A stretch of DNA of 40,342 nt from Rathayibacter sp. VKM Ac-2754. GTDB taxonomy: Bacteria; Actinomycetota; Actinomycetes; Actinomycetales; Microbacteriaceae. Each line of letters opens with the position of its first letter. The first letter of the stretch is position 1. Location: assembly GCF_009807095.1 (NCBI RefSeq), contig NZ_WUCC01000016.1, positions 1 through 40,342 of the forward strand, written 5' to 3'. Of the stretch, positions 1 to 40,342 are shown piece after piece. The notes beneath the pieces were generated by a model that made no database searches, had not been told where the DNA came from, and was given only the letters and a program-made list of their open reading frames with translations. The position numbers and the translations under genes were made by a program.

Positions 1-245
1 AGAACTGAAACCGCCTAAACGACACGGCCCATCTTCGACGGATCGATCGCGTGCGGGCTGCGGGCTGCGGGCTCGACCAGCGGGCCGGCGGCGTGACCCG
101 GCTTCGCGGCTCGATCGGACCTGATGAGGTCACGTCCGGCTCCCGGAATCGCGTTGGGCTCGTGGAATCGGGCGATTCCTGCGAGCCGAACGCGGTTCTG
201 CGAGCCGGAGATCGGGCACTCGGCCGACGGGCCCGGCGCCGCCGA
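1..245. other. Left-edge region without a supported gene
   Basis: I see no credible coding sequence here. Open frames cross it but their translations are rich in Arg, Ala and Gly and look like no protein family. It holds three tandem copies of the heptamer gcgggct near position 55-77 and a pair of related segments ending in tgcgagccg around 178-208. The right part is the upstream region of dnaG. Confidence 0.5.
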
Positions 246-251
246 TACGAT
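246..251 (+). promoter_or_regulatory. -10 box of dnaG, leaderless arrangement
   Basis: TACGAT fits the actinobacterial -10 consensus TANNNT. It is followed by exactly 7 nt and then the ATG at 259, so transcription would start at or next to the start codon. No Shine-Dalgarno sequence is visible. No good -35 is seen, which is common for such promoters. Confidence 0.6.
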
Positions 252-258
252 GGTCCTC

Positions 259-2103
259 ATGCCTCGGATCCGACAACAAGATGTCGAAGAGGTCAAAGCC
301 CGGGTCAACATCGCTGACGTCATCGGCGAGTACGTGACCCTCAAGTCGGCGGGCGTCGGCTCGCTCAAGGGCCTCTGCCCGTTCCACGACGAGCGCAGCC
401 CCAGCTTCCACGTGCGCCCGCAGGCCGGCTTCTACCACTGCTTCGGCTGCCAGGAGTCGGGCGACGTCTACAGCTTCGTCATGAAGATGGACCACGGCTC
501 GTTCAGCGAGACCGTCGAGCGCCTCGCGGCGCGCATCGGCTACCAGATCCAGTACGAGGAGGGCGGCGGACAGGCCCCCGAGACCGGTGGCCGCGCGCGC
601 CTGCTCGCCGCCAACGACGCCGCCGAGGAGTACTTCCGCGAGCAGCTGGCGACTCCGGGAGCCGACGTCGGCCGCCGCTTCCTCGGCGAGCGCGGCTTCG
701 ACCGGGCCGCCGCCGATCGCTTCGGCGTCGGCTTCGCACCCGACGGCTGGGACGGCCTCACCACCGCGCTCAAGCGCCGCGGCTTCACGGAGCCCGAGCT
801 CACCGCCGCGGGCCTCGTCAGCAGCAGCAATCGCGGAGGCGTCTACGACCGGTTCCGCGGTCGGCTCGTCTGGCCGATCCGCGACGTCACCGGCCAGACC
901 GTCGGCTTCGGAGCGCGGCGCCTCCTCGAGGAGGACAAGGGCCCGAAGTACCTGAACACCCCCGAGACGCCCGTCTACCACAAGTCGCAGGTGCTCTACG
1001 GGCTCGACCTGGCCAAGCGCGACATCTCGCGCGGGCACCAGGTCGTCGTCGTCGAGGGCTACACGGATGTGATGGCCTGCCATCTGGCGGGCGTGACGAC
1101 CGCGGTCGCGACCTGCGGCACCTCCTTCGGCGTCGACCACATCAAGGTGCTGCGCCGGGTGCTCGGCGACGACAGCGGCGTCGGCGAGGTCGTCTTCACC
1201 TTCGACCCCGACGCGGCCGGCCAGAAGGCGGCGATGCGCGCGTTCCAGGAGGAGCACCGCTTCGCCGCGCAGACGTTCGTCGCCGTCGCGCCCGAGGGCC
1301 TCGACCCGTGCGACCTGCGGCTGAACAGGGGTGACGACGCCGTGCGACGGCTGATCGACGACAAGAAGCCGATGTTCGAGTTCGTCATCCGGCAGCTGCT
1401 GGCCCGCTACGACCTCGAGACGGTGGAGGGGCGGATCGCGGCCCTGCGCGCCGCGGCCCCGGTCGTCGCCGACATCCGCGACCCCGCCCTGCGGCCCGGG
1501 TACTCGCGCGAGCTCGCCCGGATGCTCGGCCTCGACATGTCCGAGGTCAACTCCGCGGTGCGCTCGGCCGGATCCCGCGCACCAGCCCGCCAGACGAGCA
1601 CCTCGGACGCCCCCGCGCCGGAGACCCCGGTCGGCGCCCGGCTCACCGACCTCCCGATCGACGTGGTCACCCGCATCGAGCGCGAGGCGCTGATGGCGAT
1701 GCTGCAGCTGCCGCAGATGATGGGCGCCGAGCTGCTGACCCGCGCGGCGCACGCGGCGGTCACCAACGAGACCCTCCGGGTCGTCCGCGACGCCGTCGTC
1801 GCCAACCTCGAGCGCGCGCAGGACCGCGACTGGGTCGAGCACGTCGCGGCCGACGTGCCCGGTCCGTTCGCGTCGCTCGTGCGGCAGCTGGCGGTCGCCC
1901 CGATCCCCGCGGCCGACGAGGCGGGGCTCGCGCGCTACTCCCGCGACGTCGCCATCTCCCTGATCGAGCGCGACCTGCTTCGCGAGATCGCCGAGCTGCG
2001 CGGAGCGCTGCAGCGCGCCTCCGCCGACCCCGTGATGGCGAGGGCAGTGCAGGTGCGCCTCGTCGAGCTCGAGCGCGAGAAGCGCGCGCTGCGCACCGAG
2101 TGA
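259..2103 (+). CDS. dnaG: DNA primase DnaG
   Basis: Synthesises RNA primers at the replication fork and works with the replicative helicase DnaB. The predicted protein has 614 residues, usual for actinobacterial DnaG. The N-terminal CHC2 zinc finger has C40, H43, C61 and C64 (CPFH ... CFGC). The TOPRIM core has VVVVEGYTDVM with E266 and the metal-binding FDPD at 315-318. The C-terminal third, about residues 450-614, is helical and matches the position of the helicase-binding domain. I chose the ATG at 259 because MPRIRQQDVEEVK is the usual N-terminus of relatives and because TACGAT lies 7 nt upstream, as for leaderless genes; ATG 250 and an upstream frame back to 124 are less likely. No partner such as rpoD or dgt is in the window. 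Confidence 0.96.
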   Translation: MPRIRQQDVEEVKARVNIADVIGEYVTLKSAGVGSLKGLCPFHDERSPSFHVRPQAGFYHCFGCQESGDVYSFVMKMDHGSFSETVERLAARIGYQIQYEEGGGQAPETGGRARLLAANDAAEEYFREQLATPGADVGRRFLGERGFDRAAADRFGVGFAPDGWDGLTTALKRRGFTEPELTAAGLVSSSNRGGVYDRFRGRLVWPIRDVTGQTVGFGARRLLEEDKGPKYLNTPETPVYHKSQVLYGLDLAKRDISRGHQVVVVEGYTDVMACHLAGVTTAVATCGTSFGVDHIKVLRRVLGDDSGVGEVVFTFDPDAAGQKAAMRAFQEEHRFAAQTFVAVAPEGLDPCDLRLNRGDDAVRRLIDDKKPMFEFVIRQLLARYDLETVEGRIAALRAAAPVVADIRDPALRPGYSRELARMLGLDMSEVNSAVRSAGSRAPARQTSTSDAPAPETPVGARLTDLPIDVVTRIEREALMAMLQLPQMMGAELLTRAAHAAVTNETLRVVRDAVVANLERAQDRDWVEHVAADVPGPFASLVRQLAVAPIPAADEAGLARYSRDVAISLIERDLLREIAELRGALQRASADPVMARAVQVRLVELEREKRALRTE

Positions 2104-2176
2104 CACCGCGTGCGCCCACGATGAGGGACGTGTTGCAGTCGTGTGAAGAAATCGGACGACGGGCCCCCGCGGTCCG

Positions 2177-2188
2177 GAGAGCGCTCTC
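2177..2188. promoter_or_regulatory. 12-bp palindrome, candidate LacI-family operator (site 1)
   Basis: GAGAGCGCTCTC is a perfect palindrome with the central GAGCGCTC typical of LacI/CebR-like operators in Actinobacteria. It lies 138 bp upstream of the ABC lipoprotein gene, just before the AT-richer stretch gtgttaccactg that may hold the -10. The identical 12-mer recurs at 36662-36673 in another promoter. That it is an operator is inference from its shape and place. Confidence 0.5.
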
Positions 2189-2326
2189 GACTGTGTTACC
2201 ACTGAGGAACAGCAATGCGGGCGCCCAGTGTCGTGGCGCCATCGCTCACAGGTCATCTGTGTGCCCAGAGGCTGCGCGCCGCGAGCGCGCCCGCATCCCA
2301 TCCCTGACAGGAAGAGGCAGACGGAG

Positions 2327-3967
2327 ATGACATCCGCATCCACCCGGGCTACTCGCGCACTCACCGCGACCGCAGGCTTCGCCGCGGTCGCACTGGTGCT
2401 GGCGGGCTGCTCCGCCGGCGGTGACGACTCGTCCGGCGGCGACGCCGCCGGCGGCACGCTCACCATCGGCACCACCGACAAGATCACCACCCTCGACCCG
2501 GCCGGCTCCTACGACAACGGCTCGTTCGCGGTGATGAACCAGGTCTTCCCGTTCCTGATGAACACGCCCTACGGCACTCCGGACGTCGAGCCCGACATCG
2601 CCGAGTCGGCCGAGTTCTCGGCGCCGACCGAGTACACGGTGACGCTCAAGGAGGGACTGAAGTGGGCCAACGGCAACGACCTCACCTCCTCCGACGTCAA
2701 GTTCTCGTTCGACCGCCAGCTGGCGATCGCCGACGCGAACGGCCCGTCGTCGCTGCTCGCGAACCTCGACAGCGTCGCGGCTCCCGATGACACCACCGTC
2801 GTCTTCACGCTGAAGTCCGAGAACGACCAGACCTTCCCGCAGATCCTCTCGAGCCCCGCCGGCCCGATCGTCGACGAGGACGTCTTCTCGGCCGACTCGC
2901 TGACGGCCGACGACGACATCGTCTCGGGCGACGCCTTCGCCGGTCAGTACACGATCGCGAACTACGACGTGAACAACCTGATCCAGTACAAGGCGTACGA
3001 GGGCTACCAGGGTGTGCTCGGCGCGGCGAAGACCGGAACGGTCAACGTCAAGTACTACGCCGACTCGTCGAACCTCAAGCTCGACATCCAGGAGGGCAAC
3101 ATCGACGTGGCGTTCCGGAGCCTCTCGGCGACCGACGTCGAGGACCTCCGCGGCAACGACTCCGTCAAGGTGGTCGAGGGCCCGGGCGGCGAGATCCGCT
3201 ACATCGTCTTCAACTTCGACACGCAGCCGTTCGGCGCGACGACCCCGGAGGCGGACGCCACCAAGGCCCTCGCCGTGCGTCAGGCCGTGGCCGACCTGAT
3301 CGACCGCGACGAGATCGCCGACCAGGTCTACAAGGGCACCTACACCCCGCTCTACTCCTTCGTCCCGGACGGTCTGACCGGAGCGACCGAGCCGCTCAAG
3401 GGCCTCTACGGAGACGGCCAGGGCGGTCCCGACGCCGACAAGGCGAAGGCGACGCTCGACGCAGCCGGAGTCACCGGCCCGGTCACCCTCAACCTGCAGT
3501 ACTCGAACGACCACTACGGTCCGTCCTCGGGCGACGAGTACGCGCTGATCAAGGACCAGCTCGAGTCGTCGGGTCTGTTCACGGTCAACCTGCAGACCAC
3601 GGAGTGGGTGCAGTACTCGAAGGACCGCTCGAGCGACGTCTACCCGGCGTACCAGCTCGGCTGGTTCCCCGACTACTCCGACGCCGACAACTACCTCTCG
3701 CCGTTCTTCATCAAGGAGAACTTCCTCGCCAACCACTTCGACGACGCCGAGGTGCAGTCGCTGATCGCCGAGCAGGTCTCGACGACGGACCCCGACGCGC
3801 GCACCGCGATCATCGAGGAGATCCAGGACAAGGTGGCGGCCCAGCTGTCGACCGTGCCCTACCTCCAGGGCTCGCAGGTCGCCGTCGTCGGCAGCACGGT
3901 GAGCGGCACCGAGGACACCCTCGACGCCTCGTTCAAGTTCCGCTACGGGGCGCTCAGCAAGAGCTGA
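2327..3967 (+). CDS. ABC transporter substrate-binding lipoprotein (SBP_bac_5 family)
   Basis: Binds the solute outside the membrane and delivers it to the permeases encoded next. 546 residues, normal for the oligopeptide/nickel-type family. The N-terminus has a basic start, a hydrophobic stretch and the lipobox LAGC with C28 as the lipidated Cys, followed by a Gly/Ser/Asp linker. The mature part begins with TLTIGTTDKITTLDPAGSYD, the usual start of the family. The start ATG at 2327 has aggaagagg some 10 nt upstream. The family binds peptides in most cases but also oligosaccharides, metals or opines, so the substrate is open; the LacI-like palindrome upstream would fit a sugar. A strong hairpin separates this gene from the permease gene, which probably keeps the lipoprotein in excess. 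Confidence 0.92.
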   Translation: MTSASTRATRALTATAGFAAVALVLAGCSAGGDDSSGGDAAGGTLTIGTTDKITTLDPAGSYDNGSFAVMNQVFPFLMNTPYGTPDVEPDIAESAEFSAPTEYTVTLKEGLKWANGNDLTSSDVKFSFDRQLAIADANGPSSLLANLDSVAAPDDTTVVFTLKSENDQTFPQILSSPAGPIVDEDVFSADSLTADDDIVSGDAFAGQYTIANYDVNNLIQYKAYEGYQGVLGAAKTGTVNVKYYADSSNLKLDIQEGNIDVAFRSLSATDVEDLRGNDSVKVVEGPGGEIRYIVFNFDTQPFGATTPEADATKALAVRQAVADLIDRDEIADQVYKGTYTPLYSFVPDGLTGATEPLKGLYGDGQGGPDADKAKATLDAAGVTGPVTLNLQYSNDHYGPSSGDEYALIKDQLESSGLFTVNLQTTEWVQYSKDRSSDVYPAYQLGWFPDYSDADNYLSPFFIKENFLANHFDDAEVQSLIAEQVSTTDPDARTAIIEEIQDKVAAQLSTVPYLQGSQVAVVGSTVSGTEDTLDASFKFRYGALSKS

Positions 3968-3978
3968 TCCACCCCCGG

Positions 3979-4013
3979 GGCCGGCGCCTCCTCCCGCAGG
4001 GGAGGCGCCGGCC
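3979..4013 (+). terminator. Intra-operon hairpin after the lipoprotein gene
   Basis: A perfect 13-bp stem (3979-3991 with 4001-4013, ggccggcgcctcc against its complement) around a 9-nt loop, followed by TTTCT. It starts 12 nt after the lipoprotein stop and ends 22 nt before the permease start. It is best read as a partial terminator or mRNA 3'-end stabiliser that lowers permease and ATPase expression relative to the binding protein. Confidence 0.75.
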
Positions 4014-4034
4014 TTTCTCCACGAAAGGCATCAC

Positions 4035-5111
4035 GTGACGACAGCCACGGCGGCACCGCCCGCGCCCACCCGGCGCACGCGCGGCTCGGGAGGCGGACTC
4101 GGGCGCTACCTGCTCATCCGGTTCCTGCTCATCATCCCGACCGTCTTCATCCTCGTGACGATGGTGTTCCTGCTCATGCGCACGACCGGCGACCCGATCA
4201 CGGCGGCGCTCGGCGGCCGTCTGACGGCCGACCAGCTGGCGGAGCGCGTGTCGGCCGCCGGATACGACCGCCCGCTTGTCGTGCAGTACGTCGAGTACCT
4301 GGGGGCGCTGCTCCGCGGCGACTTCGGCACGACGCTGAGCGACAACCGCCCCGTCACCGAGGTTCTGCTCACCTACGGCGCCGCCACCGTCGAGCTCGCG
4401 TTCTACGCGCTCACCGTGGCGTTCATCGTCGGCATCCCGCTCGGGATGCTCGCCGCGTACCACCGCGACCGCACGCCTGACGCGGTGCTGCGCATCTTCG
4501 CGATCCTCTGCTACGCGACTCCCGTCTTCTTCGCGGGTCTCCTGCTCAAGCTCGTCTTCTCGGTCTGGCTCAAGTGGTTCCCCGTCGCGGGTCGCGCGAC
4601 GACGGGCACCGAGCTCTCGCTGCAGTTCCTCGAGAACAAGACCGGCATCTACCTGATCGACGCGATCCAGACCGGCGATCCCGCGGCCGTCGCCGACGTG
4701 CTCTCGCACGCGGTGCTGCCGGCGATCGCGCTCGGGCTGCTGACCGCGGGCATCTTCCTCCGCCTGGTGCGCACCAACGTGATCGGCACGCTCGGCACCG
4801 ACTACGTCGACGCGGCGCGCTCCCGGGGAGTCAGTGAGTTCCGCCTCGTGCGGACCCACGCCTACCGGCCGGCGCTGATCCCGATCATCACGGTGATCGG
4901 CCTGCAGATCGCGCTGCTGCTCGGCGGCGCGGTGCTGACCGAGACGACCTTCGAGTGGAAGGGCCTCGGCTTCCAGCTCGCCGAGTACCTCCAGGCCCGC
5001 GACTTCGTCGCCGTGCAGGGCATCGTCGCCCTGCTCGCGGTGATCGTGGCGCTGACCAACTTCATCGTCGACGTCATCGCGGCGCTCATCGACCCGCGAG
5101 TGAGGTACTGA
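4035..5111 (+). CDS. ABC transporter permease, DppB/OppB type
   Basis: First membrane subunit of the importer. 358 residues with about six transmembrane segments; the first is at about residues 28-52 (LLIRFLLIIPTVFILV). The cytoplasmic coupling loop begins at DYVDAARSRG (256-265), the place where the ATPase docks. The start is GTG 4035 with gaaagg 7 nt upstream. The N-terminal 25 residues are Arg-, Pro- and Thr-rich and probably cytoplasmic. The next permease starts 2 nt after this stop, so the two are translated together and should form the heterodimeric channel. Confidence 0.92.
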   Translation: MTTATAAPPAPTRRTRGSGGGLGRYLLIRFLLIIPTVFILVTMVFLLMRTTGDPITAALGGRLTADQLAERVSAAGYDRPLVVQYVEYLGALLRGDFGTTLSDNRPVTEVLLTYGAATVELAFYALTVAFIVGIPLGMLAAYHRDRTPDAVLRIFAILCYATPVFFAGLLLKLVFSVWLKWFPVAGRATTGTELSLQFLENKTGIYLIDAIQTGDPAAVADVLSHAVLPAIALGLLTAGIFLRLVRTNVIGTLGTDYVDAARSRGVSEFRLVRTHAYRPALIPIITVIGLQIALLLGGAVLTETTFEWKGLGFQLAEYLQARDFVAVQGIVALLAVIVALTNFIVDVIAALIDPRVRY

Positions 5112-5113
5112 CC

Positions 5114-6172
5114 ATGACCGGCACCACTGCTCCAGCGCGCCCGCGCCGCCGCCTCGTCGACCGCCTCCCGGTCGTCCACCAGCTCCGGCAGAGCGTCGGG
5201 CTCCAGCGCGGGATGCTCGTCGCCGGTCTCGTGATCACCGGGGCGTTCCTCCTCGTCGCGCTCTTCGCTCCGCTGCTCGCGCCGTACGGCTACTCGCAGC
5301 TGCGCTCCGACGACGGTGCGTTCGGCGCCCAGCAGCCGCCGAGCGCCGAGCACCTCCTCGGCACCACCGTCGGCGGGTACGACGTACTGTCGCGCGTGCT
5401 GTGGGGAGCGCAGACCGCGTTCCTCGTCATCGTCGTCGCCGTCGTGCTGTCGATCTTCGCGGGCGTCTTCCTCGGGCTCGTCTCGGGCTACCTCGGCGGC
5501 TGGCTCGACCGCGTCCTCGTCGTGGTCTGCGACGCGATCTACGCGTTCCCGACGCTGCTGCTCGCGATCGTGATGTCGATCGTGATCTCCGGCGGCCAGT
5601 CGAACCTGTGGGCGGGAATCTTCGCCGCGGCGATCTCGATCACCGTGGTCTACATCCCGCAGTACTTCCGGGTGATCCGCGCCGAGACCGTGCGCATCAA
5701 GGGCGACGCGTTCGTCGAGTCGGCGAAGGTGATCGGAGCCTCCACCCCGCGGATCATGTTCCGCCACGTGCTGCGCAACGCCACCCGCACCCTCCCGCTG
5801 ATCTTCACCCTCAACTCCTCCGAGGCGATCCTGACGCTGGCGGGCCTCGGCTTCCTCGGCTTCGGCATCGAGCCGACCTCGGCGGCCGAGTGGGGCTACG
5901 ACCTCAACAAGGCGCTGTCCGACGTCACGAGCGGCATCTGGTGGACCTCCGTGTTCCCGGGGCTCGCCATCGTCCTCGTCGTGGTCGGCATCACGCTCGT
6001 CGGCGAGAGCCTCAACGATCTGGCCGACCCGCGCCTGCGCGGTCGGCGCGCAGTGGCCGCCGGAGCCGGCGACATCGCCGCGACCTCGGTCGTCCCGGGC
6101 GGCGTGCTCGTCGCCGACGGCCTGGAGACGCCGGGACACGATCCCAGCGCCGGAACGGAGCAGACCCGATGA
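5114..6172 (+). CDS. ABC transporter permease, DppC/OppC type
   Basis: Second membrane subunit. 352 residues. A long N-terminal cytoplasmic stretch is followed by a first membrane helix near residues 35-57 (GMLVAGLVITGAFLLVALF), then a periplasm-side domain containing HLLGTTVGGYDVLSR, a hallmark of this subunit family, and five more helices. The coupling loop with DAFVESAKVIGAS lies near residue 200. The C-terminal 45 residues are polar and longer than usual. The ATG at 5114 is preceded by gaggtactgacc. The stop overlaps the ATG of the ATPase gene (ATGA at 6169-6172), which points to coupled translation. Confidence 0.92.
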   Translation: MTGTTAPARPRRRLVDRLPVVHQLRQSVGLQRGMLVAGLVITGAFLLVALFAPLLAPYGYSQLRSDDGAFGAQQPPSAEHLLGTTVGGYDVLSRVLWGAQTAFLVIVVAVVLSIFAGVFLGLVSGYLGGWLDRVLVVVCDAIYAFPTLLLAIVMSIVISGGQSNLWAGIFAAAISITVVYIPQYFRVIRAETVRIKGDAFVESAKVIGASTPRIMFRHVLRNATRTLPLIFTLNSSEAILTLAGLGFLGFGIEPTSAAEWGYDLNKALSDVTSGIWWTSVFPGLAIVLVVVGITLVGESLNDLADPRLRGRRAVAAGAGDIAATSVVPGGVLVADGLETPGHDPSAGTEQTR

Positions 6173-7890
6173 GCGAGCGCAGACCTGTTGACGCGGAGCG
6201 GCCGATCGTCGACATCACCGACCTCGAGGTGGCCTTCGCCAGCGACCGGGGCGCCGTTCGCGCGGTCGCCGGAGTGAGCCTCCGGGTCGAGCGCGGCGAG
6301 GTGCTCGCGATCGTGGGGGAGTCGGGCAGCGGCAAGACCGTGACCGCCAAGACGATCCTCGGCCTCCTGCCCGAGACGGCCACCGCCTCGGGAGTCGTGC
6401 TGCTCTCGAAGAAGGACGGGAGCTCGTCGACCGACGTCGTCTCGGTCCCGAAGTCGCGCCTGCGCGAGATCCGCGGCACCGACGTGGCGATGGTGTTCCA
6501 GGAGCCGTCCACCGCACTCAACCCCGTCTTCACCGTCGGCTGGCAGATCGCCGAGGGCCTCCGCGCCCACGGCAGCGTGTCGAAGAAGGAGGCGCGGGCC
6601 CGGGCGATCGACGTGCTCCGGACGGTCGGCATCCCCGAACCGGAGAAGCGGGTCGACTACTACCCGCACCAGTTCTCGGGCGGGCAGAAGCAGCGCGTCG
6701 TGATCGCGATGGCGCTGGTGCTGGATCCGGGCCTCATCGTCGCCGACGAGCCGACGACCGCGCTCGACGTCACCGTGCAGGCCGAGATCCTCGACCTGCT
6801 CCGCCGCTGCCGCGACGACTTCGGCACCTCCATCGTGCTGATCACGCACAACATGGGGGTCGTGGCCGACCTCGCCGACCGCGTCGCCGTGATGTACCAG
6901 GGCGAGCTCGTCGAGCAGGCGCCGGTCGCCGAGCTCTTCGCCGCGCCGAAGGCCGAGTACACCAGGAAGCTCCTCGCCGCGGTCCCGCACGTGGGCCAGG
7001 GCGTCGAGCGCGCCAAGGTCCGCGCCAGGGAGCGCGCCGAGGCGCCGGAGGCCGAGACCCTCGTCGAGGCCGACGGCCTGCGGATCCAGTACCCCGGCCG
7101 GCTGGGCCGCGCCGGCTTCGTCGCGGTCGACGGCGTCTCCTTCCGCATCCGCGCGGGGGAGGTGCTCGGCCTCGTCGGCGAGAGCGGCTCGGGCAAGACG
7201 ACCATCGGCCGCGCGATCGCCGGCCTGACCACCGTCACCGGCGGCTCGCTCCGCGTGCTCGGCAAGGAGATGCGCGGGATCCGCGAGCGCAGCTTCCGGC
7301 CGGTCCGCGGCGACATCGGCTTCGTGTTCCAGGACCCGGGATCGAGCTTCAACCCGCTGCTGACGATCGCCGAGGGCGTTGCCGAACCGCTGATCGTGCA
7401 CGGGCGCTTCCGCGACCCGGGAGCGGCCAGGAACCGCGTCGACGAGCTGCTCGAGGCGGTGCAGCTGCCCCGCTCCTACGGCGACCGCTACCCGCACGAG
7501 CTCTCGGGCGGCCAGCGTCAGCGCGCGAGCCTGGCGCGGGCCCTGGCGCTCGAGCCGAAGCTCCTGATCGCCGACGAGCCCACCTCGGCGCTCGACGTCT
7601 CGGTGCAGGCGCGAGTCCTCGAGCTCTTCGCCGAGCTGCAGAAGGAGTTCGGCTTCGCCTCGCTCTTCATCAGCCACGACCTCGCCGTCGTCGATCTGCT
7701 CGCCGATCGGATCGCCGTGCTCTACCGCGGTGAGCTGGTCGAGGAGGGCACGGGCGAGGAGGTGCTGTCGGCGCCGAAGCACCCCTACACCCAGCGCCTG
7801 CTCGCCTCGCTGCCCGTGCCGGATCCGGGGGAGCAGGCCGAGCGGCGCGAGCTCCTCCGCCGGATCACGCAGGCGGAGCGCACCGCATGA
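6169..7890 (+). CDS. Double ATP-binding protein of the ABC importer (DppD-DppF-like fusion)
   Basis: Powers the importer. 573 residues with two full nucleotide-binding domains in one chain. Domain 1 has Walker A GESGSGKT at 50-57, signature FSGGQ at 169-173 and Walker [13 protein letters not shown]. Domain 2 has Walker A GESGSGKT at 337-344, signature LSGGQ at 445-449 and Walker [13 protein letters not shown]. Both carry the C-terminal extension seen in oligopeptide ATPases ([11 protein letters not shown] and [11 protein letters not shown]). One such protein could supply both motor sites for the two permeases. The gene overlaps its neighbours by ATGA on both sides. The long upstream open frame back to 5401 is a shadow of the permease gene. 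Confidence 0.93.
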
Positions 7891-8750
7891 GCGCCGAGGC
7901 CCCCATCGTCGTCGACGACCTGAGCGTCGAGTACCCGCCGCGGGGGATCAGCCGCCGCTGGACCGCGCTGCGCGGGGTGAGCCTCCGGGTCGAGCCCGGT
8001 GAGGTGCTCGGCGTCCTCGGCGGCAGCGGATCGGGCAAGTCCACGCTGGCGCGGGTCCTCGGCGGCGAGGGGCTCACCGGAGACAGCGCGCGGACCAAGC
8101 CCGTGATCGTCGGAGGCGACGCCACGATCGCCGGGCACGGCCTCCGCCACCTGCCCACCCGCGGGATCAAGCGCTTCACCTTCGACGTCGCCTATCTCGC
8201 CCAGGACGCGGGCGCGGTCCTCCGGCCCGAGCTGACCGTCTCGGAGCTGATCGCGGAGCCGATCTACCTCCGCGACCGCCACTTCGACCCGCGCGAGGCG
8301 GCCGTCCGCGTGGCGACGCTGCTCGACTCGGTGCACCTGCCGCTGTTCCTGCTCGACCGGTTCCCCTACGAGCTCTCGAGCGGCCAGCGCCAGCGGGTCG
8401 CGATCGCCCGCGCCCTCGTCCTCGGACCGAAGGTGCTGATCGCCGACGAGCCGACCTCGGGCATCGACGCGACCGTCCGCGAGTCGATCGTCGACCTGCT
8501 CGCCGATCTGCGGCGACGCGAGGGCTTCGCGGCCGTGGTCGTCACGCACGACATCGACGTGCTGAGCCGGGCGACCGACCGCGTCGCGGTCCTGGTCGGC
8601 GGCGAGGTCGTCGCCTACGGTCCGCTGCTCGAAGTGCTCACCGGCGCGCGACACCCCTACGTGCGCGAGCTCGGCTCCGCGTTCGCCGAGTACGAGCGCT
8701 TCGACGCGAGCCGCGCGCTGCGCGTCGCACCGGTGGAGGAGCAGGCGTGA
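7887..8750 (+). CDS. Third ABC ATP-binding protein of the importer operon
   Basis: A single nucleotide-binding domain of 287 residues. Walker A is GGSGSGKS at 45-52, the Q-loop is in VAYLAQDAG (101-109), the signature is LSSGQ at 163-167 (the common form is LSGGQ), Walker B is [12 protein letters not shown] with E188, and the H-loop is in VVVTHDID. All ATPase residues are present, so it should be active. It resembles oligopeptide ATPases such as DppF but is redundant, because the preceding gene already encodes two such domains. It starts inside the ATGA of the upstream stop and ends in GTGA shared with the dehydrogenase gene. Its role may be an alternative motor subunit; that is inference. 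Confidence 0.88.
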   Translation: MSAEAPIVVDDLSVEYPPRGISRRWTALRGVSLRVEPGEVLGVLGGSGSGKSTLARVLGGEGLTGDSARTKPVIVGGDATIAGHGLRHLPTRGIKRFTFDVAYLAQDAGAVLRPELTVSELIAEPIYLRDRHFDPREAAVRVATLLDSVHLPLFLLDRFPYELSSGQRQRVAIARALVLGPKVLIADEPTSGIDATVRESIVDLLADLRRREGFAAVVVTHDIDVLSRATDRVAVLVGGEVVAYGPLLEVLTGARHPYVRELGSAFAEYERFDASRALRVAPVEEQA

Positions 8751-9664
8751 GCACTCCGCGGATCGCCGTCCTTCCCCGCACCAAGCCGGTCTTCACCGAG
8801 GCGATCGAGGCGGGCGGCGGCCGGGTCGTGGGGGTGGATGAGGATCCGGAGGCGCTGCTCTGGCTGTCCTACGGACGCACCGACGAGCTCGCGGCGGTCC
8901 TCGCGGTGCACCCCGGCATCCGCTGGGTGCAGCTGCCGTGGGCCGGTGTCGACGTCTTCTCCCCGGTCCTGGAGGGCTCAGATCTGCGCTGGACCAGCGC
9001 CAAGGGCGCCTATGCCGAGCCGGTGGCCGAGCACGCGCTCGCGCTGACCCTGGCGCTGCTGCGCTCCCTGCCCGAGCGGGCCCGGGCGCGGTCGTGGGGC
9101 GAGAAGCGCGCCGCGACCCTGCACCGCGCGCGGGTCGTCGTCGTCGGCGCGGGCGGGATCGCGACCCAGCTGCTGCGGCTGTTGAGCGTGTTCGACGCGC
9201 ACATCACCGTCGTCCGCCGCACCGCGGAGGCGCTGCCGGGCGCCGAGAGGACCGTCACCGCCGACCGCCTCAACGAGGTCGTCGCCGACGCGGATGTCGT
9301 CGTGCTCGCCGCGGCGGCGACCGGATCAACGGCGAGGCTCGTCGACGCGGCGCTCCTCGAGCGGATGCCCGAGAGCTGCGTCCTCGTCAACGTCGCCCGG
9401 GGAACTCTGGTCGACACGGACGCGCTCGTCACCGCCCTGGCCGAGGGACGGATCGCCGGGGCCGCCCTCGACGTCACCGACCCCGAGCCGCTGCCCGACG
9501 GGCATCCGCTCTGGGGCGAGCCGCGGTGCCTGATCACCCCGCACACGGCCGACACTCCGGAGATCACGGCGCCGCTGCTCGCCGAGCGCGTGCGCGCGAA
9601 CGTGGCCGCCTTCGCGGCCGGGGAGCCGCTGCTCGGGCTCGTCGACACGGACGCCGGGTACTGA
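8747..9664 (+). CDS. D-isomer-specific 2-hydroxyacid dehydrogenase
   Basis: NAD(P)-dependent oxidoreductase acting on 2-hydroxy or 2-oxo acids. 305 residues, similar in size to the GhrA/YcdW branch. The Rossmann nucleotide-binding loop is VVVGAGGIAT (131-140). The catalytic triad is visible: R218 in VNVARGTLVD, E247 in DVTDPEPLP and H266 in ITPHTADTP. The start is GTG 8747, sharing GTGA with the stop of the ATPase gene, and gaggagcagg gives a ribosome site. As the last gene of the import operon it may act on the imported compound or on a product of it, but the substrate cannot be read from sequence. Confidence 0.88.
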   Translation: MSTPRIAVLPRTKPVFTEAIEAGGGRVVGVDEDPEALLWLSYGRTDELAAVLAVHPGIRWVQLPWAGVDVFSPVLEGSDLRWTSAKGAYAEPVAEHALALTLALLRSLPERARARSWGEKRAATLHRARVVVVGAGGIATQLLRLLSVFDAHITVVRRTAEALPGAERTVTADRLNEVVADADVVVLAAAATGSTARLVDAALLERMPESCVLVNVARGTLVDTDALVTALAEGRIAGAALDVTDPEPLPDGHPLWGEPRCLITPHTADTPEITAPLLAERVRANVAAFAAGEPLLGLVDTDAGY

Positions 9665-9683
9665 GCTGGTGCTCCGCGCCGAT

Positions 9684-9711
9684 TTGGTCTGCGGGCAGAG
9701 TTTGGTAAAGT
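9684..9711 (+). promoter_or_regulatory. Promoter of tRNA-Asn
   Basis: TTGGTC (9684-9689) and TAAAGT (9706-9711) are spaced 16 nt apart, close to the housekeeping sigma consensus. The tRNA begins 36 nt after the -10. Confidence 0.6.
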
Positions 9712-9746
9712 GGCTACGCGCTGTTCACCCCCGGGTGGGCGGATGA

Positions 9747-9819
9747 TCCTCGATAGCTCAATTGGCAGAGCAATCGGCTGTTAACCGGTAGGTTCTTGGT
9801 TCGAGTCCAAGTCGGGGAG
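9747..9819 (+). tRNA. tRNA-Asn (GTT)
   Basis: 73 nt folding into a full cloverleaf. The acceptor TCCTCGA (9747-9753) pairs with TCGGGGA (9812-9818), with one T-G pair. The discriminator is G and the anticodon GTT lies at 9780-9782 in the loop CTGTTAA. The T-loop is TTCGAGT. CCA is not encoded. Confidence 0.95.
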
Positions 9820-9821
9820 CG

Positions 9822-9855
9822 AAGGGCCTGGGACTCCACTCTCGGGCCCTTTTTC
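9822..9855 (+). terminator. Rho-independent terminator of tRNA-Asn
   Basis: AAGGGCC (9822-9828) pairs with GGCCCTT (9845-9851) around a 16-nt loop and runs straight into TTTTT. It follows the tRNA by 2 nt. Confidence 0.75.
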
Positions 9856-9930
9856 TTTGCCCGGAATCGTGTGCACAGCCTTGATCGCGTGCACACCAGG
9901 CCGGGCGCACAGCACCGATACGGAGGCGCG

Positions 9931-11061
9931 ATGCGCGACGACGTCCTCGATCTCCTCCGCCGACGACCCGACGTCGAGGGCGTGTCCCTCGTCGCGGTCG
10001 ACGCGAGCGACCGCCTCCTCCTCGACCTCGTCGTCGAGCGCGGGATCACCGGCTCGATCGGCGTCGTGGGCGACGCCTACGGCGCTCTCACCCTCGCTCT
10101 CGCGGCAGACGGAGTGGCCGTCCGCGTCATCCAGGACACGGTCACCGCCGAGCTCGCCCTCGCCGCGAACGCCGACGCCGTGCGCGCGGCCGGCATCGAG
10201 CTCGCGCCGTTCGAGATCGTCGACTCGGTGAGCGCCGCGGCCGACGGCGCCGCCGCGATCCTCGTCCGCCTCCCGCGCTCGCTCCATGCGCTGGCCGAGA
10301 TCGCGGCGTCCGCCGCCCTCGCGGCGCCGAGTGCCGCGCTGATCGCCGCGGGCCGCATCAAGCACATGTCGCACGGCATGAACGCTGTGCTCGACGCCCG
10401 CTACGAGCGGGTCGACGTCAGCCTGGCGCGGCAGAAGTCGCGCGCTCTGATCGCGAGCACCGCGCGCCCGGTCCAGCCGCCGGCGCCGAGCGCCGACCGC
10501 CGCCGGCTCGACGAGTTCGGTCTCGACGTGGTCGCGCTCGCGGGCGTCTTCTCCGGCGCACGCCTCGACCTCGGCACCCGTGCGCTCCTCGCCGCGGTCG
10601 ACGTCGCCGCCCTGCCCGCCGGCACGGCCGTCGACCTCGGCTGCGGCACCGGCATCCTCGCCGCCGTGCTCGCCCGCTCCCGCGCCGATCTCGACGTGAT
10701 CGCCACCGACTCCTCCAGGGCTGCGACCGAGTCGGCCCGGGCCACCGCCGCGGCGAACGGACTCGCCGAGCGGGTTCGCGTCCTCCGCGACGACAACGCC
10801 TCGACGATCCCCGTCGGCTCGGTCGACGTCGTGCTCTGCAACCCGCCCTTCCACTCCGACGGAGCCGTGACCGACCTCGTCGCGCACCGGATGATCCGCG
10901 CGGCCGGGCGTATTCTGCGCCCCGGCGGTCAGCTCTGGACGGTCTTCAACTCGCACCTCGCGCACCCCTCCGAGCTCCGCCGCTCGGTCGGGCCGACCAA
11001 GGTCGTCGCCCGCGACCGCAAGTTCACGGTCGCCCGCTCGACCCGCGTCGACCCGAGCTGA
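9931..11061 (+). CDS. RsmC/RlmG-like class I SAM-dependent methyltransferase
   Basis: Probably methylates a guanine N2 in ribosomal RNA. 376 residues in two halves: an N-terminal pseudo-methyltransferase domain (about 1-170, with IKHMSHGMN near 143-151) and a catalytic C-terminal domain. The latter has FSGARLDLGTRALL (207-220), the SAM loop VDLGCGTG (234-241) and the active-site NPPF at 304-307, which defines N6-adenine/N2-guanine enzymes. The ATG at 9931 follows cggaggcgcg. The frame extends upstream into the tRNA gene, so earlier starts are not real. Whether the target is 16S or 23S RNA cannot be decided here. Confidence 0.85.
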   Translation: MRDDVLDLLRRRPDVEGVSLVAVDASDRLLLDLVVERGITGSIGVVGDAYGALTLALAADGVAVRVIQDTVTAELALAANADAVRAAGIELAPFEIVDSVSAAADGAAAILVRLPRSLHALAEIAASAALAAPSAALIAAGRIKHMSHGMNAVLDARYERVDVSLARQKSRALIASTARPVQPPAPSADRRRLDEFGLDVVALAGVFSGARLDLGTRALLAAVDVAALPAGTAVDLGCGTGILAAVLARSRADLDVIATDSSRAATESARATAAANGLAERVRVLRDDNASTIPVGSVDVVLCNPPFHSDGAVTDLVAHRMIRAAGRILRPGGQLWTVFNSHLAHPSELRRSVGPTKVVARDRKFTVARSTRVDPS

Positions 11062-11165
11062 CCGCAAGCCCCACCTGTGCGTCGGGCACCCGGGTCCGCT
11101 CCCGGGTACCATCGCTCTCCGGCGTTCCCCCGCGCCGCTCCCACCGACCCGAACCGGAGGCCGTC

Positions 11166-11996
11166 GTGCTCGAGATCGTCGTCCTCGTCCTCGCCCTGAT
11201 CGTCGCCGTCGCGGCCGTGGTGCTCTGGCGCCGCTCCGCCACCGCCGAGCGCGCCGCCCGCGACTCGCAGCGCGAGGCGGCCGCCCGCACCGCGCGACTC
11301 GAGATGGTCGTCGGTGAGCAGGAGGCCAGGCTCCGCATCGTCGGCGAGCTCGAGCAGCTCGCCGTCCGCAGCGCCTCGCACGTCGTCGAGGAGGCCGAGA
11401 GCGTCCGCCTCACCATCGAGCGCGACCCGGCCGCCGCGACCCGCTCGGCCGTCAGGGCGGTGCGCGCCGCGGAGGCGTCCCTCGCCCAGCTGCGCCGCAT
11501 CGCGACCGTCGCCGCCGTCGACGCGGGCGAGCTCCCGATCACCGGCAGCACCGAGCCGCTCGTCTCCGACGCCCGCGAGCGCGGGCTCGTGGTCGCCGAG
11601 AGCAGCACCGGTGAGCCGTTCCCGCTGCAGGACGGTGCCGAGGTGGCCGTCCTGCGCGTGCTCGAGTACGCCTTCGACTCGGCGTTGACCAGCGGCGGCG
11701 CCGGCACCGAGGTGCGGATCACGTCGAACTGGACCGCGACCGGCCTCCGCGTCGATGTCGAGGACGACCGCGAGCGACACGGAGGCGCCGAGCACGACGA
11801 GAGCGCCGTCGACGCCGATCTGCGCGCCCTCACCGAGCGCATCGACAGCCCCGCCCTCTCCGAGCTGCGCGAGCGCGCGGCCCTGTTCGGAGGCGACATC
11901 ACCGAGAAGCGGACCCCCGGCGTCGGCCGCTCGGTCACCGCCGCCTTCCCCGCCGTCCGCCACCACAACGGCGTCCACGGCGTCGACCTGGCCTGA
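11166..11996 (+). CDS. Membrane-anchored degenerate histidine-kinase-like protein
   Basis: 276 residues. One transmembrane helix at about 2-21 is followed by a charged, probably coiled-coil stretch (22-60). Residues about 55-115 align with the dimerisation/phospho-acceptor helices of NarL-type kinases, but the usual ELHD reads ELEQ (61-64), so the His is replaced by E63. The C-terminal part ends like an ATPase domain of these kinases (LRERAALFGGDI ... GVGRSVTAAFP), yet the N-box position reads VLEYAFDSAL without the metal-binding Asn and no DxGxG is seen. It should therefore not be a working kinase. The start GTG 11166 has ccggagg 5 nt upstream. No response regulator lies nearby. A structural or ligand-sensing role is possible but unproven. 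Confidence 0.7.
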   Translation: MLEIVVLVLALIVAVAAVVLWRRSATAERAARDSQREAAARTARLEMVVGEQEARLRIVGELEQLAVRSASHVVEEAESVRLTIERDPAAATRSAVRAVRAAEASLAQLRRIATVAAVDAGELPITGSTEPLVSDARERGLVVAESSTGEPFPLQDGAEVAVLRVLEYAFDSALTSGGAGTEVRITSNWTATGLRVDVEDDRERHGGAEHDESAVDADLRALTERIDSPALSELRERAALFGGDITEKRTPGVGRSVTAAFPAVRHHNGVHGVDLA

Positions 11997-12040
11997 GCCG
12001 ACACCCCGCCACCCACGGCCGCCGGATCCCCGCCCCCCCC

Positions 12041-12166
12041 TGCTGGTCGAGTAGCCCCGCAGGGGCGTATCGAGACCCACCAGCGTCAGCACCTGGAGCT
12101 TCAGCCCCTGTCTTCTGACGGACGTGGATCTCGATACGCCCGCTGCGCGGGCTACTCGATCAGCGA
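12041..12166. repeat. Nested palindromic intergenic repeat, copy A
   Basis: The left arm (tgctggtcgagtagcc... to ...cgtatcgagacccaccag) is answered by the right arm (gtggatctcgatacgccc... to ...ggctactcgatcagcg) as an imperfect inverted repeat of roughly 40 bp per arm, and the pairing continues inwards through cgtcag/ctgacg. Each arm contains its own small hairpin: GCCCC-GCA-GGGGC (12054-12066) and GCCCGC-TGC-GCGGGC. Copies B and C lie near 25.6 kb. It sits between the 3' ends of two convergent genes, so it may end transcription from both sides. Confidence 0.85.
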
Positions 12167-12248
12167 GAGTGGGGCCGATCGCAGAAGGTTGTGACCTGCT
12201 CTGCGGGCTGCGAGCTCGATCCACAGGCGGGCACCCCCGCCCCGGACC

Positions 12249-12815
12249 TCAGTCCTCCAGGTGCTCGACGCCCGGCAGCCACGACCGGCCCGGGACTCCC
12301 CAGCCGCGCTTGCGCGTGATCTTCGCGACGGGCTTCTGGTAGTCGTGCTCGAGCCGGTCGATGTAGAGCACCCCGTCGAGGTGGTCGAACTCGTGCTGGA
12401 ACACGCGCGCGAACCAGCCCTCCGCCTCGATCTCGAAGGCCTTCCCGTCGAGGTCGACCGCGCGCAGGATCGCCCGCTCGGAGCGCCGGAGCGGGAACCG
12501 CTCGCCCGGGAACGACAGGCACCCCTCCGCCTCGGTGTCCTCGTCGGCCTCGCCGAGAGGTGTGGGCGTGACGTAGAGCTCGGGATTGATCGCCACCCCG
12601 CGGCGGGGCGTGCCGTCGTCGGCCGCGTAGTCGTAGACGAAGAGCCGCAGCGGCACCCCGACCTGGGGGCCGGCGAGGCCGACTCCGGGCGCCGTGTCCA
12701 TCGTCTCGAACATGTCGGCGACGAGGGTCCGCAGCGCGTCGTCGAACGCGGTCACGGGGGCGGCGGGGGAGTGCAGGACGGGGTCGCCGGCGATGAGAAT
12801 GGGGAGGACGGCCAT
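12249..12815 (-). CDS. def: Peptide deformylase
   Basis: Removes the formyl group from the N-terminal Met of new proteins, using a bound metal ion. 188 residues. All three active-site motifs are present: GVGLAGPQ at 44-51 (family form GxGxAAxQ), EGCLS at 97-101 with the metal ligand C99, and QHEFDH at 140-145 with two His ligands and the catalytic Glu. I chose ATG 12815 because MAVLPILIAGDPVLH is the standard N-terminus and because TACCCT lies 7 nt upstream, as in leaderless genes. Upstream starts at 12863 or 12884 would add a tail without family support. It is transcribed divergently from the DMT-like gene. Confidence 0.95.
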   Translation of the reverse strand: MAVLPILIAGDPVLHSPAAPVTAFDDALRTLVADMFETMDTAPGVGLAGPQVGVPLRLFVYDYAADDGTPRRGVAINPELYVTPTPLGEADEDTEAEGCLSFPGERFPLRRSERAILRAVDLDGKAFEIEAEGWFARVFQHEFDHLDGVLYIDRLEHDYQKPVAKITRKRGWGVPGRSWLPGVEHLED

Positions 12816-12822
12816 GCCGACC

Positions 12823-12828
12823 AGGGTA
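12823..12828 (-). promoter_or_regulatory. -10 box of def, leaderless arrangement
   Basis: On the minus strand TACCCT is followed by GGTCGGC (7 nt) and the ATG of def. It matches TANNNT and supports the 12815 start. Confidence 0.55.
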
Positions 12829-12918
12829 TCGCGGGCCTCCGCGCGCCCCGTCCTCACGGTCATCCGGTGGTCTTCCCGGGTCACCCGTGCGTCGGAGGAT
12901 CCCCGGATCGAATCTGGA

Positions 12919-12924
12919 TAGGGT
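12919..12924 (+). promoter_or_regulatory. -10 box of the DMT-like gene, leaderless arrangement
   Basis: TAGGGT is followed by 7 nt and the ATG at 12932. No Shine-Dalgarno sequence is seen before that start. Confidence 0.55.
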
Positions 12925-12931
12925 CGAGACC

Positions 12932-13846
12932 ATGCCTTCCGATCTCGCCGAGCTGACCGAGCAGTTCACGCTCGACCCGGCGCAGTTCATCGGCATCCCG
13001 ATCGCCCTCGTCGGCGCCGTGTTCCTCTCTCTCGGAGCGCAGTTCCAGCATCGCGGAGTGGTCAAGGTCGAGCGGTTCTCGAAGCGCTCCGGCTCCTCCG
13101 GCCTCAGCGGCGGCCAGCTCTTCTCCCTCCTCTCGCGCCCCTCGTGGGTGATCGGCACCCTGATGCTCGCCCTGGCGATCGTCTTCCAGCTCACGAGCCT
13201 CGGCTTCTCGCCGCTGATCGTGGTGCAGCCGCTCGGCGCCGTCGCGCTGGTCATCACCGCCGTCGTCAACGCGCGGGTGAGCAAGGTCCGCCTCAACAGG
13301 GCGTCGATCAGGGCGATCATGCTCTGCGTCGGAGGCGTCGGCGCCTTCGTCCTCGTCGCCGCCTTCAACGCGGTCGACAAGCCGATCCAGACCTCGCAGC
13401 TGATCACGATCCTCGTGATCCTCGCCGTCGTGCTCGCGGTGTTCATCGTGGCGTTCACCGTCTTCCGCAAGCGCGCCCGGGCGATCTTCTACATCCTCGG
13501 AGCCGGAGTCGTCTACGGCTTCGTCGCGACGCTCGCCAAGGTGGTGCTCAACCGCATCAAGTTCGGCGAGTTCGACGCCCTCACCGTCGTCTGCGTCGTC
13601 GCGCTCCTCGCCGCCACGGCCCTCGGCGGCTACTTCGTGCAGAACGCGTACTCGTCGGGCCCGCCCGACCTGGTCGTCGCGGGTCTCACCGTCATCGATC
13701 CGCTCGTCGCCGTCGCCATCGGCATCGTCGTCCTGGGAGAGGCGCAGTACGCGGCTCCGTGGGCGATCCCGCTTTTCGTCCTGGCGGGCGTCGTCGCGAT
13801 CTGGGGCGTCTTCCTCCTCGCCAAGCACCACCCGCAGGCGCGCTGA
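12932..13846 (+). CDS. DMT/EamA-like multi-pass membrane transporter
   Basis: 304 residues, mostly hydrophobic, with about nine predicted transmembrane helices, the first at about residues 16-34 (FIGIPIALVGAVFLSLGAQ). The inner pattern of two similar halves, the pair of short charged loops, and helices such as GFSPLIVVQPLGAVALVITAV and IDPLVAVAIGIVVLGE fit drug/metabolite superfamily transporters, including the NIPA-type magnesium branch. The substrate cannot be read from sequence. The first 15 residues are polar. Start ATG 12932 is favoured by the -10 box 7 nt upstream; the frame is open back to 12887 but without support. Confidence 0.8.
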   Translation: MPSDLAELTEQFTLDPAQFIGIPIALVGAVFLSLGAQFQHRGVVKVERFSKRSGSSGLSGGQLFSLLSRPSWVIGTLMLALAIVFQLTSLGFSPLIVVQPLGAVALVITAVVNARVSKVRLNRASIRAIMLCVGGVGAFVLVAAFNAVDKPIQTSQLITILVILAVVLAVFIVAFTVFRKRARAIFYILGAGVVYGFVATLAKVVLNRIKFGEFDALTVVCVVALLAATALGGYFVQNAYSSGPPDLVVAGLTVIDPLVAVAIGIVVLGEAQYAAPWAIPLFVLAGVVAIWGVFLLAKHHPQAR

Positions 13847-13911
13847 GCGGCACCGGCGACGCAGGGCGCCCCCCTGCCGTCGCAATCCGCGGATCCGCTG
13901 ACCCCCCTCGG

Positions 13912-13917
13912 TACACT
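13912..13917 (+). promoter_or_regulatory. Probable -10 box upstream of the GT4 gene
   Basis: TACACT in the context ctcggTACACTggg fits TANNNT. It would give a 5' leader of about 88 nt before the GTG at 14012, in contrast to the leaderless genes nearby. No convincing -35 is seen. Confidence 0.45.
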
Positions 13918-14011
13918 GGGCCCCGCGCCGAGATGCCACGACATCGACCAGAAGCCGATCGCTCCTCTTCTCCTCAGCCGGAGCGACACGACCCACCGAA
14001 GGAATCACTCC

Positions 14012-15268
14012 GTGTCAGACCCCCGCGACGCAGCCCGACCCGAGGCGCCCGCGCCCGCCGATGCGAAGCGGCTGACCGTGGTGATCGGCTGCGACACCTT
14101 CGCGCCGAACGTCAACGGGGCGGCCAAGTTCGCCGAGCGCCTCGCTGCGGGTCTCGTGCAGCGCGGCCACGAGGTCCACGTCGTCGCCCCCTCGGCCGAC
14201 GGCTGGAGCGGCACCCGCGTCGAGACGCACGAGGGGCAGCGGATGATCGTCCACCGCCTCTTCAGCCTCCGCTGGTACCCCCACGACTGGCTGCGGTTCG
14301 CGATGCCGTTCCGCATCCGGCAGAACAGCGCGCGGATCCTCGACGAGGTGAAGCCCGACGTCGTGCACTTCCAGTCGCACATGATCGTCGGCCGCGGTCT
14401 CAGCATCGCCGCTGAGGATCGCGGCATCCGCATCATCGGCACGAACCACTTCATGCCCGAGAACCTGCTCGAGTTCACGCTGCTCCCCACGGCCGTCCAG
14501 GCCAAGGCCATCCAGATGGCGTGGCGGGCCGCCCGTCGCACCTTCGGTCGTGCGGAGGCGGTCACCACGCCGACCCGCAAGGCCGCCCAGTTCCTCGAGA
14601 AGTTCACGGGCCTCAAGGACGTCCAGGCCATCTCCTGCGGCATCGACGCCGACAACTACACGCCCGACTTCACGCCCCGCCCCGGCAACAGCATCCTGTT
14701 CGTCGGCCGGGTCACGGGCGAGAAGCACATCGACGTCCTGCTCCGGGCCGTCGCGCTGCTCGACCCGTCGCTCGACGCCAAGCTCGAGATCGTGGGCGGA
14801 GGCGACCAGATGCGGAACCTCCAGCAGCTCGCGTCGAGCCTCGGCATCGCCGATCGCGTCCGCTTCACGGGCTACGTCGAGGATGCTGAGCTGAAGGAGG
14901 CGTACACCCGCGCCACCGTCTTCGCGATGCCCTCCATCGCCGAGCTGCAGAGCATCGCGACCATGGAGGCGATGGCCTCGGCCCTGCCCGTCGTCGCCGC
15001 CGACGCGATGGCGCTCCCGCACCTCGTGCACGACGGCGAGAACGGCTACCTCTTCGCGCCGGGCGATGCGCAGGCGCTGGCCGACCGCCTCACCGACGTG
15101 CTCTCGGCGGAGCCGGACGCGCTCGAGGCGATGAAGCGCGCCTCCCTCCGCATCGTCGCCGCACACGACATCAACCGCACGATCAGCACATTCGAGAGCC
15201 TGTATCGTGGGGAGCCGGTGGCCGATCCGGCCTCCGACGCAGCGTCCGCTCCGGCCGGCCGATCCTGA
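14012..15268 (+). CDS. Glycosyltransferase family 4, probable glycolipid mannosyl/glucosyltransferase
   Basis: Transfers a sugar from a nucleotide donor, with retention, probably to a lipid or cell-wall acceptor at the inner membrane face. 418 residues with the GT-B layout: N-terminal acceptor half starting VVIGCDTFAPNVNGAAKF (glycine-rich loop) and C-terminal donor half starting ILFVGRVTGEKHIDVLL. The EX7E motif is E311 to E319 in SIAELQSIATMEAMA, inside the donor site. The start GTG 14012 has gaagga 8 nt upstream. Close relatives in Actinobacteria make mannosyl- or glucosyl-diacylglycerols and phosphatidylinositol mannosides; which of these applies is not visible. The CAU tRNA gene follows 24 nt after the stop. 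Confidence 0.85.
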   Translation: MSDPRDAARPEAPAPADAKRLTVVIGCDTFAPNVNGAAKFAERLAAGLVQRGHEVHVVAPSADGWSGTRVETHEGQRMIVHRLFSLRWYPHDWLRFAMPFRIRQNSARILDEVKPDVVHFQSHMIVGRGLSIAAEDRGIRIIGTNHFMPENLLEFTLLPTAVQAKAIQMAWRAARRTFGRAEAVTTPTRKAAQFLEKFTGLKDVQAISCGIDADNYTPDFTPRPGNSILFVGRVTGEKHIDVLLRAVALLDPSLDAKLEIVGGGDQMRNLQQLASSLGIADRVRFTGYVEDAELKEAYTRATVFAMPSIAELQSIATMEAMASALPVVAADAMALPHLVHDGENGYLFAPGDAQALADRLTDVLSAEPDALEAMKRASLRIVAAHDINRTISTFESLYRGEPVADPASDAASAPAGRS

Positions 15269-15292
15269 CGGATCCCGCCCCGCAGTCGCCGC

Positions 15293-15366
15293 GGGGCGTT
15301 AGCTCAGCTGGTCAGAGCAGCGGACTCATAATCCGTCGGTCACGGGTTCAAGTCCCGTACGCCCTA
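15293..15366 (+). tRNA. tRNA with CAT anticodon (elongator Met, or Ile2)
   Basis: 74 nt with a complete cloverleaf. The acceptor GGGGCGT (15293-15299) pairs with ACGCCCT (15359-15365); the first pair is G1-T72. The discriminator is A, the anticodon CAT is at 15327-15329 and the T-loop is TTCAAGT. CCA is not encoded. It lacks the initiator features (no C1-A72 mismatch, no GGG/CCC anticodon stem). Elongator tRNA-Met is the default call; a lysidine-modified tRNA-Ile2 has the same anticodon in DNA and cannot be excluded. Confidence 0.9.
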
Positions 15367-15415
15367 CGTTCCTGAGTCCGTGGCCCGGGGTCCGTGCGCA
15401 CGCCGACCACGCAGT

Positions 15416-15447
15416 AGTCGACGTAGTCGGCGCCGACTACGTCGACT
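15416..15447. terminator. 32-bp perfect palindrome between tRNA and convergent gene
   Basis: A perfect inverted repeat centred between 15431 and 15432 (half site gtcgacgtagtcggc plus one outer A-T pair), with no spacer. It lies between the CAU tRNA and the convergent small gene ending at 15480. No T-tract follows on either strand. A bidirectional terminator is the simplest reading; an operator is the alternative. Confidence 0.5.
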
Positions 15448-15479
15448 CGTGCGGAGTCGCGGGTCGAGGCGCGAGCCGC

Positions 15480-15746
15480 TCAGGCGTCGGGGCGCGACTT
15501 CTTCAGGCGGGTCTTCGCGGCGCGCTCGGTCAGCACCGAGAGGTAGTCCTGGATCGGGCGGTCGGCCAGGGCGTCGAGTTCGGCGCGCACGACCGATTCG
15601 ACCTCGGCCTCGGGCCGGTCGGGGAAGCGGCCCCGGAGGCGCGCGGACACTTCGGACACGATCTCGTCGAGGTTCACTTCGGTAGGCACCGGGAGATCAT
15701 GCACCGGTCCGGTGAACGGCAGGTGCGAGCGTGAGAGCGCGATCAT
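15480..15746 (-). CDS. Small three-helix-bundle domain protein
   Basis: 88 residues. The core from about residue 20 on (VNLDEIVSEVSARLRGRFPD, then PEAEVESVVRAELDAL, then IQDYLSVLTERAAKTRL) matches the short three-helix-bundle dimerisation domain found in many actinobacterial small proteins. It is soluble, and the last residues are basic. No enzymatic motif is present. The ATG at 15746 has gaggactccc upstream. It is divergent from the 132-residue hypothetical gene and convergent with the CAU tRNA. Function unknown; dimerisation is inferred from the domain name only. Confidence 0.7.
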   Translation of the reverse strand: MIALSRSHLPFTGPVHDLPVPTEVNLDEIVSEVSARLRGRFPDRPEAEVESVVRAELDALADRPIQDYLSVLTERAAKTRLKKSRPDA

Positions 15747-15927
15747 GGGAGTCCTCGAAGCCGCGCTGAGTCCTCTACTGGGGGCGCGGGGCCGACCATC
15801 CCGTGCCTACTCTGGTCGCGGACGCAACGGGGCTTTCGCTCGCACTGCTGGACGACCCGGCGGTGGGTGGCAGCCGGCTCTCTCGGCGTCGTCCCGCTCG
15901 GTCGCGACGGACGACGGAGGATCACCG

Positions 15928-16326
15928 GTGGACCGCATGGAGCTCGCGACGACACTGCACGCCCTGGCCAGGACATCCCTCTCGGATGCGGTGACCCGCG
16001 CCGTCAACCGGGGCGACCTGAAGGTCGCGCCGCTGCCGGTGCGTGCCGTCGCGGTCACGCCGACCCGCCGGGGCTCCCGTCGACGGACCGACGACGACAC
16101 GGTCCAGACCGCCGGCGTCAACGCCTGGGCTCTCGACGACGCGACCGCCGTCGCCCTCGCGCGCGGCGGGATCCTGATCAAGGACGCCGCCGACGGCGTG
16201 TTCGTCTCACCGACCGTGGCCGAGCTCGCCGAGGCGCGCGACGAGCGGGAGCTGGCCGGCTACCTCGCGGACGCCGAGGAGCTCATCGCCGTCGTCCTCG
16301 GGCACTCCGGATCCTCGAGCAGGTGA
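15928..16326 (+). CDS. Conserved-looking hypothetical protein
   Basis: 132 residues, not recognised. Sequence shows a helical start (MELATTLHALARTSLSDAVTRAV), a basic middle around residues 45-55 (TRRGSRRRTDD) and an acidic, helical C-terminal half (ELAEARDERELAGYLADAEE). There is no signal peptide or membrane helix. The GTG at 15928 is preceded by cggagg 7 nt upstream, which decides the start over the ATG at 15937 and over the longer upstream frame. Third-position GC is high, as in real genes here. TACTCT at 15808-15813 could be its -10. It lies 68 bp before the Lon-domain gene in the same direction and may be co-transcribed. Confidence 0.65.
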   Translation: MDRMELATTLHALARTSLSDAVTRAVNRGDLKVAPLPVRAVAVTPTRRGSRRRTDDDTVQTAGVNAWALDDATAVALARGGILIKDAADGVFVSPTVAELAEARDERELAGYLADAEELIAVVLGHSGSSSR

Positions 16327-16394
16327 GCGCTAGCACGTCCGTGGCCCCGACGCCCGTACTGGCCGCCCGGAGCCGGACGTGATTGCCTGAACAC

Positions 16395-17006
16395 GTGCCT
16401 GATCTCCCGATGTTCCCGCTCGGCTCCGTGCTCCTGCCGCACATGCCGCTCCCGCTCCGGCTGTTCGAGCCGCGGTACCTGCGGATGCTCGGCGACGTCC
16501 TCGAGGATGACAGCCCCTCCTTCGGCGTGGTCCTCATCGAGCGCGGGCAGGAGGTCGGCGGCGGCGATCAGCGCTTCCCCGTCGGCACCGTCGCGCGCAT
16601 CCTGAACATCGACGGCGAGGAGGCGTTCGTGACGCTGGACTCGGTGGGGGAGGACCGCTTCGAGGTCGTCCGCTGGTACGACGACGATCCGTACCCCAAG
16701 GCCGAGGTGCGGCCCCTGGCTCCGCTCGAGTGGGACTCGAGCCTCGATGCGACGCTGCGGGAGACGGAGTCGGCGGTCCGCACGGCCCTCGCGGTCGCGA
16801 GCGAGTTCGTCGAGCAGCGCTACGGCGCCGTCGTCGAGCTCGCCGAGGATCCGGCGGCGCACGCCTGGCAGCTCGCGGGAGTGGCTCCGGTCACCGAGAT
16901 CGACCGCCTGACGTTCCTCCGCAGCGCGTCGATGGCGGACCTGCTCGAGGCGGTCCGCGCGCGCTCGGCCGAGGCGACGGAGTCGTTCAGGGCCGGCTGG
17001 GCCTGA
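16395..17006 (+). CDS. LON peptidase substrate-binding domain protein
   Basis: 203 residues consisting of the N-terminal (substrate-recognition) domain of Lon protease without the ATPase or protease parts. It begins PDLPMFPLGSVLLPHMPLPL and LRLFEPRYLRML, both hallmarks of this domain, and ends in a helical bundle (about 120-203). Such stand-alone proteins are common in Actinobacteria; their role is not established. The start is uncertain: GTG 16395 fits the family N-terminus, TTG 16383 is the other in-frame option, and neither has a clear ribosome site. It is convergent with the gene ending at 17010, leaving 3 nt between the two stops. Confidence 0.85.
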   Translation: MPDLPMFPLGSVLLPHMPLPLRLFEPRYLRMLGDVLEDDSPSFGVVLIERGQEVGGGDQRFPVGTVARILNIDGEEAFVTLDSVGEDRFEVVRWYDDDPYPKAEVRPLAPLEWDSSLDATLRETESAVRTALAVASEFVEQRYGAVVELAEDPAAHAWQLAGVAPVTEIDRLTFLRSASMADLLEAVRARSAEATESFRAGWA

Positions 17007-17009
17007 CGC

Positions 17010-17642
17010 TCACTCCTCGAGCGCGACTCCGCGCTCCTCGGCGAGGCGCACGAGATCGTCGACGATGACGAGCGCCATCCGCACGGAGCGGTCGCGGCGG
17101 TAGTCCTCGGCGTTCGCATCTATCCTCGGCGCCCGGTCGAGCGTCTCCTCGATCGACTGCGCCAGCTCGCGCCACGCGTCCTGGCGGGCGTCGTCGACGA
17201 GGGCCGCCAGGTACTGCTCGTCCCGGGCGCGCTCGCGCAGGGCGTCCGCGACGGCGAGGGACAGCTTCTCGCGGTGGTCGAGGTTGTCGACGTCGGCCGA
17301 CCGGTAGTCGTGCACGTGATCGGAGCGACCCTCGACGTAGGTGACATCGACGGCGATCGAGCGCACGCGCCGTGCCGCCGCCTCCGACTCGCCGGCGAGC
17401 TTCTCGAGCTCTCCCGCGGCGACGACCGAGTAGTGGCCGACGTCGAAGGGCACGTCGGCGGTGAGTCCGTCCATCAGGATCCGGTTCTTCACGGCCATCC
17501 TGCTCGCGTACTGCGCGAGCATCAGGCCCTCCTCCGCGGCCTCCTCGACCGAGACGGGGTCGCGCACAGGGTTGTCATCGGGGTCGAACGGCTCCATCTT
17601 GAACCTGCGTCGACGGCGGAACCACACGCGCGTCACCTGCAT
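17010..17642 (-). CDS. Hypothetical charged helical protein
   Basis: 210 residues, family not recognised with confidence. The N-terminus is basic (VWFRRRRRF, 6-14), then an acidic helix-rich body. Segments such as EEGLMLAQYASRMAVKNRIL, HYSVVAAGELEKLAGE and DDARQDAWRELAQSIEETLD look helical. A motif with DVTYVEGRSDHVHDYRS lies near the middle. There is no membrane segment. Start ATG 17642 keeps the basic tail; ATG 17597 (195 residues) has gcaggt upstream and is a fair alternative. It is divergent from the GT2 gene. Nothing in the context suggests a function. Confidence 0.65.
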   Translation of the reverse strand: MQVTRVWFRRRRRFKMEPFDPDDNPVRDPVSVEEAAEEGLMLAQYASRMAVKNRILMDGLTADVPFDVGHYSVVAAGELEKLAGESEAAARRVRSIAVDVTYVEGRSDHVHDYRSADVDNLDHREKLSLAVADALRERARDEQYLAALVDDARQDAWRELAQSIEETLDRAPRIDANAEDYRRDRSVRMALVIVDDLVRLAEERGVALEE

Positions 17643-17859
17643 CCCGATACCGGCCCCGACCGCCGGAGCACCTCTTCGAGAGTACCCGTCGGGCGGGGGC
17701 CGCGGGCGGAGGTTTGCGCGTCGGCTGCCGCGGTGACGACCGCCTGAAGCGGACCGGCTCGCCCCGATCGCCGTCGATACGGCCCTCGGCCGCCGACCGT
17801 GACCGGTCGGACCGCGTGGCGGATCCTCCGCGGGACCCCTGATCGCGTTGACTGGGGGG

Positions 17860-18633
17860 ATGGACCACCGGCGCATCTCGGTCGTCGTCCCCGTCAAGGA
17901 TGACGCCCGGCATCTCGAGCGACTGCTCGCCCTCCTAAGCGAGCAGACGCTCGCCCCCTTCGAGGTCGTCGTCGTCGACGACTGCAGCACCGACGACAGC
18001 GCCGAGGTCGCTCGCGCGGCCGGTGCCCGGGTGGTGGTGCACGACGGCGCGGGGATCCCGGCGAGCACGGCGCACGGCTTCGACGTCGCCCGCGGGGCGG
18101 TGCTCGCCCGGCTCGACGCCGACTCGCAGCCGGGACCCGACTGGATCGCGCGCCTCGCCGGGCACTTCGCCGATCCCGCGGTGGGCGCGGTGACCGGCCC
18201 GGGTCGCTTCGTCGAGCTCGGACCGGTGGCGCGGACCGCGGCCCGCCTGGTCTACATGGACGCGTACTTCGCCCTGATGGGCTCGGCCCTGGCCAACTGG
18301 CCGCTGTTCGGCTCGAACTGCGCGATCCGCCGCTCGGCGTGGGAGGAGATCGCAGGCGAGATGCACCGCCACGACCCGTACGTCCACGACGATGTCGAGA
18401 TCAGCGTGCACCTCGGTCTGCGGCACCGGATCGTGCTCGACCGGCACCTGGTGGTCGGCATCTCGGCCCGGCCCTTCGGGGCGCCGGTCGACATGCTCCG
18501 GCGCCTGGATCGGGCACTGCACACTCTGCGGACCCACCGCGGGCTCGGGGCGCCGGTGCTGCGCTGGACGCACCTGGTGCGCCGGAACCGGATCGAGCGG
18601 CTGCGCGCCCTCGCGGCGTCGCGGCGCGGCTAG
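17860..18633 (+). CDS. Glycosyltransferase family 2
   Basis: Transfers a sugar from a nucleotide donor with inversion. 257 residues with the GT-A fold: ISVVVPVKDD (6-15), VVVDDCSTDD with D40-D41 binding the nucleotide, the metal motif DAD at 86-88, and the acidic pair HDDVE with D177-D178 as the probable catalytic base. There is one hydrophobic stretch (about 131-150, VYMDAYFALMGSALANWPLF) but no C-terminal membrane helices, so the protein is probably soluble or peripheral. The ATG at 17860 directly follows a run of six G; TTG 17848 is an alternative. The stop shares the tetramer CTAG with the stop of the convergent exporter gene. Confidence 0.85.
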   Translation: MDHRRISVVVPVKDDARHLERLLALLSEQTLAPFEVVVVDDCSTDDSAEVARAAGARVVVHDGAGIPASTAHGFDVARGAVLARLDADSQPGPDWIARLAGHFADPAVGAVTGPGRFVELGPVARTAARLVYMDAYFALMGSALANWPLFGSNCAIRRSAWEEIAGEMHRHDPYVHDDVEISVHLGLRHRIVLDRHLVVGISARPFGAPVDMLRRLDRALHTLRTHRGLGAPVLRWTHLVRRNRIERLRALAASRRG

Positions 18634-20039
18634 GCGACCGGCCGCTCCTCCTTCGGCATGGCCCATACCGCGGCGAGCATTCTCAGCGCGAGGACGGTCA
18701 GGGCGATGCAGACCGATCGGGTGCCCGCCGCGAGATCGGCTGCAGCGGGAGTGCCGTCTCCGGTGGCGGCGTTGACGATCGCGCCGAAGACGGCGACCGC
18801 GACCGCACTGCCGATGTTGCGGGCGAAGAAGTTGGTCGACGAGACGACGCCGCGCTCGTTCCACTCGACGCTCGCCTGCGCGCGGATGAGCGTCGGAGTC
18901 GCGACGAGGCCCATCCCCGCGCCGATGATCACGCAGAAGCCCGCGATCTCCCACAGCGACGAGGACTGCCCGAGCAGGATGGTCAGCCCCGTTCCGATCA
19001 CCACCAGCGTCGCGCCGATGAATCCCGTGGTGCGGAACCCGATCCGGAGGTAGAGCCTGCCGGAGAGACTCGCGGCGACGGGCCAGCCCAGCGTCATCGC
19101 AGCGACCGCGAATCCCGCGCCGAGCGCCGAGCTGCCGAGGACGCCCTGGGCGAAGGTCGGGAAGTAGGACGTGACGCCGAGCGTGATCGCACCGACGGTG
19201 ACCGACACGAGGCTCGTCGAGATCAGGACCCGCCGCGTGAGCACCCAGAGCGGCAGGACCGGGGCCGCCGCCCGCCGCTCGATGGCGACGAACGCCGCGA
19301 ACGCGAGCGCCGAGAGCACGAAGACGCCGATGCCGGCGGGGGATAGCCACGGCCAGGCGCTGCCTCCCTCGAGCAGCCCGAGGATCAGCAGGGCCGTGCC
19401 GATCGCGAGGACGGCGGCACCCGGAAGATCGATCGGCTGACGCTCGCCGCGGGTCGTCTCGCGGAAGTTGCGGACGAGCAGGAACGCCGCGAGCAGGCAG
19501 AGCGGGATGTTGACGAGGAAGATCCCGCGCCAGGCGCCGAGGTCGGAGAGCACGCCGCCGAGGGTCGGGCCGACGACGGAGGAGATGCCCCAGACGCTCG
19601 CCAGGTAGCCCTGGGTCTTGGCGCGCTCGGCGACCGTGTAGATGTCCCCTGCGATCGTGATGCCCATCGGCTGGATCGCTCCGGCTCCGAGGCCCTGGAG
19701 AGCGCGGAACGCGATCAGCGCGGGCATGCTCCAGGCGAGACCGCATAGGAGCGACCCGAGCAGGAACAGGCCGATCCCGATGAGCATGATCGGCTTGCGC
19801 CCGACGACGTCCGCGAGCTTGCCGTAGAGCGGGACCGAGACGGCCTGGGCGAGCAGGTAGACCGAGAACAGCCAGGGGAACTGCTCGAAGCCCCCGAGGT
19901 CCGCCACGATCGAGGGCACGGCGGTCGCGAGGATGGTGGCGTCCAGCGCGACCAGCGCGGTCGAGATCATCAGGGCGAGGAGGATCGGACCGCGTTCGGA
20001 GCGCAGTCCGACGCTGGCGCGAGTGGGGGCGTCGGTCAT
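18630..20039 (-). CDS. MFS drug exporter, DHA2 (EmrB/QacA) family
   Basis: Proton-driven exporter of drugs or other small molecules in the cytoplasmic membrane. 469 residues with about 14 transmembrane helices. Helix 1 carries LDATILATAVP (32-42) with D33, the hallmark of the family. Motif A is GKLADVVGRK (73-82) in loop 2-3, and motif C-like GPTLGGVLSDLGAWRGIFLVN follows helix 5. The ATG at 20039 is preceded by gggagga with 0 nt spacing and by TAGCGT 7 nt upstream, so a leaderless transcript is more likely than the GTG at 20048. It is divergent from a 35-residue membrane protein. The substrate is unknown. Confidence 0.92.
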   Translation of the reverse strand: MTDAPTRASVGLRSERGPILLALMISTALVALDATILATAVPSIVADLGGFEQFPWLFSVYLLAQAVSVPLYGKLADVVGRKPIMLIGIGLFLLGSLLCGLAWSMPALIAFRALQGLGAGAIQPMGITIAGDIYTVAERAKTQGYLASVWGISSVVGPTLGGVLSDLGAWRGIFLVNIPLCLLAAFLLVRNFRETTRGERQPIDLPGAAVLAIGTALLILGLLEGGSAWPWLSPAGIGVFVLSALAFAAFVAIERRAAAPVLPLWVLTRRVLISTSLVSVTVGAITLGVTSYFPTFAQGVLGSSALGAGFAVAAMTLGWPVAASLSGRLYLRIGFRTTGFIGATLVVIGTGLTILLGQSSSLWEIAGFCVIIGAGMGLVATPTLIRAQASVEWNERGVVSSTNFFARNIGSAVAVAVFGAIVNAATGDGTPAAADLAAGTRSVCIALTVLALRMLAAVWAMPKEERPVA

Positions 20040-20046
20040 TCCTCCC

Positions 20047-20052
20047 ACGCTA
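20047..20052 (-). promoter_or_regulatory. -10 box of the MFS gene, leaderless arrangement
   Basis: On the minus strand TAGCGT is followed by GGGAGGA (7 nt) and ATG. The intervening G-rich stretch looks like a ribosome site but touches the start codon, too close to work as one. Confidence 0.5.
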
Positions 20053-20093
20053 TTGCAGAGCCGGGGTATGGAATGAGGGCTCGACGGGCTCGG

Positions 20094-20099
20094 TAGACT
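20094..20099 (+). promoter_or_regulatory. -10 box of the 35-residue ORF, leaderless arrangement
   Basis: TAGACT is followed by 6 nt and the ATG at 20106. It lies 41 bp from the -10 of the divergent exporter gene, so the two promoters could share control. Confidence 0.5.
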
Positions 20100-20105
20100 C
20101 GTCGT

Positions 20106-20213
20106 ATGGAACTCGTCCTCTGGCTCGTCGTGGCCGCCATCGCCGGTGCCGGCATCGTCTCCGGCGTCGCCGCCCTGATCGCCATGACGAAGGCTCCCTG
20201 GTCCGACAGGTAG
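20106..20213 (+). CDS. 35-residue single-pass membrane protein
   Basis: A small gene easily missed by size cut-offs. It encodes MELVLWLVVAAIAGAG, continues with a hydrophobic Gly/Ala-rich stretch to about residue 27, and ends with the polar tail MTKAPWSDR before TAG. One transmembrane helix covers most of the protein. The codons end almost always in C or G, like real genes here. The -10 box TAGACT lies 6 nt before the ATG. I do not recognise a family. Its place opposite an exporter gene allows a role as a small partner or regulator, but this is only a guess from position. Confidence 0.6.
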   Translation: MELVLWLVVAAIAGAGIVSGVAALIAMTKAPWSDR

Positions 20214-20316
20214 GCCCGGCGCGGCAGGCGGCCCCGGCCGGCTGCGCGACCTCGGTCCGATGCACTGACCCGGTCCGCTGAGCGGCCGGCATCCATCGTC
20301 ACCGCACTCCTCCCGC

Positions 20317-20607
20317 TCACTGGTAGGCGCGCACGACGCTCCAGCACGGATCCGTCGACGCGATGACGTCGAGGACGAAGGCGCCTCCGGTCTCGAGGTC
20401 GGTGGCCTGGAAGCGCCAGCCGCCGATGCTGACCGGCGCCCCTCCGAAGGTCGGCGGGTAGCCCTCGAGCGGCGCCCACCAGTCGCTCGTGCAGGTCCAC
20501 ACCGTGGGCCGGTCCGTGACGCGGTACCGGCCGCCCCTCCACTCGAGCGCGATCGGCACGCCGTCGTCGTCGGTGGAGACCACCGCGGTCTCGTCGATCA
20601 CCGCCAT
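20317..20607 (-). CDS. DUF6504-like small protein, LexA-box linked
   Basis: 96 residues. It begins MAVIDETAVVSTDDDGVP and contains ALEWRGGRYRV, DWWAPL and GGWRFQATDLETG, a pattern I associate with DUF6504, a small beta-rich domain found in Actinobacteria beside or fused to ImuB-like Y-family polymerase proteins of the SOS mutasome. No catalytic motif is present. The ATG at 20607 has ggagg 8 nt upstream. A perfect LexA box lies 49 nt upstream of the start, between this gene and the divergent polymerase operon. No imuB or dnaE2 is in the window. The family call is from memory of the pattern, not a search. Confidence 0.7.
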   Translation of the reverse strand: MAVIDETAVVSTDDDGVPIALEWRGGRYRVTDRPTVWTCTSDWWAPLEGYPPTFGGAPVSIGGWRFQATDLETGGAFVLDVIASTDPCWSVVRAYQ

Positions 20608-20647
20608 CGACGGCCTCCGTTCGCCTCTGCACGACCCGCCGTGACGG

Positions 20648-20677
20648 TTGGTCGTTCGAACATCTGTTCGATAGTCT
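20648..20677 (+). promoter_or_regulatory. SOS promoter with LexA box
   Basis: The LexA box TCGAACATCTGTTCGA at 20656-20671 is a perfect match to the actinobacterial consensus TCGAAC-N4-GTTCGA. It fills the spacer between a -35 TTGGTC (20648-20653) and a -10 TAGTCT (20672-20677), 18 nt apart, so bound LexA would block the plus-strand promoter directly. It probably also covers the divergent DUF6504 promoter, for which I see no clear -10. Confidence 0.88.
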
Positions 20678-20739
20678 GCGAGTGTACGCCGCGGCGCCCG
20701 TGCTCGCCACGGCCGCGGATCGACCGGGCAGGAGGCGCG

Positions 20740-21033
20740 ATGATCGAGTGGAGTCCCCTCCAGATGCTGCGCAGCAGCGGGCCCGACGAGTGGGTCATGG
20801 TCGACGCGATGCGCACGGGCCGGATCGGTCTCGTCCGCAGGATCGAGACGGGCCCGTACCGCGAGACCTGGTTCAGGGCGGTCACCTGGTCGGCCGATCC
20901 GAGCCGGCGCGAGCTCGTCGGCTACTCGCCGTCGATGGAGGCGATCGCCGACGCGCTCTGGAAGCGGCAGCCGCTCACCGCGCAGGAGAAGCCCTTCCCG
21001 GGCTATCCGCCGTCGACGACGACGGCACGGTGA
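20740..21033 (+). CDS. 97-residue unknown protein of the SOS operon
   Basis: Not recognised. Small soluble protein, rich in Trp, Arg and Met: MIEWSPLQMLRSSGPDEW, then VDAMRTGRIGLVRRIE, YRETWFRAVTW, and a C-terminal helix MEAIADALWKRQPLTAQEK. The alternating strands and single helix resemble small accessory or DNA-contacting proteins, but there is no named motif. ATG 20740 has ggaggcgcg upstream. It is the first gene after the LexA-box promoter, and its stop lies 47 nt before the polymerase start at 21081, or overlaps it if the polymerase begins at GTG 21030. It is therefore expected to be induced by DNA damage together with the polymerase. Confidence 0.7.
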   Translation: MIEWSPLQMLRSSGPDEWVMVDAMRTGRIGLVRRIETGPYRETWFRAVTWSADPSRRELVGYSPSMEAIADALWKRQPLTAQEKPFPGYPPSTTTAR

Positions 21034-21080
21034 TCGCGGCGGCCGGGGTGCGGGCGCGCTCGGCGGGGGAGAATGATCGG

Positions 21081-22682
21081 ATGCTCCTCGCACTCGCCGG
21101 CGGCCCCACGGGGGAGTGGACGGTGCTCTCGGCCGACTCCGGAGAGACGGTGGCCACGGGGCGGGGTCCCCTCGAGCTCGCGTCGCTCGTGCGCGCTCGC
21201 GAGGCCGAGAGGCCGCGCTGGGTGTGGGACGACACCGCACGCTGGTACCCCGCCCTGCTCGAGGCCGGCGTGAGCGTCGCGCGCTGCCACGACCTGCGGC
21301 TGTCGCGGGCGATCCTCCGCCGTTCGGTCGCCACCGCCGGATCTGAGCTCGCGCGGTCGCCCGGCGACGCGTGGGACGGTGGCGCCGCCGTCCCCGCCGC
21401 GGGCGACACCCTGCTCGGCTTCGAGGAGGCATCGGGCGAGGAGGGGGAGCTCGATCCCCTCGAGGAGCTCGCCCGCCAGGAGGCGGCGCTCTCGCGGGCG
21501 ACGGGAGCCGGCCGGCTGCGCCTCCTGCTCGCGGCCGAGTCGGTCGGCGCCCTCATCGCGCGCGAGATCGCCGCCGCCGGTCTGCCCTGGAGCGCCGACG
21601 TCCACGACCGGGTGCTCACCGAGGCGCTCGGGCCCAGGCCGCACTTCGGCGGCCGTCCCGAACGGCTCGAGGCGCTGGCGAACCGCATCCGCGCCGAGCT
21701 CGCGGCTCCCGAGCTGAACCCCGATTCGCCGGCCGACCTGATCCGGGCGCTCCGACGCGGCGGGCTCGCCGTCGAGTCGACCCGCTCCTGGGAGCTGCAG
21801 TCGCTCGAGCACCCGGTGATCGCGCCGCTGCTCGAGTACAAGAAGCTCTCGCGCCTGCTGACGGCGAACGGCTGGGCCTGGTTGGACTCCTGGGTGCACG
21901 GCGGGCGGTTCCGCCCCGAGTACGTGGTCGGCGGCGTGGTCACCGGCCGCTGGGCGACCTCCGGCGGAGGCGCGCTGCAGCTGCCGCGCCAGATCCGCGC
22001 CGCGGTGGTCGCCGATCCCGGCTGGAAGCTGGTCGTCGCCGACGCCGCGCAGCTCGAGCCGCGCATCCTCGCGGCGATGTCCGGCGACTCCGCGATGGCG
22101 GCGGCCGGCCGCGGGCGCGACCTCTACCAGGGCATCGTCGACGCCGGGGTCGTCCCCGATCGGGCGCGGGCCAAGGTCGCGATGCTCGGCGCGATGTACG
22201 GGGCGACGAGCGGGGAGGCGGGGCGACTGCTCCCACGACTCGCCCGGGCGTACCCGCGCTCGGTCGCCCACGTCGAGGCGGCGGCGCGGGCGGGGGAGCG
22301 GGGGGAGCCGGTGTCGACCTGGCTCGGCCGCAGCTCGCCTCCGGGTGCGGCTCTCGACTCCGACGCTCCCGATGCGCGCAGCGGCCAGCGGGCCCGCGAG
22401 TGGGGCCGGTTCACCCGCAACTTCGTCGTGCAGGGCACGGCGGCCGAGTGGGCGCTCTGCTGGATGGGCGAGCTGCGGGCGCGGCTGCGCCAGGGCGACG
22501 CGCACCTCGTGTACTTCCTGCACGACGAGGTCATCGTGCACGCGCCGGCGGAGGCGGCCGACCGCGTCGCGGCGATCCTCCGCGACTCGGCGGTGCGCGC
22601 CGGCCGGGCTCTGTTCGGCGACTCGGAGGTCGACTTCCCGATCACCGTCGCCGTGGTCGACTCGTACGATCAGGCGAAGTAG
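21081..22682 (+). CDS. Family A DNA polymerase (PolA paralogue without 5'-nuclease)
   Basis: Template-directed DNA synthesis. 533 residues, much shorter than PolA because the 5'-nuclease domain is absent and the exonuclease-like N-terminal part (about 1-170) shows no clear DEDD residues. All three polymerase motifs are present: motif A VVADAAQLEPRIL with D321, motif B with K365 and Y373-G374 (KVAMLGAMYG), and motif C HDE at 481-483. Annotation pipelines often name this group bifunctional 3'-5' exonuclease/DNA polymerase. ATG 21081 has gggggaga upstream; GTG 21030 overlaps the previous stop as GTGA and is possible. Control by LexA suggests a role in damage repair or tolerance. A short hairpin follows the gene. 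Confidence 0.88.
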   Translation: MLLALAGGPTGEWTVLSADSGETVATGRGPLELASLVRAREAERPRWVWDDTARWYPALLEAGVSVARCHDLRLSRAILRRSVATAGSELARSPGDAWDGGAAVPAAGDTLLGFEEASGEEGELDPLEELARQEAALSRATGAGRLRLLLAAESVGALIAREIAAAGLPWSADVHDRVLTEALGPRPHFGGRPERLEALANRIRAELAAPELNPDSPADLIRALRRGGLAVESTRSWELQSLEHPVIAPLLEYKKLSRLLTANGWAWLDSWVHGGRFRPEYVVGGVVTGRWATSGGGALQLPRQIRAAVVADPGWKLVVADAAQLEPRILAAMSGDSAMAAAGRGRDLYQGIVDAGVVPDRARAKVAMLGAMYGATSGEAGRLLPRLARAYPRSVAHVEAAARAGERGEPVSTWLGRSSPPGAALDSDAPDARSGQRAREWGRFTRNFVVQGTAAEWALCWMGELRARLRQGDAHLVYFLHDEVIVHAPAEAADRVAAILRDSAVRAGRALFGDSEVDFPITVAVVDSYDQAK

Positions 22683-22698
22683 GCGGCCCGCGTCCGGA

Positions 22699-22717
22699 TG
22701 ACCCGCGGGACGGGTCA
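22699..22717. terminator. Short hairpin between convergent genes
   Basis: TGACCCG (22699-22705) pairs with CGGGTCA (22711-22717) around a 5-nt loop. It lies between the polymerase stop (22682) and the end of the transglycosylase gene (22723). There is no T-tract. A bidirectional terminator is plausible. Confidence 0.4.
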
Positions 22718-22722
22718 GCGGA

Positions 22723-24054
22723 TCAGTACCAGTGCGGCGAGCGCGAGTTCCACTTCGACCAGGCGGTGCACGGCGAGCCGTAGACGTCCGCGATGTACGC
22801 GAGACCCCAGTCGATCTGGGTCGCCGCGTTGGTCTGGTAGTCGGAACCGTAGGTGGCCATCTTGCTGGCGGGCAGGGCCTGCGGGATCCCGTAGGCGCCG
22901 GAGGAGCGGTTCAGCGCGTTCCAGCGCCATCCCGACTCGCCGTTCCAGAGCGGGACGAGGCAGGAGTCCATCTGGTCCTGGCCCCAGCCGTGGTTGCCCA
23001 TCACGGAGCGGGCGTAGGCCTGCGCCTGCGAGGGGGACATGCCGTCGGTGCGACCCGCGTAGGTGCTGAGAGCGGCGATGGTCTGGGCCGAGCTGTTCCG
23101 CGCTCCGGTCGGGTCGTCGTTGCCGAGCTGCAGGGGTCCTCCTCCGGAGGAGGGGGCGGCGGGAGCCGCGACGGGCGCGGGGGCGGCGGGAGCATTCGCT
23201 GCCTGCTGGCGGCGCGCCTCCTCCTCGGCGGCGAGCCGGGACTGGCGCTCCTGCTCCTCGAAGTCGGCCTTGGCCTGCTGACCGGTCGAGTACTCCTCCT
23301 CGAGCGCGGCGGTCGTGTTCTTGAGCGACGCGAGCTGCTCGTAGAGCTGAGCGCTGTACTGCTCCTGCTCGGCGACCTTGGCGTCGGCGTCCGCCTGGGC
23401 GGCCTGCGCGGTCTCGAGCGCGTCCTCGGCGGCCGAGGCGAGCGACGCCCGCTCGGTACGGGCCTGCTCGGCCTGGGTGGCGAGAGCGCCGGCCTGGTTC
23501 TCGGTCGACTCCGCCTCGGTCTGCAGACGGCTGGTCTGCAGGGTGAGCTGGCTCATCGTGCCGAGGCGGTAGAGCAGAGCGTCCGACTCCTGCCCGCCGA
23601 TGAGGAGGTTGAGTGTCGCGTCGGTGCCGCCGTTGCGGTACAGCTGGGCCGCGAGCCGGCCCGCCTGCTCCTTGGCGTCGTCGGCGTCGGCGCGAGCGGC
23701 GTCGGCGCGCTCCTCGAGGGCGGTCACCCGCTGCGTCGCCTCGTCGAGCGCGCTCTGCGCGGCATCGGCCTCGGAGGCCCTGGTGATGGCGGCGTCGGTC
23801 AGCGCAGCGGCCTGATCGCGGAGATCGGCGAGGAAGGAGGTGATGCGGTCGACCTCGGCGGCGGTGGCGGACTCGCTCGACTTCGCTGCCTCGACGTCGG
23901 ACCACGAGGGGTAGTCGGAGGGGTCGTAGGCAGCCGACGCGGTGAGAGGTGAGGCCAGGGCGGTGCAGAGGACGAGGACGGTGCCCGCACCCGCCGCCAG
24001 GAGGCGCCGGCGCGCGCGCGAGGGCGCGCGGACGCCGAGGGGGGAGCGAGACAT
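22723..24054 (-). CDS. Secreted coiled-coil protein with SLT/aggregation-promoting-factor lytic domain
   Basis: Probably cleaves peptidoglycan outside the cell. 443 residues. A signal peptide (basic start, hydrophobic core near 18-35, cleavage likely after TASA at 38-41) is followed by a long Ala/Glu/Gln-rich coiled coil (about 55-290) similar in style to PcsB/RipA-type proteins. Next is a Pro/Ala linker (about 295-315), then a C-terminal lysozyme-like domain. This has WNGESGW with the likely catalytic E373, YGIPQALP, and ends in a Trp-rich tail finishing HWY. ATG 24054 lies 7 nt after a -10 box, so the mRNA looks leaderless. It sits directly behind a PadR gene and may be regulated by it. Confidence 0.85.
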   Translation of the reverse strand: MSRSPLGVRAPSRARRRLLAAGAGTVLVLCTALASPLTASAAYDPSDYPSWSDVEAAKSSESATAAEVDRITSFLADLRDQAAALTDAAITRASEADAAQSALDEATQRVTALEERADAARADADDAKEQAGRLAAQLYRNGGTDATLNLLIGGQESDALLYRLGTMSQLTLQTSRLQTEAESTENQAGALATQAEQARTERASLASAAEDALETAQAAQADADAKVAEQEQYSAQLYEQLASLKNTTAALEEEYSTGQQAKADFEEQERQSRLAAEEEARRQQAANAPAAPAPVAAPAAPSSGGGPLQLGNDDPTGARNSSAQTIAALSTYAGRTDGMSPSQAQAYARSVMGNHGWGQDQMDSCLVPLWNGESGWRWNALNRSSGAYGIPQALPASKMATYGSDYQTNAATQIDWGLAYIADVYGSPCTAWSKWNSRSPHWY

Positions 24055-24061
24055 GCGATCC

Positions 24062-24067
24062 AGCCTA
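24062..24067 (-). promoter_or_regulatory. -10 box of the lytic enzyme gene, overlapping the padR stop
   Basis: On the minus strand TAGGCT is followed by 7 nt and ATG 24054. Its first three bases are the TAG stop codon of the upstream PadR gene. Confidence 0.55.
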
Positions 24068-24646
24068 GGCGACGGCACCAGTCCCTGTCTCGTCCCGGGT
24101 GGCCGCCCGCCGACCGCGACGCGGGCGCTCGAGGGCGAAGCCGCGCACTCCCGAGGCCGCATCGCCCTTCGAGAGCTCCTCTCGAGCGGCCTCGAGGAGG
24201 CTGCGCAGGGCGCCGTCGCGCACCAGTGCCGCACGCGCGGCGAGGCGCCGCTGAGGGTGCTCGTCGAGCAGATCGGCCTCGTCGGGAGGGGTGCTGCCGT
24301 AGGCGTCGAGGACCGCGTCGAGGTCGGCCCCTTCGAGGCTCGAGGCCAGCAGGATGCGGTCGAGCACGTCGTCCCAGTCCTCGGAGGGCGAGGCGCCCTC
24401 TCCGGTCAGCCAGGCGATCGCCTGCGCCCGGCCGTCCTCGGTCAGGGCGTGCAGCGGCAGCCCGTCCTCCGTGGAGCCGGCACCCGTCACGAGCCCGCGC
24501 TCGCGGAGGCGATCGAGCGTCGAGTAGATCTGCCCCACATTCACGCGGCGCCGGTGCGCAGCACGATCGAGCAGCTCGGCGTGCAGCTGGAGACCGTAGG
24601 CGGGCCCGAGGGTGAGGAGAGCCAGCAGACCGTCGCGGACCGACAC
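24065..24646 (-). CDS. PadR-family transcriptional regulator
   Basis: DNA-binding repressor. 193 residues. The N-terminal winged helix (1-80) shows SVRDGLLALLTLGPAYGLQL, VNVGQIYSTLDRLRERGLV and LHALTEDGRAQ, the classical PadR pattern. The rest (about 90-170) is an acidic helical dimerisation region of the long type, ending in a basic tail. Start GTG 24646 has aggag 5 nt upstream, and a -10 box lies about 41 nt upstream. Position suggests control of the downstream lytic enzyme or of itself. The ligand is unknown. Confidence 0.88.
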   Translation of the reverse strand: MSVRDGLLALLTLGPAYGLQLHAELLDRAAHRRRVNVGQIYSTLDRLRERGLVTGAGSTEDGLPLHALTEDGRAQAIAWLTGEGASPSEDWDDVLDRILLASSLEGADLDAVLDAYGSTPPDEADLLDEHPQRRLAARAALVRDGALRSLLEAAREELSKGDAASGVRGFALERPRRGRRAATRDETGTGAVA

Positions 24647-24686
24647 GGAGCTCCTGTCGGATCAGAGGGAGGGACGGACGATCCCG

Positions 24687-24692
24687 AGTATA
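24687..24692 (-). promoter_or_regulatory. -10 box of the padR gene
   Basis: TATACT on the minus strand, close to the TATAAT consensus, about 41 nt before the GTG start. The -35 region is not recognisable. Confidence 0.5.
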
Positions 24693-24736
24693 GGCAGGGG
24701 ATCCGGGCTCACGGTCGGCAGGCGCGGCGAGCCGTC

Positions 24737-24765
24737 TTGTCGGCGCGGAGACCCTGTTGCATAAT
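24737..24765 (+). promoter_or_regulatory. Housekeeping promoter of the DUF3145 gene
   Basis: TTGTCG (24737-24742) and CATAAT (24760-24765) with a 17-nt spacer, among the best sigma-A-like promoters in the window. It gives a 5' leader of roughly 95 nt before ATG 24868. Confidence 0.65.
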
Positions 24766-24867
24766 CTGACGTGGTGGCTCGTCCACCGTCTAATCGAAGA
24801 ATGCACCACTCGTCGTTTCGTGGTCCGGGTCGTTGGGGAAGACGCACCGGGACGGACGGAGGACAGC

Positions 24868-25371
24868 ATGGTGGCGCTACAGACTCGGGGTGTGCTCTTC
24901 GTGCACTCCGCCCCCCGCGCGCTCTGCCCCCATCTCGAATGGGGAGCGGGTCGCGCTCTCGGTCGACCCGTGAACTTCTCGTGGATCGAGCAGCCGGTGC
25001 TCCGCGGCACGCAGCGCGCCGAGTTCGAGTGGGAGGGCCCGGTCGGAACCGGTGCGACGATCGCCTCCGCCCTCAGGGGCTGGGAGGACGTCCGCTACGA
25101 GGTCACGGAGGAGCCGGCCCCCGGCACCGACGGCGGACGGTGGATGCACACGCCCGCGCTCGGCATCTTCTACGCCCAGACCGACAGCGTCGGCAACACG
25201 GTCATCCCGGAGGACCGCATCCGCTCCGCCATGGAGATCGCCGGAGCCGACCCCATCGAGCTGCACCGCGAACTCCGCCTCGCCCTCGGCCAGGCCTGGG
25301 AGGACGAACTCGAGCCCTTCCGCTCGGCCAGCGACTTCGCGCCGGTCGTGTGGCTGCACCGAGTGGGCTGA
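24868..25371 (+). CDS. DUF3145 family protein
   Basis: 167 residues, a family conserved in and almost confined to Actinobacteria; function unknown. Recognised by TRGVLFVHSAPRALCPHLEW, GRPVNFSWIEQPV, FEWEGPVGTGATIASALRGW and YEVTEEP. It is soluble, with a mix of strands and helices and no catalytic motif. ATG 24868 has ggacggagg upstream at good spacing. It has its own strong promoter and a long leader. The TGA stop lies exactly in the loop of a 13-bp hairpin. Its neighbours (a PadR gene behind it, gene-free repeats ahead) say nothing about its role. Confidence 0.9.
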   Translation: MVALQTRGVLFVHSAPRALCPHLEWGAGRALGRPVNFSWIEQPVLRGTQRAEFEWEGPVGTGATIASALRGWEDVRYEVTEEPAPGTDGGRWMHTPALGIFYAQTDSVGNTVIPEDRIRSAMEIAGADPIELHRELRLALGQAWEDELEPFRSASDFAPVVWLHRVG

Positions 25372-25384
25372 GCCCACTCGGTGC
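25356..25384 (+). terminator. Hairpin with the DUF3145 stop codon in its loop
   Basis: Perfect 13-bp stem: 25356-25368 (gcaccgagtgggc) with 25372-25384, loop TGA 25369-25371. The loop is the stop codon, so the left arm encodes the last residues. No T-tract follows. A stalled ribosome at the stop would cover the hairpin, so it may form only after release. Confidence 0.6.
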
Positions 25385-25549
25385 CTGCGCCGCTCCTCGC
25401 ACGGCGCAGCGCGGTCGACTCTGCGGGGTGGTCGCGACTCAGAGAGCGTCCTGCGTTCGGCGACGGTGATTCGCTGGATACGCCTCCACCTTGCGGGTTT
25501 TAGGTCGTGACCACGTAAGCGTTCAATCGGCCCGGCTCGCCGCCATCCA

Positions 25550-25674
25550 TGCTGGTCGAGTAGCCCCGCAGGGGCGTATCGAGACCCACCAGCGTCAGCA
25601 GACGAGGTTGAATCCTGGCCTTCTGACGGACGTGGATCTCGATACGCCCGCTTCGCGGGCTACTCGATCAGCGA
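25550..25674. repeat. Nested palindromic intergenic repeat, copy B
   Basis: Nearly identical to copy A in both arms: tgctggtcgagtagcc at the left end, ggctactcgatcagcg-like at the right end. The small hairpins are GCCCC-GCA-GGGGC and GCCCGC-TTC-GCGGGC. The inner pairing cgtcag/ctgacg is kept, while the central 20 nt or so differ from copy A. Copy C follows after 54 bp. Confidence 0.85.
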
Positions 25675-25728
25675 GGGAGGGGCCCGCACGCGGGAGGTCT
25701 CTTCCGAGGAGGAGGGGGACCGCGAGTC

Positions 25729-25855
25729 TGCTGGTCGAGTAGCCGCCGGAGGCGGCGTATCGAGACCCACCAGAGTCAGCAGTGCGGGCTTCTGTCTTCG
25801 ACTTCTGATGCTGGTGGATCTCGACACGCCCGCTGGGCGGGCTACTCGATCAGCG
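25729..25855. repeat. Nested palindromic intergenic repeat, copy C
   Basis: Same architecture, more diverged. The small left hairpin is GCCGCC-GGA-GGCGGC instead of GCCCC-GCA-GGGGC, with changes on both sides that keep the stem. The right one is GCCCGC-TGG-GCGGGC. The inner stem reads ccaccagagtcag against ctgatgctggtgg. It is in the same orientation as copy B. Confidence 0.85.
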
Positions 25856-26167
25856 GGGAAGGAATGCCCCGTCGTCCGCTGCGGGAGGCGGAGCCCACTT
25901 CGGAGGGAGTGACGCGGCGCAGCCCGCGATGTGACCAGCGTGCAGCTCGCCGTGCTGACGACGTATCCAGCACGAGAGCCTCTGCAGAAGGGCTCCTGAC
26001 TCCAGCACTCCGGGCGGAGACGCGCGGCGAAGCTCGCGCCCTTAGGACGTGAGCCTGCAGACCACCCTCGCGCCCCGAGGCGTATCCGTCGATTCGCGTC
26101 CCAGCGGATCGACGTCGCCGCACCGCACCGGCCCTGCGATCCGCGACCACCCCGGAAGCGGACGCGC
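25856..26167. other. Gene-free stretch between repeat C and the fabF terminator
   Basis: About 310 bp with no credible coding sequence. The longest open frames run through the repeats or give random Arg/Ser/Ala-rich translations without a ribosome site. Base composition is a little less GC-biased at third positions than in the genes. I see no RNA gene fold. Together with copies B and C it makes a gap of about 860 bp between two convergent 3' ends. Confidence 0.5.
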
Positions 26168-26192
26168 CGACGCCGCGCAGGGAGCGGCGTCG
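26168..26192 (-). terminator. Second hairpin downstream of fabF
   Basis: CGACGCCGC (26168-26176) pairs with GCGGCGTCG (26184-26192), 9 bp, loop 7 nt. On the minus strand it follows the large fabF hairpin. It may be a back-up terminator. Confidence 0.4.
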
Positions 26193-26193
26193 C

Positions 26194-26248
26194 CCGCGTT
26201 CCGGTCGGTGTGACGGGGCTACGCCCCGTTACACCGACCGGAACGCGG
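26194..26248 (-). terminator. 26-bp hairpin spanning the fabF stop codon
   Basis: 26194-26219 pairs with 26223-26248 around a 3-nt loop. Of 26 pairs one is a G-T wobble (next to the fabF stop). The right arm contains the last five or six fabF codons and the stop TAA (26229-26231). It ends the fab transcript on the minus strand. There is no T-tract. Confidence 0.65.
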
Positions 26249-27464
26249 CAACAGCATTGTGTCCGCCGAATCCGAACGAATTGGACAGGGCCACCTGCGG
26301 CCCGTCGCCCAGCGCCCTGGGGCTCGTCACGACGTCGAGGGGGATCTGCGGGTCCTGCTCGGTGAGGTTGATCGTCGGCGGGGCGGTGCGCTCGTGGAGG
26401 GCGAGGACCGTGAAGATCGCCTCGAGGGCGCCGGTGCCGCCGAGGAGGTGGCCGGTGGCGGCCTTGGTGGCCGAGACGGCGATGTTCGGGAGGTGGTCGC
26501 CGAAGACGCGGGCGAGGGCGCGGTACTCGGCGATGTCGCCGACGGGAGTGCTGGTCGCGTGCGCGTTGACGTGGGTGACGTCGGTGCGGGCGGCTCCGGC
26601 CTGCTCGAGGGCCTCGATCATGGCGCGGGCGGCGGCGGAGCCCTCGGGGTCGGGGGCGGTGATGTGGTACGAGTCGCTGGTCACCGCTCCGCCGGCGAGC
26701 TCGGCGTAGATGCGGGCGCCGCGGGCGAGGGCGTGCTCCTCGGTCTCGAGGATGAGGGTGGCCGCTCCTTCGCCGAGGACGAAGCCGTCGCGGGAGACAT
26801 CGTAGGGGCGCGAGGCGGCGGCGGGGTCGTCATTGCGTCGCGACAGGGCCTGCATGGCCGCGAAGGCCGCGATGGGCAGCGGGTGCACGACCGACTCGGT
26901 GCCGCCGGCGATGACGACGTCGGCGAGGCCGCGCTGGAGGTGCTCGTAGGCGTTGGCGATCGCCTCGGTGCTCGACGCGCAGGCCGAGACGTCGGTGCGG
27001 GCGTAGGCGCGGGAGGGGATGGCCATGCTGATCGCGGCGGCGGCGGCGTTCGGCATGAGCATCGGGATGGTCATGGGGAGGACGCGTCGCGGCCCGCGCT
27101 CGCGCAGGGTGTCCCACGCGTCGGTGAGGGTCCAGAGTCCGCCGATGCCGGTGGAGTAGTCGACGCCGACGCGCAGCGGGTCGACGTCGGTGATGCCGGA
27201 GTCGGCCCAGGCCTCGCGCGCCGAGATCAGCGCGAACTGGCTGGAGGGGTCGAGGCGCTTCGCCTCGGGGCGGGAGAGCACCTCCTCGGGGCGGACCTTG
27301 GCCTGCCCGGCGAAGGTGACGGGGATGTCGAGCTCCGACACCCAGTCGGCCTCGATGGTGCGCACACCCGACTCGCCCGCGAGCAGGGCGGTCCACGATT
27401 CGCGGGCCGTTCCTCCGAGCGGAGTGCTGGCTCCGATGCCGGTGACGACGATTTTCTTGGTCAT
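26229..27464 (-). CDS. fabF: Beta-ketoacyl-ACP synthase II
   Basis: Condenses malonyl-ACP with a growing acyl-ACP in type II fatty-acid synthesis. 411 residues, standard length. The catalytic triad is visible: C162 in DVSACASST, H302 in HVNAHATSTPVGD and H339 in ATGHLLGGTGALE, with K334 before it. The C-terminus FGFGGHNA is typical. ATG 27464 starts the family sequence KKIVVTGIGASTPLGG; the ribosome site is weak. It is the last gene of fasR-fabD-fabH-acpP-fabF. A 34-bp inverted repeat lies between acpP and this gene and may lower its expression relative to acyl carrier protein. Confidence 0.96.
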   Translation of the reverse strand: MTKKIVVTGIGASTPLGGTARESWTALLAGESGVRTIEADWVSELDIPVTFAGQAKVRPEEVLSRPEAKRLDPSSQFALISAREAWADSGITDVDPLRVGVDYSTGIGGLWTLTDAWDTLRERGPRRVLPMTIPMLMPNAAAAAISMAIPSRAYARTDVSACASSTEAIANAYEHLQRGLADVVIAGGTESVVHPLPIAAFAAMQALSRRNDDPAAASRPYDVSRDGFVLGEGAATLILETEEHALARGARIYAELAGGAVTSDSYHITAPDPEGSAAARAMIEALEQAGAARTDVTHVNAHATSTPVGDIAEYRALARVFGDHLPNIAVSATKAATGHLLGGTGALEAIFTVLALHERTAPPTINLTEQDPQIPLDVVTSPRALGDGPQVALSNSFGFGGHNAVAAFRSV

Positions 27465-27503
27465 GACGACGTTCTCTGTTCCGTGACGGGTGGGTGCCGG
27501 GCG

Positions 27504-27537
27504 CACCCCGGGCCGGGCGATCGCCCGGGCCGGGGTG
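27504..27537 (-). terminator. 34-bp inverted repeat between acpP and fabF
   Basis: Two 17-nt arms, 27504-27520 and 27521-27537, complementary at 16 of 17 positions with no spacer; the core is ccgggcgatcgcccgg. It lies 33 nt after the acpP stop on the minus strand. It may be an attenuator or a processing/stabilising structure for the acpP mRNA. Confidence 0.55.
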
Positions 27538-27570
27538 TCCGCCGCGCGGACGGGGTGCGCGGAGCGCTGA

Positions 27571-27819
27571 CTACGCGGAGGCGTTGACGATGAAGGTGAC
27601 CGCGTCGCCGACCGTCTTGAGGTTCTTGACCTCGTCGTCCGGGATCTTGACGTCGAACTTCTCCTCGGCGTTCACGACGATGGTCATCATCGAGATCGAG
27701 TCGATGTCGAGGTCGTCGGTGAACGACTTGTCCAGCTCGACGGAATCGGTCGCGATGCCCGTCTCGTCATTGACCAGTTCGGCCAGGCCGGCGAGGACTT
27801 CTTCGGTGGACAGTGCCAT
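27571..27819 (-). CDS. acpP: Acyl carrier protein
   Basis: Carries growing acyl chains on a phosphopantetheine arm. 82 residues, acidic, four-helix type. The attachment site is S41 in DLDIDSISMM; most family members have DSL here, this one has DSI. KIPDDEVKNLKTVGDAVTFI forms helices III and IV. The ATG at 27819 has aaggagaga 7 nt upstream, one of the strongest ribosome sites in the window, in line with the high amount of this protein. It lies between fabH (77 nt) and fabF (106 nt). Confidence 0.97.
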   Translation of the reverse strand: MALSTEEVLAGLAELVNDETGIATDSVELDKSFTDDLDIDSISMMTIVVNAEEKFDVKIPDDEVKNLKTVGDAVTFIVNASA

Positions 27820-27896
27820 GGTGTTCTCTCCTTGAGGGTGTGGTGCAGCGTGTCGTCAGGTGACCGTAGGTCAGTTTAGGGGTGGGCCTGCGCCCC

Positions 27897-28901
27897 CTAC
27901 GGGAGCACCACGACCTGCGCGCCGAAGACCAGTCCGGCTCCGAAGCCGATCTGCAGGGCGAGTCCGCCGCTGAGCTCGGGGTGCTCCTCGAGCAGGCGGT
28001 GGGTGGCCAGCGGGATCGAGGCGGCGGAGGTGTTGCCCGTCGTCTCGATGTCGCGGGCGATCGCGACGGACTCGGGGAGCTTCAGCTGCTTCGCGAACTC
28101 GTCGATGATCCGCATGTTGGCCTGGTGCGGGATGAACGCGGCGAGGTCCTCGGGCTCGACGCCCGCCTCCGCCAGCGCCTGCTTCGCGACCTTCGCCATC
28201 TCCCAGACCGCCCAGCGGAACACGGAGGGTCCGTCCTGGCGGAGGGTCGGCCACTCGACGCGCCCCTCGCGGTAGGCCTGCAGGGGGTTGTCCATGCCGA
28301 CGGTGTCCCACTTGGATCCGTCGGAGCCCCAGACCGTCTTCGAGATGCCCGCGGTGTCGCTCGGCCCGACGACCGCGGCGCCGGCTCCGTCGCCGAGGAG
28401 GAAGGAGATGCTGCGATCGGCCGGGTTCACGAGGTCGGACAGCTTCTCGGCGCCGACGACGAGCACGTACTCGGCGAGTCCGGAGCGGATGAAGGAGTCG
28501 GCCTGGGCGATCCCGTAGGTGTAGCCGGCGCACGCGGCCGAGATGTCGTAGGCGGGCGCGGGGTTCGCGCCGATGCGGTCGGCGAGGAGGGCTGCCAGCG
28601 ACGGCGTCTGCACCGTGTTGCTGATCGTCGAGACGAGGACGACGCCGATCTGGTCGGGGCGGATGCCCGCCTTCTCGATGGCCTCGAGCGAGGCCTCGGT
28701 GGCGAGGTCGACGGCCTGGACGTCGGCGGAGGCGCGGCGACGCTCGATGATGCCGGTGCGCTGGCGGATCCACTCGTCGGAGGAGTTGATCGGCCCGATC
28801 AGGTCGTCGTTCGGCACGACGCGGTCGCCTCGGGCCGCTCCGATGCCGAGGATCCGGGTGAACTCGGTGCCGCTGGACTGGGTGAGGGTGGGGTTGGTCA
28901 T
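27897..28901 (-). CDS. fabH: Beta-ketoacyl-ACP synthase III
   Basis: Starts fatty-acid chains by condensing an acyl-CoA with malonyl-ACP. In Gram-positive relatives it uses branched short-chain CoAs, giving iso/anteiso lipids; that preference is family knowledge. 334 residues. Catalytic triad: C124 in SAACAGYTYG, H259 in FIPHQANMRI and N290 in TTGNTSAASIPLA. The N-terminus TRILGIGAARGDRVVPN follows a 13-residue extension. ATG 28901 has gcaggagag upstream. It begins 12 nt after the fabD stop. Confidence 0.97.
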   Translation of the reverse strand: MTNPTLTQSSGTEFTRILGIGAARGDRVVPNDDLIGPINSSDEWIRQRTGIIERRRASADVQAVDLATEASLEAIEKAGIRPDQIGVVLVSTISNTVQTPSLAALLADRIGANPAPAYDISAACAGYTYGIAQADSFIRSGLAEYVLVVGAEKLSDLVNPADRSISFLLGDGAGAAVVGPSDTAGISKTVWGSDGSKWDTVGMDNPLQAYREGRVEWPTLRQDGPSVFRWAVWEMAKVAKQALAEAGVEPEDLAAFIPHQANMRIIDEFAKQLKLPESVAIARDIETTGNTSAASIPLATHRLLEEHPELSGGLALQIGFGAGLVFGAQVVVLP

Positions 28902-28913
28902 GTGTCTCTCCTG

Positions 28914-29837
28914 CTAGGCGGCGTGCTCGTCGATGAAGGCGCGGGCGGCGTCGAGGTCGTCGGGCGTCTTGACCGCGAGGGTCGGGAGGCCCTTGAGGCC
29001 GCGCTTGGCGAGGCCCACCAGGGCTCCCGCCGGGGCGAGCTCGATCAGGCCGGTGACACCCGCGTCGGCGAACGCCGCCATGCAGAGGTCCCAGCGCACG
29101 GGGGAGGCGACCTGTCCGACGAGCAGCTCGAGGAACGCCGCTCCCGAGGTGACGACCGAGCCGTCGCGGTTCGTCCAGAGGCGCAGGTCGGGGTCGGACG
29201 GGGTGATCCCCGCGGCGACGGCGGCGAGCTCGTCGCGCGCCGGCGCCATGTAGCGGGTGTGGAAGGCTCCGGCGACCTGCAGCGGGACGACCCGGGTCCC
29301 GCGGACGGGCTCGTCCTTGAGGGCCAGCAGAGCGTCGGTCGCACCGGCGACGACGATCTGGCCGCCCCCGTTGTAGTTGGCGGGCTCGAGGCCGAGCTCG
29401 GCGAGGCGCGCGAGGAGCGCCTCCTCGTCGCCACCCAGGACGGCGCTCATCGCGGTCGGCGTCGTCGCTGCGGCGGCGGCCATCGCGCGGGCCCGCTCGC
29501 GGACGAACACGAGGGCATCCGGCTCGCTCAGCACTCCGGCTCCGGCGGCGGCCGTGATCTCGCCGACGGAGTGGCCGGCGATCCCGGCGATGCGGTCGCG
29601 GCGTCCACCGTCGAGCAGAGCCGACAGGGTCACCAGGCCGGCCGAGACGATCAGGGGCTGGGCGACCGCGGTGTCGCGGAGAGTGTCGGCGTCCGACTCG
29701 GTGCCGTGGGCCGCGAGATCGATGCCCACCGCCTCCGAGTGGGCGGCGACCTGCTCGGCGACCGAGGGCTCGGCCAGCCAGGGGGCGAGGAATCCGGGGG
29801 TCTGGGAGCCCTGACCCGGGGCGACGACGACGATCAC
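28914..29837 (-). CDS. fabD: Malonyl-CoA:ACP transacylase
   Basis: Loads malonate onto acyl carrier protein. 307 residues. It has the oxyanion loop APGQGSQTPGF (6-16), the nucleophile S90 in GHSVGE and the catalytic H193 in AGAFHTRYM. The start GTG 29837 gives the family N-terminus IVVVAPGQGSQ; the frame is open upstream to 29897, but that extension (starting MVCQY) has no support. The 87-bp gap behind fasR is AT-richer than anything nearby and holds inverted repeats, so a promoter or operator for fabD-fabF is likely there. Confidence 0.95.
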   Translation of the reverse strand: MIVVVAPGQGSQTPGFLAPWLAEPSVAEQVAAHSEAVGIDLAAHGTESDADTLRDTAVAQPLIVSAGLVTLSALLDGGRRDRIAGIAGHSVGEITAAAGAGVLSEPDALVFVRERARAMAAAAATTPTAMSAVLGGDEEALLARLAELGLEPANYNGGGQIVVAGATDALLALKDEPVRGTRVVPLQVAGAFHTRYMAPARDELAAVAAGITPSDPDLRLWTNRDGSVVTSGAAFLELLVGQVASPVRWDLCMAAFADAGVTGLIELAPAGALVGLAKRGLKGLPTLAVKTPDDLDAARAFIDEHAA

Positions 29838-29890
29838 AGTGTCCAGTCTTCCGATCCGCGCCACCGAGTGCGGCGCTCTGACGTACTGAC

Positions 29891-29926
29891 AAACCACAAA
29901 GAGCTTGTGGCGGTTCTACAAGAGCT
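29891..29926. promoter_or_regulatory. Inverted repeats before fabD, candidate FasR operator
   Basis: CCACAA (29894-29899) and TTGTGG (29905-29910) are separated by 5 nt, and the overlapping pair CTTGT ... ACAAG extends the symmetry towards the fasR stop (29925-29927). The island is clearly AT-richer than its surroundings. By analogy with Streptomyces, where FasR activates the fabD promoter, this is the most likely binding region. No clean -10 could be assigned. Confidence 0.4.
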
Positions 29927-31196
29927 ACTTGCGGGTCGGCCTGCGGCGGACGGCGCCGTCCGGATCGCTCATCGAGCCGAGGATGAGCGCCGACTGCAGG
30001 ATGAGCGCCTCGCGCGCACCCGTGGCGTCCCAGCCGATCACCTCGGCGACGCGCTTGAGGCGGTAGCGCACGGTGTTCGGGTGCACGAACAGCTCGCGCG
30101 CGGTCGCCTCGAGGGAGCGGCCGTTGTCGAGGTAGGCCCACAGCGTGGTGAGCAGCTCGGTCGAGTGCTTCTGCAGCGGGCGGTAGATCTGGGTGATGAG
30201 GCTCTGGCGCGCGAGCGGATCGCCCGCGAGAGCGCGCTCGGGAAGCAGATCGTCGGCGCTCACGGGCCGAGGGGCGTTGCGCCAGGAGCGGGCGACCGCG
30301 AAGCCGGCGAGGGCGGCCCGAGCGCTCCGCGAGGCCTCGACGAGGGTGGGCACCTCGTGACCGAGGACGAGGTGACCCGTCCCGAAGCCGGGCTCGAGGG
30401 CCTCCGCGATCTCGAGGAAGGCGACCGGCGGGCCGGACTCCTCCGTGGCGCTCTCGCTCGGCTCGGCGCGGCCGATGACCAGGACGAGGCGGCTGCCCTG
30501 CACGCCGATGAGCACGTCGGCGGCCATGTGCCGGGCCGTGCGGCGCAGCTGGTCGACGTCGAGCATCTTGGGCGCCGTGCCGACGAGCACGGCGACCTCG
30601 CCGTGACCGTGCCAGCCGAGGGCCGCGATCCGGCTCGGGAGCTCGTCGTCGGCCTCGCCCGTGAGGATCGAGTCGACGACGAGGGCCTCGAGCCGCGCGT
30701 CCCACAGGCCCCGCGCCTCGGCCGCTCGGGCGTAGACGTCGGCCGCGGCGAAGGCGATCTCGCGGGAGTAGAGCAGGATCGCCTCGCGGAGGTCGACTCC
30801 GCCGTTCTTGACACGGTCCTCGACCACCTCGACGGTGACCTTGATGAGCTGGAGCGTCTGGGTCAGCGAGACGGAGCGCAGCAGCTCGCGGGGCGCGGCG
30901 CCGAACACGTCGGCCGCGATCCACGCCGTGGCCGACGGGTCGTCGAACCACGAGATGAACGACGTGATGCCGGCCTGGGCGACGAGCCCGACCGAGGACC
31001 GGCGCCCCGGGGGCATGCTGCCGTACCAGGGCAGCGTGTCCTCGAGCCGCTTGATGGTCTGCGTCGCGAGTTCGCCCGCGATCGTGCGCAGCCACGCGAG
31101 CGTCTGCTCTTTGGTCTTCGGAGCGCCCGGCCGGGGGGCCGAGCGCTCCGAGGGCAGATCTCGCGCGACCGACGATGCGTCGTCGGAGGAGAGCAC
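29925..31196 (-). CDS. fasR: FasR-like PucR-type activator of the fab operon
   Basis: Transcription factor. 423 residues. The C-terminal part (about 360-415) is a PucR-type helix-turn-helix: LDNGRSLEATARELFVHPNT and VRYRLKRVAEVIGWD. The middle resembles a GGDEF-like CdaR/PucR domain without catalytic motifs, and the N-terminal third is helical. In Streptomyces coelicolor FasR sits in the same place before fabD-fabH-acpP-fabF and activates it; the same order here supports the name. No ATG exists near the N-terminus; GTG 31196 lies 11 nt after the aceE stop, with ggacgg upstream. Close spacing suggests read-through from aceE. Confidence 0.85.
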   Translation of the reverse strand: MLSSDDASSVARDLPSERSAPRPGAPKTKEQTLAWLRTIAGELATQTIKRLEDTLPWYGSMPPGRRSSVGLVAQAGITSFISWFDDPSATAWIAADVFGAAPRELLRSVSLTQTLQLIKVTVEVVEDRVKNGGVDLREAILLYSREIAFAAADVYARAAEARGLWDARLEALVVDSILTGEADDELPSRIAALGWHGHGEVAVLVGTAPKMLDVDQLRRTARHMAADVLIGVQGSRLVLVIGRAEPSESATEESGPPVAFLEIAEALEPGFGTGHLVLGHEVPTLVEASRSARAALAGFAVARSWRNAPRPVSADDLLPERALAGDPLARQSLITQIYRPLQKHSTELLTTLWAYLDNGRSLEATARELFVHPNTVRYRLKRVAEVIGWDATGAREALILQSALILGSMSDPDGAVRRRPTRK

Positions 31197-31207
31197 GGAC
31201 CCGTCCG

Positions 31208-33934
31208 TCAGCTCTCGCCGCCCGCGTTGCCGGTGGTGCCGGCGTTGACGTCGAGGAGACGGTACTTCTCGATCGCCTGGACCGCGAGCGAGGGGTCGAC
31301 CTCGCCGCGCTTGGCGAGCAGCTGGAGCGTGCGCACCACGACCGACGGACCGTCGATCTTGAAGTAGCGGCGTGCGGCCGCGCGGGTGTCCGAGAAGCCG
31401 AAGTCGTCCGCTCCGAGCGTCGCGAAGTCGCCCGGGATGAACTGCCGCAGCTGGTCGGGGACCTGGTGCGAGAAGTCGGAGACGGCGACGAAGGGACCCT
31501 TCGCGTCGGCCAGCTTCTCGGTCACGTAGGGCACCTGCGCCTCGTCCTCGGGGTGGAGGAAGTTGTGGTGCTCGGCCTTGATGCCGTCGCGCCGCAGCTC
31601 GTTCCACGAGGTGACCGACCACACGTCGGCCGACACCCCCCAGTCCTCGGCGAGGAGCTTCTGCGCCTCGATCGCCCACGGCACGGCGACTCCGGACGCG
31701 AGGAGCTGCGCCTTCGGGCCGTCCCACTGCCCCCACGAGATGCGGTGGATGCCGCGGACGATGCCCTCGACGTCGACGTCCTCCGGCTCCTTCGGCTGCA
31801 CGATCGGCTCGTTGTAGACGGCGATGTAGTACATGACGTTGGGGTCGTCGTGCTTCCCGCCGTACATGCGGTCGAGACCGGACTGCACGATGTGCGCGAT
31901 CTCGTAGCCGTAGGCCGGGTCGTAGCTGACCACGGCCGGGTTGGTCGCCGCGAGGATCGGGGAGTGCCCGTCCGCGTGCTGGAGGCCCTCGCCGGTGAGC
32001 GTGGTCCGTCCGGCCGTCGCGCCGATCATGAAGCCGCGCGACATCATGTCGCCCGCCGCCCAGATCGCGTCGCCCGTGCGCTGGAACCCGAACATCGAGT
32101 AGAAGACGTAGACCGGGATGAGCGGCTCGCCCTGCGTCGAGTAGGAGGTGCCGATCGCGGTGAACGCCGCGAGCGCTCCGGCCTCGTTGATGCCGACGTG
32201 CAGGATCTGCCCCTGGGGGCTCTCCTTGTACGCGAGCAGCAGCTCGCGGTCGACCGAGGTGTAGTGCTGACCGCGGGGGTTGTAGATCTTCGCGTTCGGG
32301 AAGAACGCGTCCATCCCGAACGTGCGCGCCTCGTCGGGGATGATCGGGACGACCCGGTTGCCGAAGTCCTTCGAGCGCAGGATGTCCTTCAGGATGCGCA
32401 CGAACGCCATGGTGGTGGCGACCTCCTGCGTACCCGAGCCCTTCTTGCCGATCGCGTAGGCGGAGTCGTCCGGCAGGCTGAGCCGCGTGTACTTCGAGCG
32501 GCGCTCGGGGACGTAGCCGCCGAGCGCGCGACGACGCTCCTGCATGTACTCGATCGCCTCGTCGCCCTGACCGGGGTGGAAGTACGGCGGGAGGTAGGGG
32601 TTCTCCTCGAGCTGGGCGTCCGTGATCGGTATCCGCATGGTGTCGCGGAAGCCCTTCAGGTTGTCGAGCGTCATCTTCTTCATCTGGTGGGTCGCGTTGC
32701 GGCCCTCGAAGCTGCGGCCGAGACCGTAGCCCTTGATGGTGTGGGCGAGGATGACGGTCGGCTGGCCCTTGTGCTCCGTCGCGGCCTTCATGGCGGCGTA
32801 GATCTTGCGGTAGTCGTGACCGCCTCGGCGCAGGCCCCAGATCTGCTCGTCGGTCATGTCCTCGACCAGCTTCTTCGCGCGCGGGTCGCGACCGAAGAAG
32901 TTCTCGCGGACGTAGGCGCCGTCCTCCGTCTTGTAGGTCTGGAAGTCGCCGTCGGGCGTCTTGTTCATCAGGTCGAGCAGAGCGCCCTCGGTGTCGCGGG
33001 CGAGCAGGTCGTCCCACTCGCGGCCCCAGATGAGCTTGATGACGTTCCAGCCGGCGCCGCGGAAGTACGACTCGAGCTCCTGGACGATCTTGCCGTTGCC
33101 GCGGACGGGTCCGTCGAGGCGCTGGAGGTTGCAGTTGACGATGAAGTTGAGGTTGTCGAGTCCGTCGTTCGCCGCCACCTGGAGCTGACCGCGCGACTCG
33201 ACCTCGTCCATCTCGCCGTCGCCGAGGAACGCCCAGACCTGCTGGTCGGAGGCGTCCTTGATGCCGCGGTTGGTGAGGTACTTGTTGGCCTGCGCCTGGT
33301 AGATCGCGTTGATCGGCCCGAGGCCCATCGACACGGTCGGGAACTGCCAGAACTCGGGCATGAGGCGCGGGTGCGGGTAGCTCGAGAGCCCTCCGCCCTG
33401 GTGCGACTTCTCCTGGCGGAAGCCGTCGAGCTGGTGCTCGCTCAGGCGTCCCTCGAGGAAGGCGCGCGCGTAGGGACCGGGGGAGGCGTGGCCCTGGATG
33501 AAGATCTGGTCGCCACCGCCCGGGTGGTCCTGGCCGCGGAAGAAGTGGTTGAAGCCGACCTCGTAGAGCGACGCGCTCGACGCGTACGTCGAGATGTGGC
33601 CGCCGACTCCGATGCCGGGACGCTGCGCGCGGTGCACGAGGATGGCCGCGTTCCAGCGGATCCAGGCGCGGTAGCGGCGCTCGACGTCCTCGTCGCCCGG
33701 GAAGTCGGGCTCGTTCTCGGCCGCGATCGTGTTGATGTAGTCCGTGGTCGGCACCATCGGCACGCCGAGGTGCAGCTCTTTGGAGCGCTTGAGGAGGCTG
33801 AGCATGACGTCACGTCCGCGACCGGCCCCCCGCTCCTCGACGAGCGCGTCGAGCGACTCGTTCCACTCCGACGTTTCCTCGGGGTCCGAGTCCACGTGAC
33901 CGACGGAATACGGGTCCTGATCGTTAACAGTCAC
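31208..33934 (-). CDS. aceE: Pyruvate dehydrogenase E1 component, homodimeric
   Basis: Decarboxylates pyruvate on thiamine diphosphate and passes the acetyl group to the lipoyl E2 subunit, making acetyl-CoA. 908 residues, normal for the single-chain E1. Visible are PTTDYINTI, the substrate-side [20 protein letters not shown], and the thiamine motif starting [10 protein letters not shown] (about 237-246) and ending [13 protein letters not shown] 33934 is chosen because gagaggtcgagg precedes it; the open frame to 33982 lacks support. The E2 and E3 genes are not nearby. It is followed directly by fasR, so acetyl-CoA supply and fatty-acid synthesis share a locus. Confidence 0.96.
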
Positions 33935-34045
33935 CCTCGACCTCTCTCTGGGGGCAGATCGTGCCCGAGACATCACTCTCATGAAGCGGTGCGGATCCGC
34001 GCGCTGGAGGACTCGGATGACGAGCCGGGCGCGGGCACCTGGATC

Positions 34046-34051
34046 AGCCTA
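34046..34051 (-). promoter_or_regulatory. Probable -10 box of aceE
   Basis: TAGGCT on the minus strand, about 112 nt upstream of the aceE start, in a relatively AT-rich patch (aatcgataggctgatcc). The -35 is unclear. Confidence 0.35.
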
Positions 34052-34150
34052 TCGATTCCCACCATCTGTGACGATCCACGACGGAACCCCTCAGGTGTCT
34101 GTGGGATTTCACCAGGCCGGGCACGCGCAGCGGCCGAAACCTCCCGATCC

Positions 34151-34179
34151 TTGGTGGAAGCCCGGAGCGGGTCTAGCAT
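34151..34179 (+). promoter_or_regulatory. Promoter of the peroxiredoxin gene
   Basis: TTGGTG (34151-34156) and TAGCAT (34174-34179) with a 17-nt spacer. The start codon is 50 nt downstream. Confidence 0.6.
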
Positions 34180-34229
34180 TGCCCCTCGTGCTCGCGCGAC
34201 TCTCGTGCGCACGGAAGGACCTCGGACCG

Positions 34230-34703
34230 ATGGCTCTCGAGAAGCTCACGCTGGCTCCCGATTTCGAACTCGCGAACCAGTACGGCGAGCGCATCCAGCT
34301 CGGCGACTTCCACGGGCGGCGCAACGTCGCCCTCGTCTTCTTCCCCCTCGCCTTCTCGGGCACCTGCACGGGGGAGTTCTGCGCGCTGCGCGAGAACCTG
34401 TCGCTGTTCGAGCACGCCGAGGTCGAGCTGATCGGCATCTCGGTCGACTCGAAGCAGACCCTGCGCGCCTGGGGCGAGAAGCAGGGCTACGACTTCACGC
34501 TGCTCTCGGACTTCTGGCCGCACGGCGACGTCGCCAAGCAGTACGGCGTGTTCCTCGAGGGCAAGGGCTACGCGACGCGGGCCACCTTCCTGATCGACAA
34601 GTCGGGCGTCATCCGCGACACCTTCATCACGGCTCCCGGCGAGGCGCGATCGATGGACGCCTACCGGGCCGCCATCGACGCGCTGGTGCCGGCGCACGCC
34701 TGA
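34230..34703 (+). CDS. AhpE-type peroxiredoxin
   Basis: Reduces hydrogen peroxide, organic peroxides or peroxynitrite. 157 residues with the thioredoxin fold. FFPLAFSGTCTGEF (37-50) contains the peroxidatic C46, and LLSDFWPHGDVAKQYGV is nearly diagnostic for the AhpE group. A second Cys, C51, lies five residues after C46. That spacing is the peroxidatic/resolving pair of BCP/PrxQ enzymes and is absent from the one-Cys mycobacterial AhpE as I remember it. ATG 34230 has ggaaggac upstream and a good promoter. It is divergent from aceE. Confidence 0.9.
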   Translation: MALEKLTLAPDFELANQYGERIQLGDFHGRRNVALVFFPLAFSGTCTGEFCALRENLSLFEHAEVELIGISVDSKQTLRAWGEKQGYDFTLLSDFWPHGDVAKQYGVFLEGKGYATRATFLIDKSGVIRDTFITAPGEARSMDAYRAAIDALVPAHA

Positions 34704-34777
34704 CGCCGGCTCACGCTGCGCGAGTCGCCCCGTCGGCGAGCCTCGATCGTCGCGTCCCGAAGCGGCCTCCCGCGACG

Positions 34778-35479
34778 TCAGTTCAGGATGTTGACCGCGC
34801 GCGAGATGACCAGGGCCAGCAGCACGAAGCCGGTGAATCCCTCGAGCGACATCAGGAGCTTCACGCGGCTCGACAGCGGCATGGTGTCGGTCGGGCTGAA
34901 CGCCATCGTGTTCGTCGTCGAGACGTAGAGGTAGTCGACGAAGCCCGGCCGCCAGTCGGCGCGCTCGGAGGAGGAGATCGACACGTCACCCACCGTGTCC
35001 CGGTAGGTGTCCTGCGGGAACGCGAAGTCGGCCGGCGGCAGCTCGGCGCGGGGGAGCGTCCCGCGGGCGACCGGCCCGCCCCGGTCGATCTCCCAGTAGA
35101 GCAGTGCGTAGGCGACCACGTTCGTCACCCAGACCTGCAGGGCGGTGAGCAGGAGGAGCGGCCCGTCGGTCGATCCGTCGACCAGGTCGCCGATCACCGA
35201 GACGACGTTCACCTGGTTGGCCACCGTCAGCACCACCGCGAGCGCGATCGACACTCCCCGTGACCAGCGCGTCTCGGAGTCGAGCCGACGTGGATTCACG
35301 ATGAACAGGGGCACCAGCAGAGCGAGGGTGATCCCCGCGGCGACGAGCCTGACGACCGACGTGCCGTCGTTGTGCCCGACGACGTTCAACGCGACGGCGA
35401 CGACGATCGCGGCGGAGGCGGGCCACCGGCTCTCGGCGCGGCGCCTGGCCCGTGCGCCGTCGCCACTGCTGTCGGACAT
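34778..35479 (-). CDS. Five-helix membrane protein with channel-like C-terminus
   Basis: 233 residues. Predicted transmembrane helices at about 20-36, 43-62, 76-98, 107-129 and 206-228. Before the last helix FVDYLYVSTTNTMAFSPTD (180-198) is laid out like the pore helix and filter of two-helix potassium channels, and SLEGFTGFVLLALVISR like their inner helix. The filter TVGYGD is missing, however. The same stretch also recalls DUF1345 proteins (FVDYLYVS). Ion conduction is therefore unproven. ATG 35479 lies 6 nt after TACCCT, so the transcript looks leaderless; the frame extends to 35503 without support. Confidence 0.75.
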   Translation of the reverse strand: MSDSSGDGARARRRAESRWPASAAIVVAVALNVVGHNDGTSVVRLVAAGITLALLVPLFIVNPRRLDSETRWSRGVSIALAVVLTVANQVNVVSVIGDLVDGSTDGPLLLLTALQVWVTNVVAYALLYWEIDRGGPVARGTLPRAELPPADFAFPQDTYRDTVGDVSISSSERADWRPGFVDYLYVSTTNTMAFSPTDTMPLSSRVKLLMSLEGFTGFVLLALVISRAVNILN

Positions 35480-35485
35480 GAGCCG

Positions 35486-35491
35486 AGGGTA
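35486..35491 (-). promoter_or_regulatory. -10 box of the channel-like gene, leaderless arrangement
   Basis: On the minus strand TACCCT is followed by 6 nt and ATG 35479. No ribosome site is seen. Confidence 0.5.
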
Positions 35492-35573
35492 GCGGCGCCG
35501 CACGTCTCCCGGGACGGGCCGAACGGCCCCGGGCGCCGCGCCCCGACCGGGTCGGCGGAGCGCGGCCGTGTCG

Positions 35574-35579
35574 TAGGAT
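35574..35579 (+). promoter_or_regulatory. Probable -10 box of tRNA-Val
   Basis: TAGGAT, 32 nt before the mature tRNA. No clear -35. Confidence 0.4.
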
Positions 35580-35611
35580 CGAGGCGATCGTTCGCGGCTC
35601 GGCCGCGGCGG

Positions 35612-35684
35612 GGGCCTTTAGCTCAGTTGGTAGAGCGCCACGTTTACACCGTGGATGTCATCGGTTCGAGCCCGGTAGGGCCCA
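35612..35684 (+). tRNA. tRNA-Val (TAC)
   Basis: 73 nt with a complete cloverleaf. The acceptor GGGCCTT (35612-35618) pairs with AGGGCCC (35677-35683), with one T-G pair. The discriminator is A, the anticodon TAC is at 35645-35647 and the anticodon stem is CCACG/CGTGG. The T-loop is TTCGAGC. CCA is not encoded. Confidence 0.95.
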
Positions 35685-36118
35685 CTCGCAATGTCGCCGG
35701 CCCACCTTGCTCGGGTCGAGCGCCCCGACCGCGGCAGCAAGAAGCCCGCCTGGAGCCGCATCGCCGAAGCCTGGCGCGGATCGTTCAGGAGACGGCGCGA
35801 TGTCGGACGCGCTGCCTACGCTGAGAAAGCAGTAACCCCGGAGACATGCTCTCGCAGAGGCCTTCCGGGGTCTTCATCGAAGAAATTACCATCGCGTCCT
35901 GGACTGGATTGACGCCGACGTCCGCGAGTGGGCGCTGAGGCTCTCCGGACTCCAGCCGGTCATCGCCTCCCGCCCGATGTGATGGCGGTGGAGACGCGCA
36001 CTCCGGGTCGGCCGCGGACCGCGCATCGTCATCCGAAGCTGTCGCCCGAGGGGTCATCGAAGTGAGCGACTGCGCGACATTAGCCCTCCGCTCGGCGGCG
36101 CGTCGAGAGCGGGGCGCG
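35685..36118. other. Gene-poor stretch after tRNA-Val
   Basis: 434 bp without a gene I can support. A 73-codon frame from 35691 begins plausibly (MSPAHLARVERPDRG) but has no ribosome site and turns random. A second short stretch around 35894-35982 reads LDWIDADVREWALRLSGLQ in one frame and stops at once, and could be a gene remnant. No integrase or duplicated tRNA end is seen, so there is no sign of an island at this tRNA. Confidence 0.45.
35835..35871 (+). terminator. Hairpin downstream of tRNA-Val
   Basis: ACCCCGGA (35835-35842) pairs with TCCGGGGT (35864-35871), 8 bp, loop 21 nt with a small inner stem, followed by CTTC. Candidate terminator, far (150 nt) from the tRNA. Confidence 0.4.
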
Positions 36119-36463
36119 TCAGCGCGACTGGCGGCGCTTGTAGGGCTTGGGCTGGCCCTTGACGACCGGGGCGCGGCCGGTGCCCTTGGAGGCCTTGGCC
36201 TTGCCGCCGGACTTGGGGGCGGCCGCCTCCTCGTCACCGAGGGCGGCGAGCTCCTCGCGGGCGGAGGCGAGGCGCTGACGGCCCGCGGCGGTGAGGGTGG
36301 TGGCCGCGGCGCCGGGCTCGAACAGGACGCGGCCGTCGTCGAGCTCGACGGCCTCGACGGAGGAGTCGAGCTTCTGCCGCGAGATGCCGAGCTTCTCGGC
36401 GGCGCGCACGAAGTGGAGCTCTTCGGCGACCACCACGAAATGACGCAGCTGACTGATCTTCAT
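36119..36463 (-). CDS. LysR-type HTH protein lacking the effector domain
   Basis: 114 residues. The first 65 match the N-terminal winged helix of LysR regulators: MKISQLRHFVVVAEELHF, RAAEKLGISRQKLDSSVEAV and ATTLTAAGRQRLASAREEL. Instead of the 200-residue ligand-binding domain a short acidic bridge is followed by a Lys/Arg/Gly-rich tail (85-114) like the basic tails of nucleoid proteins. ATG 36463 has ggaggg 8 nt upstream and a normal stop, so it looks like a genuine short gene rather than a broken one. It may bind DNA without a ligand. The next gene to its right is divergent. Confidence 0.8.
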   Translation of the reverse strand: MKISQLRHFVVVAEELHFVRAAEKLGISRQKLDSSVEAVELDDGRVLFEPGAAATTLTAAGRQRLASAREELAALGDEEAAAPKSGGKAKASKGTGRAPVVKGQPKPYKRRQSR

Positions 36464-36655
36464 CCGGAACCCTCCACGGCCGCGCTCTGCGACCCCACCA
36501 CCGTACGCGGTCCCGCGGTCAGGGGCGCCGAGGACCCCGCCGACGAGAGGGTAGGAGAACCGCCGTTCGGCGCGAGCTCGCGCGCTGCGGAACGGGGGGA
36601 GAAGGGCCCCGGAGGGCGCTCGTCCGTCCATCCCCGCCGTCCCGTTCCCGGGTGC

Positions 36656-36684
36656 TTGTAGGAGAGCGCTCTCAGGTCTAGCCT
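36656..36684 (+). promoter_or_regulatory. Promoter of the DHFR-fold gene with LacI-like operator (site 2)
   Basis: -35 TTGTAG (36656-36661) and -10 TAGCCT (36679-36684) with a 17-nt spacer. The spacer begins with the perfect palindrome GAGAGCGCTCTC (36662-36673), identical to the one at 2177-2188. A bound repressor would block polymerase. Confidence 0.6.
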
Positions 36685-36728
36685 CGCCGCGTGGGCGGAA
36701 CCCGAAGCCTCCCGCGGAGGAGGCCGAC

Positions 36729-37289
36729 GTGGGCGCGCTCGTCTACAGCGCTCTCGCATCGCTCGACGGCTACACCGTCGACGAGGCGGGCGGATTCGGC
36801 TGGGCCGAACCGCGACCGGCGGTGCACCGCTTCATCAATGAGATCGAAGCGGCGGTCGGCACGATGCTCCTCGGACGACGCATGTACGAGACCATGCGGG
36901 TCTGGGACACGGGCTTCGAGCTGGCCAAGCAGTTCGCCTTCATCGCGGATTACCAGCGCCTGTGGCAGGGATCGGACAAGGTCGTCTACTCGCGAACGCT
37001 GGCGAAGGTCCGCACTCGGCGGACGACCCTCGAGACGACCTTCGATCCCGTGACGGTGGCGGAACGGGCGCGCGCGAGCGATCGCGACACCTCGATCGGA
37101 GGGGCCACGCTCGCTGCGACTGCCCTCGCCGCGGGGATCGTGGACGAGGTGCGCTGGTTCGTGGTGCCGGTGACGGTCGGAGGCGGCACTCCGTTCCTCC
37201 CACGCGGCCTGGAGCTCTCGCTCGACCTGCGAGAGGAGCGCCGGTTCGCCGACGGGACGGTCTACCTCCGCTACGCCGTGCGCGCCTGA
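36729..37289 (+). CDS. Dihydrofolate-reductase-fold protein (RibD C-terminal family)
   Basis: Probable NAD(P)H-dependent reductase of unknown substrate. 186 residues: VYSALASLDGYTVDEAGGFG (5-24) is the usual start, MLLGRRMYETMRVW follows, and SIGGATLAATALAAGIVDEV (120s-130s) binds the cofactor phosphates. The C-terminus GGGTPFLP is typical. Start GTG 36729 has cggaggaggc upstream. These proteins are common in Actinobacteria and are seldom true DHFR or RibD. Its last 19 nt overlap the convergent patatin gene. A LacI-like operator in its promoter suggests it is induced by a small ligand. Confidence 0.85.
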   Translation: MGALVYSALASLDGYTVDEAGGFGWAEPRPAVHRFINEIEAAVGTMLLGRRMYETMRVWDTGFELAKQFAFIADYQRLWQGSDKVVYSRTLAKVRTRRTTLETTFDPVTVAERARASDRDTSIGGATLAATALAAGIVDEVRWFVVPVTVGGGTPFLPRGLELSLDLREERRFADGTVYLRYAVRA

Positions 37290-38146
37290 TCCACGGCGCC
37301 GACGAGCGCCGCGATCCTCGAGGCGATGCGTGCTCCCTGGGCGCGGCCGGCCTCGGCGGACGCCGCACGGACGGCCGGGTCGAGCGAGTTCGGGCCGAAG
37401 GCCGCGACCGACGCCTCATCGGCGTAGACGATCTCGACGCGCGATCCCTCGAGGGCCTCGAGCTCGGACGTCGGGAGCGTGCCGACACCGGGTGCGCCCG
37501 CGCCAGGGAGCGGGGTGACGACGACGACCCACTCCGAGCCCGCCGCCAGATCGGCGTTGCTGCCCGAGCGGACGCCGCCGTCCATGTAGCGCACGCCCCC
37601 GATCGTGACGGGCGGCCACACTCCTGGCACCGCGCAGCTCGCCGAGATCGCGTCGACGAGCTCGACGCCGCTCGAGCGGTCGAAGACCTCGAGCGCGCCG
37701 GTCGCCGTGTCGACGGCGGTGATCAGGAGGCGGCGCTCCGGCCAGTCGGCGTCGGCGACCCGTGCGGCGATCACGTCGCGGCGGGTCTCCTCGGGCAGGG
37801 TCGCCGTCTCGAGCGCCAGAGTGCCGATGCGGCGCCGCGCGTCCTCGGGAGACGTCGCGCCCTCGATCGCCGAGGCGAAGAGCGCCTGCAGAGCCACGGA
37901 GTCGACGTCGGCGCCGATCTCGGCCGACTCCTCGCGCAGCTGCGCCTCGTACGACTCGTCGAGGCCGACGGAGGTGCTCAGCTGGGCGGCGACGGCGGAA
38001 CCGGCGGAGGTGCCGATGAAGGTCGTCGAGGGGTCGAGGAGGAGTCGCGCGGTCTCGGGCGACGCGTCGGCGATGCCGCGGACGACACCGAGCTCCCACG
38101 CGATCCCGGCGAGGCCGCCTCCGGCGAGGACGAGGGCTCCGGGCAT
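37271..38146 (-). CDS. Patatin-like phospholipase
   Basis: Serine acyl hydrolase, probably acting on lipids inside the cell. 291 residues. The oxyanion loop is LAGGGLAGIAWELG (7-20), the nucleophile S47 lies in GTSAGS (45-50), and the catalytic Asp is D189 in YMDGGVRSGSNADL. There is no signal peptide or membrane helix. ATG 38146 has ggaaggacc upstream. It lies 42 nt behind the SpoIIE phosphatase gene in the same direction and may be the last gene of that operon, which would link it to the stress-signalling module. The 3' end overlaps the convergent gene by 19 nt. Confidence 0.88.
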   Translation of the reverse strand: MPGALVLAGGGLAGIAWELGVVRGIADASPETARLLLDPSTTFIGTSAGSAVAAQLSTSVGLDESYEAQLREESAEIGADVDSVALQALFASAIEGATSPEDARRRIGTLALETATLPEETRRDVIAARVADADWPERRLLITAVDTATGALEVFDRSSGVELVDAISASCAVPGVWPPVTIGGVRYMDGGVRSGSNADLAAGSEWVVVVTPLPGAGAPGVGTLPTSELEALEGSRVEIVYADEASVAAFGPNSLDPAVRAASAEAGRAQGARIASRIAALVGAVDQARTA

Positions 38147-38188
38147 GGTGAAGGTCCTTCCGTCGAGGTGCAGGGGGGTGCGGCGCCG

Positions 38189-39343
38189 TCAGCGGCGCCG
38201 CAGCACCAACGCTGTCACATCGTCCTGGACGCCCGTGCTGAGAGCGAGGGCGGCGAGGTGGTCGAAGAGCTCGTCGTCGCCGAGGCTGCGGACCAGGTCG
38301 GCGACGTGATCGAGCGCGCTGAGCGAGCCGTCGTAGAGGTCGAGCACGCCGTCGCTGCACGAGAACAGCGCGTCGCCCGGGGAGAGGATCCGCTGGTGCT
38401 CCTCCCACTGGGCGTCCTCCGCGATCCCCAGGGGGAGTCCGGCGGTGCTCAGGCGCTCGACGGCTCCATCGGCACGGACGAGGACGGTGAGTCCGTGCCC
38501 CGCGTCGACGAACGTGAGCACGCCGTCGACGGGGTCGACGCTGCCGACGAAGGCGGTCGCGAAGGTGGCGGTGGCGGTGAGGTCCTGGAGGAGCTGCGCG
38601 TTGACGGCGGTGACCGCGGCGCCCGGGGCCGCCTCCGGTCGCGCCTGGAACGCGGAGCGGACGGCCGAGGCGATGATCGCCGCCCCGGTGCCCTTGCCCA
38701 TCACATCCACCACCTCGAGCGCGAGACGGCCGTCGGAGGAGCGCCAGGAGGCGTAGTCGCCCGCTACGTCGTGAGCCGGCAGCGTCGACCCCGCGACGCT
38801 CCAGTCGTGCACCACCAGCGCGGGCGGGCGCAGGCGCCGCTGCAGCTCGGCGGCGCGGCTCGCCGACGCGATCTCGCGCAGCTCGCGCTCGGCCCACCGC
38901 CCGAGCTCCTCGAGGACCTGCCGCTCCTCCTCGGAGAAGTCGCGGGCGACGCGGTCGAAGACGCAGATCGTGCCGACCCGCTGGTTGTCGCCGATCGTCA
39001 GGGGGCGTCCGGCGTAGAAGCGGAGGTGCGTGTCGCCGGTCACGGCTCCGCGCTCGGCGAAGCGCGCATCGGCAGTGGCGTCCTCGATGACGAGCAGCTC
39101 CGGCTGCTGGACGGTGATGTCGCAGATCGAGTCGGCGCGAGCGATCCGACTCGTCTGCGCCGGCCGCTCGGGGGACTTCGTGAACTGCGTCGACTCCTCG
39201 ATGATGTTGATCTCGGCCGACGGCACGCGGAGCAGCTGACGCGCGACCCGCGTGATCCGATCGAAGCGCTCCTGCGGCCCGGACCCCGAGAAGTCGAGCG
39301 AGGCGACGGCGGCGAGACGGACCCGCTCCCTCTCGTCGGTCAC
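38189..39343 (-). CDS. GAF domain SpoIIE/RsbU-type protein phosphatase
   Basis: Dephosphorylates an anti-anti-sigma protein in a partner-switching pathway. 384 residues. A GAF sensor domain (about 20-160, with FYAGRPLTIGDNQRVGTICV) is followed by a PP2C-type catalytic domain (about 170-384). Metal ligands are visible: D196 in HDVAGDY, D213 in VVDVMGKGTG, CSDGVLDLYDG near 329-339 and DDVTALVL near 374-381. GAF domains of this type sense small ligands, oxygen or light; no specific cofactor site is evident. GTG 39343 overlaps the stop of the kinase gene as GTGA, giving coupled translation. Confidence 0.9.
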   Translation of the reverse strand: MTDERERVRLAAVASLDFSGSGPQERFDRITRVARQLLRVPSAEINIIEESTQFTKSPERPAQTSRIARADSICDITVQQPELLVIEDATADARFAERGAVTGDTHLRFYAGRPLTIGDNQRVGTICVFDRVARDFSEEERQVLEELGRWAERELREIASASRAAELQRRLRPPALVVHDWSVAGSTLPAHDVAGDYASWRSSDGRLALEVVDVMGKGTGAAIIASAVRSAFQARPEAAPGAAVTAVNAQLLQDLTATATFATAFVGSVDPVDGVLTFVDAGHGLTVLVRADGAVERLSTAGLPLGIAEDAQWEEHQRILSPGDALFSCSDGVLDLYDGSLSALDHVADLVRSLGDDELFDHLAALALSTGVQDDVTALVLRRR

Positions 39344-39753
39344 GACCGCGGCCTCTCGCGGATGATCGTCCAGATGTTCTGACCGTCGACGCGGGCGTAC
39401 TCGAACCGCGTCACGAGCGCCTGGATGAACGGGATGCCGCGACCGGCCTCCGCCCACTCGTCGGGCATGTCGCGGGGCTCGCTGACATCGACGCCGGCGG
39501 CGGGAGCGGAGTCGTTCAGCACGGCCCGCAGCTCGTGCTCGTCGACGGTGATGTCGATGACGCAGAGGGTGTGCCGGGCCGAGTGGGCGTGCTGCACGAT
39601 GTTCGAGGTCAGCTCGGCGAGCGCGGTCTCGAAGGCCATCCGGTCCCACGAGCCGACGCCGGGCGACTCCGCCCAGATCTCGGCCAGGGCGTCGTGCACG
39701 GCGGTCACGCCGTCATCGGGAGGGGTGCGGATGACCAGCGAGCGCTCAGACAC
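39340..39753 (-). CDS. RsbW-like anti-sigma factor / Ser kinase
   Basis: Binds either a sigma factor or the STAS protein, phosphorylating the latter. 137 residues forming an HATPase_c domain: N-box ALAELTSNIVQHA with E47 and N51, G1-like LNDSAPAAG with D81, and glycine loop GRGIPFI (104-110). The start GTG 39753 lies 8 nt inside the end of the STAS gene. The order STAS - kinase - phosphatase is a classical partner switch. No sigma-factor gene is present in the window, so its target is either distant or not a sigma factor. Confidence 0.88.
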   Translation of the reverse strand: MSERSLVIRTPPDDGVTAVHDALAEIWAESPGVGSWDRMAFETALAELTSNIVQHAHSARHTLCVIDITVDEHELRAVLNDSAPAAGVDVSEPRDMPDEWAEAGRGIPFIQALVTRFEYARVDGQNIWTIIRERPRS

Positions 39754-40078
39754 GGTAGGCGTCCTCGACGCTCTCGGTCGTGCCGAGCAGGCGATCGAGG
39801 TTCGACAGCCGGAGCACCATGGCCGGCTGCTCGGCGGGCGACGCGACCCGGATGTCTCCACCCGCGCGCCGTGCCTCCTTGAGGCACGCGACGAGCACGC
39901 CGAGGCCGGAGGAGTCGAGGAAGTCGACTCCGGCGAGGTCGACCACGACGCGCAGATCTCCGTCGGAGATCGCCCGCAGGACCACGGCCTCGAACTCGGG
40001 CACGCTCGTCAGATCGAGGCGCCCGACGGGCCGGACGACGACGATGTCGGGCTCGATCTTCTCGGTGCTGAGCTGCAT
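39746..40078 (-). CDS. STAS-domain anti-anti-sigma factor
   Basis: Phospho-regulated antagonist of the kinase encoded next. 110 residues, one STAS domain. The phosphorylation loop is VDFLDSSGLGVLV (51-63), with S56 the likely acceptor by alignment to SpoIIAA. The N-terminus DIVVVRPVGRLDLTSVPEFE is typical. ATG 40078 has gaggaga upstream. It is the first gene of the operon; TACGGT at 40123-40128 (minus strand) may be its -10. Confidence 0.92.
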   Translation of the reverse strand: MQLSTEKIEPDIVVVRPVGRLDLTSVPEFEAVVLRAISDGDLRVVVDLAGVDFLDSSGLGVLVACLKEARRAGGDIRVASPAEQPAMVLRLSNLDRLLGTTESVEDAYRV

Positions 40079-40122
40079 GCGGATCTCCTCGGGGCGGGTC
40101 GGGTCCGGGACCCTCGACGTCG

Positions 40123-40128
40123 ACCGTA
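40123..40128 (-). promoter_or_regulatory. Possible -10 box of the partner-switching operon
   Basis: TACGGT on the minus strand in the context cccttgTACGGTcgacg, about 45 nt before ATG 40078. No -35 is recognised. Confidence 0.4.
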
Positions 40129-40342
40129 CAAGGGATCGGGAGGCGCCGCTCCACCTGCCCGCTGCCCTCCGCCCCGACCGCGGCGTCCGGGCGGCCCGCC
40201 GTCGCAGATGGCCAGGTCGGTCTGGGGATCGGGAGGGTCTGGATGCGGGGCGGGAGCGCGCCCTGGAGAGAGGTGCTCGGGGGCGGGCAGCAGAGGGCGG
40301 CGCGCTTCGCGCGGCCGGGGTGGGGGGCGCGCTCGTGAAGGC
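40129..40342. other. Right-edge region without a supported gene
   Basis: 214 bp of G-rich sequence. I see no start codon with a ribosome site and no clear hairpin. It may be a continuing intergenic region or the end of a gene outside the window. Confidence 0.4.

Follow-up and report, generated by a model that had tools for sequence, protein, structure and literature searches.

A conserved LexA box between a DUF6504-like gene and a P97-PolA2 gene pair in the genus Rathayibacter

The window analyzed here is a 40,342-nt stretch of the genome of Rathayibacter sp. VKM Ac-2754, a plant-associated host, and all positions below refer to it. Three genes surround a single LexA box in this window. To the left, on the minus strand, lies a gene encoding a 96-aa DUF6504-like protein (P96; 20317-20607), described as an ImuB-C-like small all-beta protein from a sub-cut-off Pfam score, its relatives, a profile comparison and a structure model. 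To the right, on the plus strand, we found a gene for a 97-aa small protein (P97; 20740-21033), which we assign to an undescribed damage-response family of Microbacteriaceae from its family, dN/dS and structure model. It is followed on the same strand, after a gap of 47 bp, by a gene for a 533-aa family-A DNA polymerase of the PolA2/APEX type (21081-22682). This divergent layout was described in the original prediction and is kept in the genus.

The LexA box (TCGAACATCTGTTCGA, 20656-20671) is an exact palindrome and the sole exact match within the window. It had been predicted to be a perfect box within a promoter spacer, and the sequence bears this out: the box is contained in the 18-bp spacer of a predicted promoter directed toward P97-PolA2 (TTGGTC-18 bp-TAGTCT, plus strand, 20648-20677), whose -35 and -10 elements are TTGGTC (20648-20653) and TAGTCT (20672-20677), respectively. 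When up to two mismatches to the LexA pattern were allowed, the window contained 5 matches relative to a mean of 2.81 in shuffled sequences, and 13 of 100 shuffles reached 5. This count is not above chance, and the weight thus lies on the exactness of the match and on its conservation. In the 3.97-Mb genome, the exact box is present in five copies, the cassette box included. We take the other four to be located at recA, at ruvC/ruvA, at imuA'-imuB-dnaE2 and in a mobile-looking region (names assigned in part from translations). The cassette box is therefore of the same exact form as those at recA, ruvC/ruvA and imuA'-imuB-dnaE2. Allowing up to one mismatch, 33 sites per strand were found in the genome against 7 for a reversed control pattern.

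We then compared the 15 loci of the genus. The LexA box is exact in 14 of them and carries two mismatches in the remaining one (G009). The -10 element is exact in 12 of the 15 aligned loci, as is a 13-base block (GCGAGTGTACGCC, plus strand, 20678-20690) located directly 3' of it; the -35 element is variable. The box, the -10 element and the next 13 bases are the features that stand out in this alignment. With a LexA box at its promoter, the region would belong to the SOS (LexA) regulon; the regulation of the cassette read from the sequence is well supported, and LexA very probably controls the divergent unit formed by P96 and P97-PolA2.

The three genes were expected to co-occur in related genomes, and they do so throughout the genus. 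P97, the polymerase and the box were found together in 15/15 genomes (counting the genome studied here) with the P97-polymerase order unchanged, and P96 adjoins them in all 15, although the gene looks broken in one genome (G001), where it matched in pieces only. In another genome (G002), the match to P97 is limited to residues 34-91. The 90 pairs among 14 P97 genes gave a median dN/dS of 0.22 and the 78 pairs among 13 P96 genes one of 0.24, which indicates purifying selection on both proteins.

The polymerase matched the NCBIfam family NF011538 with 730 bits (cut-off 389) and, in Pfam, DNA_pol_A (PF00476) alone with 90 bits. The Pfam search yielded neither a 5'-3' nor a 3'-5' exonuclease domain, and the latter is putatively vestigial. 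Motifs A, B and C are kept relative to Taq and within the PolA2 alignment; we take the residues concerned to be D/E in motif A, K/Y in motif B and HDE in motif C. A PolA-type polymerase with these motifs intact and no 5'-nuclease, as originally proposed, is thus what the gene encodes, and its family score and lack of a 5' nuclease place it among PolA2/APEX polymerases. The best start is the ATG at 21081, whose sequence context is conserved in the genus. Two other starts were rejected: GTG 21030, because the conserved context is that of ATG 21081, and GTG 20682 as the leaderless start of a 666-aa polymerase, because this GTG is not kept in two loci (L014 and L015) and the spacer lengths differ. 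The sequence GAGAAT is kept just before the PolA2 start, and this, together with the 47-bp gap behind P97, means that PolA2 could have its own promoter. Judging from the sequence, we nevertheless consider it likely that PolA2 is co-induced with P97.

PolA2/APEX polymerases are described as restricted to Actinobacteria, without 5' nuclease, with an inactive 3'-5' exonuclease and with a clamp motif QxxLF located in a loop of the exonuclease domain (PMC12926913). The cassette enzyme presents DTLLGF (plus strand, 21405-21422) at this place in an alignment of 26 PolA2 proteins: the Q is absent and LLGF is found instead of LF. Most rows of the genus present L(L/V/I)GF, which differs from the described (Q)xxLF, and most other rows present LF; the Q is present in L047 and L048, both order-level rows, and absent in most of the rest. 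DTLLGF presumably resembles the six-residue form of the clamp motif of Pol IV. A further difference from the described polymerases is that the gene of the cassette enzyme lies in an operon preceded by a LexA box. According to the same 2026 survey (PMC12926913), the role of PolA2 "remains to be established" and mutagenic repair is suspected. The S. venezuelae LexA targets consulted in PMC9380542 include dnaE2 and dinP, with no PolA among them.

The absence of imuB, imuA and dnaE2 noted in the original prediction holds within the window and does not extend to the genome, where an imuA'-imuB-dnaE2 operon is found behind a separate exact box (G000:C13, 156-162 kb). ImuB was also found in 15/15 genomes of the genus. 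These two observations indicate that the cassette represents a second arm and not a replacement: the idea of a PolA-type module standing in for DnaE2 and ImuB was rejected, both being present in the genome. The cassette resembles the ImuA'-ImuB-DnaE2 mutasome as a LexA-box multi-gene module around a polymerase that is predicted to be of low fidelity, but it contains no ImuA', no Y-family core and no DnaE2.

P97 was originally reported as unrecognised, and we likewise found no match to it in Pfam, NCBIfam or PHROGs. Its profile revealed no relative among solved structures (one chain, E = 2.2). The structure model is fairly confident (mean pLDDT 83.5) and presents a beta-meander and a helix; a fold comparison of this model returned no match at E ≤ 0.001. 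Two queries against annotated phages gave no match, and plasmids gave one weak match. Using an alignment of 13 members, we detected the P97 family in at least 113 of 299 Microbacteriaceae genomes and at least 39 of 78 genera. Because the genome searches with the P96 and P97 alignments scored 16-25 candidates per genome, the numbers given for both families are minimum values. In a scan of named genomes with the P97 alignment, the nearest of 21 loci came from seven Rathayibacter records and two strains labelled "Microbacteriaceae bacterium". No published description of the P97 family was found in our literature searches.

Outside the genus, we retained 107 P97 genes (unique genes in the fetched loci, weaker family matches being left out). 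A LexA box with up to one mismatch is located within 150 bp upstream of 18 of them, in 9 genera (controls: mean 0.03, maximum 1), and no match to PolA2 was found in the flanks fetched around any of them. The expectation that P97 always precedes this polymerase and a LexA box is thus satisfied in 15/15 genomes of the genus (one box having two mismatches) but not beyond it. A second type of promoter, TGTCRG-N10/11-TANNNT, was found at 39 of the 85 P97 members without a LexA box of up to two mismatches, relative to 1 of the 36 members with such a box (121 of 122 P97 genes used). Among spacings of 6 to 16, the two halves were separated exclusively by 10 or 11 nucleotides, and 200 shuffles yielded a maximum of 2; permuted controls scored up to 33 because they hold near-copies of the motif, and the shuffles are the cleaner control. 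This pattern closely resembles tTGTCRgtg-8nt-TannnT, a damage promoter published as LexA-independent and of the type on which PafBC acts in mycobacteria (PMC5656591), whereas the genes of the window have a LexA box. In this genome, the PafBC-like form also precedes recA, where it lies between the LexA box and the gene. Neither promoter type was found at the other 46 of the 85 box-less members. In one genome (G023), a P97-family gene lies immediately 3' of dnaE2. Other members of the family adjoin lysis-type genes of prophage-like regions, and the family is also found in two viral contigs. The lack of PolA2 in the flanks outside the genus and the members with neither promoter suggest that P97 does not necessarily act as the partner of a polymerase. 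Taken from its sequence distribution, P97 would found a damage-response family of its own whose link to PolA2 we observed within this genus alone.

P96 scored 19.2 bits against DUF6504 (PF20114), below the curated cut-off of 24.2. The DUF6504 assignment made initially therefore holds for four of its relatives (L094, L288, L296 and L300), which exceed the cut-off, but not for P96 itself, nor for the relative in L107; we use the label "DUF6504-like" because relatives pass. A literature search found no paper naming DUF6504. The P96 family is present in at least 117 of 199 Microbacteriaceae genomes and at least 50 of 78 genera; class-wide, at least 67 of the 296 sampled genomes contain it. We observed a LexA box (up to one mismatch, within 150 bp upstream) at 53 of 62 fetched P96 loci, 32 of the boxes being exact, relative to a mean of 0.011 and a maximum of 1 for 179 patterns with permuted half-sites. 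The class-wide search gave a box at 19/29 loci and 13/22 outside Microbacteriaceae (controls: 0). The 62 loci comprise 60 loci picked from the Microbacteriaceae survey, mostly one per genus, and two (L107 and L108) that were included because P96 is near PolA2 there. Three loci (G128, G183 and G226) were chosen as kin of G030 and three others (G123, G157 and G214) for a previously seen divergent P97. Because loci were fetched for known or expected neighbours, the counts of PolA2 within 6 kb of P96 (6/62, from 3 genera) and of a divergent P97-family gene opposite P96 across one box (3/62) are biased. A DnaE-type match is found within 300 bp of the middle of the P96 gene in 11/62 loci, and a DnaE-type gene lies beside P96 in 14/29 loci class-wide. 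The full imuA'-imuB-dnaE2 set is near P96 in 3/62 loci and ImuA only in a fourth. These neighbours agree with the proposal that DUF6504-like proteins are tied to mutasome-type genes, and the recurrent boxes point to P96 as a probable member of an SOS family.

ImuB-C is a beta-barrel at the end of ImuB that has been modelled to bind DnaE2, and it has also been described as a standalone SOS protein (PMC6511836, PMC3765255, PMC12926913). Using hhalign, we compared a profile of the P96 family (70 rows, some genes being represented more than once) with the C-terminus of ImuB (29 sequences). The score was 27.8 (E = 2.9e-4, probability 40%), and the alignment is collinear and covers the full length of both P96 and the final ~90 residues of ImuB. 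Controls remained much lower: at most 16.2 for 100 column shuffles, 12.7 for the reversed profile and 13.8 for 13 PolA2 windows. Pooling the family with the class-wide set gave 23.6 (shuffles ≤ 17.2), and the class-wide set alone was weak (17.0, probability 1.6%). The structure model of P96 is all-beta with seven strands (mean pLDDT 69.7), and W89 is invariant across 15 sequences; ImuB-C is characterised by a beta-barrel and a conserved C-terminal tryptophan. P96 is likely a diverged standalone ImuB-C. It shares with the described standalone proteins (PMC3765255, PMC6511836, PMC12926913) a small size, a predicted beta fold, a position behind a LexA box, a probable profile similarity to the ImuB C-terminus and, for its family in several genera, the proximity of an inducible-type polymerase. 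It differs in its neighbour: the partners described in these sources are DinB/PolY, DnaE2, UmuC, Ku/ligase and SplB, and no A-family polymerase is among them.

We further analyzed the upstream regions of PolA2 outside the genus. None of the 16 fetched loci has a LexA box with up to one mismatch within 1.5 kb upstream, which suggests that SOS control of PolA2 is a trait of the genus. The strict PafBC pattern was found before PolA2 in 0/30 loci, 14 of them from the genus. A looser pattern, TGTC-N12/13-NA[CG]A[ACT]T, chosen after inspecting the sequences, is present just before PolA2 in 7/16 out-of-genus loci and in 0/4 further genes (L378 and L405-L407; L107 and L108 duplicate two loci already counted among the 16), that is 7/20. 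TGTC ranked first of 256 tetramers before PolA2, in 7 of the 14 loci tested after two order-level loci without match were dropped (next tetramer 4, mean 0.09). No TGTC-type element was found before PolA2 in 10 genus loci tested. With the strict PafBC form absent, the TGTC-type element carries little weight. In two genomes (G030 and G035), P96 and its exact box are located ~3 kb from PolA2, and in the genus ancestor a P97 gene together with the loss of intervening genes may have put PolA2 under an old P96 box. A broader scenario can be imagined in which PolA2 is damage-inducible across Microbacteriaceae through PafBC-like promoters in many genera, in Rathayibacter its control was swapped to LexA when it was captured behind P96-box-P97, P97 founds a family switching between LexA and PafBC, and P96, P97 and PolA2 constitute a new mutasome of ImuB-C and an A-family polymerase; we regard it as quite unlikely.

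Our preferred reading, which we hold with fair confidence, is that a LexA-repressed divergent region co-induces P96, P97 and a low-fidelity PolA2 as a second inducible arm of DNA synthesis. LexA would repress the shared promoter region from which P96 is read leftward and the P97-PolA2 operon rightward. Upon DNA damage, activated RecA would trigger LexA cleavage and the three proteins would be made. PolA2 is an A-family enzyme that lacks a 5' nuclease and belongs to a group devoid of proofreading; it may use the sliding clamp. It would most likely carry out low-fidelity extension or gap filling across damage, alongside the ImuA'-ImuB-DnaE2 mutasome that this genome also encodes. P96, as a standalone relative of the ImuB domain modelled to bind DnaE2, and P97, a small protein from a damage-response family, could, one or both, play an accessory or recruiting part. 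The box, the promoter, the gene order, the conservation and the family links are seen in the sequences themselves, and from these we infer LexA binding, induction, low fidelity, protein contacts and the action of each protein. An inducible low-fidelity gap-filling or bypass role of PolA2 is somewhat favored, and a physical partnership of P96 or P97 with PolA2 is a tentative suggestion.

Three other explanations bear on this reading. PolA2 could be a bystander, a long-standing neighbour that is transcribed from its own promoter and not meaningfully induced, next to a LexA-governed P96/P97 pair. Such a history would fit the P96 and P97 genes of other genera that are under LexA boxes without adjoining PolA2, the lack of a LexA box at PolA2 elsewhere and the old nearness suggested by G030 and G035. 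It is nonetheless decidedly unlikely given the shared strand, the 47-bp gap and the order kept in 15/15 genomes; moreover, the TGTC-type element of 7/20 out-of-genus genes is missing in 10/10 genus loci tested. It is also conceivable, if unlikely, that P96 and P97 act in another damage process, such as DNA binding, cell-cycle arrest or the control of prophages or mobile elements, and that PolA2 is merely co-induced. The P97 relatives beside prophage-like lysis-type genes and in viral contigs would agree with this, as would the standalone ImuB-C proteins reported with Ku/ligase or SplB (PMC3765255), but the DnaE-type genes beside members of the P96 family (11/62 within 300 bp; 14/29 class-wide) and the P97-family gene directly after dnaE2 in G023 speak against it. 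This explanation is compatible with the regulation in our preferred reading.

The resemblance of P96 to ImuB-C could finally be due to chance, P96 being an unrelated beta protein that shares only LexA control. The modest hhalign probability and the weak result of the class-wide set alone would allow it; the collinear full-length alignment, a score far above the shuffled, reversed and PolA2 controls and the all-beta model make it improbable.

The LexA operon, PolA2 and ImuB-C are each of an already known kind. Our literature search, which left the APEX paper (PMC10201439) aside, found no description of a single LexA box shared by PolA2 and an ImuB-C-like protein, and no paper with both Rathayibacter and LexA or both Microbacteriaceae and SOS box. 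Returning to the reading of a second inducible arm, the cassette points to PolA2 as an inducible damage polymerase, and the LexA box conserved at PolA2 in one genus makes its suspected involvement in mutagenic repair open to direct testing. P97 would represent an unnamed damage-response family with two alternative damage-type promoters. Finally, our results suggest that DUF6504-like proteins are standalone relatives of ImuB-C and common SOS genes of Microbacteriaceae.

We searched the upstream regions of the family of P97, the 97-residue small protein that is encoded ahead of the family-A polymerase PolA2 in Rathayibacter, for control elements other than the LexA box. A putative promoter of the form TGTCRG-N10/11-TANNNT, which resembles the published LexA-independent damage promoter of mycobacteria (PafBC-like), was found for 39 of the 85 family genes without a LexA box of at most two mismatches, against only one of the 36 genes with such a box. 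In the genes without a box, this form was counted within 220 bp upstream (≤220 bp; L017, L022, L166, L181 and L182, among others). Moreover, 28 family genes present a conserved 5' leader ahead of the start, GCAG(C/U)GGCCGG(G/A)CUGCUCC ... GGAGCA (for example L017, L022, L168, L182 and L194). By eye, this leader appears to form a short stem with paired changes; RNAalifold predicted a stem of 3 bp only, and no Rfam match was obtained in the loci searched.

PolA2 itself is directly preceded by the element TGTC-N12/13-NA[CG]A[ACT]T in 7 of 20 genes outside Rathayibacter (L050, L051, L052, L055, L061, L062 and L068) and in none of the ten Rathayibacter loci tested. In the genome of strain VKM Ac-2754, recA (L026) carries both an exact LexA box and the promoter form TGTCGG-N10-TACCGT, two control elements that resemble the double promoter of mycobacterial recA. 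Two further boxes of this genome, one exact (L030, C13:398329) and one with a single mismatch (L031, C1:18823), lie in mobile-looking regions with, by eye, an ERF-like and a ParA-like gene.

Some members of the P97 family appear to be phage-borne versions: in two viral contigs (L273 and L274) and in L222 and L227, they adjoin lysis-type genes that, on visual inspection, resemble peptidase and holin genes, and the family members of L222 and L227 present a LexA box with one mismatch. Several gene copies appear imperfect. P96, the DUF6504-like protein encoded divergently from P97, looks frame-broken in G001 (L013), the N-terminus of P97 is without match in G002 (L016), and ImuB of G023 is split into two overlapping pieces.

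DUF6504 was also found with DnaE-type genes. The order LexA box, DUF6504, small gene and DnaE-type gene (L288 and L296) is an actinobacterial SOS layout, the small gene of L288 being a SAV_6107-type HEPN protein (Pfam). Finally, the neighbors of PolA2 at 22723-27506 of the window, fatty-acid synthesis genes and what we take to be a DUF3145-like gene, are kept in G030 and G035 (L107 and L108). Because these neighbors are retained, the genomic place of PolA2 looks ancestral.
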